Part shown: one piece after another, positions 1-48,684 of the stretch
How the letters are laid out: every line of letters starts with the position of its first letter
How positions within the stretch are numbered: the stretch's first letter is position 1
Notes under the pieces: model-generated
What the model was told of the DNA's origin: nothing
Seen by the model: only the letters and a program-made list of their open reading frames with translations
Databases searched by the model: none
Origin: Ferrimicrobium acidiphilum DSM 19497
Lineage (GTDB): Bacteria; Actinomycetota; Acidimicrobiia; Acidimicrobiales; Acidimicrobiaceae
Direction: 5' to 3'
Assembly (NCBI RefSeq): GCF_000949255.1
Contig: NZ_JXUW01000025.1
Span: forward strand, 1-48,684
DNA length: 48,684 bases
Program-made: the position numbers and the translations under genes

Positions 1-666
1 GTGCACCCGAGACGAGGCATCTTAGCGATGGACGCGATGGATGTGCTACCAGGGTTCACCGGTGTCGCTCAACACGATGGTTGGAAGCCCTACCTACGCT
101 ACGAAGATGCAACGCACGCTCTCTGCAATGCTCATCACCTTCGAGAGCTCGAGTACGTGTCTAGCCAGATGGGTCAGGGGTGGGCAAGCGAGATGGCAGG
201 GTTGCTCCTCGAGATCAAAGCAGCGGTGGGTCGGGCCTCTGACAAGGGCAAGGTCGCCCTCGATCCCCGTCTCCTCGGGCGCTACCTGGCCCGCTATGAC
301 CGCATCGTCGCTGCGGGCTTCGCCGCTAACCCTTTGCCCGAGCGAGTGTCGGGCAAGAGGGGACGCAGAGCCAAGTCCAAGGCTGCCAACCTGCTCGAGC
401 GCCTCGATCGCTACCGCAGTGAGGTTCTGCGTTTTGGGACCAACTTCGCAGTGGACTTCGACAATAACTTGAGTGAGCGTGACGTTCGTATGCTCAAGTT
501 ACAGAACAAGATCTCAGGTGGTTGGCGATCCGAGGAGGGGGCTCAAGCTTGGGTTCGAGTACGCTCTTACCTCTCCACTGCGAGAAAGCAGGGCCACAAC
601 GCAACGGAGGTCCTAACCCAGCTCTTTGGGGGACACTGTTGGATGCCGACGCTTCCCGGTCCGTGA
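1..666 (+). CDS. IS66 family transposase (TnpC), C-terminal part, open at the window edge
   Basis: C-terminal part of a DDE transposase of the IS66 type, which moves an insertion sequence. The reading frame is open from the first base, so the GTG there is probably internal and the true start lies outside the window. Visible family features are the catalytic-core stretch AQHDGWKPY followed by CNAHHLRELEYV, and near the end the block NLSERDVRMLKLQNKISGG, which carries the last acidic residue of the DDE triad, then STARKQGHN and QLFGG, typical of the IS66 C-terminus. The 3' end therefore looks intact. The stop codon is only 4 bp from the end of the convergent gene at 671, leaving little room for an IS end. 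Whether the full element is active cannot be told from this part. Confidence 0.9.
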   Translation: MHPRRGILAMDAMDVLPGFTGVAQHDGWKPYLRYEDATHALCNAHHLRELEYVSSQMGQGWASEMAGLLLEIKAAVGRASDKGKVALDPRLLGRYLARYDRIVAAGFAANPLPERVSGKRGRRAKSKAANLLERLDRYRSEVLRFGTNFAVDFDNNLSERDVRMLKLQNKISGGWRSEEGAQAWVRVRSYLSTARKQGHNATEVLTQLFGGHCWMPTLPGP

Positions 667-670
667 ACGT

Positions 671-1156
671 CTACGAGAGCGATGCCTGATAGTCGCGCAC
701 CGTGGCAACTAGGCATGCCCCGATCTGCAAGGTGGCCTGGGCGACCACTTCGAGGGCCCTATTGCGTCGATCGAATGAGATCTTCGGCCCGAAGCGTTCA
801 GAATGTAGCGCGGATGCGAGCTCCGTACAAAAGACGAGGACGTTAAAACCCATCCTTTTGCGCTCGGGTGCCTCGAGAGGGGTGGTCCCCAGCAAATCAT
901 TGGCCAGTTTGGCCCAGATAAGCAGCACCTCAGCGTGGGCTTCGATCATCGAAGGGTGCGAGGTCGATGCCTCCTCCTCGAGCGCCATGACCAAAGTGAC
1001 CGGACCGTCTGCGAAATAGACGGGTCCTCTCCCGCGCAGCCAGGTCGGTGACTCAGCCAACGCCTCTTCGGGTGGAGGCAGCATCAGGGCGTGGTGAGCA
1101 CACCGAAGCATAACCGTGCCGCTAGCCTCTGGCCTCTTCGTCTTGCTCATTGCCAT
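671..1156 (-). CDS. Hypothetical protein, about 161 residues
   Basis: Not recognised. The product is soluble-looking, without signal peptide or membrane segment, and rich in Ala, Leu and Glu, with a likely helical middle (EAHAEVLLIWAKLANDLLG). Three possible starts lie close together: GTG at 1159, ATG at 1156 and ATG at 1150. None has a clear ribosome binding site, so the start is uncertain. It lies downstream of uvrB on the same strand with about 60 bp between them, and may be read from the uvrB transcript. Its 3' end abuts the IS66 transposase stop, so its C-terminus may have been altered by insertion of that element. Open-frame length and codon pattern support a real gene, but function is unknown. 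Confidence 0.6.
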   Translation of the reverse strand: MAMSKTKRPEASGTVMLRCAHHALMLPPPEEALAESPTWLRGRGPVYFADGPVTLVMALEEEASTSHPSMIEAHAEVLLIWAKLANDLLGTTPLEAPERKRMGFNVLVFCTELASALHSERFGPKISFDRRNRALEVVAQATLQIGACLVATVRDYQASLS

Positions 1157-1217
1157 CACGGTACCATCACCAGCTGCTAAGTGGTTGAGGGACCTGAATG
1201 GTTACGACTGATTTTGC

Positions 1218-3203
1218 TCAAGTGAGCAGGCGACTCAACCCCTTGATGTCATCGCGTAGCCTTGCCGCCTCTTCAAAACGCAACTCGGTAGCACACGTCT
1301 CCATCTCGATGGTAAGGGCCTCGATGACCTCCTTTAGCTGTTCGGGAGCGAGATGTGCATATCTCTCTTCCGCCTTCGAACGCCTTAGCTTTGGTACCCT
1401 TGTCCCCGAACGCTCGTCTCCTATGAGATCACCAAGTCGAGCTGTAACTGTGGTAGGCGTGATATTGTGTTCACGGTTATAGCTCTCCTGTAAGGCACGT
1501 CTGCGAGATGTCTCCGAGATCGCATACTCCATCGACCGAGTCACCTTGTCTCCATAGAGGAGCACCATTCCATGGCTGTTACGCGCGGCACGACCAATCG
1601 TCTGGACAAGAGATGTCTCTGATCGTAGAAACCCCTCCTTATCAGCGTCCAAGATTGCAACGAGAGACACCTCTGGGAGATCGAGCCCCTCGCGCAGTAA
1701 GTTGATACCAACCAGGACGTCATACTCGCCAAGACGGAGGTCCCGAATCAGCTCGATCCGATCAAGAGTCTCTACGTTTGAGTGCAGATAGCGGACTCTC
1801 ACGCCAAGTCCTTCGAAGTAGTCAGTCAAATCCTCGGCCATCTTTTTCGTCAACGTCGTCACCAATACGCGTTCATTTTGGTCGACACGCCGGTGGATCT
1901 CCGCCAGTAGATCATCGATCTGACCCTTGGTGGGGCGAACTTCTACAACCGGATCCAGTAATCCTGTTGGCCTCGCAATCTGCTCGACCACACGAGCGGA
2001 CGCAGCGATCTCGTAGGGGGCAGGGGTTGCCGAGAGGAAGATAGCTTGATTGATCCGCTCATAAAATTCATCAAAGCGGAGCGGACGGTTGTCCATGGCT
2101 GAGGGCAGCCGAAAGCCGTGCTCTACCAGAGTCTCCTTGCGAGAACGATCGCCAGCATACTGACCCCGGAGTTGTGGCACGGTTACATGGCTCTCGTCGA
2201 TTATGAGTAGGTAGTCCTTGGGGAAGTAGTCGAGCAAAGTAAAGGGAGGTTCACCGGCCTGACGCCCGTCGAGGTGACGTGAATAGTTCTCGATACCTGA
2301 ACAAAACCCGACCTCGGAGAGCATCTCGAGATCAAACTCGGTACGCATCTTAAGTCGCTGTGCCTCGAGCAACTTACCTCTGTCCTCGAAGTAACCCAGT
2401 TGGCTTCGCAACTCTTCTTCAATGCCATTCATTGCCGTCTTCAAACGTTCTGGACTCGCTAGGTAATGAGTCGCCGGAAAGATAACAAACTCATCCAAAT
2501 CCTTCACGAGTTCACCGGTCATGAGGTCAACCTTAGAGATGCGTTCAATCTCTTCCCCGAAGAACTCAATCCGCATCGCGAACTCCTCGTAGGCTGGATG
2601 CACCTCGACCGTATCACCACGCAATCGAAACTTTCCGCGCGAGACCTCCACGTCGTTACGCTCGTATTGCATTGCCACCAGCGAACGTGCTACAACAGGC
2701 AGCGGAATACTCTCACCACGGCGCAACGGTAGGATCTGCCCCTGATACTCTTCAGGTGAGCCAAGGCCGTAGATGCACGAGACAGAGGCGACGACTACGA
2801 CGTCTCTTCTAGTGAGCAGAGCAGAGGTGGCAGCGTGGCGGAGCCGGTCGATCTCATCGTTTATAGACGAGTCCTTCTCGATGTAGGTATCTGTGGTAGG
2901 GAGATACGCCTCGGGTTGGTAGTAGTCGTAGTAGGAGACAAAATACTCGACTCGATTATGTGGGAAGAACCCTCGAAATTCATTCGCGAGTTGTGCGGCT
3001 AGTGACTTGTTTGGGGCGATAATCAGCGTCGGCCGCTGCACCGCCTGGATGGTCCAGGCTATCGTCGCACTCTTGCCTGAACCGGTGATACCAAGCAACG
3101 TTTGAAAACGCTCACCGCTCTCGATGCCTTCAGCGAGTGCTGCGATAGCCTTCGGCTGATCTCCGGCGGGTTCATAGTTCGAGACGACCTGAAAGTCTGG
3201 CAC
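1218..3203 (-). CDS. uvrB: UvrB, excinuclease ABC subunit B
   Basis: Damage-verification helicase subunit of nucleotide excision repair; it takes over DNA from UvrA and recruits UvrC. The 661-residue product has the full family layout: Walker A GITGSGKS near residues 38-45, the beta-hairpin block [16 protein letters not shown], the helicase motif DESH in the middle, the motif [27 protein letters not shown], and a C-terminal UVR motif ([14 protein letters not shown]) that contacts UvrC. I choose GTG at 3203 rather than TTG at 3206 because a TAAGCT -10 box ends 6 nt upstream of that GTG, which fits leaderless transcription starting at or beside it. No LexA-type box was seen upstream, so damage induction is not evident. 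Confidence 0.97.
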
Positions 3204-3209
3204 CAATCC

Positions 3210-3215
3210 AGCTTA
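3210..3215 (-). promoter_or_regulatory. Leaderless-type -10 box of uvrB
   Basis: TAAGCT on the minus strand, followed by 6 nt and then the GTG start of uvrB. This is the TANNNT spacing expected when the first transcribed base is the start codon. No strong -35 hexamer is evident. Confidence 0.55.
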
Positions 3216-3307
3216 GGCGTCACGTCCCAACAAGAGCCACCCGTTGAATCTCACTGAAGATCTCTCAACATCTAGTCAATACACACCACCCTATCGATAA
3301 TGCAAGC

Positions 3308-3357
3308 AATATCCTTATGGAGTACCAGGGCCCGATGGCCCGGCACCAGAGGATATT
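3308..3357. repeat. Nested inverted repeat in the uvrB/hydrolase divergent region
   Basis: Outer 8-bp perfect arms AATATCCT (3308-3315) and AGGATATT (3350-3357) enclose an inner GC-rich hairpin, GGGCC-CGAT-GGCCC. A short T run follows on the plus strand. Both flanking genes point away from it, so an ordinary terminator role is not obvious. It could be a regulator site or a boundary structure. The rest of 3216-3426 shows nothing further that I can name. Confidence 0.4.
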
Positions 3358-3426
3358 TTCGACTCCTCAGCTAGGAAACCGCGCCCAACCAGGCCCAAGA
3401 GCTGGGGCCAGAGGTTAAGGTAGATA

Positions 3427-3447
3427 GTAGTTGCTAATTGCAACTAC
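3427..3447. promoter_or_regulatory. Putative operator (MarR-like palindrome) upstream of the hydrolase gene
   Basis: Perfect inverted repeat: GTAGTTGC and GCAACTAC separated by TAATT. The TTGC-N5-GCAA core resembles operators of MarR/OhrR-family repressors (family knowledge). It starts right after a TAGATAGT stretch that could serve as a -10 region, so a bound repressor would block transcription of the gene at 3502. No MarR-type gene is present in the window. Confidence 0.5.
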
Positions 3448-3501
3448 ACCCCTGACGTGGACGCATATGCGCGTCTGCCATCAACCCTTATGGGAGGTTC
3501 A

Positions 3502-4248
3502 ATGACAGATCATGCCGTACTCGGAGAAGAGATTGCATTTCAAGGTGCTAAGGGAGAGTGGATTGAGGGCTTCTTCGCTCGTCCGCTAGGTTTGACTTCG
3601 GTTGGTTCGGTGGTAGTGATCCACCACATGCCGGGCTACGACGAGGCGACAAAGGAGATTGCCATTCGCTTTGCTCGCCACGGATACGCGGTACTTATGC
3701 CAAACCTCTACTTCCGCGAGGCGCCAGGCGCTGCACCTGATGACGCTGCAGCTATAGCTAGGTCCAAAGGTGGAGTGCCTGACGATCGACTCCTAGGGGA
3801 CGTATCTGGTGCCCGGGATTTTCTGCTACACCAACCGAATGCCAATGGCAAGAGTGGCGTTATCGGCTACTGTTCAGGGGGTCGTCAGTCCTTCCTCTCT
3901 GGATGTGAACTGCCATTCGATGCAATTGTTGACTGTTACGGTGCCTTCGTCGTCAATCAACCGCCAAGCGAGTCGCCGATGAAGGTGACAGCCGTCGTTG
4001 ACCGCGCCTCCAAGCTCACCGGTCCAGTGTTGGGGCTCTTTGGCAACGATGACTCCTACCCGGGCCCCGACGAGGTCAATAGGCTCGATGAAGTGCTTAC
4101 CAAGCTCAACAAAGCCCATGAATTTCACCGCTATGACGGTGCCGGCCATGCTTTCTTTAATACTGCTTCGCCCTCTTATCGACCAGAGGCAGCAATGGAT
4201 GCGTGGGGACACATCTTCACCTTCTTCGGTACCCACCTAGGTGCGTGA
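3502..4248 (+). CDS. Dienelactone hydrolase family protein
   Basis: Alpha/beta hydrolase of the dienelactone hydrolase (DLH) family; characterised members open the lactone ring of dienelactones in aromatic degradation, and many others act on unknown esters or lactones. The 248-residue product shows the Cys-Asp-His triad: Cys124 in IGYCSGG, Asp183 or Asp184 in LFGNDDSYPG, and His216 in GAGHAFFN, which matches the family's size and spacing. I place the start at ATG 3502 because GGGAGG lies just ahead of it; an in-frame GTG at 3457 lacks one. It is cytoplasmic (no signal peptide). A MarR-like palindrome lies about 55 bp upstream, and a DUF6295-type gene follows 5 bp after its stop, so the two are probably co-transcribed and repressed together. 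The true substrate is unknown. Confidence 0.9.
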   Translation: MTDHAVLGEEIAFQGAKGEWIEGFFARPLGLTSVGSVVVIHHMPGYDEATKEIAIRFARHGYAVLMPNLYFREAPGAAPDDAAAIARSKGGVPDDRLLGDVSGARDFLLHQPNANGKSGVIGYCSGGRQSFLSGCELPFDAIVDCYGAFVVNQPPSESPMKVTAVVDRASKLTGPVLGLFGNDDSYPGPDEVNRLDEVLTKLNKAHEFHRYDGAGHAFFNTASPSYRPEAAMDAWGHIFTFFGTHLGA

Positions 4249-4253
4249 CCAAG

Positions 4254-4535
4254 ATGTGTACCTACACCACCGCCACACTCAAACTCTTTGGAAATGCTAA
4301 GAGTGGTGCATCATGGGAACGAGTGAAGACGGCTTCGGTATACCTAGATCACCCGGTTGCCTTTCCGGCGACGCATTCGCTTAACATCGACCTCTTTGCA
4401 GATCAGGATGACCCGAAGAGGAGCGCAGCGCTTGAGCTCTCTCCTCGATCAGCAAAGGCGCTCGCCGAGGCGATACTATCGATGATCGCCGAGGCTCCAG
4501 AGGGACTCATCGATGAGGAACTGACGATTTCGTAG
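4254..4535 (+). CDS. DUF6295-like small protein
   Basis: A 93-residue protein beginning MCTYTTATLKLFGNAKSG and containing YLDHPVAFPATHSLNIDLF, followed by a helical end SPRSAKALAEAILSMI. This layout (MCTY start, DHPV, NID, final Ala-rich helix) matches my recollection of the DUF6295 family of actinobacteria, whose function is unknown. I use ATG at 4254 because the conserved MCTY begins there; the frame opens earlier only inside the hydrolase gene. Only 5 nt separate it from the hydrolase stop, which suggests translational coupling, and a strong terminator follows 10 bp after its own stop. Linkage to a DLH-family hydrolase suggests a shared role in handling a reactive or xenobiotic compound, but that is inference. 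Confidence 0.8.
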   Translation: MCTYTTATLKLFGNAKSGASWERVKTASVYLDHPVAFPATHSLNIDLFADQDDPKRSAALELSPRSAKALAEAILSMIAEAPEGLIDEELTIS

Positions 4536-4545
4536 CTGTCTTCGT

Positions 4546-4600
4546 AGATTTGCCGTAATAGTGTTCGTTATCGGAACTATTGCGGCAAATCTTTAGTTTT
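4546..4600 (+). terminator. Rho-independent terminator of the hydrolase operon
   Basis: Near-perfect long stem: arm 4546-4563 (begins AGATTTGCCG) pairs with 4575-4592 (ends CGGCAAATCT), with one G-U wobble that works only in plus-strand RNA, an 11-nt loop, then TTTAGTTTT. It closes the DLH/DUF6295 transcript. Confidence 0.85.
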
Positions 4601-4690
4601 AGACTAGAAATTTTCACTGAACTACTAAACTATCCTGGTCTTGCAGCCGTGCATGCACCAAGGTGCTCGCCTCAACCAAGGATGGTCTCG

Positions 4691-5551
4691 ATGTTTCGTT
4701 CTCTTCTAGTCGGTTCTTTGACCGCCATCGCCACCTGTACCGCTAGCCAGTACGTCACCGCTACTGCTGCTCAAACTCCCTCAATTAACCTGAGTGCCGC
4801 CAGCGCTCCTAACTTTGGCGTCGTACCGAAATTTCCGTGGGGGGTATTTGTAAGCCATAATGCATCTCTAACCGGAATCGCGACAGGAGGAGTTGCCGTT
4901 GGAGGGACACTCCTGGCCGCGGGACCTCACCCATTCAGTGCAAAGCTAGAGTGCACGACACATGTATGCGGAGCTATGCCGATCGCTTTCGGACTGGTCC
5001 ACCAGCTCCTCAGCTTGGACTCTACTCGCTGGGCAAGGCTAACTCCCAACATGACCATGTATGTAAGCACCAGCACAGTCCTTCTTCGAGGTACAAACCG
5101 ATCATTGGATGTCGTGAATCTCAACAAACTCCCTACTGCTAGCTTCACCTTACGCGTTAGTGTCCCTAGCACGGCAACAGTCGTGATCAACGTAGCAGAG
5201 AGGACTGTAAAGGACCTCGGCAGATTGCGAGCAACGGAACTGCCAGCGGCAACGACTCCCAGGCTGCTCTGGAACTTTGGAGACATCAACTCCCTTCGGC
5301 TACCACCGGTCACCTTCATTGGCAGCGTTCTGGCCCCTGAGGCAAGCGTGGTTGGATCAGCTGGAGTCGACGGAGATATCATTGCTGAGAATTTAAGAGT
5401 CGATGCCGCGAAGCCGACGGTGATTCATGACAACAGAGATGGCTTTCGGGGAGTGTTGCCACAGTATCCGGTAACCCGGGCAATTGTGCCCGTGTTGGCC
5501 GTTGGCCAGCAGCCAAAGACTCCGCTTCGCATCATGGCTCCGGTGAGTTAG
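4691..5551 (+). CDS. Secreted choice-of-anchor A family protein
   Basis: A 286-residue exported protein. The first ~27 residues form a signal peptide (MFRSLLVGSLTAIATC..., Ala-rich cleavage region near ATAA). The mature part starts with the SINLSAASAPNFGV segment and ends with LLWNFGDINSLRLPPVTFIG and GSVLAPEASV...DGDIIAENL, which match the choice-of-anchor A domain (beta-helical surface domain found in secreted or wall-attached proteins; family knowledge). No LPXTG or membrane anchor is visible at the C-terminus. I take ATG 4691, which has AAGGA 8 nt upstream; ATG 4682 is possible. It follows a strong terminator, so it is its own unit. Function is probably at the cell surface, such as adhesion or matrix binding; the specific role is unknown. 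Confidence 0.75.
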   Translation: MFRSLLVGSLTAIATCTASQYVTATAAQTPSINLSAASAPNFGVVPKFPWGVFVSHNASLTGIATGGVAVGGTLLAAGPHPFSAKLECTTHVCGAMPIAFGLVHQLLSLDSTRWARLTPNMTMYVSTSTVLLRGTNRSLDVVNLNKLPTASFTLRVSVPSTATVVINVAERTVKDLGRLRATELPAATTPRLLWNFGDINSLRLPPVTFIGSVLAPEASVVGSAGVDGDIIAENLRVDAAKPTVIHDNRDGFRGVLPQYPVTRAIVPVLAVGQQPKTPLRIMAPVS

Positions 5552-5608
5552 CGAGGCAGGGTTTAGGATCGACAACGTCGTGGGTACTCATCGCAGGCTT
5601 GTCGTCTC

Positions 5609-5614
5609 TAGGAT
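5609..5614 (+). promoter_or_regulatory. Leaderless-type -10 box of pepO
   Basis: TAGGAT ends 6 nt before the ATG at 5621. The same bases hold a weak AGGA, so either leaderless or SD-led initiation is possible, but the spacing fits the pattern seen at seven other genes here. Confidence 0.5.
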
Positions 5615-5620
5615 GTCTGC

Positions 5621-7588
5621 ATGAATCTAAACTCTGGCATCCCACTTAACGAACTCAGCTCGGAAATTCGTCCACAGGATGATCTCTTCCGCCACGTCAA
5701 CGAGACATGGCTGGCAGCGACGCCGATTCCAGCAGACAAGGCAACCTATGGGACCTTTGTAATCCTCGCCGAAGAGGCAGAGCGAAACACTCGAGTGATC
5801 CTCGAAGAGGCTAGAACTGCACCAGTCGGAACCGAGATGCGCAAACTAGGTGATCTCTTCACTAGCTTCATGGATGAGGAGGCGATCGACCGCAACGGGC
5901 TGCAGCCTATCCAACCACTGCTGGATGAGGTTGGCGCGATCACGAACCTCCAGGAGTTTCTAGCGCTACTAGGACGAACCCAACGCGAGGGATTGGCAAG
6001 CGCCTTCCACCTCTTCGTGGATTCGGACCCTGGAGACCCTAGCCGTTATCTTGTCTTTCTTGAACAAGGGGGGCTTTCACTGCCAGATGAACGCTACTAT
6101 CGCGAGGAGCGTTTTCAAGCCATCCATGGCGACCTAACGGCCCACATCCAACGGATGCTTGAGCTTGCTGGCCGTCAGGATGCCCGAGCGGCTTCACAGC
6201 GTATCGTCGCACTAGAGGACGAGGTCGCTAGTCACCATTGGGATAATGTGGCCTGTCGTGACTCTGTAAAGACCTACAACCTCACCAGCTTCGACGATCT
6301 GCTGGCGACAGTAGCAAAGGTCTCCCCGGGCTGTGCACTCGAGACTTGGGCCGAAGGGCTTGGCGCACCAAGCCATGCCCTCGAAGAGGTCGTCCTACGC
6401 CAACCCAGCTTCCTTGAAGGTCTAGCAAGCCTATTCACTCAAGACCAACTCCCGGCTTGGAAGGATTGGCTCACCTGGAGGATTATCCATGCCTCCGCCC
6501 CATACCTCCCAGCCGCCTTCGTAGAGGAGAACTTCGCCTTCTACAGCACCAAGCTCACAGGTGCCGCCCAGATCAGAGATCGGTGGAAGCGTGGGGTAGG
6601 ATTTGTCGAAGGCGCAATGGGCGAGGCGATCGGGCACATCTACGTAGATCGCCACTTCAATGCCAATGCAAAGCAGCAGATGGACACACTCGTTGCTAAC
6701 CTACTCGCGGCGTATCGCGAGCGAATTAGCAATCTCGAATGGATGACTCCGTCGACTAGAGAGCGTGCACTCGACAAGCTGAACAAGTTCCGTCCTAAGA
6801 TCGGCTACCCATCAAGCTGGAAGGACTACTCTACTCTGTCCGTCGACGCCTCCAACCTATGGGAAAACATCCGCCACGTCTCTGAGTGGCACTTTGCCCG
6901 TGAACTCAACAAGATCGGGCGTCCTGTAGACCGCGACGAGTGGTTCATGACACCGCAAACCGTAAATGCGTACTATAACCCAGGCTTCAATGAGATAGTA
7001 TTCCCAGCTGCCATCCTCCAATATCCGTTCTTTGATCCAGATCGCGACCAAGCCGCCAACTATGGCGCTATTGGAGCGGTGATCGGACACGAGATCGGAC
7101 ATGGCTTCGATGATGAAGGCTCTCGATACGATGGCGATGGCCGTCTCCACGACTGGTGGACTGCTGAGGATAGGGAGGCGTTCGAGTCAAGAACCCGTTC
7201 GTTAATCGCACAGTACGATGCGTTGGTACCGCGACAGTCACCTGGACACACCGTCAACGGCTCCTTGACAATCGGAGAGAATATAGGCGACCTCGGTGGA
7301 CTTGGTATCGCCTGGTTCGCCTACCAGCTGTCACTCGGCGGCCAAGAGCCTCCGGTTATCGACGGTCTGACCGGGGCACAGAGATTCTTCTATTCATGGG
7401 CAATCGGGTGGCGTGACAAGCGTCGCGATGAAGAGATGCTCCGTCGTTTAGCTACCGACCCACATTCGCCTAATGAGTTCAGGTGTAATCAAGTGGTTCG
7501 CAATATCGATGCTTTCCATGACGCTTTTCATACGACAGCGTCGGATCCGATGTGGCTCCCCGTGCAAGAGCGCGTCAGCATCTGGTGA
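5621..7588 (+). CDS. pepO: M13 family zinc endopeptidase (PepO type)
   Basis: Neprilysin-family metallopeptidase of 655 residues, the usual size for bacterial PepO, which cuts oligopeptides. The zinc site is complete: HEIGH at residues 490-494 with the third ligand Glu553 in GENIGDLGG. The substrate-backbone motif NAYYNP is at 449-454, and the C-terminal end is also of family type (CNQVVRNIDAFHDAF). The N-terminal all-helical M13_N domain covers roughly 15-400. There is no signal peptide or membrane anchor, so it should be cytoplasmic like Gram-positive PepO rather than a surface neprilysin. It has its own promoter-like box and is followed by a long hairpin at 7661. Neighbours give no hint about a specific substrate. 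Confidence 0.96.
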   Translation: MNLNSGIPLNELSSEIRPQDDLFRHVNETWLAATPIPADKATYGTFVILAEEAERNTRVILEEARTAPVGTEMRKLGDLFTSFMDEEAIDRNGLQPIQPLLDEVGAITNLQEFLALLGRTQREGLASAFHLFVDSDPGDPSRYLVFLEQGGLSLPDERYYREERFQAIHGDLTAHIQRMLELAGRQDARAASQRIVALEDEVASHHWDNVACRDSVKTYNLTSFDDLLATVAKVSPGCALETWAEGLGAPSHALEEVVLRQPSFLEGLASLFTQDQLPAWKDWLTWRIIHASAPYLPAAFVEENFAFYSTKLTGAAQIRDRWKRGVGFVEGAMGEAIGHIYVDRHFNANAKQQMDTLVANLLAAYRERISNLEWMTPSTRERALDKLNKFRPKIGYPSSWKDYSTLSVDASNLWENIRHVSEWHFARELNKIGRPVDRDEWFMTPQTVNAYYNPGFNEIVFPAAILQYPFFDPDRDQAANYGAIGAVIGHEIGHGFDDEGSRYDGDGRLHDWWTAEDREAFESRTRSLIAQYDALVPRQSPGHTVNGSLTIGENIGDLGGLGIAWFAYQLSLGGQEPPVIDGLTGAQRFFYSWAIGWRDKRRDEEMLRRLATDPHSPNEFRCNQVVRNIDAFHDAFHTTASDPMWLPVQERVSIW

Positions 7589-7660
7589 CCTCTACTCAGG
7601 CATCGATGACCACGGTCCCTACTTAGGCATGCGTTAGAGCGCTCCAACTGCTTGCTGACC

Positions 7661-7702
7661 TCTCTCGGGTCTGCCACCATCAAGCCTGGCAGATCCGAGA
7701 GA
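7661..7702 (+). terminator. Long hairpin after pepO without a U tract
   Basis: A 16-bp stem (TCTCTCGGGTCTGCCA at 7661-7676 with TGGCAGATCCGAGAGA at 7687-7702), whose single non-Watson-Crick pair is a G-U that is stable only in plus-strand RNA. That points to action in the pepO transcript. No T run follows, so it may be a transcript-end stabiliser or a weak terminator. Confidence 0.5.
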
Positions 7703-8342
7703 CCGGGAGAAAACGTTGACCCGGCATCGGAACTCCATGATTGAAAGCTTGCTCGCTACCATAGGGTCGAAGCCTTTATTGTGCTCTGAGACGATATCTA
7801 TCAGCGTGGGAACACAGATCTAGACCTCATCATCAATTGGCCCTGGAGCGCGGAACTCGACTGCCTTTCGGGTCGTTCTTAACCGATTCGGGCTGTTATG
7901 GGTGCCCCGGCATGCAATTGCTGTGCCATCACCATCGAAGATGGTGCGCGCTTCGAATGGGTGATCACCGGGTTATCGATCGTGTCCCAGTCACAATCGA
8001 GCTCTCTGGCGAACAACGATCGTTGATCTTTACCAAGCACTCGGGTTGCGAATCTAGCTACGCTGTTGCTGAATGCCGAACCTCGTAGCTGTACTCCTAT
8101 CATCAGCTTGACCAAACGGGAGCGCAAGCCGCGTCCGTAAGGATGGGGAGGATGTCACTCCACAACGCACCAAAATGGTATCCATCCATGCCTGCCCAGC
8201 GACGCCCAGAACAGTGCTGGCGGAGCCCCAGCGACCCTCCCAAACTCACCCCAGCTGGTTAGCTATAGTCGACCCAATCTCGCACTTACATCTGAAACTG
8301 CCGAATTGCAGACCCCATGTTAGGTGCTGACCCCCAAATCTC
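7703..8342. other. Stretch without a convincing gene
   Basis: About 640 bp between pepO and the HDOD gene stop. Two overlapping short frames exist (plus 7837-8088, minus 7879-8127), but neither has a ribosome site, a family motif or normal composition. I see no tRNA or clear hairpin. It may hold decayed coding sequence. Confidence 0.5.
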
Positions 8343-9167
8343 TCAGAACAGATCAGCGATCATCGATGCAGAGCGCGCCCTAACATTAGTCAATACTGTC
8401 TCTAGCTGTGTATCACCTACATAGTTAGGCAGCAGGATGCCAGGCAAGTCCCTAATCTCGGCTAGCGTCGATCCGCAGGCGATGATGTGTGCGATTCGGT
8501 CCCCATCCACCAGCGCAGCGTGGGTTCGCGACAGTGATCCCTTCGGTGTATGGTGTTGGGCTACTGCTTGCACCAGATCAGGATGGAAGTTCCAACTGGC
8601 AAGCATGTCCGCCCCAATAGCTGCGTGATGAAGTCCATAACGTTTCCGCTCCGAAGCTAACATCTCCGACTCGGCATCCGCAGTCAATGGCATCGATCGA
8701 CGGCTATCCAAAACCTCGTGAAAGGAAGGATCTAGGCTTGCTATAACCGCCTCTCCGATATCATGCAAGAGCGCGAGCGAAAATGCCTGCTGCTGATCGG
8801 CTCCAATTGTTCGCGCCACCTCCGCCGCAGCTACCGCCGAGGTTATCGAGTGATCCCAATCCTGCGGTGTTACTGTTCCAGAACCCTCAACAAAGGAGGC
8901 GAGCGCCAAAGATTTAACGGCTTCAAACCCTAGCATCGCGACGCCGGCGTGTAACTCACGCACTCGTCCGCCAGTTCCGTAGAAGGCGGAGTTAGCCATC
9001 CGCATAATTCGTGACACCAAAATCGGGTCAGCACTCACCAGGGTAGCTACTTCGCGGGCTCCAATATCATCACGCTCGACAAGCGTCAATAGTCTTCCCG
9101 CCACAGCATGCGAGGCTTCAAAGACCTCAATCTTTTGATTGATATCTTCCGCTGAAACTAGATCCAA
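8343..9167 (-). CDS. HDOD domain protein
   Basis: A 274-residue protein made almost entirely of one HDOD domain, a catalytically degenerate HD-type fold used in signalling proteins, often connected with c-di-GMP or stress regulation. Family signs are the N-terminal helical block (VATLVSADPILVSRIMRMAN), SAFYG, VAMLGFEAVKSLALAS, and LALLHDIGEAVIASL, then LHHAAIGADMLASWNFHPDLV. The start is TTG at 9167, supported by AGGAGG 6 nt upstream. It lies 39 bp after coaE on the same strand and probably shares its transcript. No output domain is attached, so it likely works through a protein partner, which is not identifiable. A large GGDEF-EAL protein is encoded elsewhere in the window, but a link is speculation. 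Confidence 0.85.
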   Translation of the reverse strand: MDLVSAEDINQKIEVFEASHAVAGRLLTLVERDDIGAREVATLVSADPILVSRIMRMANSAFYGTGGRVRELHAGVAMLGFEAVKSLALASFVEGSGTVTPQDWDHSITSAVAAAEVARTIGADQQQAFSLALLHDIGEAVIASLDPSFHEVLDSRRSMPLTADAESEMLASERKRYGLHHAAIGADMLASWNFHPDLVQAVAQHHTPKGSLSRTHAALVDGDRIAHIIACGSTLAEIRDLPGILLPNYVGDTQLETVLTNVRARSASMIADLF

Positions 9168-9205
9168 CCTGCACCTCCTGGATGACTAGCAGTATCGGCC
9201 GATGG

Positions 9206-9820
9206 TTAGTGCATCTTTATTTCTTCGATCACTCCGGCTACTTGCCTCTCTAGATCTTCGAGATCACCATCGTTACTGACGCTCCAACGGGCAAGTTGGT
9301 CTCTCACCGCGTCGGGAACTTGGACCCTCATTCGGGCGACTGCATCGCTTGGATCCATCCCACGATCCTCGACCAAGCGCTGCAGTACTCGTTCCGTTGA
9401 GGCCCGAACAACCAATACATCATCAATACCGTAATCAGCGACAGTATGATCATCCAAAAGCGGAATCTCGACTACGACAACCGGACTATCGCTCATCTCC
9501 TGCAACATCTCGAGGATACGAGATCGAATCAACGGATGAGTAACTTGGTTCAACCGCATTCGACCAACATCATCGTTAAATACAAGTCGTGCGAGTCTGC
9601 CACGATCAAGTGAACCGTCCTCGGAGAGGATATCAGTACCAAACACATCCACCAGAGCCGCTAGGCCCATGGATTGCGGAGCCACCACTTCACGAGCGAC
9701 GGCATCAGCACTGATCGTGGGTATTCCGGCCCTTGCAAAAAACCCGAGCACCGCGGACTTTCCAGAACCAATAGTTCCGGTGACCGCGATGACTCGGGTT
9801 TTACCTAAACGACCCGCCAT
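9206..9820 (-). CDS. coaE: Dephospho-CoA kinase
   Basis: Last enzyme of coenzyme A synthesis: phosphorylates the 3'-OH of dephospho-CoA with ATP. The 204-residue product has the P-loop GTIGSGKS near the N-terminus, the following SADAVAREVV block, the CoA-domain stretch VFNDDVGRMRLNQVTHPLIR, and VVVEIPLLDD, all typical of CoaE. ATG at 9820 gives the expected N-terminus; a TTG at 9835 directly behind the rpsA stop is an alternative that would couple translation. It follows rpsA with 15 bp or less between them, an arrangement conserved in actinobacteria. Single-domain form, without the C-terminal extension seen in mycobacterial CoaE. Confidence 0.95.
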   Translation of the reverse strand: MAGRLGKTRVIAVTGTIGSGKSAVLGFFARAGIPTISADAVAREVVAPQSMGLAALVDVFGTDILSEDGSLDRGRLARLVFNDDVGRMRLNQVTHPLIRSRILEMLQEMSDSPVVVVEIPLLDDHTVADYGIDDVLVVRASTERVLQRLVEDRGMDPSDAVARMRVQVPDAVRDQLARWSVSNDGDLEDLERQVAGVIEEIKMH

Positions 9821-9835
9821 GTGCGAGCCAATCAA

Positions 9836-11080
9836 CTACTCGGTATCGGTGTCGCCTTCAGCGACCTCATCACCTTCAGCTGGGCCGATAAAGTTGCCCT
9901 CTTCGTCATACCCATACTCGGCGAATGCGTCACGATACTCAGGAGCGAGTTCACCACCCTCTAGAGCCTGGCGGATAGAGAGACTGATACGTCGACGCTG
10001 AGGATCGAGGTCGATTATCTTGACCCAAAGCTCCTCGCCAACCGTGACCACCTGTTCTGGTAGGTCGACGTGGTGGAGTGCCATCTCAGAGATGTGAACT
10101 AGGCCCTCTATGCCAGCTGCCACTTGGACAAAGCAACCGAACGGAACAAGCTTCGTGACTCGACCATAGACAAGCTCGCCAACCTTGTGCGCTGCTGCAA
10201 ACTCCTGCCAAGGATCCCTTTGGGTCGCCTTGAGAGAGAGCGAGATCCTCTCGGTATCCTGATCAACCTCGAGCACAAGGACCTGGACCTCGTCTCCCAC
10301 TGAAACCACAGAGGATGGGTGATCGACATGATTCCAAGAGAGTTCCGAAACATGCACGAGGCCATCCATCCCACCAAGATCGACAAAGACTCCGAAGTGC
10401 ACTATCGAAGAGACAACACCCTTCTTGACCTCTCCGGGTCGGATGCTGGTCAAGAACTCCTCACGCTGCTCTCGCTGATTCTCTTCGAGAAATGCTCGCC
10501 TAGATAAGACCACGTTGTTACGATTTCGGTCAAGCTCGATAATCTTTGCCTCGATGTCCTGACCAATCATCGGAGTAAGGTCGCGGACACGCCTCAAATC
10601 AACCAGTGACGCCGGGAGGAAGCCACGGAGGCCGATGTCGACGATCAAGCCGCCCTTGACAAGTTCGATAATTTCGCCTCGAACTACCCCATCACGGGCC
10701 TTGATGGCCTCGATCTCTTTCCAAGCCTTCTCAAACTGAGCACGCTTCTTGGAAAGCACCAATCGACCCTCTTTGTCCTCCTTCTGGAGAACTAAGGCTT
10801 CAATTTTGTCTCCGGGGTTGACGACTTCACTTGGAGCGACATCCTTGCGGATCGAAAGCTCGCGAAGCGGAATGACCCCCTCTGACTTGTACCCGATGTC
10901 CAAAAGGACCTCGTCCTTGTCGACCTTTACAACGGTGCCAATAACGACATCGCCTTCATCGAAGTCAACAACACTCTTGGCGATAGCGTCTTCAAGACCC
11001 GTCTCGCCAAGATCGTCTACCACAATGGTATCTGCGGCCGCATCATCTTCGACTCCTGCAGCCACGTCCGCTTCGCTCAT
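9836..11080 (-). CDS. rpsA: 30S ribosomal protein S1
   Basis: RNA-binding ribosomal protein that helps mRNA docking on the 30S subunit. The 414-residue product has an acidic N-terminal leader (about 1-40) and four S1 repeats, recognised by the starts GDVVIGTVVKVDKDEVLLDIG, DGVVRGEIIELVKGG, GEVKKGVVSSIVHFGVFVD and GELVYGRVTKLVPFGCFVQV, then an acidic tail. Four repeats rather than six is the usual actinobacterial form. ATG at 11080 is preceded by AAGGAAG. It sits between polA and coaE as in other actinobacteria. The gene may have its own promoter in the 147-bp gap, where TATCAT could be a -10 box. In an organism with many leaderless messages, S1 dependence is of some interest. Confidence 0.97.
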   Translation of the reverse strand: MSEADVAAGVEDDAAADTIVVDDLGETGLEDAIAKSVVDFDEGDVVIGTVVKVDKDEVLLDIGYKSEGVIPLRELSIRKDVAPSEVVNPGDKIEALVLQKEDKEGRLVLSKKRAQFEKAWKEIEAIKARDGVVRGEIIELVKGGLIVDIGLRGFLPASLVDLRRVRDLTPMIGQDIEAKIIELDRNRNNVVLSRRAFLEENQREQREEFLTSIRPGEVKKGVVSSIVHFGVFVDLGGMDGLVHVSELSWNHVDHPSSVVSVGDEVQVLVLEVDQDTERISLSLKATQRDPWQEFAAAHKVGELVYGRVTKLVPFGCFVQVAAGIEGLVHISEMALHHVDLPEQVVTVGEELWVKIIDLDPQRRRISLSIRQALEGGELAPEYRDAFAEYGYDEEGNFIGPAEGDEVAEGDTDTE

Positions 11081-11183
11081 GAACTTCCTTACCCGAATAT
11101 TTCAAAACTGAACCAATACAAATCGAGTCCTTGAAGACTCTCAGTTAATGATAGCCCAATTTCGCTCGTCCCGGCCGCGACCT

Positions 11184-11195
11184 GGAGAATTCTCC
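11184..11195. repeat. 12-bp perfect palindrome between polA and rpsA
   Basis: GGAGAATTCTCC, self-complementary, in the 147-bp spacer upstream of rpsA. It could be an operator or chance; no second copy was noticed nearby. Confidence 0.3.
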
Positions 11196-11227
11196 TAACA
11201 GTTCTCGGATAGTTAACGATGTTGTAG

Positions 11228-13891
11228 TTATTCTCGTGCCTCCGCCCAATTCGTACCCACGCCAACATTTACCAATAAAGGAACAGCTAGCTCAATCACA
11301 TTAACCATGGTCTCCCTAACAACACCCGCGATGGCATCAGCTTTGGGAGCAGGAACCTCTACTACTACCTCATCGTGAATCTGCAACACAAGCTGTGCAC
11401 CTGTGCCTTCGAGCTCACGATCCAGCGCAACAAGCGCCATCTTGAAGATATCAGCGGCAAGGCCCTGCGTGGGTGCATTCATGGCCTGGCGCTCAGCACC
11501 CTGACGTAGTGCACGGTTTGAAGAGCGCAGTTCTGGTAGATACCGCCTGCGACCAAGCAATGTAGTCGTGTACCCCAGTTCGCGCGCCTGTCGAACTACC
11601 TCCTGTCGATAGCTCATTAATCCCGGGTAGGCATCAAAGAACGCAGATAGGATAGCCTCGGCCTCTTCATTCGGGATGCTCAAGCGCGTCGCTAGTCCGT
11701 AAGCCTCCATGCCATAAGAGAGTCCATAGGCTACCATTTTGGCGACGGACCGTTGTTCATAGCTCACCGTTAAAGGATCAACGTGGTAGATCGATGCGGC
11801 GACCAGGGAGTGCACATCGCCTGTAGAACTCAGGACCTGGATCAGGCCCGGATCCTGACTGAGGTGAGCGAGAATTCTTAGCTCGATCTGAGAGTAATCA
11901 GCCGCCACTAATAGCGAGCCGGGCGGAGCGACAAACACGCGGCGGAATTGCCGTCCCTCACCTGAACGTACTGGAATGTTTTGGAGGTTGGGGTGTTCAG
12001 ATGATATCCGACCGGTACGCGCAACCGTCTGATTAAAGGTTGCATGTATCCTTCCGTCCTCGGCAATCTCTCCTCGAAGCCCTTCGTAGAACGTTGACCG
12101 CAACTTATCTAGTTCACGAAAACGAAGTACAAGGCTCACCAATGGGTGTTCCCGCAGACTCTCTAAGACGCGGGCATCGGTTGAATAACCAGTTTTGGTC
12201 TTTCTTCCATGAGGCAGACCAAGTTCATCGAAGAGTACCGTTCCCAGTTGCTTGGGCGAGTTTGGGTTGAACCCTGGACTGGTCAACGCGTGAATCTCCT
12301 CAAGCGATGAAGCCGCCTCAGACGCTAGAGCAGAACCGATGGTCTCTAGGACATCAAGGTCGACAGCAACACCGGCGATCTCCATCCTCGTCAGCACCTT
12401 CACCAGTGGAAGCTCAATTTCATTGGCAAGCCGCCCTACACCCTCCTCTTCGATGCGAGTAAGCGCAAGTTCTAACAACTTCGGAATGACGCCAAGCTCG
12501 CTACTGATTGCGGTTTCATCAGAACTCACGTCAAAGAGGTCAGTTGAAGCCTCATGGACCCAATCAACCTCCAACAACTGGGCTACCTCACGTAGGTCGG
12601 ATCGACGCTCTGAGGCATCTAAGACGTATGCGAGGACTCCGAGATCAATTAGCTCTTTAGGGGCCAACGCCGACGGACTCAGGATATGCAGCGAGCGTAC
12701 CAACTCTTTGAGTCCGATCCCAACCAGCGAGACCTCGCCGAGGAGCTCGGCATCTTCGGCATCTAGAGTGTTAGGTTGTGCGCTGATCCAGATGGTTGAG
12801 TCCCCCACTCCTACTTCAGAACCAAAACCCAGGGCTGACGGCGGCACCCTCCCTGCCTCACCATCGAAGCGCGCCGCAGCTGCCACGAAGGATGAGCCTG
12901 AATTGAGCGCTTGACGCAAAGAGTCGACCCTCTGCGTGCTGCCAGATAACTTGTTCGAGACCTTCGCCACAGCTGCCTCCGATGAGTCGAACAAAGCTCG
13001 CAAACTCTCAAAGACGGTTCGCAACCCGAACGATTCAACAAATAGTCGCTCAGCCTTGGAGAGGTCTACGTCAGTCGATAACATCAACTCTCCAAGGTTC
13101 CGACCGAGTGGTACCTCCCGGTCAAGTTGGGCAAGTTTGCGAAATAGCGGGAGGTCTGCCGCCGCCTCCTCCAATGCCGCGCGCTGACGAGGTGATAGCG
13201 CAGGGAGCTGAGCCAAGATTCCATCGAGATTGCCGTATCTTTCCAACAAGTTCGCTGCTGTCTTCGCCCCGATTCCGCGAACTCCTGGCAGATTATCGGA
13301 CTTGTCGCCGCGAAGGACCGCAAAGTCACAGTACTGATTTGGATCCACCCCATACTTTTGACGAATAGCCTCCTCGTCCATGGTGGCAAGATTCGAGACC
13401 CCCTGCACGGTTAGATGCACCCGGACCATAGGGTCATGCACGAGCTGTAGGATGTCGCGATCGCCCGTGACGACCTCGGTGGGGACTTGCTGGTCTGTTG
13501 CCATCCGCGTTAGCGTAGCGATCACGTCATCTGCCTCGTAGCCAGGAACTTCGATAGTTGGGATACCGAGAGCATCAAGCAAGCCACGGACAGCCTCTAG
13601 CTGAAATCGGAGCTCATCGGGAGTGGCTGCGCGTCCACCTTTGTAATCTGCATAAAGCTCATCACGAAAGGTCGCCGAAGGGTGGTCGAGCGCGACCGCA
13701 ACATAATGCGGTTGAAACTGACCGATGGCAGAGATAAGCATACGGAAAAAGCCAAAAAGTGCGTTCGTCGGACCACTTGGCCCATGCATATCAGGGATGG
13801 CGTAATAGCCTCGAAACATCAACGAGTAACCGTCGATGGCGAGGAGTCGTACCGTCTCTTCGCTACGACCTCCCGGGCTTGAGGTTGCCAT
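11228..13891 (-). CDS. polA: DNA polymerase I
   Basis: Repair and Okazaki-fragment polymerase, 887 residues. The N-terminal third is a 5'-3' exonuclease (LAIDGYSLMFRGYYA, EADDVIATL, TGDRDILQL, helix-hairpin-helix RGDKSDNLPGVRGIGAKT). The middle corresponds to the 3'-5' exonuclease but keeps only a DGE resembling motif I; the motif II and III acidic residues are not seen, so proofreading is probably absent, as in several actinobacteria. The polymerase domain is complete: motif A VAADYSQIELRIL, motif B SVAKMVAYGLSYG, motif C QIHDEVVVEVP (HDE about 839-841). ATG 13891 overlaps the end of the ANTAR regulator gene by 29 bp, suggesting coupled translation. Downstream is rpsA. Confidence 0.97.
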   Translation of the reverse strand: MATSSPGGRSEETVRLLAIDGYSLMFRGYYAIPDMHGPSGPTNALFGFFRMLISAIGQFQPHYVAVALDHPSATFRDELYADYKGGRAATPDELRFQLEAVRGLLDALGIPTIEVPGYEADDVIATLTRMATDQQVPTEVVTGDRDILQLVHDPMVRVHLTVQGVSNLATMDEEAIRQKYGVDPNQYCDFAVLRGDKSDNLPGVRGIGAKTAANLLERYGNLDGILAQLPALSPRQRAALEEAAADLPLFRKLAQLDREVPLGRNLGELMLSTDVDLSKAERLFVESFGLRTVFESLRALFDSSEAAVAKVSNKLSGSTQRVDSLRQALNSGSSFVAAAARFDGEAGRVPPSALGFGSEVGVGDSTIWISAQPNTLDAEDAELLGEVSLVGIGLKELVRSLHILSPSALAPKELIDLGVLAYVLDASERRSDLREVAQLLEVDWVHEASTDLFDVSSDETAISSELGVIPKLLELALTRIEEEGVGRLANEIELPLVKVLTRMEIAGVAVDLDVLETIGSALASEAASSLEEIHALTSPGFNPNSPKQLGTVLFDELGLPHGRKTKTGYSTDARVLESLREHPLVSLVLRFRELDKLRSTFYEGLRGEIAEDGRIHATFNQTVARTGRISSEHPNLQNIPVRSGEGRQFRRVFVAPPGSLLVAADYSQIELRILAHLSQDPGLIQVLSSTGDVHSLVAASIYHVDPLTVSYEQRSVAKMVAYGLSYGMEAYGLATRLSIPNEEAEAILSAFFDAYPGLMSYRQEVVRQARELGYTTTLLGRRRYLPELRSSNRALRQGAERQAMNAPTQGLAADIFKMALVALDRELEGTGAQLVLQIHDEVVVEVPAPKADAIAGVVRETMVNVIELAVPLLVNVGVGTNWAEARE

Positions 13892-14468
13892 CGATCACCC
13901 TCTCCGCTACATCCTTCACCTTGCCACGCGTGTCCATCGCAGTCTTTTGTAGGAAGCGAAAGGCGTCAGACTCGGAGAGCTGATACTCATCCATCAATCG
14001 AGCCTTTGCTCGATCTAGGATTACTCGAGTCTCTAACTTCTCTTCGAGTTTGCGGTGCTCGTCGTGGATCCGTTCTAACTCGCCTTCAACCAACATCTTC
14101 TCGTCGAAACGAGCGAGAGCAAGTTCGATGGCAGGCACCAAGTCACCGGCCTGAAAGGGCTTAACAAGATAGGCCATGACCCCGGCTTCGCGCGCCTGTT
14201 CAACCAACGACCGCTGCGAGAAAGCGGTGAGGATAATCACGGCGCAAAGCTGCTCAGCGTTGATAGCCTCAGCCACGCTCAGTCCATCCATCCCTGGCAT
14301 CTTGACATCCAGCACTGCTGCCGCAGGGCGCATGGTTCTGACCGCCTCAAGCGCCTCGTCTCCCCGCCCAAGATCAGCCACGACGTCATAACCTTCGGCG
14401 ATGAGCATCTCCTTGAGATCTCTCCGAATGATTGCCTCATCCTCTGCAATGATGATTCGCTGTGCCAT
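13863..14468 (-). CDS. Response regulator with ANTAR RNA-binding domain (PdtaR-like)
   Basis: A 201-residue two-domain regulator. Residues 1-120 are a receiver domain with the acidic pocket AEDE, phospho-acceptor Asp54 in VLDVKMPGMDG, and Lys103 in LVKPF. Residues about 135-195 form an ANTAR domain (LETRVILDRAKARLM...SESDAFRFLQKTAMD), which in characterised proteins binds paired hairpins in nascent RNA to prevent termination. The mycobacterial homologue PdtaR lies in the same neighbourhood upstream of polA (family knowledge). ATG 14468 has GAGGGA upstream; an in-frame TTG at 14480 is less likely. No partner sensor kinase gene of the PdtaS type is adjacent, so the signal source is elsewhere. 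Confidence 0.93.
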   Translation of the reverse strand: MAQRIIIAEDEAIIRRDLKEMLIAEGYDVVADLGRGDEALEAVRTMRPAAAVLDVKMPGMDGLSVAEAINAEQLCAVIILTAFSQRSLVEQAREAGVMAYLVKPFQAGDLVPAIELALARFDEKMLVEGELERIHDEHRKLEEKLETRVILDRAKARLMDEYQLSESDAFRFLQKTAMDTRGKVKDVAERVIDGNLKPGRS

Positions 14469-14586
14469 ACCGTCCCTCAACGCCTCCCAAAAGACAACCT
14501 CTTGATATTCCCTAGTAAGCTAGGCGCTACTCGCCAAAACGGGTGCCATCAGGTGCTATTCTTCAACCACAGCCAAGGGAGTCATA

Positions 14587-15240
14587 ATGATCGTCGGTCG
14601 CTCACTCTGGGTCGCAGGTACTAACACCTGGATCGTCTCCGACGATAACCAGGAGTGCGTCATCATTGATTGTCCGCCCGATCCACTCGCCATTGTGGCT
14701 CTAGTAAACCACTATAACCTCACGCCTAAGGCCATCATCACTACCCATGGCCATGTCGACCACACCGGTGGAGCACGCAGCGTCTCGCAACGCTATCCGG
14801 AGTCTCCTGTATGTCGGCATCCAGACGACGCCCACTACCTACGTGATCCCCTCCAGTCCAGCGGAATGCTTCGTGAGGCACTCAGGGAGACCGGTCTCGA
14901 TCTTAGTGAACCTGAACTCATTCAGGATCTCCATGACGGCGACCGTTTTAAAGGTGCAGGTATGGAGTTTTACACCATCCACACCCCGGGTCACACCCCT
15001 GGTTCGATCTGCCTCCAGGTGTCGCTATCCGATGGCGAGGTACTGTTCACCGGCGACCATCTCTTCAAAGGCTCAGTCGGAAGAACCGACCTTCCCGGTG
15101 GCTCCACAGAGCTACTTAACCAGTCAATGAGGGAGAAGATCCTTCCACTTCGCGATGATCTGCAAGTGTTCCCGGGCCATGGCGAAACCACTACCATCGG
15201 GATCGAACGACGGTCAAATCCCTACCTTATCAATCTCTAG
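14587..15240 (+). CDS. Metallo-beta-lactamase-fold hydrolase (glyoxalase II-like)
   Basis: A 217-residue single-domain hydrolase with a binuclear metal site: THGHVDH at residues 53-59, HTPGHTPGS further on, a bridging Asp in FTGDHLF, and the last His in FPGHGE. Such small MBL proteins hydrolyse thioesters such as hydroxyacyl-glutathione or other low-molecular thiol conjugates; in actinobacteria the thiol would be mycothiol or none, so the substrate is open. ATG 14587 has AAGGGA at the right distance, and a possible -10 TATTCT lies at 14557. It is transcribed divergently from the ANTAR regulator and stands alone. Confidence 0.9.
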   Translation: MIVGRSLWVAGTNTWIVSDDNQECVIIDCPPDPLAIVALVNHYNLTPKAIITTHGHVDHTGGARSVSQRYPESPVCRHPDDAHYLRDPLQSSGMLREALRETGLDLSEPELIQDLHDGDRFKGAGMEFYTIHTPGHTPGSICLQVSLSDGEVLFTGDHLFKGSVGRTDLPGGSTELLNQSMREKILPLRDDLQVFPGHGETTTIGIERRSNPYLINL

Positions 15241-15417
15241 CTTCTCACCCGGATAAGAGAACACAGCGACCAACCTATCGTCGGTCGCTCCGATGTTGAA
15301 GGCCAATCGGCTTTCGCTGATCTTGGGCAAACTCTTTAGAACAGTCACTCCATCTGAGTGTCCGCAACGTCTAGCGGAGAAGTCGCAGGAGTCGATGCGA
15401 ATGGGCGTCGATGCCAT
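15214..15417 (-). CDS. Possible small hypothetical protein, about 67 residues
   Basis: Doubtful small gene. The product starts MASTPIRIDSCDFSARRCGH and ends VFSYPGEKLEIDKVGI, with a pattern that could form beta strands; no family is recognised. It runs convergent to the hydrolase gene and overlaps its last 27 bp. No ribosome binding site is visible, but TACAGT lies 11 nt before the ATG at 15417 and could be a -10 box for a very short leader. A 7-bp hairpin (15265-15289) falls inside it, which could instead be a terminator for the upstream plus-strand gene. Confidence 0.25.
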   Translation of the reverse strand: MASTPIRIDSCDFSARRCGHSDGVTVLKSLPKISESRLAFNIGATDDRLVAVFSYPGEKLEIDKVGI

Positions 15418-15715
15418 GACTGAGCAGGACTGTACTTGCACTGAGCTGCCTATGGATTAGGCAAAATCCTCCTCACCCTGAAGGGTAGAACTTGGTCGTA
15501 GGCCTTTTGGAAACGTCGTCATCTGGCGGCAACCGCTGACGGCGGCACGTCGCCACCACAAAGGCCCGATCCTATGATCGTCACGGAGACCGTACCTTAG
15601 CGGCCATGCAATAATGCGTCGATGCGGCCAAATAATTGTACTGCAGCGGACACCGAACCTGCACCTTCCAGGGATGGCCGCTTCAGGACGAAGGATGCGC
15701 AGATCGTTGAGGTGT
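15418..15715. other. Region without a recognised gene
   Basis: About 300 bp between the small doubtful frame and the tRNA-Leu downstream hairpin. Short frames present here lack ribosome sites and family signatures. Nothing is called. Confidence 0.5.
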
Positions 15716-15742
15716 GTTGGCGAGAGTATCGGGTTCGCCAAC
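15716..15742 (-). terminator. Possible hairpin downstream of tRNA-Leu
   Basis: Perfect 8-bp arms GTTGGCGA and TCGCCAAC, 10 bp beyond the 3' end of the tRNA on its strand. No U run follows, so it may act in 3' processing or be a weak terminator. Confidence 0.35.
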
Positions 15743-15751
15743 GGCCTTGGG

Positions 15752-15834
15752 TACCCGGGGCGGGACTCGAACCCGCACGCCCTTTCGAGCAGAGGCTTTT
15801 GAGGCCTCCGTGTCTACCATTCCACCACCCGGGC
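15752..15834 (-). tRNA. tRNA-Leu (anticodon CAA)
   Basis: Class II tRNA of 83 nt without an encoded CCA. The acceptor arms GCCCGGG and CCCGGGT pair (first pair G-U) followed by discriminator A. The anticodon stem GAGGC/GCCTC holds the loop CTCAAAA, giving anticodon CAA, which reads UUG leucine codons. A long variable arm is present and the T arm has GTTCGAGTC. Length, variable arm and A discriminator all support leucine identity. A promoter-like TATGCT box lies 10 nt upstream on the minus strand. Confidence 0.95.
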
Positions 15835-15844
15835 TAGGGAACAC

Positions 15845-15850
15845 AGCATA
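15845..15850 (-). promoter_or_regulatory. -10 box of tRNA-Leu
   Basis: TATGCT on the minus strand, 10 nt before the mature tRNA 5' end, with TGGTTA 16 nt further upstream as a possible -35. It lies in the divergent region shared with fabD. Confidence 0.45.
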
Positions 15851-15956
15851 ATGCACGAACAACGTGTAACCATTCAGGCCCGCTTGACATCAAAGTAATA
15901 GTAAGCACGACTGTGCCCTAGATCACACACGATAGCCAAGAAGGTAAGGAGCGGCA

Positions 15957-17162
15957 ATGATTGCCTTTGTCTTTCCAGGACAAGGATCGCAGCAGCCAGG
16001 GATGGGAGCCCCCTGGGCTGATCATCCCTCTTTTGAGTTAGTCGAAGAAGCCAGCAATGTACTCCGTCGCGATCTAACCCACATGTTGACCGACGCTGAC
16101 TCCGAGTTCCTCCAAATCACCCGTAACACACAGATATCTACCTTCTTACTCTCAATGGTTGCTCTTGATGCGGTGGAGCGTCTTGGCGTTGCCCCTCAAG
16201 TCTGTGCCGGACACTCCCTCGGCGAGTACGCCGCCCTAGTCGCGGCCGGTGGCCTTGCCTTTGATGCGGGGTTGCGTCTTGTGCAGGAGCGAGGCGAAGC
16301 CATGGCGATCGCCGCCGAAGCACAGCCGGGTGCAATGGTTGCGCTTCTTGGCGCCGATCTCGATGTTGCGCGAGCAATGTGCGATAGTATCCCCGGAGAT
16401 CTTTGGGTAGCCAATCACAATTCGTCTACGCAGATTGTGCTGTCTGGCACCTACGACACCATTGCACAGGTGGAGGCACGAGCCAAGGAGTTCGGCGTGA
16501 AGCGGGTAACGCGGCTAAAGGTAGGGGGTGCATTCCACTCTCCTTACATGGAAGCAGCTCGTGAGCGACTTGCCAAGGCTATCACCGCCACCAAGTTCTA
16601 TGATCTAGAGGTCCCAGTGATCGCGAATGTCGATGCGCGCGAACATGTGGCCGCCGAGGAATGGCCAACCCTACTCGCAAACCAACTCACGCACACCGTT
16701 CGCTGGGAAGAGACGATTCAGTACCTACGAGAACTTAAACCACGTCTAGTCCTAGAGGTCGGCCCCGGGGGTGTACTCACCAATCTCATGAAGCGTACGG
16801 CACCCGAGCTCTCGGTTCTATCGATCGCCACGCCCGCAGATCTCGAGAAGCTCCTAGCATTTGTGGCCTCGGAGGGCCCAGTTGATGATTGGGCGACCTC
16901 TCACCAGGGTGAACGCCTATATGGCACCGAACGCCTTGTAGTCGCACCATCTAGTGGTGTATTTCGACCGGAGGCAGCTAACTGTGTAGTTGGCGATCCA
17001 GTATTCGTTGGTCAGCTCCTCGGCACCATTGGTGAAACTCAAATCCGTTCGCCATTCGCAGGCACACTTCAGGGGATGATTGCACTACCTGGAGAGCGAG
17101 TGACCTCTGGACAACCTATCGCATGGCTCACCATGACTGATCAGTCGGCCCTTGAGAACTAG
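15957..17162 (+). CDS. fabD: Malonyl-CoA:ACP transacylase with C-terminal lipoyl/biotinyl-like domain
   Basis: Loads malonyl groups onto acyl carrier protein for fatty-acid elongation. Residues 1 to about 295 are a complete FabD: FVFPGQGSQ at the N-terminus, nucleophile Ser87 in GHSLGE, and the catalytic His194 in GAFHSPYM. Residues about 325-390 are an added segment with the hammerhead pattern of biotinyl/lipoyl domains (VVGDPVFVGQLLGTI, IRSPFAGTLQGMI, LPGERVTSGQPIAWL), but the loop that would carry the modified Lys is reduced to GETQ, so it should not be biotinylated or lipoylated. FabD is usually about 310 residues; this has 401. AAGGAG lies 5 nt before the ATG. First gene of the fab operon; 47 bp to fabH. 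Confidence 0.95.
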   Translation: MIAFVFPGQGSQQPGMGAPWADHPSFELVEEASNVLRRDLTHMLTDADSEFLQITRNTQISTFLLSMVALDAVERLGVAPQVCAGHSLGEYAALVAAGGLAFDAGLRLVQERGEAMAIAAEAQPGAMVALLGADLDVARAMCDSIPGDLWVANHNSSTQIVLSGTYDTIAQVEARAKEFGVKRVTRLKVGGAFHSPYMEAARERLAKAITATKFYDLEVPVIANVDAREHVAAEEWPTLLANQLTHTVRWEETIQYLRELKPRLVLEVGPGGVLTNLMKRTAPELSVLSIATPADLEKLLAFVASEGPVDDWATSHQGERLYGTERLVVAPSSGVFRPEAANCVVGDPVFVGQLLGTIGETQIRSPFAGTLQGMIALPGERVTSGQPIAWLTMTDQSALEN

Positions 17163-17209
17163 GCGGACCAGACCATTACTCGACATACACCACACAAAGG
17201 AGAGAGTCC

Positions 17210-18133
17210 ATGGGAGCTCGTATAACTGGCTTTGGAGCCGCGTTACCGGAACGCATCGTTACCAATGCCGATTTTGAACAATATCTAGATACTTCGGATG
17301 AATGGATAGCCTCGCGCACAGGGATACGGGAACGCCGCTTTGGTGGCACCACTACCTCACTCGCGGTCGAGGCGGGTCGTAACGCAATCGCCTCAGCAGG
17401 TTTGGCACCAGCGGACATCGACTTCGTGGTCCTTTCCACCACGACTCCTGACCAGACTGTGCCTGCGACCTCAGCTGAGGTCACCTACCAGTTGGGAACG
17501 AGCGGTGCTGGTATGGATATCAACGCGGCCTGTGCGGGCTATGTTTACGCCCTCGTCACCGCCCGCGGGTTGATAGAGATGGGCTTTCACAGGATTCTTG
17601 TTATCGGAGCCGATACCCTATCTAAAATCACCGATCAAAATGACCGTTCTACCGCCGTCCTCTTTGCCGATGGCGCCGGCGCGGTCGTCCTCGAGGCGAG
17701 TGATGACGACACCTTTCTCGGCTGGGATCTTGGAGTAGATGGATCGGCACGGCCCATCCTCTACTGCGATCACGGTGGCTACATGTATATGGAGGGCCAA
17801 GAGGTCTTTAAGCGAGCAGTCAGAGCGATGCTTGACTCAGCCCAACGCGCACTGAAACAGGCTGGCGTCAGCGGTGATGATGTCGCCTTGCTCGTTCCCC
17901 ATCAAGCAAACCTCCGTATTATCCAGGCTGCCAATGATCGCTTGGGCATCCCAATGGCGAGGACGGCCATCGTGCTCGACAAGACCGGCAATACCTCATC
18001 GGGTTCGATCCCTCTTGCGCTCGCTGATGCCGCCGCTGCTGGACGACTTTCACGAGGTGACCTGGTACTTTTCACTGGCTTTGGTGCCGGTATGACCTGG
18101 GCGAGCGCTCTCGTGCGCTGGGAACTGTCATGA
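17210..18133 (+). CDS. fabH: 3-oxoacyl-ACP synthase III
   Basis: Starts fatty-acid synthesis by condensing an acyl-CoA primer with malonyl-ACP. The 307-residue product has the Cys-His-Asn triad: Cys108 in INAACAGYVYAL, His231 in VPHQANLRI and Asn261 in TGNTSSGSIP. The N-terminal DTSDEWIASRTGIRERR and C-terminal FGAGMTWASALVRW are standard FabH. AAAGGAGAG precedes the ATG by about 6 nt. Its stop overlaps the fabG start by 4 bp (ATGA), so the two are coupled. Primer specificity (acetyl or branched-chain CoA) cannot be judged from sequence alone. Confidence 0.97.
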   Translation: MGARITGFGAALPERIVTNADFEQYLDTSDEWIASRTGIRERRFGGTTTSLAVEAGRNAIASAGLAPADIDFVVLSTTTPDQTVPATSAEVTYQLGTSGAGMDINAACAGYVYALVTARGLIEMGFHRILVIGADTLSKITDQNDRSTAVLFADGAGAVVLEASDDDTFLGWDLGVDGSARPILYCDHGGYMYMEGQEVFKRAVRAMLDSAQRALKQAGVSGDDVALLVPHQANLRIIQAANDRLGIPMARTAIVLDKTGNTSSGSIPLALADAAAAGRLSRGDLVLFTGFGAGMTWASALVRWELS

Positions 18134-18840
18134 GTCACGTCCTCGTCACAGGTGCAGCAACAGGAATCGGCCTCGCGAGTGCTCTACGGTTACTCCAGGA
18201 TGGACATCAGGTAACCGCAACCTACCACGGTACCCCGCTACCGCCTGAGTTGGTGGACTGCGCGAGTGTCTGTGTAGACATCACTGATCCAGCTTCAATA
18301 CATTCAGCCATCAAGGAGGCTGAATCAGTATCAGGTCCAGTAGAGGTCCTGGTGGCTAACGCTGGTCTGACCCGAGACACGCTCTTGGCTCGCATGGATG
18401 ACGAGCGCTTCGAGGAGATGCTGTCGACCAACCTCACCTCGGCATTTCGGTTAACCAAGGCGGTGCTCCCCTCGATGATGAGAGCTCGCCGCGGCCGACT
18501 TATATATATCTCGTCGATCGTAGGTTTTACAGGGAGTCCAGGACAGACAAACTACGCCGCATCCAAGGCTGGTTTAGTTGGATTCGCCCGCTCTGTCGCT
18601 CGCGAGCTTGGATCACGCAACATTACAGCCAACGTCATCCTGCCGGGGGCGATCGCAACCAAACTACTGACCGATGCGGGCGAGAGTCGGCTGGAGCAGA
18701 TCGAATCTCAAGTACCACTCGGAAGGGTTGGTCGCCCCGACGAGGTCGGGGCGGTAGTGCAATTTCTGGCCTCTGAAGGGGCCAGTTACATCAACGGTGC
18801 GCTGATCGCCGTTGATGGTGGGTTGGGAATGGGGTTGTAA
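18130..18840 (+). CDS. fabG: 3-oxoacyl-ACP reductase
   Basis: NADPH-dependent short-chain dehydrogenase that reduces 3-oxoacyl-ACP. The 236-residue product shows the cofactor motif TGAATGIG, the NAG motif (VANAGLTRD), catalytic Ser129 in YISSIVG, Tyr142 and Lys146 in YAASKAG, and the C-terminal dimer stretch INGALIAVDGGLGMGL. Start overlaps the fabH stop by 4 bp. Position inside the fab operon between fabH and acpP supports the FabG role over other SDR functions. Confidence 0.95.
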   Translation: MSHVLVTGAATGIGLASALRLLQDGHQVTATYHGTPLPPELVDCASVCVDITDPASIHSAIKEAESVSGPVEVLVANAGLTRDTLLARMDDERFEEMLSTNLTSAFRLTKAVLPSMMRARRGRLIYISSIVGFTGSPGQTNYAASKAGLVGFARSVARELGSRNITANVILPGAIATKLLTDAGESRLEQIESQVPLGRVGRPDEVGAVVQFLASEGASYINGALIAVDGGLGMGL

Positions 18841-18910
18841 ACCCTCGCCCACCTACACTTTGCCAGCAGTTGATGGCAAGGAGTAAACCATAAGAAAGGA
18901 AGATGACACA

Positions 18911-19153
18911 ATGGATCGACAAGAGGCATTTGAAAAGTTCACCGAGTGCACCGTCAAAGTCCTCGGCGTCAACAAGGAGCAGGTCGTAGAGTCAGCAAGT
19001 TTTGCTGATGATCTAGATGCCGACTCCCTTGACCTCGTAGAACTCATCATGGCCCTAGAGGATGAGTTCTCGGTAACGGTACCAGAGTCAGAACTCGAGG
19101 GTGTTGACACCGTTGGCAAGGCATTCGAGCTCGTCTACGGGAAGCTCGGATGA
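18911..19153 (+). CDS. acpP: Acyl carrier protein
   Basis: Carries the growing acyl chain on a phosphopantetheine arm. The 80-residue acidic protein has Ser39 in the attachment motif DADSLDLVEL and the usual four-helix length. AAGGAAG precedes the ATG by about 8 nt. Its last codon overlaps the fabF start (ATGA). The 70-bp gap from fabG may allow separate, stronger translation, expected for an abundant protein. Confidence 0.97.
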   Translation: MDRQEAFEKFTECTVKVLGVNKEQVVESASFADDLDADSLDLVELIMALEDEFSVTVPESELEGVDTVGKAFELVYGKLG

Positions 19154-20352
19154 GACTAAGCTACGGAGATAATCCTATCTTCGCCACCCATCGCGTAGCG
19201 GTGACCGGTCTTGGGGTTGTTTCTGGTTTGGGACTCAACCTCGAAAGCTTTTGGCAGGGGCTGCTAACGCCGCCCCCACCAGGCATACGGCGTGCTGAGG
19301 GTTTTGATCCCACTCAGTGGCTAAATGCCAAGGAGATACGACGCCATGACCGTTATAACCAGATGGGTGTCGCAGCAGCAGATATGGCATTAGCGGATGC
19401 GGGAAACCCAAGCTATCCCGCAGACCGGGTGGCCGTTTGGATGGGTACCGGAGTCGGCGGGCTCGAGAGCCTTGAAAATCAGGTTGTAATAGGTCATGAA
19501 CGAGGATACTCTCGTGTCTCCCCGTTCCTGGTGCCTCTGATGATGGCCAACTCTAACGCTGCCTCGATCTCGATGCGGTTTGGCTTCCAGGGTCCCTGTG
19601 AGACATCGGTCACCGCGTGCGCAGCCTCTAACCATGCAATCGCCAATGCTGCCCACCTCGTCGCCACGGGTAGGGTTGACATGGCAGTCACCGGTGGAGC
19701 AGAGGCGGCAATTACGAAGACCGCGTCGGCAGGTTTCGTCAATATGACCGCCACATCCAAGGTCGATATATCACGACCGTTCGATCGAAACCGTGATGGC
19801 TTCGTCATGGGAGAGGGTGCAGGAGTGGTTGTCCTCGAAGACTATGACAAGGCTGTCGCCCGAGGGGCCAGAATCTACGCGACTATCGATGGCATCGCCT
19901 CCACTGCCGATGCCTTCCACATCACGCAGCCGGCACCCGGGGGCGTAGGAGCCCACAGGGCTATGCTCATGGCGATCGAGGACGCAGGTATCACGGTGAA
20001 CGAGATCGCTCACATCAATGCCCACGGGACCTCGACACCGATGAATGACCTGGCTGAGGCTACCGCAATTCGCTCGCTCTTTGGCGACCTGAATCCACCG
20101 GTGACCTCAGTGAAAGGCGCTCTCGGACACGCACTAGGTGCAGCTGGGGGTCTCGAGGCGGTTGCGGTGGGGCTAACCTTCGCGCATCAGTTGATACCTC
20201 CGACGGCGAATACCATCGATCTAGATCCAGAGGTAGACATCGACGTCGTGCTAAAGGATCCGCGCCCTTTGTCCACAGGCCATATCCTCTCTAACTCCTT
20301 CGGGTTTGGTGGACACAACGCCTGTATCGTCTTTGGCCCCCCTCCATCGTAG
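19150..20352 (+). CDS. fabF: 3-oxoacyl-ACP synthase II
   Basis: Condensing enzyme that elongates acyl-ACP with malonyl-ACP. The 400-residue protein has Cys157 in SVTACAAS, His292 in NAHGTSTP and His327 in GALGHALGAAGG, the KAS I/II triad, with VTGLGVVSGLG at the N-terminus after a 14-residue lead-in. The start overlaps the acpP stop by 4 bp. It closes the operon; only one KAS I/II gene is present here, so it may carry out all elongation rounds unless another exists elsewhere. Confidence 0.96.
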   Translation: MRLSYGDNPIFATHRVAVTGLGVVSGLGLNLESFWQGLLTPPPPGIRRAEGFDPTQWLNAKEIRRHDRYNQMGVAAADMALADAGNPSYPADRVAVWMGTGVGGLESLENQVVIGHERGYSRVSPFLVPLMMANSNAASISMRFGFQGPCETSVTACAASNHAIANAAHLVATGRVDMAVTGGAEAAITKTASAGFVNMTATSKVDISRPFDRNRDGFVMGEGAGVVVLEDYDKAVARGARIYATIDGIASTADAFHITQPAPGGVGAHRAMLMAIEDAGITVNEIAHINAHGTSTPMNDLAEATAIRSLFGDLNPPVTSVKGALGHALGAAGGLEAVAVGLTFAHQLIPPTANTIDLDPEVDIDVVLKDPRPLSTGHILSNSFGFGGHNACIVFGPPPS

Positions 20353-20400
20353 GTTTAGTCGATCTCGGACACCCTTTCAGAGTAGGTAACCAATGGCGGG

Positions 20401-20406
20401 TAGGCT
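20401..20406 (+). promoter_or_regulatory. Leaderless-type -10 box of the ABC1 kinase gene
   Basis: TAGGCT ends 6 nt before the ATG at 20413, the spacing of a leaderless transcript; there is no ribosome binding site before that ATG. Confidence 0.55.
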
Positions 20407-20412
20407 GGACTC

Positions 20413-22041
20413 ATGCCTACAGACAATGCTGCTACGCCGGAGCACACCCAAGCCCGAGAGTGTGCCGACTTTAAGGTTGGCTCATTTTCGAATGCGCAGC
20501 CGTGGGTGGTGGAACCCGATCGCCTTGAGTGGTTGAGTGCTACGACCCAGCTGCGCACTCGTACTCGGGCTCAGGTCCCGGTTCTGCTCCGACGCCGGCG
20601 AATTCCGCCTGCGCGCCGAGTCATTGGGACAGGGATATCGCTTGGTATCGCGCTACTGGGCTGGCGCCTGCTTGATCGCCGTCGTGGAAAACTCATCTCT
20701 CGCAAGGGACTGTCTCGCAGACTGCGTCGATCATTTGAACATCTCGGACCTACCTACATCAAATTGGGCCAGATCATCTCCTCCGGCGAAGGGATCTTCC
20801 CGGAGGAGCTCGTCGACGAGTTCAGACTGCTCCGCGATAGCGTGCCTTCAGAGGACTTTTCTGTCGTACAAAGGACCATCGAGGCCGATCTTGGCGGCCC
20901 ACTTGAGAACTTCTTCGCGACCTTCAATAAGCGACCAGTCGCTGCTGCGTCGATAGCACAGGTCTATTTTGCAACCCTATTGACTGGAGAGCCGGTAGCG
21001 GTGAAGGTGCAACGTTCACAAGTAGCAGAACTGGTGCGACGTGATCTGGCGGCGATGAGTTGGATCACTCCCCATCTCATCGGGAGAATTCCTGTAGCGG
21101 CACTTGCCAATCCACCAGCACTCGTCGAACTCTTTGCCGAGACTATCGTCGAGGAACTCGATTTTCGACTCGAGGCTGCGAATATGCTCGACATCGCAGG
21201 TGTCCTCGCCGCGACCGATCAGCGCAGCATCATCGTTCCAAGACCGCATCCAAACCTAGTTACCCGACGGGTGCTCGTCATGGAACGACTCACCGGCTTC
21301 AAATGGGATGATGCGCTCGGGATGCATAATGCGGGGATTGACACCAGCACGGTAGTGAGAGCTGCTCTCGTATCTTTCCTGGAAGGGGCGATGCTCCATG
21401 GCGTCTTTCATGGAGACCTGCATGGTGGCAACCTGCTTGTCGGCGACGATGGTAAGGTGATTTTGCTCGACTACGGCATAACTGGAAGACTCTCGGAGAC
21501 AAAGCGCCTTGGTTTTCTTAAACTGCTCATGGGTGGGTCGATGAATGACCTACCTGCGCAGATCCAGGCACTTATCGACCTTGGCGCCCTACCCACCGAT
21601 ACCGACATCCGAGCCGTGATCGATGACCTTGGCTTAGAGGAACCCTCCAAGGACCCCACCCAGATGCGACCAGAGGAGATGATTGCCGAGATACAAGAGC
21701 TCACTAAGGCACTCCTAGGCTACGGTGCGCGACTACCTAAAGAGCTCATGCTCTTTGTTAAGAACATGATATTCGTCGATGCATCACTGGCAACACTCGC
21801 TCCAGAGATCGATCTCTTCGCTGAGATCACCTATCTCGCCTCCTATTTTATGACCCGATACGGCGCACAGATCTCAGCCGATATTGGCATGGAGGTCTCG
21901 CCAAATGCCATAGACCTCGGTGGTCTCAAGGCAACTCTTGGCGTTGACACCGAACTCGACCACCTAAGTTATCGAGAACTCAAAGAACGACGCGAACTCA
22001 TCCGAAAACGCATGGAGCAAGCTAACCGCCGCGACTCATAG
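20413..22041 (+). CDS. ABC1/UbiB (AarF) family atypical kinase
   Basis: A 542-residue member of the ABC1/UbiB atypical kinase family, associated with quinone and lipid metabolism in characterised organisms. Family marks are Lys117 in the KxGQ motif (YIKLGQIISSGEGIFPEEL), the Ala-rich loop AAASIAQVY, Lys198 in VAVKVQ, the catalytic loop FHGDLHGGNLL (Asp335, Asn340) and LLDYGITG (Asp353). A hydrophobic stretch near residues 71-87 (IGTGISLGIALLGW) could be a membrane segment at the N-terminus, and the C-terminal end lacks the membrane pair of E. coli UbiB. It begins a new unit after fabF and converges with gnd, 6 bp apart. The exact role is unknown; a quinone or lipid link is the family-based guess. 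Confidence 0.92.
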   Translation: MPTDNAATPEHTQARECADFKVGSFSNAQPWVVEPDRLEWLSATTQLRTRTRAQVPVLLRRRRIPPARRVIGTGISLGIALLGWRLLDRRRGKLISRKGLSRRLRRSFEHLGPTYIKLGQIISSGEGIFPEELVDEFRLLRDSVPSEDFSVVQRTIEADLGGPLENFFATFNKRPVAAASIAQVYFATLLTGEPVAVKVQRSQVAELVRRDLAAMSWITPHLIGRIPVAALANPPALVELFAETIVEELDFRLEAANMLDIAGVLAATDQRSIIVPRPHPNLVTRRVLVMERLTGFKWDDALGMHNAGIDTSTVVRAALVSFLEGAMLHGVFHGDLHGGNLLVGDDGKVILLDYGITGRLSETKRLGFLKLLMGGSMNDLPAQIQALIDLGALPTDTDIRAVIDDLGLEEPSKDPTQMRPEEMIAEIQELTKALLGYGARLPKELMLFVKNMIFVDASLATLAPEIDLFAEITYLASYFMTRYGAQISADIGMEVSPNAIDLGGLKATLGVDTELDHLSYRELKERRELIRKRMEQANRRDS

Positions 22042-22047
22042 ATCCAG

Positions 22048-23061
22048 TTAGCTACCGGGGAGCTCATCGTGGCCCCCGAACTCCTTGCGCAGGGCAGATA
22101 GAACCCTGTCGGAGAACGCAGCATGACCTTGTGATGAGAAGCGTGCGAACAGAGAGGAGGCGATGGTGGGCGCAGGGATGCCCTCATCGATGGCGGCATT
22201 GACGGTCCATCGTCCCTCGCCCGAGTCCGACACTCTACCCTGAAAGCTGTCGAGCGTTGGATCACGACGCAAAGCGTCTGCCGCGAGGTCGAGTAACCAA
22301 GAGGCGACAACGCTACCGCGCCGCCACAGCTCGGCCACCTCCGCAACAGGGATATCGTACTGATAGGCGGTCGGGTCGTGAAGTGGTGCGACCTCAGCGC
22401 TGGCATCCTGGGCTCGACTCCCGATATCGGCTCCCTCTAAAATGGCAAGCCCTTCGGCCAAAGAGGCCATCATTCCGTACTCAATACCGTTATGAACCAT
22501 CTTTACGAAGTGCCCGGCACCGTGATCGCCACAGTAAAGATAGCCAAGCTCAGCCTGACGTATGGAACTCGTGGAGTCGGTTCGTGGAGCAGACTCGACA
22601 CCTGGTGCAAGGGCAGCAAAAATCTTCTCGAGTCGATCAAAAATATCTCTCTCACCGCCGACCATGAGACAGTATCCACGCTCACGTCCCCATACTCCTC
22701 CACTGGTGCCGGCATCGAGATGATGAATGCCGCGTGTCGCCAGTGTCGCAGCGTGGGTTTGGTCGTCTCGATAGAAGCCGTTGCCACCGTCGATAACGAC
22801 ATCGTCACGATCCAAAACTTCGGCTAGCTCGTCCAGGACCTTCTCGGTAACTCCAGCAGGAACCATCAACCAGACCGCCCTCGGTGCTGCCAGTCCCTTC
22901 ACGAAGTCGGCTAGCGAACTCGCACAAGTCAAGCCCTCTTTCTCTGCCGCACTTCGTGCACTAGATGAAGCGTCATATCCAAGTACATCTATGTCTCGTC
23001 CCTGCAGTCGAAGACCCATGTTCATTCCCATACGTCCCAACCCAATGATTCCTAACTGCAC
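22048..23061 (-). CDS. gnd: 6-phosphogluconate dehydrogenase (decarboxylating), short form
   Basis: Converts 6-phosphogluconate to ribulose 5-phosphate with reduction of NAD(P). The 337-residue product is the short GntZ/YqeC-type form rather than the ~470-residue form. Seen are the Rossmann motif GIIGLGRMGMNMG, VIDGGNGFYRDD, the substrate segment DAGTSGGVWG, and HFVKMVHNGIEYGMM with the catalytic Lys and Asn. GTG at 23061 is preceded by AGGAGG 5 nt upstream. The short form usually prefers NAD (family knowledge). It stands alone, with about 170 bp to the upstream CoA-transferase gene. Confidence 0.93.
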   Translation of the reverse strand: MQLGIIGLGRMGMNMGLRLQGRDIDVLGYDASSSARSAAEKEGLTCASSLADFVKGLAAPRAVWLMVPAGVTEKVLDELAEVLDRDDVVIDGGNGFYRDDQTHAATLATRGIHHLDAGTSGGVWGRERGYCLMVGGERDIFDRLEKIFAALAPGVESAPRTDSTSSIRQAELGYLYCGDHGAGHFVKMVHNGIEYGMMASLAEGLAILEGADIGSRAQDASAEVAPLHDPTAYQYDIPVAEVAELWRRGSVVASWLLDLAADALRRDPTLDSFQGRVSDSGEGRWTVNAAIDEGIPAPTIASSLFARFSSQGHAAFSDRVLSALRKEFGGHDELPGS

Positions 23062-23230
23062 TGTATCCTCCTCAATCGCGATCAGCTCAGCTTAGCTGCG
23101 TGGCCCGACGTGCAACAGCCTGGCGGCTCTGGAGCAAACTCCGCACGCACAGTCCCGGCACAGATAGCCGATGAAGCGAACGCTCCTGAGGCCGAGGAGG
23201 CCGCTCATGGATCTGACTAATAGACCTCGA

Positions 23231-24430
23231 TCACGGCTTCAGCGGTACAGCCACCTGGTCATCGAGTAACCAACTTCGAATCGAGCCACCATCGGCACCC
23301 AAGTCCGGCGGAGGAAGACGGTAGCTCGGTGGAGTCTCAGAGAAGGTGATCGGGTTGCGAATCATCTCGAGTTGGTCCTCTCCATTCCCTAGGATCACCG
23401 TTGGCTCGAGCCCAACCCTGCGAGCCAGGTCAATCCCCTCGGCGACCGTGGCGATAGGAGCACACGGAACCCCAGCAGCCATCAACAGAGAAAACCAGTC
23501 GTCGGATGTCTTGGTTGACAGTCGCTCCTGTAGCAATGGACCAAGGATAGCTCGATTGGCTGTACGTCGTTCGTTAACGCAAAATCTCTCGTCATCGGCG
23601 AGCTCCGGGGCGCCAATGGCCCTGGTAAGAGAGCGAAACTGCCCATCGTTGGCTGCGATCACGATCAGCTCGCCGTCGCTTGTGAAAAATGGGTCATAGG
23701 GGTAGAGACTTGGGTGGGCGTTACCCATTCGGAACGGAACCACTCCACCCATAGTTACGGCAGCGGTGTGGTTGACGAGACCAGATAGTGCCGACGTCAG
23801 CAGGCTCACCTCTACATGCTGTCCTTCACCCGATGTCGTCCTCTCGTGCAAGGCAGCGAGGATTCCCATTATGAGATGCAAACCCGCAACTATATCGAAC
23901 ACAGAGATCCCGGCTCGATAGGCTGGCCCATCCGCCTCGCCCGTCAGGCTCATGAGGCCAGACATCGCCTGGATCATGAGATCATACCCCATCATCTCCG
24001 AACCAGGAGGCTTAGTTCCAAACCCAGAGATTGAAGCGTAGATGAGCCGCTGATTCTGGCTCCGCAAGGACTCATAGTCAAGCCCAAATCGAGCTATCTG
24101 CCCCGGCTTGAAGTTCTCAACCAAGATGTCGGCACGCTCTGCAAGTCGACGGGCCACAAGCTGATCATCAGGGTCGCGAAGGTCTAAGACAATAGAGCGC
24201 TTGTTCCTGTTGATCCCCAAGTAGTATGTCGAAACATCACCACGGACTGGAGGTTTCCACGTCCGAGTGTCATCGCCTGCTGGACTTTCGACCTTGATCA
24301 CTGTGGCACCAAGATCACCTAGAAGCATGGTGGCATATGGCCCGGCCAGGATGCGAGAAAAGTCAGCCACTATCAGACCCTCTAACGGGCCACGATCATG
24401 AGTATCGCGATCACCACTCGTGGAGTCCAT
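23231..24430 (-). CDS. Class III CoA-transferase (CaiB/BaiF family)
   Basis: Moves CoA between carboxylic acids through an aspartyl-CoA intermediate. The 399-residue product begins EGLIVADFSRILAGPYATM and GATVIKVE, contains NRNKRSIVLDL, and has the likely nucleophile Asp179 in YRAGISVFDIVAGL, the position of the active Asp in formyl-CoA transferase. The ATG at 24430 follows AGGAAGGA at 8 nt. Substrate cannot be deduced: family members act on formate, carnitine, benzylsuccinate, itaconate, methylacyl and others. No acyl-CoA synthetase or dehydrogenase gene is adjacent to help. Confidence 0.93.
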   Translation of the reverse strand: MDSTSGDRDTHDRGPLEGLIVADFSRILAGPYATMLLGDLGATVIKVESPAGDDTRTWKPPVRGDVSTYYLGINRNKRSIVLDLRDPDDQLVARRLAERADILVENFKPGQIARFGLDYESLRSQNQRLIYASISGFGTKPPGSEMMGYDLMIQAMSGLMSLTGEADGPAYRAGISVFDIVAGLHLIMGILAALHERTTSGEGQHVEVSLLTSALSGLVNHTAAVTMGGVVPFRMGNAHPSLYPYDPFFTSDGELIVIAANDGQFRSLTRAIGAPELADDERFCVNERRTANRAILGPLLQERLSTKTSDDWFSLLMAAGVPCAPIATVAEGIDLARRVGLEPTVILGNGEDQLEMIRNPITFSETPPSYRLPPPDLGADGGSIRSWLLDDQVAVPLKP

Positions 24431-24646
24431 GCAAGCATCCTTCCTAATGTGCCAACTCTTCGTATCCTAGTGGTCTGGTCTTTTATGCTGGCCAGCGCGC
24501 CGAGTTCGCCAATCTAGCACCAACCTGTGAAGGATAGTAGAACGCCAATGAACGATAGCGATATCGACCCACTATCGCTTTGTGCATACTCAAAAGCCTC
24601 TATGGCATGTCATATCCAGAGTTGCCTTCTTCGTAGATTCCGATTA

Positions 24647-25021
24647 CTATCCCAGTTTTTGACTCCGGCGAATGCTATGTCGCAGCTGTACTACTCGCGC
24701 CAGCCCAAGAAGAAAGACGAACAGACCGCCGAGAATAACGCCAAAGAGGATAGCGACTCCAACCGGCATCCTTGCACTCGCGGCCGGAAAATGAATCACA
24801 ACGGAGGCCAGGTTCTGCAGAATGAAGATAAGAATCGCGATCAAAACCACCAGACCGAAGACCGATCCCAACCAGACCCGTGATGTTCTCGTCGATTGAG
24901 CACGCGCGACTAATGGAACCTTGCTCGCCTCCGTGGATTGAGCGCCCTCTGCATCCCCCTTAAGCTGCTCGCGACCTACTCCATCCGACTCCGGCACCTG
25001 TGCATCGTGTTCTTGCTCCAT
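24647..25021 (-). CDS. LapA-domain (DUF1049) inner-membrane protein
   Basis: A 124-residue membrane protein with a hydrophilic N-terminal ~45 residues, a first membrane helix about 49-69 (VWLGSVFGLVVLIAILIFIL), the signature QNLASVVIHFPA, a second helix about 85-110, and a basic C-terminus (RHSIRRSQ). This is the LapA layout; the E. coli homologue works with LapB in envelope control, but the role in actinobacteria is unknown. It is downstream of trpA on the same strand but has its own TAGGCT box 7 nt before the ATG, so it is probably a separate leaderless transcript. Confidence 0.85.
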   Translation of the reverse strand: MEQEHDAQVPESDGVGREQLKGDAEGAQSTEASKVPLVARAQSTRTSRVWLGSVFGLVVLIAILIFILQNLASVVIHFPAASARMPVGVAILFGVILGGLFVFLLGLARVVQLRHSIRRSQKLG

Positions 25022-25028
25022 GGAGTGG

Positions 25029-25034
25029 AGCCTA
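25029..25034 (-). promoter_or_regulatory. Leaderless-type -10 box of the LapA-like gene
   Basis: TAGGCT on the minus strand, 7 nt before the ATG at 25021. No ribosome binding site is seen there. Confidence 0.55.
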
Positions 25035-25182
25035 CTATCGATGGCTCAGAGAGGTCACCCTCGCTCGATGGTATCGGCGTTAAACGATCCTGCCAGACTC
25101 CCTTTGGCTATTGAAGTCGCTCAACAGTGGCAAAAAGCGATACAGGTCGTGCGTTACCTTAGGTTATCTAAGCCGGACAGCG

Positions 25183-25971
25183 CTATCGGGCTTGGTCGAG
25201 GGAGGAACGAATCTCTGAAACAAAGCTGGCCAGCTCGGTCGGTGACTGGCCCTCTAGGACTCGTCGGAGCAGGGCTGATCCGACCACCACACCATCTGCA
25301 CCCGCCTCGACCACCGCTGCCGCCTGAGCTCCACTGGATATCCCGATACCGATGAGCACCGGAAGTGAGGTACGAGGCCGGATTCGAGCAGCTATCGCGG
25401 TCGCAGTCTCAGCTAGCTCAGCTCGCTCACCAGTGACACCCATCAACCCGACTCCATAGACGAAGCCCTCGGCGACCGCCACTATCGCGTCCAAGCGCTC
25501 GAGCGAGGTCGCTGGCGAGACCAGTTGCACGGTCTCGAGCTGGGCCTTGCCAGCAGCAGTTCGCCACTCGCCCACCTCCTCGATAGGCAAGTCCGGGATG
25601 ATCACACCATCAACACCGGATCGGCGTAGCTCCGTAACGGCACGTTCGATGCCCATGTGATGGAAGAGGTTGTAGTAGGTCATAACGACAACTGGGACCG
25701 AAAACGAACGTGAACGCAGCTCGCTCAACACCGAGAGAGGAGTCACTCCACGAGCCAATGAGAGTTCGCCAGCACGTTGGATTACCGGACCGTCCATACT
25801 CGGGTCAGAGAAGGGAATTCCGATCTCGACCGCATCAGCTCCACACTCGACCACCAGGTCCACCAAGGAGAGCCAATCCGGATCGACGCCAGCCATCACA
25901 TAGGGGACGAGGAGGCGACGACCCTGTGCTCTCAAGTTCTGTAGAACGGTCTCAAGCACCACGCCCTCCAT
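25183..25971 (-). CDS. trpA: Tryptophan synthase alpha subunit
   Basis: Cleaves indole-3-glycerol phosphate to indole, which passes to TrpB. Catalytic Glu and Asp are seen in [18 protein letters not shown] and [11 protein letters not shown]; the phosphate site [13 protein letters not shown] and VGSALLRR are typical. The loop reads [11 protein letters not shown], like other actinobacterial TrpA. About 262 residues. Start choice is open: ATG 25971 (used here), TTG 25983, or a GTG nearer the trpB stop; in all cases it overlaps the end of trpB, so translation is coupled. Last gene of the trpCFBA run. Confidence 0.96.
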
Positions 25972-27136
25972 CGAGAAATCCAAGTCGTTCCGCTATCGTC
26001 TCTGCATCTTTGTCTCCACGCCCAGAGAGAGTGAGTACAATCGAGGTTCCCTCAAGCTCTGGCTTGTGCGCCAGCAACCAGGCGATCGCATGGGCTGACT
26101 CAAGCGCACAAATGATCCCTTCAGTCCGAGCAAGCAGCTGCACCGCCTCCACAACCTGGTCATCACCGACCTGATCGTAACGTGCTCGGCCGATCGCGCT
26201 CAGGTGGGCGTGTTCGGGTCCAACACCCGGATAGTCCAGTCCCGCTGAGATCGATGAGGCCTCGTTCACCTGACCAAACTCGTCCTGTAGAAAGAATGAC
26301 TGCATCCCGTGGACGATACCACCGATCCCACGCCCGATGGCAGCACCACCCTCCGGCTCGACACCTACCAGGCGTGCAGGGGTGTCGACAAAACCGGCGA
26401 AGGTTCCAGCCGCGTTCGACCCTCCCCCAACGCAGGCGACGACCCAATCCGGAGTTGTGCCGGTCGCCGCTAAATACTGCTCTCGAGCCTCATCTCCAAT
26501 TACGCGCTGAAACTCACGCACCATCCACGGATATGGATGGGGTCCCATGACGCTCCCAATGCAGTAGTGGGTATCGTCAAGGGCTGCGACCCAGCTACGC
26601 ATAGCCTCATTCACCGCGTCCTTGAGCGTCCGCGAGCCCGAAGTGACCGTCTCTACTTCTGCCCCGAGCAGCCTCATCCTAAAGACATTCAACGACTGCC
26701 GAGCAATATCGACCTCGCCCATATATACCTTCGCATCGAGACCGAGCAACGCCGCGGCAGTCGCTGTTGCCACACCGTGCTGTCCAGCGCCGGTCTCGGC
26801 TATCAATCGCGTCTTGCCCATACGACGTGCTAGCAGGGCCTGGCCAATGACGTTGTTGATCTTATGCGATCCGGTATGAGCTAGATCCTCACGCTTCAAC
26901 CAGACCTCGGCACCCAGGTGTTCAGAGAGTCGTTCAGCCAAGTAGAGGAGGGTGGGCCTGCCGGCGTAGTTCGCTAACGTCGATGCATACTCCTCGCGAA
27001 ACCCGGGATCACTCCAGGCTTCACGGAACGCAGACTCAAGTTCGAGTACTGCGGGCATTAGCGACTCTGGAACGAATCTGCCTCCGAACTCGCCAAACCT
27101 CCCGGTGGCATCCGGGGTGCCCATCATGCTCGTCAT
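25952..27136 (-). CDS. trpB: Tryptophan synthase beta subunit
   Basis: PLP enzyme that joins indole and serine to give tryptophan. The 394-residue product begins [18 protein letters not shown], binds PLP through the Lys in HTGSHKINN (about residue 92), and has the phosphate loop [11 protein letters not shown] and [11 protein letters not shown] 27136 is favoured since AAGGAG lies 7 nt upstream; GTG directly before it is the alternative. This is the standard TrpB1 form, not TrpB2. Gap to trpF is 45 bp; it overlaps trpA. Confidence 0.97.
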
Positions 27137-27181
27137 CACCTATCTCCTTCGTGTTCGCATACAACCATGCAGTCGGGCTAG

Positions 27182-27793
27182 TTATCTGTGTGCAGCAACA
27201 ATAAAATCGTGCACCTTGGTTGGATCTTTGTGACCTGGGCTCCGCTCCACACCGCTCGAGACATCAACCCCGAATGGATCCACCAAGCTGGTGGCGTAAC
27301 CCACGTTGTCGGCATCCAACCCACCAGCCAGGATAAGTCGGCCAGAGATGCGAGTGTGATCCAGAGTACTCCAGTCGAAGGCCTGACCTGAACCCGGACG
27401 AGGTCCATCGACAAGAATCGCCCACGACTGATAGAGAGCAACTCGTTCGCCCAGATCCTCCCCAGCCGGAATAGCCTTGATAACGCGGGGAATCCGCTCA
27501 CTTAAGTACGCCACCTCCTGTGGCGACTCCGAGCCATGTAACTGTGCCCCACTCAGGCCGAGAGAATCCACCAGTGCGACAATGCGGTCAGGATCCTCAT
27601 CGACAAAGACGCCAAAGGTGAGAATCTGGCCAGGAACGACCTCTAGCACCGAAGCCACCTGGTCAACCGTGACTCGCCTGGGTGAGTTGGCAAATACAAA
27701 GCCGAGGGCGTCGGCTCCGTTCTCCACGGTCATAAGGGCGTCAACCCGGTTGGTGATACCACACACCTTGACCCAGACTCGATCAGAGGACAC
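27182..27793 (-). CDS. trpF: Phosphoribosylanthranilate isomerase
   Basis: Third enzyme-level step of tryptophan synthesis (PRA to CdRP). The product of about 203 residues has WVKVCGIT with the catalytic Cys, GFVFANSPRRVT, GAQLHG, ILVDGPRPGSG, LAGGLDADNV and GVDVSSGVE, a complete TrpF barrel. GTG at 27793 overlaps the trpC stop by 11 bp and gives the normal length; longer in-frame starts fall within trpC. A dedicated TrpF is notable because many actinobacteria lack it and use PriA instead; hisA is also present at 41142. Confidence 0.95.
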   Translation of the reverse strand: MSSDRVWVKVCGITNRVDALMTVENGADALGFVFANSPRRVTVDQVASVLEVVPGQILTFGVFVDEDPDRIVALVDSLGLSGAQLHGSESPQEVAYLSERIPRVIKAIPAGEDLGERVALYQSWAILVDGPRPGSGQAFDWSTLDHTRISGRLILAGGLDADNVGYATSLVDPFGVDVSSGVERSPGHKDPTKVHDFIVAAHR

Positions 27794-28568
27794 AAAGAGC
27801 CTTGAGGGCACCGAGGCGGTCCTCGGCACGCATGAGAGTCTCGCCAACCAGTATCGCATCGTAGCCAGCTTCAGCTAGCGCACGAGCATCCTCCGGACCC
27901 TTCACACCCGATTCTGCAACGACGGGGAAAGCATCTCCCAACTGTGAGCGGAAGCTGACGGCGCGGTCCGGGTCAACTTCGAATGTCAACAGATCGCGCT
28001 GGTTAATCCCAAGGGCACCATGGAAATCAAGCCCAACCAGATCTAGACCAGATATCTCCTCGGGATCATGAACCTCCAGCAGAATGTCTATTCCAATCGA
28101 TCCGCTAAAGCGAATCAGCCGTTCAAGATCTCCTCTATCTAACGCGGCTGCGATAAGTAACGCAGCTGATGCACCGTAGATCCTCGCGTCGCAGAGGTCG
28201 CGCTCGCTAAGTAAGAAATCCTTGCGCAAAACCGGGATCGAGACCGCCTGTGCAACTTCGGCAAGGTCGTCTAAACTCCCACCAAAATGAGGAGCGTCAG
28301 TCAGAACTGAGATGGCAGCCGCACCACCCGCTTGATAGTCGAGGGCAACCTCTCGCGGGCTGATCTCACCGTCGGTCATAGAACCACGCACAGGCGAACG
28401 ACGCTTAACTTCAGCGATAACGCCGAAACGCCGTGTCCTCAGAGCCCCCTCGAAGCTCGGGGCAGCAATCATTCGCCCGCACTCCTCTCGAAGGGGTGCA
28501 AGATCTCTACGATCGTTAGCGCAGCGCTCTCGGTGGAGGTCCAAGATAGCATCCAAATAAGTTGCCAC
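27783..28568 (-). CDS. trpC: Indole-3-glycerol-phosphate synthase
   Basis: Closes the indole ring from CdRP. The 261-residue product shows VIAEVKRRSPVRG with the catalytic Lys, PVLRKDFLL, GASAALLIAAAL, LLEVHDPEE, GINQRDLLTF and VAESGVKGPEDA. GTG 28568 is preceded by a TAGCCT box with 6 nt between, so this first gene of trpCFBA looks leaderless. No leader peptide, T-box or Trp attenuator is visible ahead of it. It overlaps trpF by 11 bp. Confidence 0.96.
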   Translation of the reverse strand: MATYLDAILDLHRERCANDRRDLAPLREECGRMIAAPSFEGALRTRRFGVIAEVKRRSPVRGSMTDGEISPREVALDYQAGGAAAISVLTDAPHFGGSLDDLAEVAQAVSIPVLRKDFLLSERDLCDARIYGASAALLIAAALDRGDLERLIRFSGSIGIDILLEVHDPEEISGLDLVGLDFHGALGINQRDLLTFEVDPDRAVSFRSQLGDAFPVVAESGVKGPEDARALAEAGYDAILVGETLMRAEDRLGALKALCVL

Positions 28569-28574
28569 CTCACC

Positions 28575-28580
28575 AGGCTA
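28575..28580 (-). promoter_or_regulatory. Leaderless-type -10 box of the trpCFBA operon
   Basis: TAGCCT on the minus strand, 6 nt before the GTG start of trpC. Confidence 0.55.
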
Positions 28581-28622
28581 CCCGCCATCAAGGCGTGGAA
28601 AGTCGATTCAAACTCCGACTTT

Positions 28623-28647
28623 CTTGCATTTACTTGTAGTATGCAAG
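28623..28647. promoter_or_regulatory. Inverted repeat, possible operator for the MFS exporter
   Basis: CTTGCAT and ATGCAAG with 11 bp between, flanking the TTGTAG that could be the -35 of the plus-strand promoter. Placement suggests a repressor or activator site for the exporter gene, in the region shared with trpC. No TetR or MarR gene is adjacent. Confidence 0.4.
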
Positions 28648-28658
28648 CTATTACACGA

Positions 28659-28664
28659 TAGAAT
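28659..28664 (+). promoter_or_regulatory. -10 box of the MFS exporter gene
   Basis: TAGAAT, with TTGTAG 19 bp upstream as a possible -35. It would give a 5' leader of about 130 nt before the ATG at 28800, containing a 35-codon frame. Confidence 0.45.
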
Positions 28665-28689
28665 GGATCCGTACCCGGCCGTCTCAACC

Positions 28690-28797
28690 ATGGCGAATAA
28701 TGGGGTAAGGACTGGCTCAGGCGAGAAGGTTACCGTAGTGGTCCTAGCCATTTCGGAGTACCAAGACCGGCGGGGTTCGACAGATTGGAGTGTTTAG
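28690..28797 (+). CDS. Possible 35-residue leader peptide upstream of the MFS gene
   Basis: ATG 28690 opens a frame that begins MANNGVRTGSGEKVTVVVLA and stops with TAG 2 nt before the exporter ATG, running over that gene's ribosome site. This is a position from which translation of the small frame could control the exporter. It has no clear ribosome site of its own and no recognised motif. Confidence 0.25.
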   Translation: MANNGVRTGSGEKVTVVVLAISEYQDRRGSTDWSV

Positions 28798-28799
28798 CG

Positions 28800-30653
28800 A
28801 TGTCAGCGAATCAGACCGCACCCGAAAAGAAGTCGTTGCGCGAACGATCCTTCAAGATCACCGAGCATCCTCGTTACAAGTGGGTCGTCCTCTCCAACAC
28901 CACTCTCGGAATCTTGATGGCCACCATCAACTCGTCGATCGTGCTCATCTCGCTGCCAGAGATCTTCAACGGCATTAAGTTAAACCCACTCGCACCACAG
29001 AACACCTCTTACTTCCTTTGGGTGTTGATGGGCTACCTCGTAGTTACTGCGGTCATGGTTGTGAGCTTTGGTCGGCTTGGGGATATGTATGGGCGCGCTC
29101 GCATGTACAACATGGGGTTCGCCGCCTTCACCATCTTCTCTATCTTGCTCTCTATCACCTGGATGCACGGGAGTGGCGGTGCTCTCTGGCTGATTGCGAT
29201 GCGACTTGGCCAAGGGTTAGGAGGAGCGTTGTTGATGGCTAACTCCGCAGCGCTGTTGACTGATGCCTTCCCCTCCACCCAACGTGGGCTAGCACTTGGA
29301 ATCAACAACGTCGCAGCTATTGCGGGTTCATTCCTCGGCCTGATTATGGGTGGGTTGTTGGCCCCAATCTCATGGCGAGCCGTCTTTCTAGTGTCGGTTC
29401 CCTTTGGACTAATCGGCACCGTATGGGCTTATCTCATGCTTCACGACTTAGGCAAGAAGACAAAGGCAAGGATTGACTTTATCGGTAACCTTGTCTTCGC
29501 CATCGGTCTGATCTCGATTCTTGTCGGCATCACCTATGGCCTGCAGCCCTACGGTGGCCATACCATGGGCTGGACGAATCCAGGCGTACTAGCCGCCCTT
29601 ATTGGTGGTGTCTTAACCCTGGTTAGCTTTGTCGCAATCGAACTAAAGCGCCCGGAGCCGATGATGAACGTACGACTATTCAGGATTCGCCCTTATAGCG
29701 CCGGTAACCTGGCGAGTCTGCTCGCCTCCCTTGGCCGTGGTGGCATGATGTTTATACTCATCATCTGGCTACAGGGGATCTGGCTACCCGAGCACGGCTA
29801 CTCATACTCGTCTACCCCACTCTGGGCAGGAATCTACCTTGTTCCACTCACCATTGGCTTCTTGGTTGCCGGACCAGTATCTGGCTACCTCTCTGATCAC
29901 TTTGGTGCACGACCATTTGCAACCGGCGGGATGGTGGTGGCAGCCCTATCCTTCATCCTCTTGATCTACCTCCCGGTCAACTTCTCCTATCCAGTGTTCG
30001 CCGCACTCCTTCTCTTGAATGGGCTAGCGATGGGGCTCTTTGCCTCCCCGAATCGCGCTGGCATCATGAACAGCCTCCCGGTAAATGAGCGTGGAGTCGG
30101 GGCCGGAATGGCAGCGACCTTCCAGAACTCGGCCATGGTGCTCTCCATAGGAGTCTTCTTCACGCTGATGATATTCGGCCTCCAAGCCTATCTACCTCAT
30201 GCCCTGCTGACCGGACTGACACATCAACACGTCCCATTCCAGGTGGCCAAAGGAATCTCGGCACTACCGCCGGTAAGTCTGCTCTTCGCAGCATTCCTCG
30301 GATACAACCCGATCGCGAAGCTGATCGGCTCGTCGATACTTAGCAAGCTACCGAGCAAGAACTCGCACTATCTGACCGGACGCATCTACTTTCCGAACTT
30401 AATCTCACACCCCTTCGGGCATGGCCTCACCGAGGCTTTCATATTTGCAGCGATCGCATGTCTCGTTGCCGCTGTCGCATCATGGCTTCGTGGAGGTAAG
30501 TACACAGCTAGCGACATAGATCCAAGTTCGCCTTCCAACGAGGAGTACGAGCGCGAGCTCCAAGGGTCCTCCCCGTCAACAGCCGCTCCGGTCTCAGCAG
30601 CGAGTCGAACCCAGGGTTTAGACCCAGGCAGTAGAGGGCTCACCAGCGACTGA
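28800..30653 (+). CDS. MFS transporter, DHA2 (EmrB/QacA) type
   Basis: A 617-residue proton-driven exporter with about 14 membrane helices. Motif A is FGRLGDMYGRARMYN in the loop after helix 2; the N-terminal helix region reads LSNTTLGILMATINSSIVLISLP, which is the typical DHA2 start, and LGQGLGGALLMANSAAL matches motif C-like family stretches. The last ~50 residues are hydrophilic and Ser/Pro rich. ATG 28800 has GGAG about 9 nt upstream. Family members expel drugs, dyes or metabolites; substrate here is unknown. A separate two-component system follows 67 bp downstream on the same strand but has its own promoter-like box. Confidence 0.93.
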   Translation: MSANQTAPEKKSLRERSFKITEHPRYKWVVLSNTTLGILMATINSSIVLISLPEIFNGIKLNPLAPQNTSYFLWVLMGYLVVTAVMVVSFGRLGDMYGRARMYNMGFAAFTIFSILLSITWMHGSGGALWLIAMRLGQGLGGALLMANSAALLTDAFPSTQRGLALGINNVAAIAGSFLGLIMGGLLAPISWRAVFLVSVPFGLIGTVWAYLMLHDLGKKTKARIDFIGNLVFAIGLISILVGITYGLQPYGGHTMGWTNPGVLAALIGGVLTLVSFVAIELKRPEPMMNVRLFRIRPYSAGNLASLLASLGRGGMMFILIIWLQGIWLPEHGYSYSSTPLWAGIYLVPLTIGFLVAGPVSGYLSDHFGARPFATGGMVVAALSFILLIYLPVNFSYPVFAALLLLNGLAMGLFASPNRAGIMNSLPVNERGVGAGMAATFQNSAMVLSIGVFFTLMIFGLQAYLPHALLTGLTHQHVPFQVAKGISALPPVSLLFAAFLGYNPIAKLIGSSILSKLPSKNSHYLTGRIYFPNLISHPFGHGLTEAFIFAAIACLVAAVASWLRGGKYTASDIDPSSPSNEEYERELQGSSPSTAAPVSAASRTQGLDPGSRGLTSD

Positions 30654-30707
30654 CATTCAGCACAGATAAGTAGGGCGACGGTTGGCTTGCACGCCGGCAA
30701 CTGTCGC

Positions 30708-30713
30708 TAGGAT
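30708..30713 (+). promoter_or_regulatory. Leaderless-type -10 box of the OmpR-type regulator
   Basis: TAGGAT, 7 nt before GTG 30721. This sets the start codon, since the frame itself opens 39 nt earlier. Confidence 0.5.
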
Positions 30714-30720
30714 CGATGCC

Positions 30721-31392
30721 GTGCTAGCAGCGGTGCTCATAGTCGAGGACGACCCCTCTATCGCGGAACTCCTACGGGCCTATCTAGAACGAGACGAGTT
30801 CTCTCCAATTGTGGCAACCACAGGAGAGAGTGCGCTCAACCTCTTCGAGGAGGAGCGACCGATGGCGGTCATTCTCGACCTCAATCTCCCAGGTGTGCTC
30901 GATGGCCTCGATGTATGCCGCTTGCTTCGCAAACACTCTGACGTCCCTATCATCATGCTCTCCGCAAGAGACCAGGAGTTTGATCGCATCTTTGGACTCG
31001 AGATTGGAGCTGACGACTACGTCACCAAGCCATTCTCGCCTAGAGAGTTGATAGCACGATTAAAGGCCATACTCAGGCGTACGCAGCTCACCCCCAATTC
31101 CGCGACCAACGTCGAGGTTCTCGGGGCAATTACTTGGAATCAGCAGCGTCGAACTGCAACTCTTGGAGATCTAGTGGTACCACTGACCAACCGGGAGTTC
31201 GACCTGTTAGGCTTCCTCCTCACTCACCGTGGCGTGGCACTCTCGCGCCGCCAGCTCCTCGATGGCGTATGGGGACCCGAATGGTACGGAGACGATCGGA
31301 CAGTTGACGTCCACATCCGTCAATTACGTCGCAAATTCGGCGACTCGTTGCCTATAACCACAGTATGGGGGGTTGGCTATCGCTTGGCATAG
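30721..31392 (+). CDS. OmpR/PhoB-family response regulator
   Basis: DNA-binding regulator of 223 residues, paired with the histidine kinase that follows. Receiver domain: LIVEDDPSIAELL at the N-terminus, phospho-acceptor in VILDLNLPG, and Lys in VTKPFSPREL. C-terminal winged helix: LTNREFDLLGFLL, SRRQLLDGVWG, RTVDVHIRQLRRKFG, WGVGYRL. I place the start at GTG 30721, where a TAGGAT box lies 7 nt upstream and the protein begins directly with the receiver; the longer frame would add 13 atypical residues. The receiver has a short insertion, PGVLDGLDVC, compared with the usual PGMDGLEVC. The 3' end overlaps the kinase gene by 20 bp. Target genes are unknown. Confidence 0.93.
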   Translation: MLAAVLIVEDDPSIAELLRAYLERDEFSPIVATTGESALNLFEEERPMAVILDLNLPGVLDGLDVCRLLRKHSDVPIIMLSARDQEFDRIFGLEIGADDYVTKPFSPRELIARLKAILRRTQLTPNSATNVEVLGAITWNQQRRTATLGDLVVPLTNREFDLLGFLLTHRGVALSRRQLLDGVWGPEWYGDDRTVDVHIRQLRRKFGDSLPITTVWGVGYRLA

Positions 31393-32830
31393 TCCAAAAA
31401 GTATACGCACCACGCTCCGATTTGGCCTACTCACTACCGCAATTGTCACCGTCCTAATCGGAGGGCTCGGGACCCTTTTCATCAGTAGAGAGGTCGCTGT
31501 TCACCAGACTCAGGCCTTTCTACTGAGGACCGCAAGCGCACTCGCACTCCTCTTCCAACGCGTAAATCACCGTTTTGTTCGTCCGTTTCTGGTGACCGCT
31601 GGAGTCGGTCATCTGCGACTCATTCCACTCGCCGAGAGCGGTCGACCACTTGTGTCTCTTCCGCTCCCCCTCAAACAACACTCGATCAACTGGCAGATCC
31701 TCCACTCCGGAGGTTATCAGTCCGGCGTCATTGGCAATGAGGTCTTTATCGCATACCCGGTCACAACTACGCAATCCTTCAACACTCGGATAGCAGGTGT
31801 CCACGCCCACAAGTTCGCACTCCTCTTGACTCGTCCACTGCCATCGATAGTAGGACCGGTCCTGTTTGTGGTAGCTGCTGTAGTCATCACGGCGATCATC
31901 GCCGTCGTGATCTCTGATCGTTACACCGCCCACATCTCCAAGACATTAGATCGCCTCGTGAGTCGAGCAAACAGAGTTGCCAGCGGCCACCTGGACGACC
32001 ACGAGCCAAGCGGTGAACCAAGAGAGGCGGAGTTCGCCGCCCTAGACCTAGCCATCTCATCGATGATCGACTCGCTGCGCGCCGCTAGTGAGATCGAATC
32101 AACCTATATTCTCGCTATCTCCCATGACCTTAGAACCCCACTGACTTCCATCCGGGGCTTCGCAGAAGCGATCATCGACGAAGCCATCTCCTCACCAATC
32201 GAGGCCGCCCACACCATAGAGCGTGAGGCTCAGCGCATAGAACGGCTGATAAACGACCTCATCGCACTGGCTCGACTGCGTGCAAATGATTATGCTCTGT
32301 CTCCGCAGTCGATCAACCTGAACGACCTACTTCGCCACCTACTGGAGGCGGTGTCACCGCGAGCAGAACGTCGCTCGCTACAAGTCGTTAGCTCGCTACC
32401 AGCTGATCAAGTCATTATCAACCAGGACCCAGAACGGTTACTCCAACTGCTTGGCAATCTACTCGACAACGCCATAAAGTACGCCAACGATAGAGTTTGC
32501 GTCGACCTCAAAACCAGGGATGGAGCAACTCTAGTTGAGATCACCGACGACGGACCGGGAATCCCAAGCTCCACGGCTGAACAACTATTCCACAGTCAAC
32601 TCAAGCCCACGCCAGGCAGGGACGGCGCCGTAGGCAGTGGACTGGGCTTGCTCATAGTAGGCCGTCTAGCAACGCTAATGGGGATCGAGGTGCGGGCAGA
32701 CTCCCCGATTAATCAAGCGGGAGGAACCAGATGTGAGGTCATACTCGCCGACACCAACTCTCAATCAATGATTAGCTCATCTCGTGACACGGCCCCAGCC
32801 ACAGCCGAGCCAGAGAGCAGACCGCGCTGA
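31373..32830 (+). CDS. Membrane sensor histidine kinase
   Basis: Sensor partner of the upstream regulator, 485 residues. First membrane helix about 17-37, an outside domain about 38-157 with no recognised fold, second helix about 158-181, then HAMP, HisKA with His251 in ISHDLRTPLTSIRGF, and an ATPase domain with N box NLLDNAIKY (362-370), DDGPGIP and GSGLGL. Start is TTG 31373 inside the regulator gene (20-bp overlap). The last 70 bp overlap the 3' end of the convergent GGDEF-EAL gene, and the last ~35 residues (SSRDTAPATAEPESRPR) look like non-domain tail produced by that overlap. Signal unknown. Confidence 0.93.
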   Translation: MAIAWHSPKSIRTTLRFGLLTTAIVTVLIGGLGTLFISREVAVHQTQAFLLRTASALALLFQRVNHRFVRPFLVTAGVGHLRLIPLAESGRPLVSLPLPLKQHSINWQILHSGGYQSGVIGNEVFIAYPVTTTQSFNTRIAGVHAHKFALLLTRPLPSIVGPVLFVVAAVVITAIIAVVISDRYTAHISKTLDRLVSRANRVASGHLDDHEPSGEPREAEFAALDLAISSMIDSLRAASEIESTYILAISHDLRTPLTSIRGFAEAIIDEAISSPIEAAHTIEREAQRIERLINDLIALARLRANDYALSPQSINLNDLLRHLLEAVSPRAERRSLQVVSSLPADQVIINQDPERLLQLLGNLLDNAIKYANDRVCVDLKTRDGATLVEITDDGPGIPSSTAEQLFHSQLKPTPGRDGAVGSGLGLLIVGRLATLMGIEVRADSPINQAGGTRCEVILADTNSQSMISSSRDTAPATAEPESRPR

Positions 32831-35800
32831 CAACGGTCGAGTTCAGCACTGAGACGTTGATAGGTCTCAGAGATAGCCAGTCCCTCATGATGGAGTCTGC
32901 GATGCAGCACCATCATAGGCGACATCGCTCCGAATGTTCGCCCTAGGTAGGTGTCAACCGGACAATCTCTCCAATCATTCGGAAGTCCATCACCATGCTG
33001 GTGAACCTCGCGCCAGACATAGGCAAGCGCCCCGAGAACCGACCTGATCCTAGCTCCGAAGACTGATGCTGACTCATTCGGCGACGCCTCCGGGAGGGTA
33101 AACTTGGCAAGCCAAGACTCGACCTCCTTGGCCGGCATCGGTTTCGCGATCACAAAACCCTGCGCAAAATCAGCTGAGAGAATCTGCGCGACCTCAAGGA
33201 GCTCGAGTCGCTCTATCCCCTCAAAAACCACGGTTCGGTTCGCCTCATGGCCCGCCTGGACGACACCGTCCACAATCGCAAGCGTCGAGAGCGGATGACT
33301 CCAAAGGCGCTGAACTATGGAACGATCGAGTTTCACCTGTGTAAACGGAAGGTCGACCAGCCGATCTAGGTTGGAGTAACCAGAGCCAAGATCGTCGATC
33401 GCGAACTCAATCCCATCCGCTGCCAACTCCCTGAGGATCTCTGTCGCCTCCGGCGTTAGATGCTCACCCTCTAGGAGCTCGAGCGTAAGCCAGGTGAGAT
33501 CTCCACCACGACGTTGACGGGCAGCCTCTATTACCTGAGCTAGCCGTGAATCGAGTAGCACTGAGCCTGGCAGATTGATCGAGCATCCCAACTCCAAACC
33601 AGCGGCACCCCAGGACTCCTGCAGCGCAGTAGCACGAATCAATGACTCGACAAACAGGTGGCCAAGCTCTCGAGATCCGAATGCAGGCAGAAACTCCCCA
33701 GGTTGAGCTAGCCGATCATCGCCTACCTCGAGGCGGGCCAAAAGCTCCGCTCGGGTCACAGTTCCGGTTCGAAGGTCAAGCAACGGTTGCAGATGCTCTC
33801 GCAATCCTCCGACGGCTAAAGCCTTTCGATAACGTTGCGCCTTCTGACCGCTAAGCGCACCGACGCTGGACTTATACCTAGTCCAACCTCCCTCGAGACT
33901 TCGTTGTAACGCCTCTAGGAACTCCTCAGGAGTCCGCCCATGGAACTGATCCGTGTACGCCCCGTAGATAACGCATAGACCGATGGCCTGAACTCCCACC
34001 ATAACCGGGATGATGCTCAGTGATCGAAAGCCGAGGCGCTTGATCACTGACCTCCACGGGCGATAACGCTCGGCGGTTTGCACATCACCAACACTCACGA
34101 TGGCGTTCGTCTCCCAAGCCAACGCACCGTCTCCGGGACCCGTCGGCGATGATGGATCAAAGATCGCCGGTGCCTCCTCTGAACTGCTCATCCAAGATCG
34201 CAACTCGGCGGCCAACGCTCCCCCGACATAACGGAGCTCACCATCGTGAGAGTCATAGGAGATGAAGACCACTCCGCGTACCGCTGGCAACCCCGCAACT
34301 CCATCAAGGGTAGCGTTGAGGAAAGAGTCCCAAGATCCATGACTCGTCAATGACGCACCCATAGCCCCGGCAAGATAGGTGGCCCGCACACCGGTCATCG
34401 CCTCGCGCTCGCCTTCGACAAGCCATTCGAATCGACGCCTCACCACCTCCAACACAAGTCGACGTTCATGACCGGCTATGGCCGGCCCAACGCCGTCGTC
34501 GAGAAACGCCGATGGCACCATGGAGCTGGTCAACGACAAGAGTTCTTTGTTGGCACTGGCTACCTCGAGTTCAGCTCCCACAACCTCTAGCTGCTCGCCC
34601 ATCGTCGTAGGTGTGGCGCTCGGCTCAAGCACCTCACGCAACAGGGAACAATGCAACATCACCCAATCGTTGCTGGCTGAATTGACAGCTGGTATAGAGC
34701 TAGTATCGATACGCTCACGAAGTCTGGTCCCGATGACTCCGGTAAGCGTATCCCAGACCATTGAATACCTATCAAGCTGTTGTGCGCTCTCGCTCGACCA
34801 CGGGTCTTGCTCTAAAGTCTCGGAGACCTCGAGGTCAGATCGGCACAGCCACCAGCGTGCACCAAATGACTTTGAGCCCTTCACGTGATAAAGGGAGCGG
34901 TCCGCCTCCCTGAGTAGGCTGTCAAGTGTCTTGGCGTCTCCGGGGTACCTGGCCACCCCCATGCTCGCTCGTACCACGACAGATAGATCTCCGTCGATCA
35001 CGAACGGCTGAACCAGTGCTCTATCGATGGCATCCGCACACTCGTCCACTCTTGCGGCACTGAGACAGAAGATGAGAATAAACTCATCTCCACCAAATCG
35101 ACCAACGCTGTGCGAGTCCCCGAGGCAGCTCTGGATTCGACGCCCTAGGTCGTGGAGGAGCTTATCCCCGACTGCATGCCCCCAGGTATCATTCACTAAC
35201 TTGAAGTTATCAACGTCGATTATCGCGATAGCAAAGGGCTGTGTCAGAGCAGGGCTGGCTGAGATGAGCGACTCGGCTTTGGCCTCGAGTGCAGCTCGGG
35301 AAAGGGTCCCAGTCAGAGAATCGTGGTCGAGCTGAAAGGCCAAGGATTGCGTCGCCTCGTGGGCCTCGGTCGCATCCCTTAGCAGTGCTACTATGTTGGC
35401 GACGACTCCCGTCCGCTCATCAATCACCGTCGACAGAACGAGTGATCCCCAGAACTGCACCCCATCTGACCCTGTATAGAAGGGAGACTCAATAGCCAGC
35501 CTGCTCTCTGGATTCAGCGCAATCTCTTCGAGATAGGCCGCTATCTGTGGGGCAAGGTCTCCGCCGGCAAGCTCAGTTAGCAGGCAATTTGCACTCGCGT
35601 TACTCTCGGCTCCAAGCAAGGCGTACCAGACCGAATTCGCCCACTGCAGCGATCCCCACCGAGAAAATATAGCGACACCAGCATCGACAGCCTCTACGGC
35701 GGCGGCCATCAAATTACGTTGAATGACGGTTTCGGCACGATCTACACCGATGTCGAGCACTCCAAGGTTGACCCCACTCACTTGAACCTTACCTTCTGGC

Positions 35801-36999
35801 GTCGGATTCACCACCATTAGATGGCCCTGTCCACCGTATCCACCAAACCCCCAGATGAGCACGTCACCGACCCCATCAACGGATACCTCGGCCCAACGAC
35901 GATCATGGTCGTCAAGGCCTTGGTTCATCAGTTCCATAGGCCACACTCGCTCGTCGTGGCTACTGCTGGTGTCGACACACCACGGAGAGCCATCACGAGG
36001 GGAGAACTGGGTCACAACCTGGACGGCACCGGTGAATACTCTCAACAGCTGGCAGACGTCTAAGAACAAGGTGTGGAGATCGTCATGGTCTAGGACCTTC
36101 TGTGTCAAGCTCCGGAGCAGGTCGGCAGCCTGAGCATTGCGGCTACTTCGCATCTGATTTCCCTCAGCCAAAGCGATCAGTTCGACGCCAAAGACGGCCA
36201 ATCCAACCAGAAGCAACCAGGCCAACCCCAACACAACCATCGGTCCAAAGAATGCTTGGCCGATGGTTTCATTGAGTAGCGCTGGAGAGATCCCGGAGAC
36301 CAACGTGACACTAGGTGTCGTCCGCGAAACGACAGATAGCGGTATATAGCGCTTTGGTGGAGGCTCTACCGTCATATTGTTGGCCCTAATAGCGATCGTT
36401 GGCGCCCCGTGCTGCTCAAGATAGGTCGCCTGTGAGGCGGTGGCATCGAGTGGATTGTCAAGCACTACCTCGCCAGCTACAGCCCCTAAGATATCCCCGT
36501 CCCTCCCTCTCACCTGGTAAATTACCTGCTGTTCAAGTTGACCTCGGCTGGCGACCAGATGTCCAACCGCCAAGTGAGAGTATTGGGGCACGGGCAGCAC
36601 CTCAAGCCTAGAGGATGAACCAAGTGTGCCATAGCTCCAGAGCACACGATGGCTAGGGCCAATGATTGCCAAGCTATGTAGGTCCGGTACGGACCTCACT
36701 AAATGCGTAAACACCTGCCCAAGTTGTACACCAGAGAGCGTCTGCGGTGGCGACTGAAAAGCAACATAGCCTACAAAATGAACCTGGGCTACGACCGCAT
36801 CGAACTCACGAGTAAGACGAGCAGAGACGCTGGCGTTCGCATCCGTAGCCACCGCAATGCTGCTCGCCTTGACCGACTGTGCGATCGAAGCGTGCAGCCA
36901 TAACCCAGCGATCAGTGCCATGGCGCTGATTAGGCCGACCGCAGCAGCCATCACCCAACTTCGAAGACTCGACACACGCAACACTGATCGTCTGATCAC
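32761..36999 (-). CDS. Membrane GGDEF-EAL protein with PAS, GAF and CZB-like tail
   Basis: Large (1412-residue) c-di-GMP enzyme. Order: membrane helix about 15-37, outside sensor domain 38-248, second helix 252-275, cytoplasmic linker, PAS about 430-545, GGDEF about 555-710 with intact GGDEF at 636-640, a long helical section, GAF about 880-1040, EAL about 1055-1300, and a tail. The EAL domain keeps Glu in AELLARL, Asn in INLPG, Glu in LELLEGE, DD in IDDLGSGYSNL, Lys in VKLDRS and Glu in FEGIER, so both activities are plausible. The I-site RxxD is missing (GDSH instead). The tail 1310-1395 has WREVH, CPVDTYL and LHRRLHHEG, like zinc-binding CZB domains. GTG start 36999 overlaps a small frame. 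Converges on the histidine kinase gene. Confidence 0.93.
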   Translation of the reverse strand: MIRRSVLRVSSLRSWVMAAAVGLISAMALIAGLWLHASIAQSVKASSIAVATDANASVSARLTREFDAVVAQVHFVGYVAFQSPPQTLSGVQLGQVFTHLVRSVPDLHSLAIIGPSHRVLWSYGTLGSSSRLEVLPVPQYSHLAVGHLVASRGQLEQQVIYQVRGRDGDILGAVAGEVVLDNPLDATASQATYLEQHGAPTIAIRANNMTVEPPPKRYIPLSVVSRTTPSVTLVSGISPALLNETIGQAFFGPMVVLGLAWLLLVGLAVFGVELIALAEGNQMRSSRNAQAADLLRSLTQKVLDHDDLHTLFLDVCQLLRVFTGAVQVVTQFSPRDGSPWCVDTSSSHDERVWPMELMNQGLDDHDRRWAEVSVDGVGDVLIWGFGGYGGQGHLMVVNPTPEGKVQVSGVNLGVLDIGVDRAETVIQRNLMAAAVEAVDAGVAIFSRWGSLQWANSVWYALLGAESNASANCLLTELAGGDLAPQIAAYLEEIALNPESRLAIESPFYTGSDGVQFWGSLVLSTVIDERTGVVANIVALLRDATEAHEATQSLAFQLDHDSLTGTLSRAALEAKAESLISASPALTQPFAIAIIDVDNFKLVNDTWGHAVGDKLLHDLGRRIQSCLGDSHSVGRFGGDEFILIFCLSAARVDECADAIDRALVQPFVIDGDLSVVVRASMGVARYPGDAKTLDSLLREADRSLYHVKGSKSFGARWWLCRSDLEVSETLEQDPWSSESAQQLDRYSMVWDTLTGVIGTRLRERIDTSSIPAVNSASNDWVMLHCSLLREVLEPSATPTTMGEQLEVVGAELEVASANKELLSLTSSMVPSAFLDDGVGPAIAGHERRLVLEVVRRRFEWLVEGEREAMTGVRATYLAGAMGASLTSHGSWDSFLNATLDGVAGLPAVRGVVFISYDSHDGELRYVGGALAAELRSWMSSSEEAPAIFDPSSPTGPGDGALAWETNAIVSVGDVQTAERYRPWRSVIKRLGFRSLSIIPVMVGVQAIGLCVIYGAYTDQFHGRTPEEFLEALQRSLEGGWTRYKSSVGALSGQKAQRYRKALAVGGLREHLQPLLDLRTGTVTRAELLARLEVGDDRLAQPGEFLPAFGSRELGHLFVESLIRATALQESWGAAGLELGCSINLPGSVLLDSRLAQVIEAARQRRGGDLTWLTLELLEGEHLTPEATEILRELAADGIEFAIDDLGSGYSNLDRLVDLPFTQVKLDRSIVQRLWSHPLSTLAIVDGVVQAGHEANRTVVFEGIERLELLEVAQILSADFAQGFVIAKPMPAKEVESWLAKFTLPEASPNESASVFGARIRSVLGALAYVWREVHQHGDGLPNDWRDCPVDTYLGRTFGAMSPMMVLHRRLHHEGLAISETYQRLSAELDRCQRGLLSGSAVAGAVSRDELIID

Positions 37000-37142
37000 G
37001 ACACCACAGACCTGACATCAGTACTCTGCTGACAAAACCGGGACTCCTGAACCTGAACTGGAGTCTGAGCAAGTCTGGCGCCGAATGCGAGGAGAGCCAA
37101 CAGCAGCTGACTACCTGCTTGACTTGTTAGCAAAGTAGACAT
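36996..37142 (-). CDS. Possible 48-residue protein coupled to the GGDEF-EAL gene
   Basis: ATG 37142 opens a frame (starts MSTLLTSQAGSQLLLALLAF, ends STDVRSVVS) whose TGA overlaps the GTG start of the GGDEF-EAL gene by 4 bp, as in coupled genes. GTGAGG lies just before the ATG and TAGGGT 10 nt upstream could be the -10 box. The Leu/Ala-rich first half could be a short membrane or leader segment. No homologue is recognised, and it may simply mark the 5' leader. Confidence 0.35.
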   Translation of the reverse strand: MSTLLTSQAGSQLLLALLAFGARLAQTPVQVQESRFCQQSTDVRSVVS

Positions 37143-37152
37143 CCTCACCCGA

Positions 37153-37158
37153 ACCCTA
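37153..37158 (-). promoter_or_regulatory. Putative -10 box of the GGDEF-EAL unit
   Basis: TAGGGT on the minus strand, 10 nt before the ATG of the small coupled frame. Divergent from the YgfZ-like gene. Confidence 0.35.
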
Positions 37159-37208
37159 TCGGCAACTCCTGTGCATCCTTGATCCGCGTTTGATCTAAAC
37201 CAAAGCGA

Positions 37209-37214
37209 TAGACT
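37209..37214 (+). promoter_or_regulatory. Putative -10 box of the YgfZ-like gene
   Basis: TAGACT, 10 nt before ATG 37225; predicts a leader of only a few bases. Confidence 0.4.
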
Positions 37215-37224
37215 GGATATCCAG

Positions 37225-38139
37225 ATGCAAACGTCACGAACCGACCAACCGGCATCCAACTCCGGAGGCTCAGTCAAAGAACCCACAGGCGCTGAGCTGC
37301 CGACCGCCACAGCAGCGGCGACTGCACCAGATCCGGAGTCGACGCTCGAAGTTCCACTCGGCTCACTCGCAATCGAGGGCCCGGATGCAATTCGCTTCAT
37401 TCAAGGACAGGTCACGAACGACCTCAGCCAATTGACAGACAAAAGGCAGCTCCTCGCCGCGATCTGTACACCCGATGGCAAGCTTGTCACCATAGTGAGT
37501 ATACAGCAGGTTTCCGCTGACCACCTGCGTCTTATCACCTATTGTGAGCATCTAACCCTACTGAGTGAGCGCTTGCATCGCTTTCGGATACGAGTCAAGG
37601 CGGAGATCCACCCCGAAGAGGTCAGTTGGTTGGTAGATGCGGATCCTCGATCCAATCCACTCTGGCCTTTAGATTCCCGCTTGCTTCCAACCACTGACTT
37701 GGGCGGTCCAGCCACCCTTGAACACTTCACCCGATCACGACTGGCGCGACTGGCAACTCACCTTCCAGTTGATGCGCCGGCCGACCTCTTGGTCGCTGGC
37801 GTACCGGCATTGGTAGCTAACGGGGTGAGCTTCACTAAGGGCTGCTATGTGGGTCAAGAGCTGGTCGCTCGGACCGATTCACGCAATGCCAAACCGCCAA
37901 TCTCGCTATTTGTCTGTAGGTTCACACCGGACTCGTGCGAGCCCTTCACCAGCATCGCGAGTCTGCCTTTGAACTTGAGCGCAGAGTCTGATAGCAGCGC
38001 AGGCGAGGTCCGTGCTCTCCTGGTCGAGGATGCGAGCGTCGTCATCAGTGGCTGGGTCAAGCGCAGGTTTGCGAACCACGTCGGACTTCTAATCGACGGG
38101 CTTCCTGAGTTTGCTATCCCAGTCGCACTCGCCCCGTAA
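37225..38139 (+). CDS. ygfZ: YgfZ/GcvT-family folate-binding protein
   Basis: Tetrahydrofolate-dependent protein linked with repair or assembly of iron-sulfur enzymes in characterised bacteria. The 304-residue product has the YgfZ signature KGCYVGQELVART, the N-terminal folate-domain stretch FIQGQVTNDLSQL, and ICTPDGKLVTIV. A 35-residue low-complexity N-terminus (Ala, Thr, Pro) precedes the fold and may not be needed; no strong internal start was found. It lacks the glycine-cleavage context of GcvT. It diverges from the GGDEF-EAL unit and converges with trpE, their 3' ends overlapping by 26 bp. Confidence 0.85.
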   Translation: MQTSRTDQPASNSGGSVKEPTGAELPTATAAATAPDPESTLEVPLGSLAIEGPDAIRFIQGQVTNDLSQLTDKRQLLAAICTPDGKLVTIVSIQQVSADHLRLITYCEHLTLLSERLHRFRIRVKAEIHPEEVSWLVDADPRSNPLWPLDSRLLPTTDLGGPATLEHFTRSRLARLATHLPVDAPADLLVAGVPALVANGVSFTKGCYVGQELVARTDSRNAKPPISLFVCRFTPDSCEPFTSIASLPLNLSAESDSSAGEVRALLVEDASVVISGWVKRRFANHVGLLIDGLPEFAIPVALAP

Positions 38140-39616
38140 GACCTCTGGCGACCATCACCGCCCTGGCTACCGCGGCCGCCTTCGAAACGGTCTCGGCCGC
38201 CTCATTCGAGCCAATCGAATCGACCACGATTCCAGCACCTACCTGCAGGTGACAGACTCCCGCCGGATCGACGACGACGGTGCGTATAGCGATAGCAAAA
38301 TCGAGGCTGCCGTGAGCGCTGAAATATCCGACCACACCTCCATAGACGCCACGCCGTGTGCTCTCAAGCTCGTCAATGATCTGCATAGCCCTGACCTTGG
38401 GCGCACCACTGAGGGTTCCAGCAGGCAATGTAGCCTTCAACAGCGAGACGTGACTTACCCCAACACTTAAGCGCCCTACCACCTCGCTAGTCAAGTGGAT
38501 CACCTTTGCAAAAAGTTCTGGAATCATAAGGTTAGCCACCTCTACGGAGCCAAACTCAGCAACTTTACCGACATCATTTCGCGCTAGATCAACCAACATT
38601 ATGTGCTCAGCACGCTCCTTCGGGTCCTCCTTGAGCTCCTCGATGTAGCGCGCATCTTCGTCATCGCTCGCCCCTCTGGGACGGGTACCAGCGATGGGGC
38701 GAACCATCACCGATCCGTTGCGATCAGCGGTGACCAGTGCTTCGGGTGAACTCCCAACCACAGTAACCTCGCGTGCCTGGAGTAGGTACATATAAGGACT
38801 TGGGTTGGTAATACGTAATGCCCGATAGAGCGAGAGGGAATCAGCAAGCAGTGGGAAGTCGAAACGACGTGAGAGCACAACTTGGAAGATATCACCTGCA
38901 AGGATATACTCCTTGGCACGTTCAACGATCGCCTCATAGGAGACGGTTGAGGCGTCGTCGAGCAACGCACGTTCGGCTCCTTGGGGGGTGGAGATCAAGT
39001 TTGGTCCCAAGTCCGAGCGAATCTGGCAAAAATCATCCGCCAGCTGCTTTAAATCTGCAGTAGCTTCGTCATACTGGTCACGCCTATCGCGCCCCGGATC
39101 AAGAAGGACGTTGACCACCAGGGTCACCGTCTGGGACCAGTGGTCAAAGACTGCAAGTTCACCGACGAGGTTAAGGAGTACATCTGGCAGCTCGAGATCA
39201 TCGACAACCGTCTCGCCAACCGTGGGTTCGATCTCACGAACCACGTCATAACCAAGATAACCGAGTAGTCCACCCGCAAAAGGAATCGGATCCAGCGGCT
39301 CCATCGAGAGAGCCGCGGTCAGCCGTTCAAGGTAGTCAAAGATCCCCTCCCCGTTCACTGGCTGCACCGGCAGATGGCCAAGGGTCTCGATCGATCCATG
39401 ACGCACCACTACTCGGCCCAACGGAGAGCGACCAACGAAAGAGAAGCGCGACCATCGTCCTACCTGATCGACTGACTCAAAGATAAAACCGTCACCGTCA
39501 GCCCCAACGAGGGCATCAAAGGCAGCAACCGGCGTAATCGTATCGACCAACAACGTCTGTGTTAGTGCCACCAGCGAGTGCTTCTCCGCCGATCGCTGGA
39601 ACTCGTCGAAGCTCAT
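38114..39616 (-). CDS. trpE: Anthranilate synthase component I
   Basis: Converts chorismate to anthranilate with ammonia from TrpG. The 500-residue protein has the chorismate-binding core: VRPIAGTRPRGASDDED, DLARNDVGKV, PAGTLSGAPKVRAM, RRGVYGGVVGY and GAGIVVDS. The N-terminal domain has FIFESVDQVGRWSRFSFVG, corresponding to the tryptophan-feedback region (usual LLES), so feedback control is likely though the motif is altered. TrpE is preferred over PabB because it follows hisI with a 4-bp ATGA overlap, the hisI-trpE order known in other actinobacteria. No TrpG or TrpD gene is in the window; the other trp genes are at 25183-28568. Confidence 0.92.
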   Translation of the reverse strand: MSFDEFQRSAEKHSLVALTQTLLVDTITPVAAFDALVGADGDGFIFESVDQVGRWSRFSFVGRSPLGRVVVRHGSIETLGHLPVQPVNGEGIFDYLERLTAALSMEPLDPIPFAGGLLGYLGYDVVREIEPTVGETVVDDLELPDVLLNLVGELAVFDHWSQTVTLVVNVLLDPGRDRRDQYDEATADLKQLADDFCQIRSDLGPNLISTPQGAERALLDDASTVSYEAIVERAKEYILAGDIFQVVLSRRFDFPLLADSLSLYRALRITNPSPYMYLLQAREVTVVGSSPEALVTADRNGSVMVRPIAGTRPRGASDDEDARYIEELKEDPKERAEHIMLVDLARNDVGKVAEFGSVEVANLMIPELFAKVIHLTSEVVGRLSVGVSHVSLLKATLPAGTLSGAPKVRAMQIIDELESTRRGVYGGVVGYFSAHGSLDFAIAIRTVVVDPAGVCHLQVGAGIVVDSIGSNEAAETVSKAAAVARAVMVARGLTGRVRLG

Positions 39617-39963
39617 TTATCCAACTCGCTAGCGGCCAGCCCTCTGGTGAAACAGCTGTAGCTCCCCGTGTGGCAGGCACCGGACCCATGTTGTCGAACC
39701 CGAAGGAGCAGAGTATCGGCATCACAATCGACGTCGATGCTCACAACCTCCTGGGTGTTACCAGAGGTTGCACCCTTGTGCCAATACTCCTTACGCGAAC
39801 GTGAGTAGAACCAAGTCTCTCCATCATGCAGCATCCGGTCAAGTGCCTCCCGGTCAACATAGGCAAGCATCAGTACCTGTCCTTGCTCATCAACCACGAT
39901 CGCCGGCATCAGACCTCGATCATCGAAAACAAGGCTCTCCATAAGCTTGTCGTCATAATTCAT
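39613..39963 (-). CDS. hisI: Phosphoribosyl-AMP cyclohydrolase
   Basis: Opens the adenine ring of PR-AMP in histidine synthesis; zinc and magnesium enzyme. The 116-residue product has MLAYVDREAL, TWFYSRSRKEYWHKGATSGN, VDCDADTLL (metal-binding Asp) and the Cys pair in GACHTGSYSCF. It is the single-domain form, so the HisE pyrophosphohydrolase must be elsewhere. ATG 39963 has GAGGAG 6 nt upstream. Stop overlaps the trpE start by 4 bp. Confidence 0.96.
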   Translation of the reverse strand: MNYDDKLMESLVFDDRGLMPAIVVDEQGQVLMLAYVDREALDRMLHDGETWFYSRSRKEYWHKGATSGNTQEVVSIDVDCDADTLLLRVRQHGSGACHTGSYSCFTRGLAASELDK

Positions 39964-40041
39964 TCAGCACTCCTCACTCGGCGCCTGCCATCCTCGCCGA
40001 TCATTAACGCGACGAACCCACACATCATTCAGCCAAGCAGG

Positions 40042-40371
40042 TTAGAGGTAAAGTCCAGTTCCGGAGTCGATCCGATCGGAGGCGACAGCGTGTATATCAC
40101 GTTCGCGAAGGATGAGGTACGTCTCCGCCTGGATCTCCACCTCAAACCTATCTTCAGGCGAAAAGAGCACCAGATCACCCTGTTTGATCGTCCTGACAGC
40201 TGGCCCGATAGCAACGACCTCCGTCCAGGTAAGGCGCTTAGCCACCTGAGCGGTAGCCGGTATCAGTATCCCCGACCGCGCCGTACGTTCACCTTCGACG
40301 GAGGGGACCTGAACCAACAATCGATCGGCGAGCATGGTGATAGCTTGCTTTTTTGGTCCTAGTTCACTCAT
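40042..40371 (-). CDS. GroES-like (Cpn10) protein inside the his operon
   Basis: A 109-residue chaperonin-10 family protein. It has the mobile-loop region ERTARSGILIP, a barrel VVAIGPAV and QGDLVLFSPEDRFEVEI, and the C-terminal YLILRERDIHAV, all matching GroES. Between VVAIGPAVR and QGDLVLF only a few residues remain, where GroES normally has a longer roof hairpin, so the dome top seems to be missing. No groEL is nearby and the gene lies between hisF (12 bp upstream) and hisI (78 bp downstream), clearly co-transcribed. Whether it is the cell's main co-chaperonin, or a specialised paralogue, cannot be told here. Start ATG 40371 with an A/G-rich region upstream. Confidence 0.85.
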   Translation of the reverse strand: MSELGPKKQAITMLADRLLVQVPSVEGERTARSGILIPATAQVAKRLTWTEVVAIGPAVRTIKQGDLVLFSPEDRFEVEIQAETYLILRERDIHAVASDRIDSGTGLYL

Positions 40372-40383
40372 TGCACTCTCTCT

Positions 40384-41154
40384 TCATAGATCTAATTCAT
40401 CCTTCACTCGAACCTCGACTCCAGCATCGCGAAGGTAAACCTTCACCTGATCAATAGTGAAGGTTCCAAAATGGAATACGCTCGCAGCAAGTAAACCTTG
40501 GACCTTGAGCCTGGCTCCAGCCAAAAAATCCTCAAGGCTCCCTACCCCACCAGAGGCGATGACTGGCACATCGGTCTCGGCGAGTACTTTGGCATAGAGT
40601 GCTTGATCATAACCTCCGAGGTGGCCATCCCGATCCATCGAGGTCACCAAGAGTTCGCCAGCACCTTCGGCCTGCACACGCTCGAGCCAAGCCGACAGCT
40701 CGATCCCGGTCGGACGGGTTCCACCATGAGTAACCACTTCAAAGCCGACCTCATTTCGGCGTACGTCTATAGCCACAACCACACATTGGTCCCCGAAGAC
40801 GTCAGCAATCTCCCTAATAAGTGTCGGATTGCGAACCGCCGCAGAATTCACAGCAACCTTGTCGGCGCCCATCCTCAAGAGAGCGCTCGCCACCGAGAGT
40901 GAGTCGACCCCGCCACCGACGGTAAAGGGTATGAAGACGCGCTCGGCTACTCGAGCGACAAGATCGACGATGGTTGTGCGATCCGATCGAGTAGCAGCAA
41001 TATCTAAGAAGACGAGCTCGTCAGCGCCAGCCTCACTGTAACCACTCCCCATCGCCACTGGATCTCCGGCATCTCTCAGCTCGACGAAGGAGACTCCCTT
41101 GACCACTCTGCCATCGGCAACATCTAGGCACGGGATAATTCTTACCTGTTGCAC
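40384..41154 (-). CDS. hisF: Imidazole glycerol phosphate synthase subunit HisF
   Basis: Cyclase half of IGP synthase; uses ammonia from HisH to make IGP and AICAR from PRFAR. The 256-residue barrel has catalytic Asp in RIIPCLDVADGRVVKG and Asp in VVAIDVRRN, plus PFTVGGGVDS, TSMDRDGHLGGYD and VIASGGVGSLEDF. GTG 41154 lies within the end of hisA (13-bp overlap), with GAGGGG 8 nt upstream. Confidence 0.97.
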   Translation of the reverse strand: MQQVRIIPCLDVADGRVVKGVSFVELRDAGDPVAMGSGYSEAGADELVFLDIAATRSDRTTIVDLVARVAERVFIPFTVGGGVDSLSVASALLRMGADKVAVNSAAVRNPTLIREIADVFGDQCVVVAIDVRRNEVGFEVVTHGGTRPTGIELSAWLERVQAEGAGELLVTSMDRDGHLGGYDQALYAKVLAETDVPVIASGGVGSLEDFLAGARLKVQGLLAASVFHFGTFTIDQVKVYLRDAGVEVRVKDELDL

Positions 41155-41894
41155 GCCTGTAACCCCTCTAGCACAGAGAGCGTTCCTCGGTAGAGCGCGG
41201 TTCCAACGATTGCCCCCTCCAGGTAGCCGGCCCCAGGAGCAATTGCAGCGAGATCCTCAAGGTCCTTCACGTCCCGGATTCCTCCGGAGGCGATGAGAGC
41301 GATGGGATAAAGTGTCACTAGATGCCTGTAGAGCTCCAAATCCGGTCCACTCGCCATCCCGTCTCTAGCCACAGGCGTTATCAATTGGGTCACGAAGCCC
41401 GCTTGAGCGAACTCATCTACAGCCTCCTCAAGTTGAACACCGCTGGTTCGTCGCCAAGCGTCAACCACAACCATCGGCTGAGCCTCTTGCATACGAAAGT
41501 CAAGTGAAACCACCAACTTGGGGCGCAGCTCTAGATCGATGTCTCTAACCCAGCTACCAGGCTGCAATGCTGACGTACCGACGATAACACGGTCAACCCC
41601 TAAGCTGAGCAGAGTTGAGACCATACCCAAATCGCGTATGCCTCCTCCTAGTTCAACCATAACATCGTGTGCCCGTGTCAAGGAGATGCATTGGCGAAGC
41701 GTTGCTAGGTTGCTTCGGTCCTCGGGATCTCTAGCTGCATTGAGATCAACTAGATGCAAGCCATCGATCCCTTGTATCAGCAACCGCTCGATCACCTCTA
41801 TCGCGGAGCCAAAGTTGGTAGATTTCGCGTAGTCACCTTGTGAGAGACGGACCGCCTGTCCATCGAGCATATCTATCGCAGGTAGAAACCTCAT
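41142..41894 (-). CDS. hisA: ProFAR isomerase HisA
   Basis: Isomerises ProFAR to PRFAR in histidine synthesis. The 250-residue barrel has the catalytic Asp in FLPAIDMLDGQAVRLSQGD, VELGGGIRDLG, RVIVGTSAL, VSLDFR, the second acid in VARDGMASGPDL and LIASGGIRD. In many actinobacteria this position is PriA, which also does the TrpF reaction; here a separate trpF exists, and the loop ITPVARDGMASG differs from the TDITKDG of PriA, so single function is likely. The ATG overlaps the hisH stop by 4 bp. Confidence 0.94.
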   Translation of the reverse strand: MRFLPAIDMLDGQAVRLSQGDYAKSTNFGSAIEVIERLLIQGIDGLHLVDLNAARDPEDRSNLATLRQCISLTRAHDVMVELGGGIRDLGMVSTLLSLGVDRVIVGTSALQPGSWVRDIDLELRPKLVVSLDFRMQEAQPMVVVDAWRRTSGVQLEEAVDEFAQAGFVTQLITPVARDGMASGPDLELYRHLVTLYPIALIASGGIRDVKDLEDLAAIAPGAGYLEGAIVGTALYRGTLSVLEGLQACNR

Positions 41895-42502
41895 CGGCTA
41901 TCCGCCTCATCGGTCAATGCACTAGCAAGAATATTAAGGCCAGTATGCGCAGATTTTTCGGGATGGAACTGCACTCCAAGCAACGACCCACGAGCAACCG
42001 CCGCCACATAGCGGGTGCCATAGTCCTCCCAGGCGACGGCATCCACGCTCTCTCGCACCGCGAACGAGTGCACGAAGTAGACCCAGGGATCATCGGGTAC
42101 AGCTGCAAACATCATCGATCGCGGTTCGTCGATGATCAGCCGGTTCCACTGCATCTCAGGCAGGCGCACATCTGGTCGCATGCGCTCTACCCTTCCGGGG
42201 AGGATGCCAAGACCAGGTTCGCCGGACTCGTCCGAACCCTCAAACAGCAGCTGCATGCCGACACAGATGCCGAGCAGCCACTGACCGGCTTGCACTCTTT
42301 GGATGATCGCGCTCTCGAAGCCAGCCTCTCTAAGCCGCGATGCACAGGCTCCAAAGTGTCCCACTCCGGGGAGGATCGCCCGCTCGAATCCGTCTAACTG
42401 ACTAGGGTCACGGACAAGAATTGCCCGATGTCCAAGATAGGACAGCGCGTTCGAAAGCGAGCCGAGATTACCTATGCCGTAGTCAAGCACCGCTACATCC
42501 AT
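41891..42502 (-). CDS. hisH: Imidazole glycerol phosphate synthase subunit HisH
   Basis: Glutaminase half of IGP synthase. The 203-residue class I amidotransferase has nucleophile Cys80 in LLGICVGMQLLFEGS, the His-Glu pair in GVQFHPEKS, and PGVGHFGAC for the oxyanion strand. ATG 42502 gives the conserved MDVAVLDYGIGNLGS start; GTG codons 9-12 nt upstream are possible. About 96 bp separate it from hisB, the largest gap between hisD and hisF. Confidence 0.96.
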   Translation of the reverse strand: MDVAVLDYGIGNLGSLSNALSYLGHRAILVRDPSQLDGFERAILPGVGHFGACASRLREAGFESAIIQRVQAGQWLLGICVGMQLLFEGSDESGEPGLGILPGRVERMRPDVRLPEMQWNRLIIDEPRSMMFAAVPDDPWVYFVHSFAVRESVDAVAWEDYGTRYVAAVARGSLLGVQFHPEKSAHTGLNILASALTDEADSR

Positions 42503-42598
42503 GATAGACACCACATCACAGGCGAGCGCAAGGCTAGAGCGCAGCCGCCAACAACGCGACGGCGGCTAAGTGTCTGTCTCGCGACGCAATAGTAATCG

Positions 42599-43189
42599 TC
42601 ATCCATCAAGGAGACCCTTGGAGCTCACAACAGCATCTGAAGTTACGCGAGTCGCATCGTGAACTGTTTTTGCAAACCCCTTAAATGTGGCCTCGAGTTG
42701 ATGGTGGGTGTTGCCGTCAGCGAGAGAATGTACATGCAGAGTACACCCACCATGACGGGCAAATGCAGCTAAAAACTCCTCAGCATGTTCGACGTAAAAG
42801 GCCGGTGTCCCAAGAGCCAAAGAACGATTACCGCCCAACTCGACAACCGCCATCCCACGGCCAGAGATATCGATAGCCACTCGAATCAACGACTCATCGA
42901 GGGGCACGGTGCGATCGGCAAAGCGCTCTAACCCCAACCTGTCACCAAGAGCCTCTCGAAAGGCCTGACCCAACGCAATGCCGGTATCCTCCACCAGATG
43001 ATGAGCGTCGACCATCCAATCACCAGTTGCCTCCACCGAGAGTCCAAGACCGCCATGTACCCCTAGTTGGCTCAGCATATGGGAGAAGAATGGCACCGGT
43101 GTAGAGATGGAGACATCTCCACCATCGAGATCGATGGCCACCACCACCTGGGTCTCATGCGAGCTACGCTGTACCGTCGCTGATCTCAA
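42599..43189 (-). CDS. hisB: Imidazoleglycerol-phosphate dehydratase
   Basis: Manganese enzyme that dehydrates IGP to imidazole acetol phosphate. The 196-residue product has both metal-binding repeats: DAHHLVEDTGIALGQ and NTHHQLEATFKGFA, plus PFFSHML. Monofunctional, without the phosphatase domain of enteric HisB. Start is TTG 43189, overlapping the hisC stop by 4 bp, with GAGGAGG 7 nt upstream. Confidence 0.96.
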   Translation of the reverse strand: MRSATVQRSSHETQVVVAIDLDGGDVSISTPVPFFSHMLSQLGVHGGLGLSVEATGDWMVDAHHLVEDTGIALGQAFREALGDRLGLERFADRTVPLDESLIRVAIDISGRGMAVVELGGNRSLALGTPAFYVEHAEEFLAAFARHGGCTLHVHSLADGNTHHQLEATFKGFAKTVHDATRVTSDAVVSSKGLLDG

Positions 43190-44223
43190 CCTAAAACCTC
43201 CTCAAGGGTAGTTATAAACCGCGTATTCTCCTCAGGTGTCCCAATGGTAACTCGCAGAGCATTCCCGACACCAGACCACTGACTCGCATCCCGAACTAGT
43301 ACAGAACGAGCGACAAGCTGCTCCCACACGGTATGGGCATCGTTGACCCCCATGTCAACCAGGATAAAATTGGTCGCCGACGGATATGGTGCGAGACCCA
43401 GTGACCCCAACCGGGCTCCCATCAAGTCTCGCTCATGCGTGACCATGTGCACCATCGCAGTTAGTTCTTGGTACCAGTCGAGGGCGGTTAGCGCCACCAT
43501 CTGCGTCAACGCCGATAGATGGTAGGGCAAGTAGATTGCGTAGAGTACCTCGATAACTGCTGGATCTGCGACTACATAGCCAAGACGAAGACCAGCCAAC
43601 GATAGCGCCTTGGAGAAGGTGCGTACTAACGCGACGTTCTCACCACTCCATTCCGGGATCTGACGCAGATCAAAATCATGGTATGCGCGGTCTACCACAA
43701 AAAACTGGTTTGGCCTCGATGCAGGGAGCGACCGAAGTTCAGCCGGCTCAACCATGCCGGTCGGATTGTTTGGATCACAGATCACGACCAACTCGGCATC
43801 AGGATCAACCAGTCCGGCATCGACAGAACCGCTTCGATTACGGCGGCCATGTAGCAACTCCGTCCTCGTGGTAGCGGCGATCTGTGCGTACATTCCGTAG
43901 GTGGGAGCGGCGATCCACACGTTGCGCCATGGACCTCCGTAGGCGAGGAAGATCGCCTGCAATACCTCATTTGATCCATTACCGACGAAGACAGCCTCAG
44001 CACCGACTCCATGGAGACTACCGAGACGACTACGCAGCTCCCGTGCCTGACGATCGGGATATCTATTTAACGACGAACCGACCACACGGCTGGCGACATC
44101 TCGGAGAAACCCATCAGGAGGAGCCAACGGAGACTCATTGGTGTTTAGACGAACCTCGACATCGAGCTGCGGGGAGTGATAACTGCTCTGAAGTACTTGA
44201 GGAAGCGATGGGGAGAGCATCAC
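43186..44223 (-). CDS. hisC: Histidinol-phosphate aminotransferase
   Basis: PLP aminotransferase converting imidazole acetol phosphate to histidinol phosphate. The 345-residue product has NTNESPLAPP, NRYPDRQARELR, GNGSNEVLQ, CDPNNPTG, and the PLP Lys205 in RTFSKALSLAGLRLGY. The usual VDEAY appears as VDRAYHDF, a small oddity. The start may be GTG 44223 (4-bp GTGA overlap with hisD) or ATG 44220. It could in principle also act on aromatic substrates, but the operon position supports HisC. Confidence 0.95.
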   Translation of the reverse strand: MMLSPSLPQVLQSSYHSPQLDVEVRLNTNESPLAPPDGFLRDVASRVVGSSLNRYPDRQARELRSRLGSLHGVGAEAVFVGNGSNEVLQAIFLAYGGPWRNVWIAAPTYGMYAQIAATTRTELLHGRRNRSGSVDAGLVDPDAELVVICDPNNPTGMVEPAELRSLPASRPNQFFVVDRAYHDFDLRQIPEWSGENVALVRTFSKALSLAGLRLGYVVADPAVIEVLYAIYLPYHLSALTQMVALTALDWYQELTAMVHMVTHERDLMGARLGSLGLAPYPSATNFILVDMGVNDAHTVWEQLVARSVLVRDASQWSGVGNALRVTIGTPEENTRFITTLEEVLG

Positions 44224-45539
44224 GACCTACGCCTGATTGCAATCGACTCGGCATGCGCGTACAGGCCCTCCACCTTGGCGATCTCCTCGACCGCCCAACC
44301 AAGCTCATCGATGGCCGATGGACCTATGAGCACCGTATGCTGGCGTCGATAAAAATCTTCAAGCCCAAGTCCGCTGGCGAAACGGGCAGTGCCATAGGTA
44401 GGCAATACATGCGAAGGACCGGCCACGTAATCGCCGAACGCCGCCGTCCCATCGATACCAACGAAGGTCACTCCAGCACTTTTAACGAGAGCGGCATCCT
44501 TCTCTCCATCTTGGTAAAGCAGCTCGAGGTGCTCTGGAGCAATCAAGTTGGCAAGCTCCAATGCCTGCTCTCGCCCACGAACCAGCGCTGCATAGCCGTT
44601 GTTGGCCAACGTTGAACGGATGGCCCCAAGCCGTGGAGCCGAGTCCACATAAGCTACCAGAGCGCGGTCGACATCATGGAGATACTGCTCGTCCCATGTC
44701 ACCAACCATGCCAGTCCGTGTGGTCCATGCTCGGCCTGGACCGCCAAATCGAGTGCAGCATAACGCGGATCAACAGAAGGATCAGCGATGACAACCACCT
44801 CTGATGGCCCAGCAAAGGAGGATCCTATGCCGACATCGAGTGCAACCTGTGCTTTGGCTAGAGCCACATAGAGATTGCCCGGCCCGGCAATGGTATCCAC
44901 GCGCTCAATACTCTCGGTACCATAGGCGAGTGCCGCGATAGCCTGTGCGCCTCCAATTGGGTAGACCGCCTCCACGCCTGCGACAAAGGCAGCCGCCAGC
45001 GTCGGCGCGTCCACCGATCCCTCAGGCGAAGGCGGTGTGGCTACCACGATATGCTCGACGCCGGCCACGGCGGCTACGGTGGCAGTGTGTAGCACGGTCG
45101 AAGGATAACGAGCGCTCCCACCTGGGACATAACAGCCTGCTGAACGCACCGGTACGTTCCTGCGTACAACAGTTATGCCGTCCGCCGAGACTCGCGATGA
45201 CGTAGGTACCTCCGCCTCGTAGACCTGTTGGATACGTCGATGAGCTACAGTCAGCGCCTGGGCGAGTTCGGTTGCTAGCGAGTGGAAGGCCTCCTCCATC
45301 TGCTCTCGCCCGAGCACCAAGGACACCGGATCCACACCATCTAGCTCCTTGGTTAGCGACCGAAGTGCCACATCACCCTCAGCACGAACTTGAGCAATGA
45401 TCTGACGTACGCGGCCAACCGTCTCTTCGTCGGGAGCCGCTGGCCGTGGGATGTCATCGACCGTCAAGGTCCCCTGACGCATGCGCAAATCGACGGTCGT
45501 TAAAGCGCCACTTTGATCTGTCAAAGTCATCTTCTCCAT
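44220..45539 (-). CDS. hisD: Histidinol dehydrogenase
   Basis: Zinc enzyme for the last two oxidations to histidine. The 439-residue product has VPVRSAGCYVPGGSARYPS, IAGPGNLYVALAK, GPSEVVVIAD, the metal/active-site block QAEHGPHG and GPSHVLPTYGTARF. First gene of the his run; AAGGAG lies 5 nt before the ATG. The upstream 170 bp show no clear leaderless box, no T-box and no histidine-rich leader peptide, so the form of histidine control is not visible. HisG is not in this operon. Confidence 0.97.
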   Translation of the reverse strand: MEKMTLTDQSGALTTVDLRMRQGTLTVDDIPRPAAPDEETVGRVRQIIAQVRAEGDVALRSLTKELDGVDPVSLVLGREQMEEAFHSLATELAQALTVAHRRIQQVYEAEVPTSSRVSADGITVVRRNVPVRSAGCYVPGGSARYPSTVLHTATVAAVAGVEHIVVATPPSPEGSVDAPTLAAAFVAGVEAVYPIGGAQAIAALAYGTESIERVDTIAGPGNLYVALAKAQVALDVGIGSSFAGPSEVVVIADPSVDPRYAALDLAVQAEHGPHGLAWLVTWDEQYLHDVDRALVAYVDSAPRLGAIRSTLANNGYAALVRGREQALELANLIAPEHLELLYQDGEKDAALVKSAGVTFVGIDGTAAFGDYVAGPSHVLPTYGTARFASGLGLEDFYRRQHTVLIGPSAIDELGWAVEEIAKVEGLYAHAESIAIRRRS

Positions 45540-45706
45540 CCAGGCTCCTTGCCACTCATCTAATCGAAAGTCAGGATATCACTTGGTGAAAGTGTAGGTA
45601 CTCCAGCCTCTCTGGACGCTCAATCCATCTTTGTCTCAGCATCACCACACAGCCCCCGCGCCAAAGACGGCGACTAGAGTTCCGCCCGAGCTCGAGGGTT
45701 ACTAGC

Positions 45707-46345
45707 TTAACTGGCAGGCTCGCCGAGAGCTCTGACCGATGCTGGAACCTCAGCAACCACATTCAAGTCAGGTGCCGGCAGGATTGATCTAAGCCTCCGA
45801 CCCTCTAGAACGACCCCTGCCCAAACCGCACTCGCCCGATCGTCCGGTCCGTCATTTGGCCAGCCGTCGGAGATCTTCAACGACCACTCCTCAATCGGCA
45901 GGCTAAGTACCATCGTCTGCGCAATCTCTTTCTCGGTAGGCTGTCGAATCTCGGCAGTTCGTCCCGGTATGAGTTTCTCGGTCATAACGGTCAGAGCCCA
46001 GAGCTTTCTATCGTCGGCCACCAGTTGCGGAGTACCAAAGATGACCGCGGAGTGATATCGGATACTCGACTCAAACGCACTGCGCGCGACGATAATCCCA
46101 TCAACCTGGGTTACGGCGACAGACACCTGATTCCCTTTTTTAGCCAAACGCATCCACCCCGACGCTACGGAACCGTGCATAAGCAACTGGCTCTCAAAAC
46201 GTGCAATGGCGGTGGGAATAACGAGCGGCCCGTTATCTGTCTGGATCCCTACATGTCCAACCATCTGCGTATCAAGCAACCGGTGCAGTTCCGCAATATC
46301 GTCAGACCCACGGTGGCGCTCTCTAGTAAGGTCGGTGCGTGCCAT
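45707..46345 (-). CDS. PNPOx-like flavin-binding protein (NimA-like)
   Basis: A 212-residue split-barrel protein of the pyridoxamine 5'-phosphate oxidase-like superfamily, related to the NimA-like flavoproteins that bind FMN. Features are the N-terminal ELHRLLDTQMVGHVGIQ, PLVIPTAIARFESQLLMHGS and the C-terminal WSLKISDGWPNDGPDD. It probably catalyses a flavin- or F420-linked redox step on an unknown substrate. A TAAGCT box 6 nt before the ATG suggests a leaderless transcript. It is upstream of hisD by about 170 bp on the same strand and may partly read through. Confidence 0.82.
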   Translation of the reverse strand: MARTDLTRERHRGSDDIAELHRLLDTQMVGHVGIQTDNGPLVIPTAIARFESQLLMHGSVASGWMRLAKKGNQVSVAVTQVDGIIVARSAFESSIRYHSAVIFGTPQLVADDRKLWALTVMTEKLIPGRTAEIRQPTEKEIAQTMVLSLPIEEWSLKISDGWPNDGPDDRASAVWAGVVLEGRRLRSILPAPDLNVVAEVPASVRALGEPAS

Positions 46346-46351
46346 CGGTTA

Positions 46352-46357
46352 AGCTTA
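46352..46357 (-). promoter_or_regulatory. Leaderless-type -10 box of the PNPOx-like gene
   Basis: TAAGCT on the minus strand, 6 nt before the ATG at 46345. Confidence 0.55.
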
Positions 46358-46695
46358 CCCGTTGGTCACTCTGATTGGCGAACCTGTGCCCGACCGGTTA
46401 CGTCCATAGCGCAACACGGCTGCGGGCTTGTCCACCACTCGCTGTTAATCTCCCGCGCATCGAGAGGATGCTCTTAGGTGCAAACAGCGATCGAACCCGA
46501 CGAGCTAATGTCGACACAGCTACGAGCCGATCAGCTCTCGCGCCTATCCGGTCACGCACAGGACCAACCGCTGTGGATCGAAGGTCAGTTGCCATCCCAG
46601 CTCCGGGCATCGACAACAAAACTAGTGATACTAGCCAGATCGGCAGCCAGTTCGAGTTGCACCAACCGCTGCTCGCGTGAGAGAATCAGACCTCT
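46358..46695. other. Intergenic region without a recognised gene
   Basis: About 340 bp between the PNPOx-like gene and the stop of the kinase gene. Short frames on both strands lack ribosome sites or family motifs. Apart from the promoter at its lower edge nothing could be named. Confidence 0.5.
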
Positions 46696-47664
46696 CTATG
46701 ACAACATATATTCGATGTCCTCAGGAGCCTCAAGGTAACGACTAGCAAGCCTCTCGGTATCATATCCAAAAGTTGACCTCGAGAGACCGGATACAGACGC
46801 ATGCGGATGCGAGTGCAGCCACGCTGTCAACAGTAGTCTTCGATATATCACCAATGAGGGCACAAGCTTGAGCATCGTCATGTCCAGATCTAGAATCCGC
46901 TTATAGCCAGTCATCCAACCCTCAATGAGCGCTAACGATTCTGGTCTAGCCTCATAAAACGAGAGCGCCGTAACAGCGTCATAGACAAACCAGCCAAGAC
47001 CACAGTCGTCAAAATCGATAATCCCAACCAAGTTCGAATCGACCAGAAGAAGATTCGCCGCACGCAGGTCAGCATGGATGAGTCCGAAGCTCTGCGTATC
47101 TCGCGATGCTGTTCCAAGACGCCGATGCATCTCCTCGTAGGCGGCACCAAGACAATCGAGCAAGTGCTCATCATCCTTAGCGACCCCCAACTGCCAAGCT
47201 CCCCATCGCGGTGTGGATCCCTCGAAGGCACTTAGATCCCATGTCCATCGTGAGTCCGGTTCCCAATCATCGAGTTGGCGAGACTCTTGGACGCAGGCAT
47301 GAAGTGTCGCAGTCACCTCTCCGAGCTGAGGAGCGATACGCACCATATCTTCATGGGTGGCCTCAATGCCCTCGATCAAGGAAAACAGCACATACGTCCC
47401 ATCCGACGCCATCAGAATCTCGTCATCTGAGCTAGTAGAGAAGACCTCTGGAATGGCTGCCCCGATAGCCGCAGCAGCCAGTCGCATGAACCCTAGTTCT
47501 GCACGGATACTTCTAACATTGGAGTACCCGTCACGGTAGCGGCGCAGGGCAAAACCACCCGCTGGACACCGAAGCAACCAGGTGGTGTTCTCTGAGCGCT
47601 CGACCCTCACAACCCGCGCACCGGTTAGAAACGGCCACGCCCGCTGCAACTGACTCCAGTTCAT
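46696..47664 (-). CDS. APH-fold phosphotransferase (SrkA/homoserine-kinase-II-like)
   Basis: A 322-residue kinase of the aminoglycoside phosphotransferase (APH) fold. The catalytic loop reads FGLIHADLRAANLLL (Asp and Asn in place) and the metal motif IIDFDDCGLGWFVYD, closest in style to SrkA/YihE and homoserine kinase II-like proteins. The N-lobe has TTWLLRCPAGGFALRRYR with candidate nucleotide-binding residues. Family members phosphorylate small molecules or act as Ser/Thr kinases; there is no specific evidence for drug resistance. TAGAGT lies 6 nt before the ATG, so it appears leaderless and separate from its neighbours. Confidence 0.87.
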   Translation of the reverse strand: MNWSQLQRAWPFLTGARVVRVERSENTTWLLRCPAGGFALRRYRDGYSNVRSIRAELGFMRLAAAAIGAAIPEVFSTSSDDEILMASDGTYVLFSLIEGIEATHEDMVRIAPQLGEVTATLHACVQESRQLDDWEPDSRWTWDLSAFEGSTPRWGAWQLGVAKDDEHLLDCLGAAYEEMHRRLGTASRDTQSFGLIHADLRAANLLLVDSNLVGIIDFDDCGLGWFVYDAVTALSFYEARPESLALIEGWMTGYKRILDLDMTMLKLVPSLVIYRRLLLTAWLHSHPHASVSGLSRSTFGYDTERLASRYLEAPEDIEYMLS

Positions 47665-47670
47665 CGAATC

Positions 47671-47676
47671 ACTCTA
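47671..47676 (-). promoter_or_regulatory. Leaderless-type -10 box of the APH-fold kinase gene
   Basis: TAGAGT on the minus strand, 6 nt before the ATG at 47664. Confidence 0.5.
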
Positions 47677-48120
47677 TGCGCCTCCATGTATATCCTTATC
47701 ATCAATGCCGGTACATCGATCCACCAGATCAATGCATTTGGGCTCTAAAATTAGTTTTGGGTGGCCACTTCCCCGCACCGACCTGGATTAGAAACCAGCT
47801 AAGCGCCAAGCCGGCGTCAGCACACCAGCACCCAAAACTTAGACGTCCGCTGCGAAGATCAGCGATGAATTGTTGGTATTGTGTCGGTTGTCGCCAGTCG
47901 CCACGACGATCTGCTACCTCAGCAACTAAGCTGTGGATAGAGCAGCGCCACTGGCAGGCCAACCAGTCACAAAGCTATCTAAAGTCAGCTCACACCGGCA
48001 GTGTTTCACTGCCAACAACTCAATAGACCCTCTAGATCCTACAGCAACATCAATGGCAAAGGACGACCATGCATTCTGGAAGATCAGCTATCGCTCGAGT
48101 TACAGCGGTAGTCGTGACCT
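47677..48120. other. Gene-free stretch next to the ISL3 element
   Basis: About 440 bp with no convincing frame. It contains one small perfect hairpin (GGCAGTG-TTT-CACTGCC, 47997-48013) without a U run. The rest may be decayed sequence beside the insertion. Confidence 0.5.
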
Positions 48121-48145
48121 GGCTCTATTGACATTCATGTGGATA
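48121..48145 (-). repeat. Putative terminal inverted repeat of the ISL3 element
   Basis: GGCTCTATTGACATTCATG and a few more bases, overlapping the 3' end of the transposase frame. It resembles the GGCTCTTT-type ends of ISL3 elements. The other end lies outside the window, so it cannot be matched. Confidence 0.4.
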
Positions 48146-48684
48146 AACTCGCCCTTTCATAGGGTAACTTCAAGTCAATCGGTCCACAAGCTAGCATCAC
48201 CAGTGCGAGGGTAGCCTTGGCGGAGTGAAACCCATACGAGCGGGCAATGATGGAGCGAACTTTGGTGTTGAGTCCCTCGACCCTTCCATTGGATACCCCA
48301 AGTCTGATGGAGGCAAGTATCCCGTCTCGATGAGTTCGGATGGTCTTTGAGAGTCGGATGAAACTCGATAGTCGTGAGCGTGAGGCTCGCTTGCACCAGT
48401 GATCGAGCATCTCATTCACCTCGTCGATCTCGAGGTCACCAGCAAAGATCGCCCGTAAGGACTCCTTCATCTCATAAGCTCGCCATAGGGCTCCCCCTCG
48501 TTGTTTGATGGCTAAGAGGGCTAGTCCTTGACGCTTGGTTAGGGTTCCTGGATTCTTCAACAGTGCCCACCGTGCCCCGGCGAACTTACGGGCAAAGGTA
48601 GGAGAGGGAAGCTTTCTCATCTCCCGCCAGAGATCCTTGCGTACCTCCTCTAGGGCCTCGGTTCCCAACTTAACCACATGAAAT
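48135..48684 (-). CDS. ISL3 family transposase, C-terminal part, open at the window edge
   Basis: C-terminal part of the DDE transposase of an ISL3-type insertion sequence. The frame is open through the window end: the residues before the first start codon read FHVVKLGTEALEEVR, the conserved ISL3 DxFHVV block, so GTG 48677 is internal. Downstream features are LLKNPGTLTKRQ, SRLSSFIRLSKTIRTHRDG, SIRLGVSNGRVEGLN and YGFHSAKATLALVMLACG, matching the family's C-terminus. The 3' end appears intact and overlaps the putative terminal repeat at 48121. Confidence 0.92.
   Translation of the reverse strand, partial: FHVVKLGTEALEEVRKDLWREMRKLPSPTFARKFAGARWALLKNPGTLTKRQGLALLAIKQRGGALWRAYEMKESLRAIFAGDLEIDEVNEMLDHWCKRASRSRLSSFIRLSKTIRTHRDGILASIRLGVSNGRVEGLNTKVRSIIARSYGFHSAKATLALVMLACGPIDLKLPYERASLST

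Follow-up and report, generated by a model that had tools for sequence, protein, structure and literature searches.

The partners of the bacterial 20S proteasome that are named in two reviews are Mpa/ARC, Bpa/PafE and Cpa (PMC12288473, PMC8223512), the review from 2025 naming Mpa, PafE and Cpa as activators (PMC12288473). Mpa/ARC (TIGR03689) is a hexameric AAA ATPase, and Bpa/PafE (PF10759) consists of four-helix protomers assembled into a dodecamer, which uses seven of its twelve tails and sits askew (PMC11953334). It has been described that a C-terminal GQYL docks both Mpa/ARC and Bpa in pockets of the heptameric alpha-ring (PMC8223512, PMC11953334), for which the residues R26 and K52 have been named (PMC11953334), and that the Q of this motif is not essential (PMC12288473). 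Bpa is confined to genomes with a 20S proteasome, and its genes are located at a distance from those of the proteasome (PMC4254994); for Propionibacterium acnes, a 20S proteasome has been described in the absence of both ARC and Bpa (PMC4254994). Among the co-chaperonins, the hole in the GroES roof measures about 5 Å (PMC5653362), and gp31 of phage T4, a lid for GroEL, is a GroES-type heptamer that has no roof, an absence said to give a wider opening (PMC6318259). Furthermore, the co-chaperonin relatives CPN11/20/23 of the Chlamydomonas chloroplast have been located on ClpP, a ring protease, at its axial face (PMC8889267).

The window analyzed here, i.e. the whole stretch of 48,684 nucleotides of contig NZ_JXUW01000025.1 of Ferrimicrobium acidiphilum DSM 19497 (assembly GCF_000949255.1), encodes a small protein with a Pfam Cpn10 match (64.1 bits, cut-off 21.1), designated Cpn10-L in the following (Table 1). 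The end of hisF lies 12 bases before this gene and the start of hisI 78 bases after it, followed by trpE. Among the neighboring genes, hisF, hisI, hisH and hisD score above their NCBIfam cut-offs, and for trpE, hisA, hisB and hisC their own families are the best NCBIfam matches, at scores below the curated cut-offs. The open reading frame, its Pfam family and the families of its neighbors confirm the description given in the first-pass annotation of this DNA, namely a Cpn10 protein located between hisF and hisI, and its statement that groEL is not nearby also holds, as the two Cpn60 matches of the genome are located on contigs C3 and C4. The genome search for other groES and groEL copies that it proposed returned one other Cpn10 match, an ordinary groES adjoining groEL on contig C3, together with an orphan second groEL (G000:C4:148353-149867) on a contig that carries no Cpn10 match. 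That Cpn10-L is the only and ordinary groES of this organism is ruled out by this second, ordinary groES as well as by the roof-length alignment presented below. GroEL/GroES genes have been reported in two copies in most Acidimicrobiia by a study of acidophiles, the available excerpt of which makes no link to the proteasome (PMC10490939). Matches above 100 bits were obtained in 55 of the 60 relatives searched (own genome counted), indicating that Cpn10-L is more than a chance occurrence. In six relatives of the same genus, sequence identity to the window counterparts amounts to 93-98% for Cpn10-L, 75-93% for hisF and 72-88% for hisI, and at the nearest locus that bears the genus name (L063, a Ferrimicrobium sp. 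assembly) the identity is 96%.

Table 1. Coordinates, within the window, of the Cpn10-L gene, its segments and its neighbors.
Feature	Position	Strand	Remarks
Cpn10-L (roofless Cpn10 paralogue)	40042..40371	(-)	109 aa, ATG start; Pfam Cpn10 match
C-terminal GLYL, G-x-Y-[L/I] proteasome-docking type	40045..40056	(-)	tail sequence
C-terminal extension, residues 97-109	40045..40083	(-)	variable linker, then conserved end
Site of missing roof hairpin, residues 56-65	40177..40206	(-)	8 residues between G56 and G65
Mobile-loop segment, residues 25-49	40225..40299	(-)	conserved G-[I/L]-x-I-P, ends at W49
hisF, upstream neighbor (context only)	40384..41154	(-)	TIGR00735, 309.5 bits, cut-off 294.55
hisI, downstream neighbor (context only)	39613..39963	(-)	NF000768, 147.4 bits, cut-off 126
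trpE, after hisI downstream (context only)	38114..39616	(-)	NF010086, 493 bits, best match, below curated cut-off of 693

The structural features of Cpn10-L were assessed by aligning 182 distinct orthologues, including that of the window, with 21 ordinary GroES proteins, one from the same genome and 20 from the same phylum. The roof span comprises 8 residues in all 182 orthologues versus 16-18 in all 21 canonical GroES, and is thus 8-10 residues shorter; this comparison recovered no roof and bears out the earlier proposal that the segment between the barrel strands is much shorter than in GroES. In GroES the motif residues of the mobile loop contact GroEL. This loop is kept in Cpn10-L, as had likewise been proposed, with G34 and P38 being invariant and both I37 and W49 conserved at 99% across the orthologues, while its length exceeds that of canonical GroES by 2-3 residues. 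The C-terminal motifs, on the other hand, are not simply kept, since the protein carries an extra tail of approximately 13 residues ending in GLYL, which the first-pass annotation had overlooked. Following H94 there are 15-20 residues in Cpn10-L versus 4-5 in 20 of the 21 canonical GroES (14 in the remaining one). Across the 182 orthologues the linker (residues 98-104) is variable, T105 is conserved at 90%, G106 and Y108 are invariant and L109 reaches 99%.

In addition, the C-termini of orthologues from 208 loci were surveyed, corresponding to 178 distinct C-terminal 60-mers, 177 of which end in G-x-Y-[L/I]: GLYL in 158 cases, GQYL in 12, GMYL in 5, and GLYI and GPYL in one each. GQYL is found outright in all nine loci of family f46 and in three of family f23. 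The lone exception (L271, genome G518) has a normal core and a frame that overruns the usual end with no GxYL tail, which points to disruption of the gene or to an error in the sequence. The G-x-Y-[L/I] end is absent from all 21 ordinary GroES inspected.

With respect to family membership, Cpn10 is the only Pfam domain that scores above its cut-off in Cpn10-L, which leaves no ATPase domain above that cut-off, and NCBIfam searches up to an E-value of 1 returned GroES models only; membership of the Bpa (PF10759) or Mpa (pup_AAA) families was thus not found with Pfam or NCBIfam. Cpn10-L matches 14 NCBIfam GroES models, none of them above its cut-off (the best at 44.8 bits versus 96 and 136), and the orthologues of three relatives likewise fall below the curated GroES cut-offs. 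The AlphaFold2 monomer is of moderate quality (best mean pLDDT 70.9, with the five models ranging down to 35.5), the barrel being mostly above 70 and values below 50 being confined to residues 25-43 of the mobile loop and 101-109 at the end of the tail; the C-terminal extension is predicted to be disordered. The top Foldseek matches of this monomer are GroES/Cpn10 chains, and T4 gp31 (1g31) is found at rank 32, with 16% identity to the Cpn10-L model. Taken together, Cpn10-L resembles GroES/Cpn10 (PF00166) in its fold, its barrel strands and a mobile loop with a GILIP-type contact motif, and differs from it in the lack of the roof hairpin, the longer loop, the GxYL tail, a location away from groEL and scores below the curated cut-offs.

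The end of Cpn10-L is of the same kind as those of the known proteasome partners encoded by these organisms. In the genome to which the window belongs, the Pup-proteasome locus is arranged in the order Mpa, Dop, Pup, PrcB, PrcA and PafA, with Bpa encoded elsewhere; Dop and PafA, each of them a Pup_ligase match, were told apart by position. Mpa of this genome ends in ATGQYL and Bpa in APGNYL, and among 26 Bpa tails that were readable from 30 loci, 25 end in G-x-Y-[L/I] and one in NSYL. Judging from these Mpa and Bpa tails, the motif seems to operate as G-x-Y-[L/I] in these organisms, and the Cpn10-L end conforms to it. On the side of the receptor, PrcA has R at position 26 and K at position 52 in all six proteins inspected (those of the window genome and of the five carriers of family f103 discussed below), positions which we take, by number, to be equivalent to those of the mycobacterial protein. 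At one Pseudonocardiales locus (L084:2822-3373), an open reading frame located about 2.6 kb from Cpn10-L is a Bpa gene (PF10759).

The genomic context of Cpn10-L was scanned for nine genes (hisA, hisB, hisC, hisD, hisF, hisH, hisI, trpE and a ygfZ/gcvT-like gene) by tblastn with the window's own proteins, on the same strand and within 1 kb, a procedure from which divergent his genes could escape. In the order to which the window belongs, a his gene or trpE adjoins Cpn10-L in 84 of 85 loci, and hisF and hisI flank it on two sides in 53 of the 85; 22 of these loci (L061-L082) were assigned to the order by similarity only, and some genomes are counted twice. Outside this order, where the protein retains its distinctive features, 117 of 126 loci lack any of the nine genes, and the remaining nine carry a hisC-like aminotransferase gene downstream. 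In these nine (L126, L127, L129, L131-L134, L136 and L137), which belong to one such lineage, the hisC-like gene follows Cpn10-L at a distance of 27-161 bases. The suggestion of the first-pass annotation was therefore right in part: a second, roofless Cpn10 does occupy a real and old operon position, while a role dedicated to the histidine enzymes is rejected, as an adjoining his gene is for the most part a feature of the own order. What tracks Cpn10-L across genomes is the 20S proteasome, the his genes having been scored at adjoining positions only.

Clustering of the neighborhoods of 123 loci outside the order returned mostly lineage-local neighbors and one large cluster, which was judged to consist of reading frames antisense to the Cpn10-L gene itself. 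By eye, a DUF3618-like reading frame was seen upstream of Cpn10-L in nine loci, and a frame for a ClpB/ClpC-like ATPase upstream on the same strand in three (L055, L152 and L153). A phage origin of the gene was also considered and rejected. Two phage records match, and the one inspected, MT835744.1 (L295, filed as 'Bacteriophage sp.'), resembles, by eye, an actinobacterial chromosome and has a Bcp-like peroxiredoxin frame beside Cpn10-L. Among the best 15 of 31 plasmid matches, the full tail is present only in an 11.85-Mb Nonomuraea record, NZ_LT559118.1 (Nonomuraea gerenzanensis), which is filed as a plasmid, has matches for PrcA, Bpa and Cpn10-L, and is evidently a chromosome.

Co-occurrence with the proteasome was examined in three samples, which overlap, using PF00227 (Proteasome) matches as a proxy for 20S subunits. 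In a phylum sample of 396 genomes, in which orthologues were called at over 70 bits, PF00227 matches are present in 109 of the 110 orthologue carriers versus 67 of the 286 non-carriers (Fisher test, 4.5e-49, kinship ignored); such values overstate independence, as most carriers share deep ancestry. The second sample, 198 genomes from a single order that partly overlaps with the former, has PF00227 matches in all 79 carriers, matches without an orthologue in 33 genomes and neither in 86. Here, 100,000 shuffles within families gave an expectation of 3.9 carriers without matches, with none observed (P 0.0004), the informative families being only three, f47, f69 and f103. A PF00227 match alone is no proof of a 20S proteasome, because HslV-type proteins of E. 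coli and other controls match as well; two or more matches are present in 108 of the 109 phylum-sample carriers (G160 has one) and in all 112 positives of the order sample, and the 20S subunits were individually identified only in the window genome (G000) and in the genomes of f103. The one carrier without a match, G065, possesses an orthologue with its tail and an Mpa with GQYL in an assembly that is 97% complete in 250 contigs; no recognizable Dop-like frame follows Mpa in this genome, and a gap in the assembly could not be demonstrated. Cpn10-L is dispensable, given that many PF00227-positive genomes do without it (67 of 176 in the phylum sample and 33 of 112 in the order sample), and these probably include mycobacteria, which have been reported to have a single cpn10 gene (PMC10952152). 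Bpa was not found in the seven Cpn10-L carriers G065, G068, G080, G491, G588, G649 and G650, nor in the genomes of L102-L104.

Family f103 allows the gene to be followed among close relatives. Among all 42 genomes returned, the orthologue is present in exactly the five that have PF00227 matches and in none of the 37 that do not, and each of the five carriers has both PrcA and PrcB. In genus g319 of this family, three genomes possess both the 20S proteasome and the orthologue, and a fourth, G620 (L336), possesses neither. Since G620 keeps Mpa (which lacks GQYL), Dop, Pup and PafA and is devoid of both PrcA and PrcB as well as of Cpn10-L, the gene for the latter goes with the 20S core in this genus rather than with pupylation. 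In four of the five carriers (G649, G650, G588 and G491; L332-L335) Mpa lacks a C-terminal GxYL, no Bpa was found, and Cpn10-L ends in GLYL; in the fifth, G652, Mpa ends in GGQYL, there is a Bpa match and Cpn10-L ends in TGLYL. The PF00227 matches of these four genomes are weaker than those of G652.

The GxYL end, the near-exclusive occurrence with the 20S proteasome and the same ends on Mpa and Bpa support the notion that Cpn10-L acts at the proteasome. In the model proposed here, Cpn10-L is likely to form a co-chaperonin ring without a roof, which uses its tails to dock on the alpha-ring of the 20S proteasome and probably serves as a cap that needs no ATP. Seven subunits would form a GroES-like heptamer, whose flexible tails would each occupy one of the seven pockets of the alpha-ring; the two symmetries would match, which is not the case for hexameric Mpa or dodecameric Bpa. 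Insertion of the tails would open the gate of the 20S particle without ATP, and the missing roof would leave a pore or channel for unfolded chains to enter through the ring, which may receive such chains from GroEL or compete with GroEL. The individual parts of this model are not equally secure: docking on the 20S proteasome is highly probable from the conserved end, opening of the gate is somewhat more probable than its opposite, and contact with GroEL is doubtful. Conservation of the GroEL-binding mobile loop makes a partnership of the ring with GroEL conceivable and suggests that GroEL, or another binder of this loop, may still be a partner of Cpn10-L. In an extended form of the model, which we consider unlikely, Cpn10-L would be a bridge whose loops hold GroEL and whose seven GxYL tails hold the alpha-ring of the 20S proteasome, in such a way that chains that failed to fold would move straight from the cage into the proteasome by way of the roofless pore and without ATP.

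Compared with the systems introduced above, Cpn10-L shares with Bpa/PafE a G-x-Y-[L/I] end after a variable linker, a distribution tied to 20S genomes and a gene apart from the proteasome locus, and differs from it in having a GroES barrel in place of four-helix protomers and in being present in seven genomes where Bpa was not found. With Mpa/ARC it has in common the type of end, GQYL in that protein, whereas it contains no ATPase domain and is missing from G620, in which Mpa occurs without the 20S proteasome. The absence of a roof is shared with T4 gp31, which differs in being a phage-encoded lid for GroEL. With regard to the Chlamydomonas proteins, the PDB chain closest in sequence to Cpn10-L is a Cpn20 chain of the ClpP entry 7ekq, but that system belongs to a chloroplast, involves ClpP and not 20S, forms a hetero-complex and is reported to inhibit (PMC8889267).

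Several observations count against the proposed cap, namely the carrier G065 with no PF00227 match, the Bpa that ends in NSYL, L271 without GxYL, a mobile loop for which a cap acting on the proteasome alone would have no use, the inhibitory nature reported for the chloroplast precedent on ClpP, and the PF00227-positive genomes that have no orthologue (67/176 and 33/112), and other explanations have therefore to be weighed. The evidence from the tail and from co-occurrence would also fit with a chaperone of 20S assembly, in which the same tails bind alpha-subunits or half-proteasomes and not the mature particle, and assembly factors of other proteasomes have been described to act in an HbYX-dependent manner (PMC4254994). 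Yet the same PF00227-positive genomes manage without Cpn10-L, and the conserved mobile loop and the lost roof would go unexplained, so that this explanation appears improbable. It is also quite improbable that the ring is an inhibitory or storage plug, which would bind the end of the 20S particle and block other caps. For such a plug speak the position of CPN11/20/23 on the axial face of ClpP, for which the title of a cited reference names inhibition (PMC8889267), and the match to a chain of such an entry, 7ekq; however, loss of the roof would produce a more open ring and a poor plug, and the four f103 genomes with an Mpa devoid of the motif and no Bpa found would offer it no known GxYL cap to obstruct.

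Little credence is given to an alternative lid for GroEL of the gp31 kind, providing a larger or open chamber for special substrates while the tail serves some other purpose. The retained G34, I37 and P38 of the mobile loop, the two groEL genes of the genome and a roof that is missing as in T4 gp31 (PMC6318259) would agree with it, but it predicts neither a tail like those of Mpa and Bpa nor a nearly exclusive presence with the 20S proteasome. As for a protein dedicated to the folding or assembly of the his enzymes, as the first-pass annotation had in mind, the his genes and trpE that adjoin or flank Cpn10-L in its own order, and the few hisC-like genes elsewhere, speak in its favor; the 117 of 126 loci outside the order that lack all nine genes and the fact that Cpn10-L tracks the 20S proteasome instead reduce its probability to a negligible level. 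The reading as a roofless ring that probably caps the proteasome is the one retained here.

A GroES-type partner of the proteasome was not found described in the literature, as judged from titles and abstract openings among the matches listed, and the main text of the paper on ProEnd, a database of HbYX proteins, contains no mention of GroES or chaperonin (PMC11475706). The search that led to Bpa began from the genome of Mycobacterium tuberculosis (PMC4254994), and since mycobacteria are reported to have one cpn10, Cpn10-L may have been missed for this reason. The fold and the mode of docking are both known, and it is their combination and the phylum-wide family that appear to be new. From its sequence, Cpn10-L should behave as a GxYL-docking partner of the proteasome outside the Mpa and Bpa families. 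If true, a GroES-fold cap would represent a further, unrelated partner of the bacterial proteasome and, to our knowledge, would for the first time connect a chaperonin lid with the 20S proteasome. Two questions also become testable, namely what serves the 20S particle in lineages such as the four genomes where Mpa lacks GQYL and Bpa was not found, and whether failed folding substrates may be handed over directly to the proteasome.
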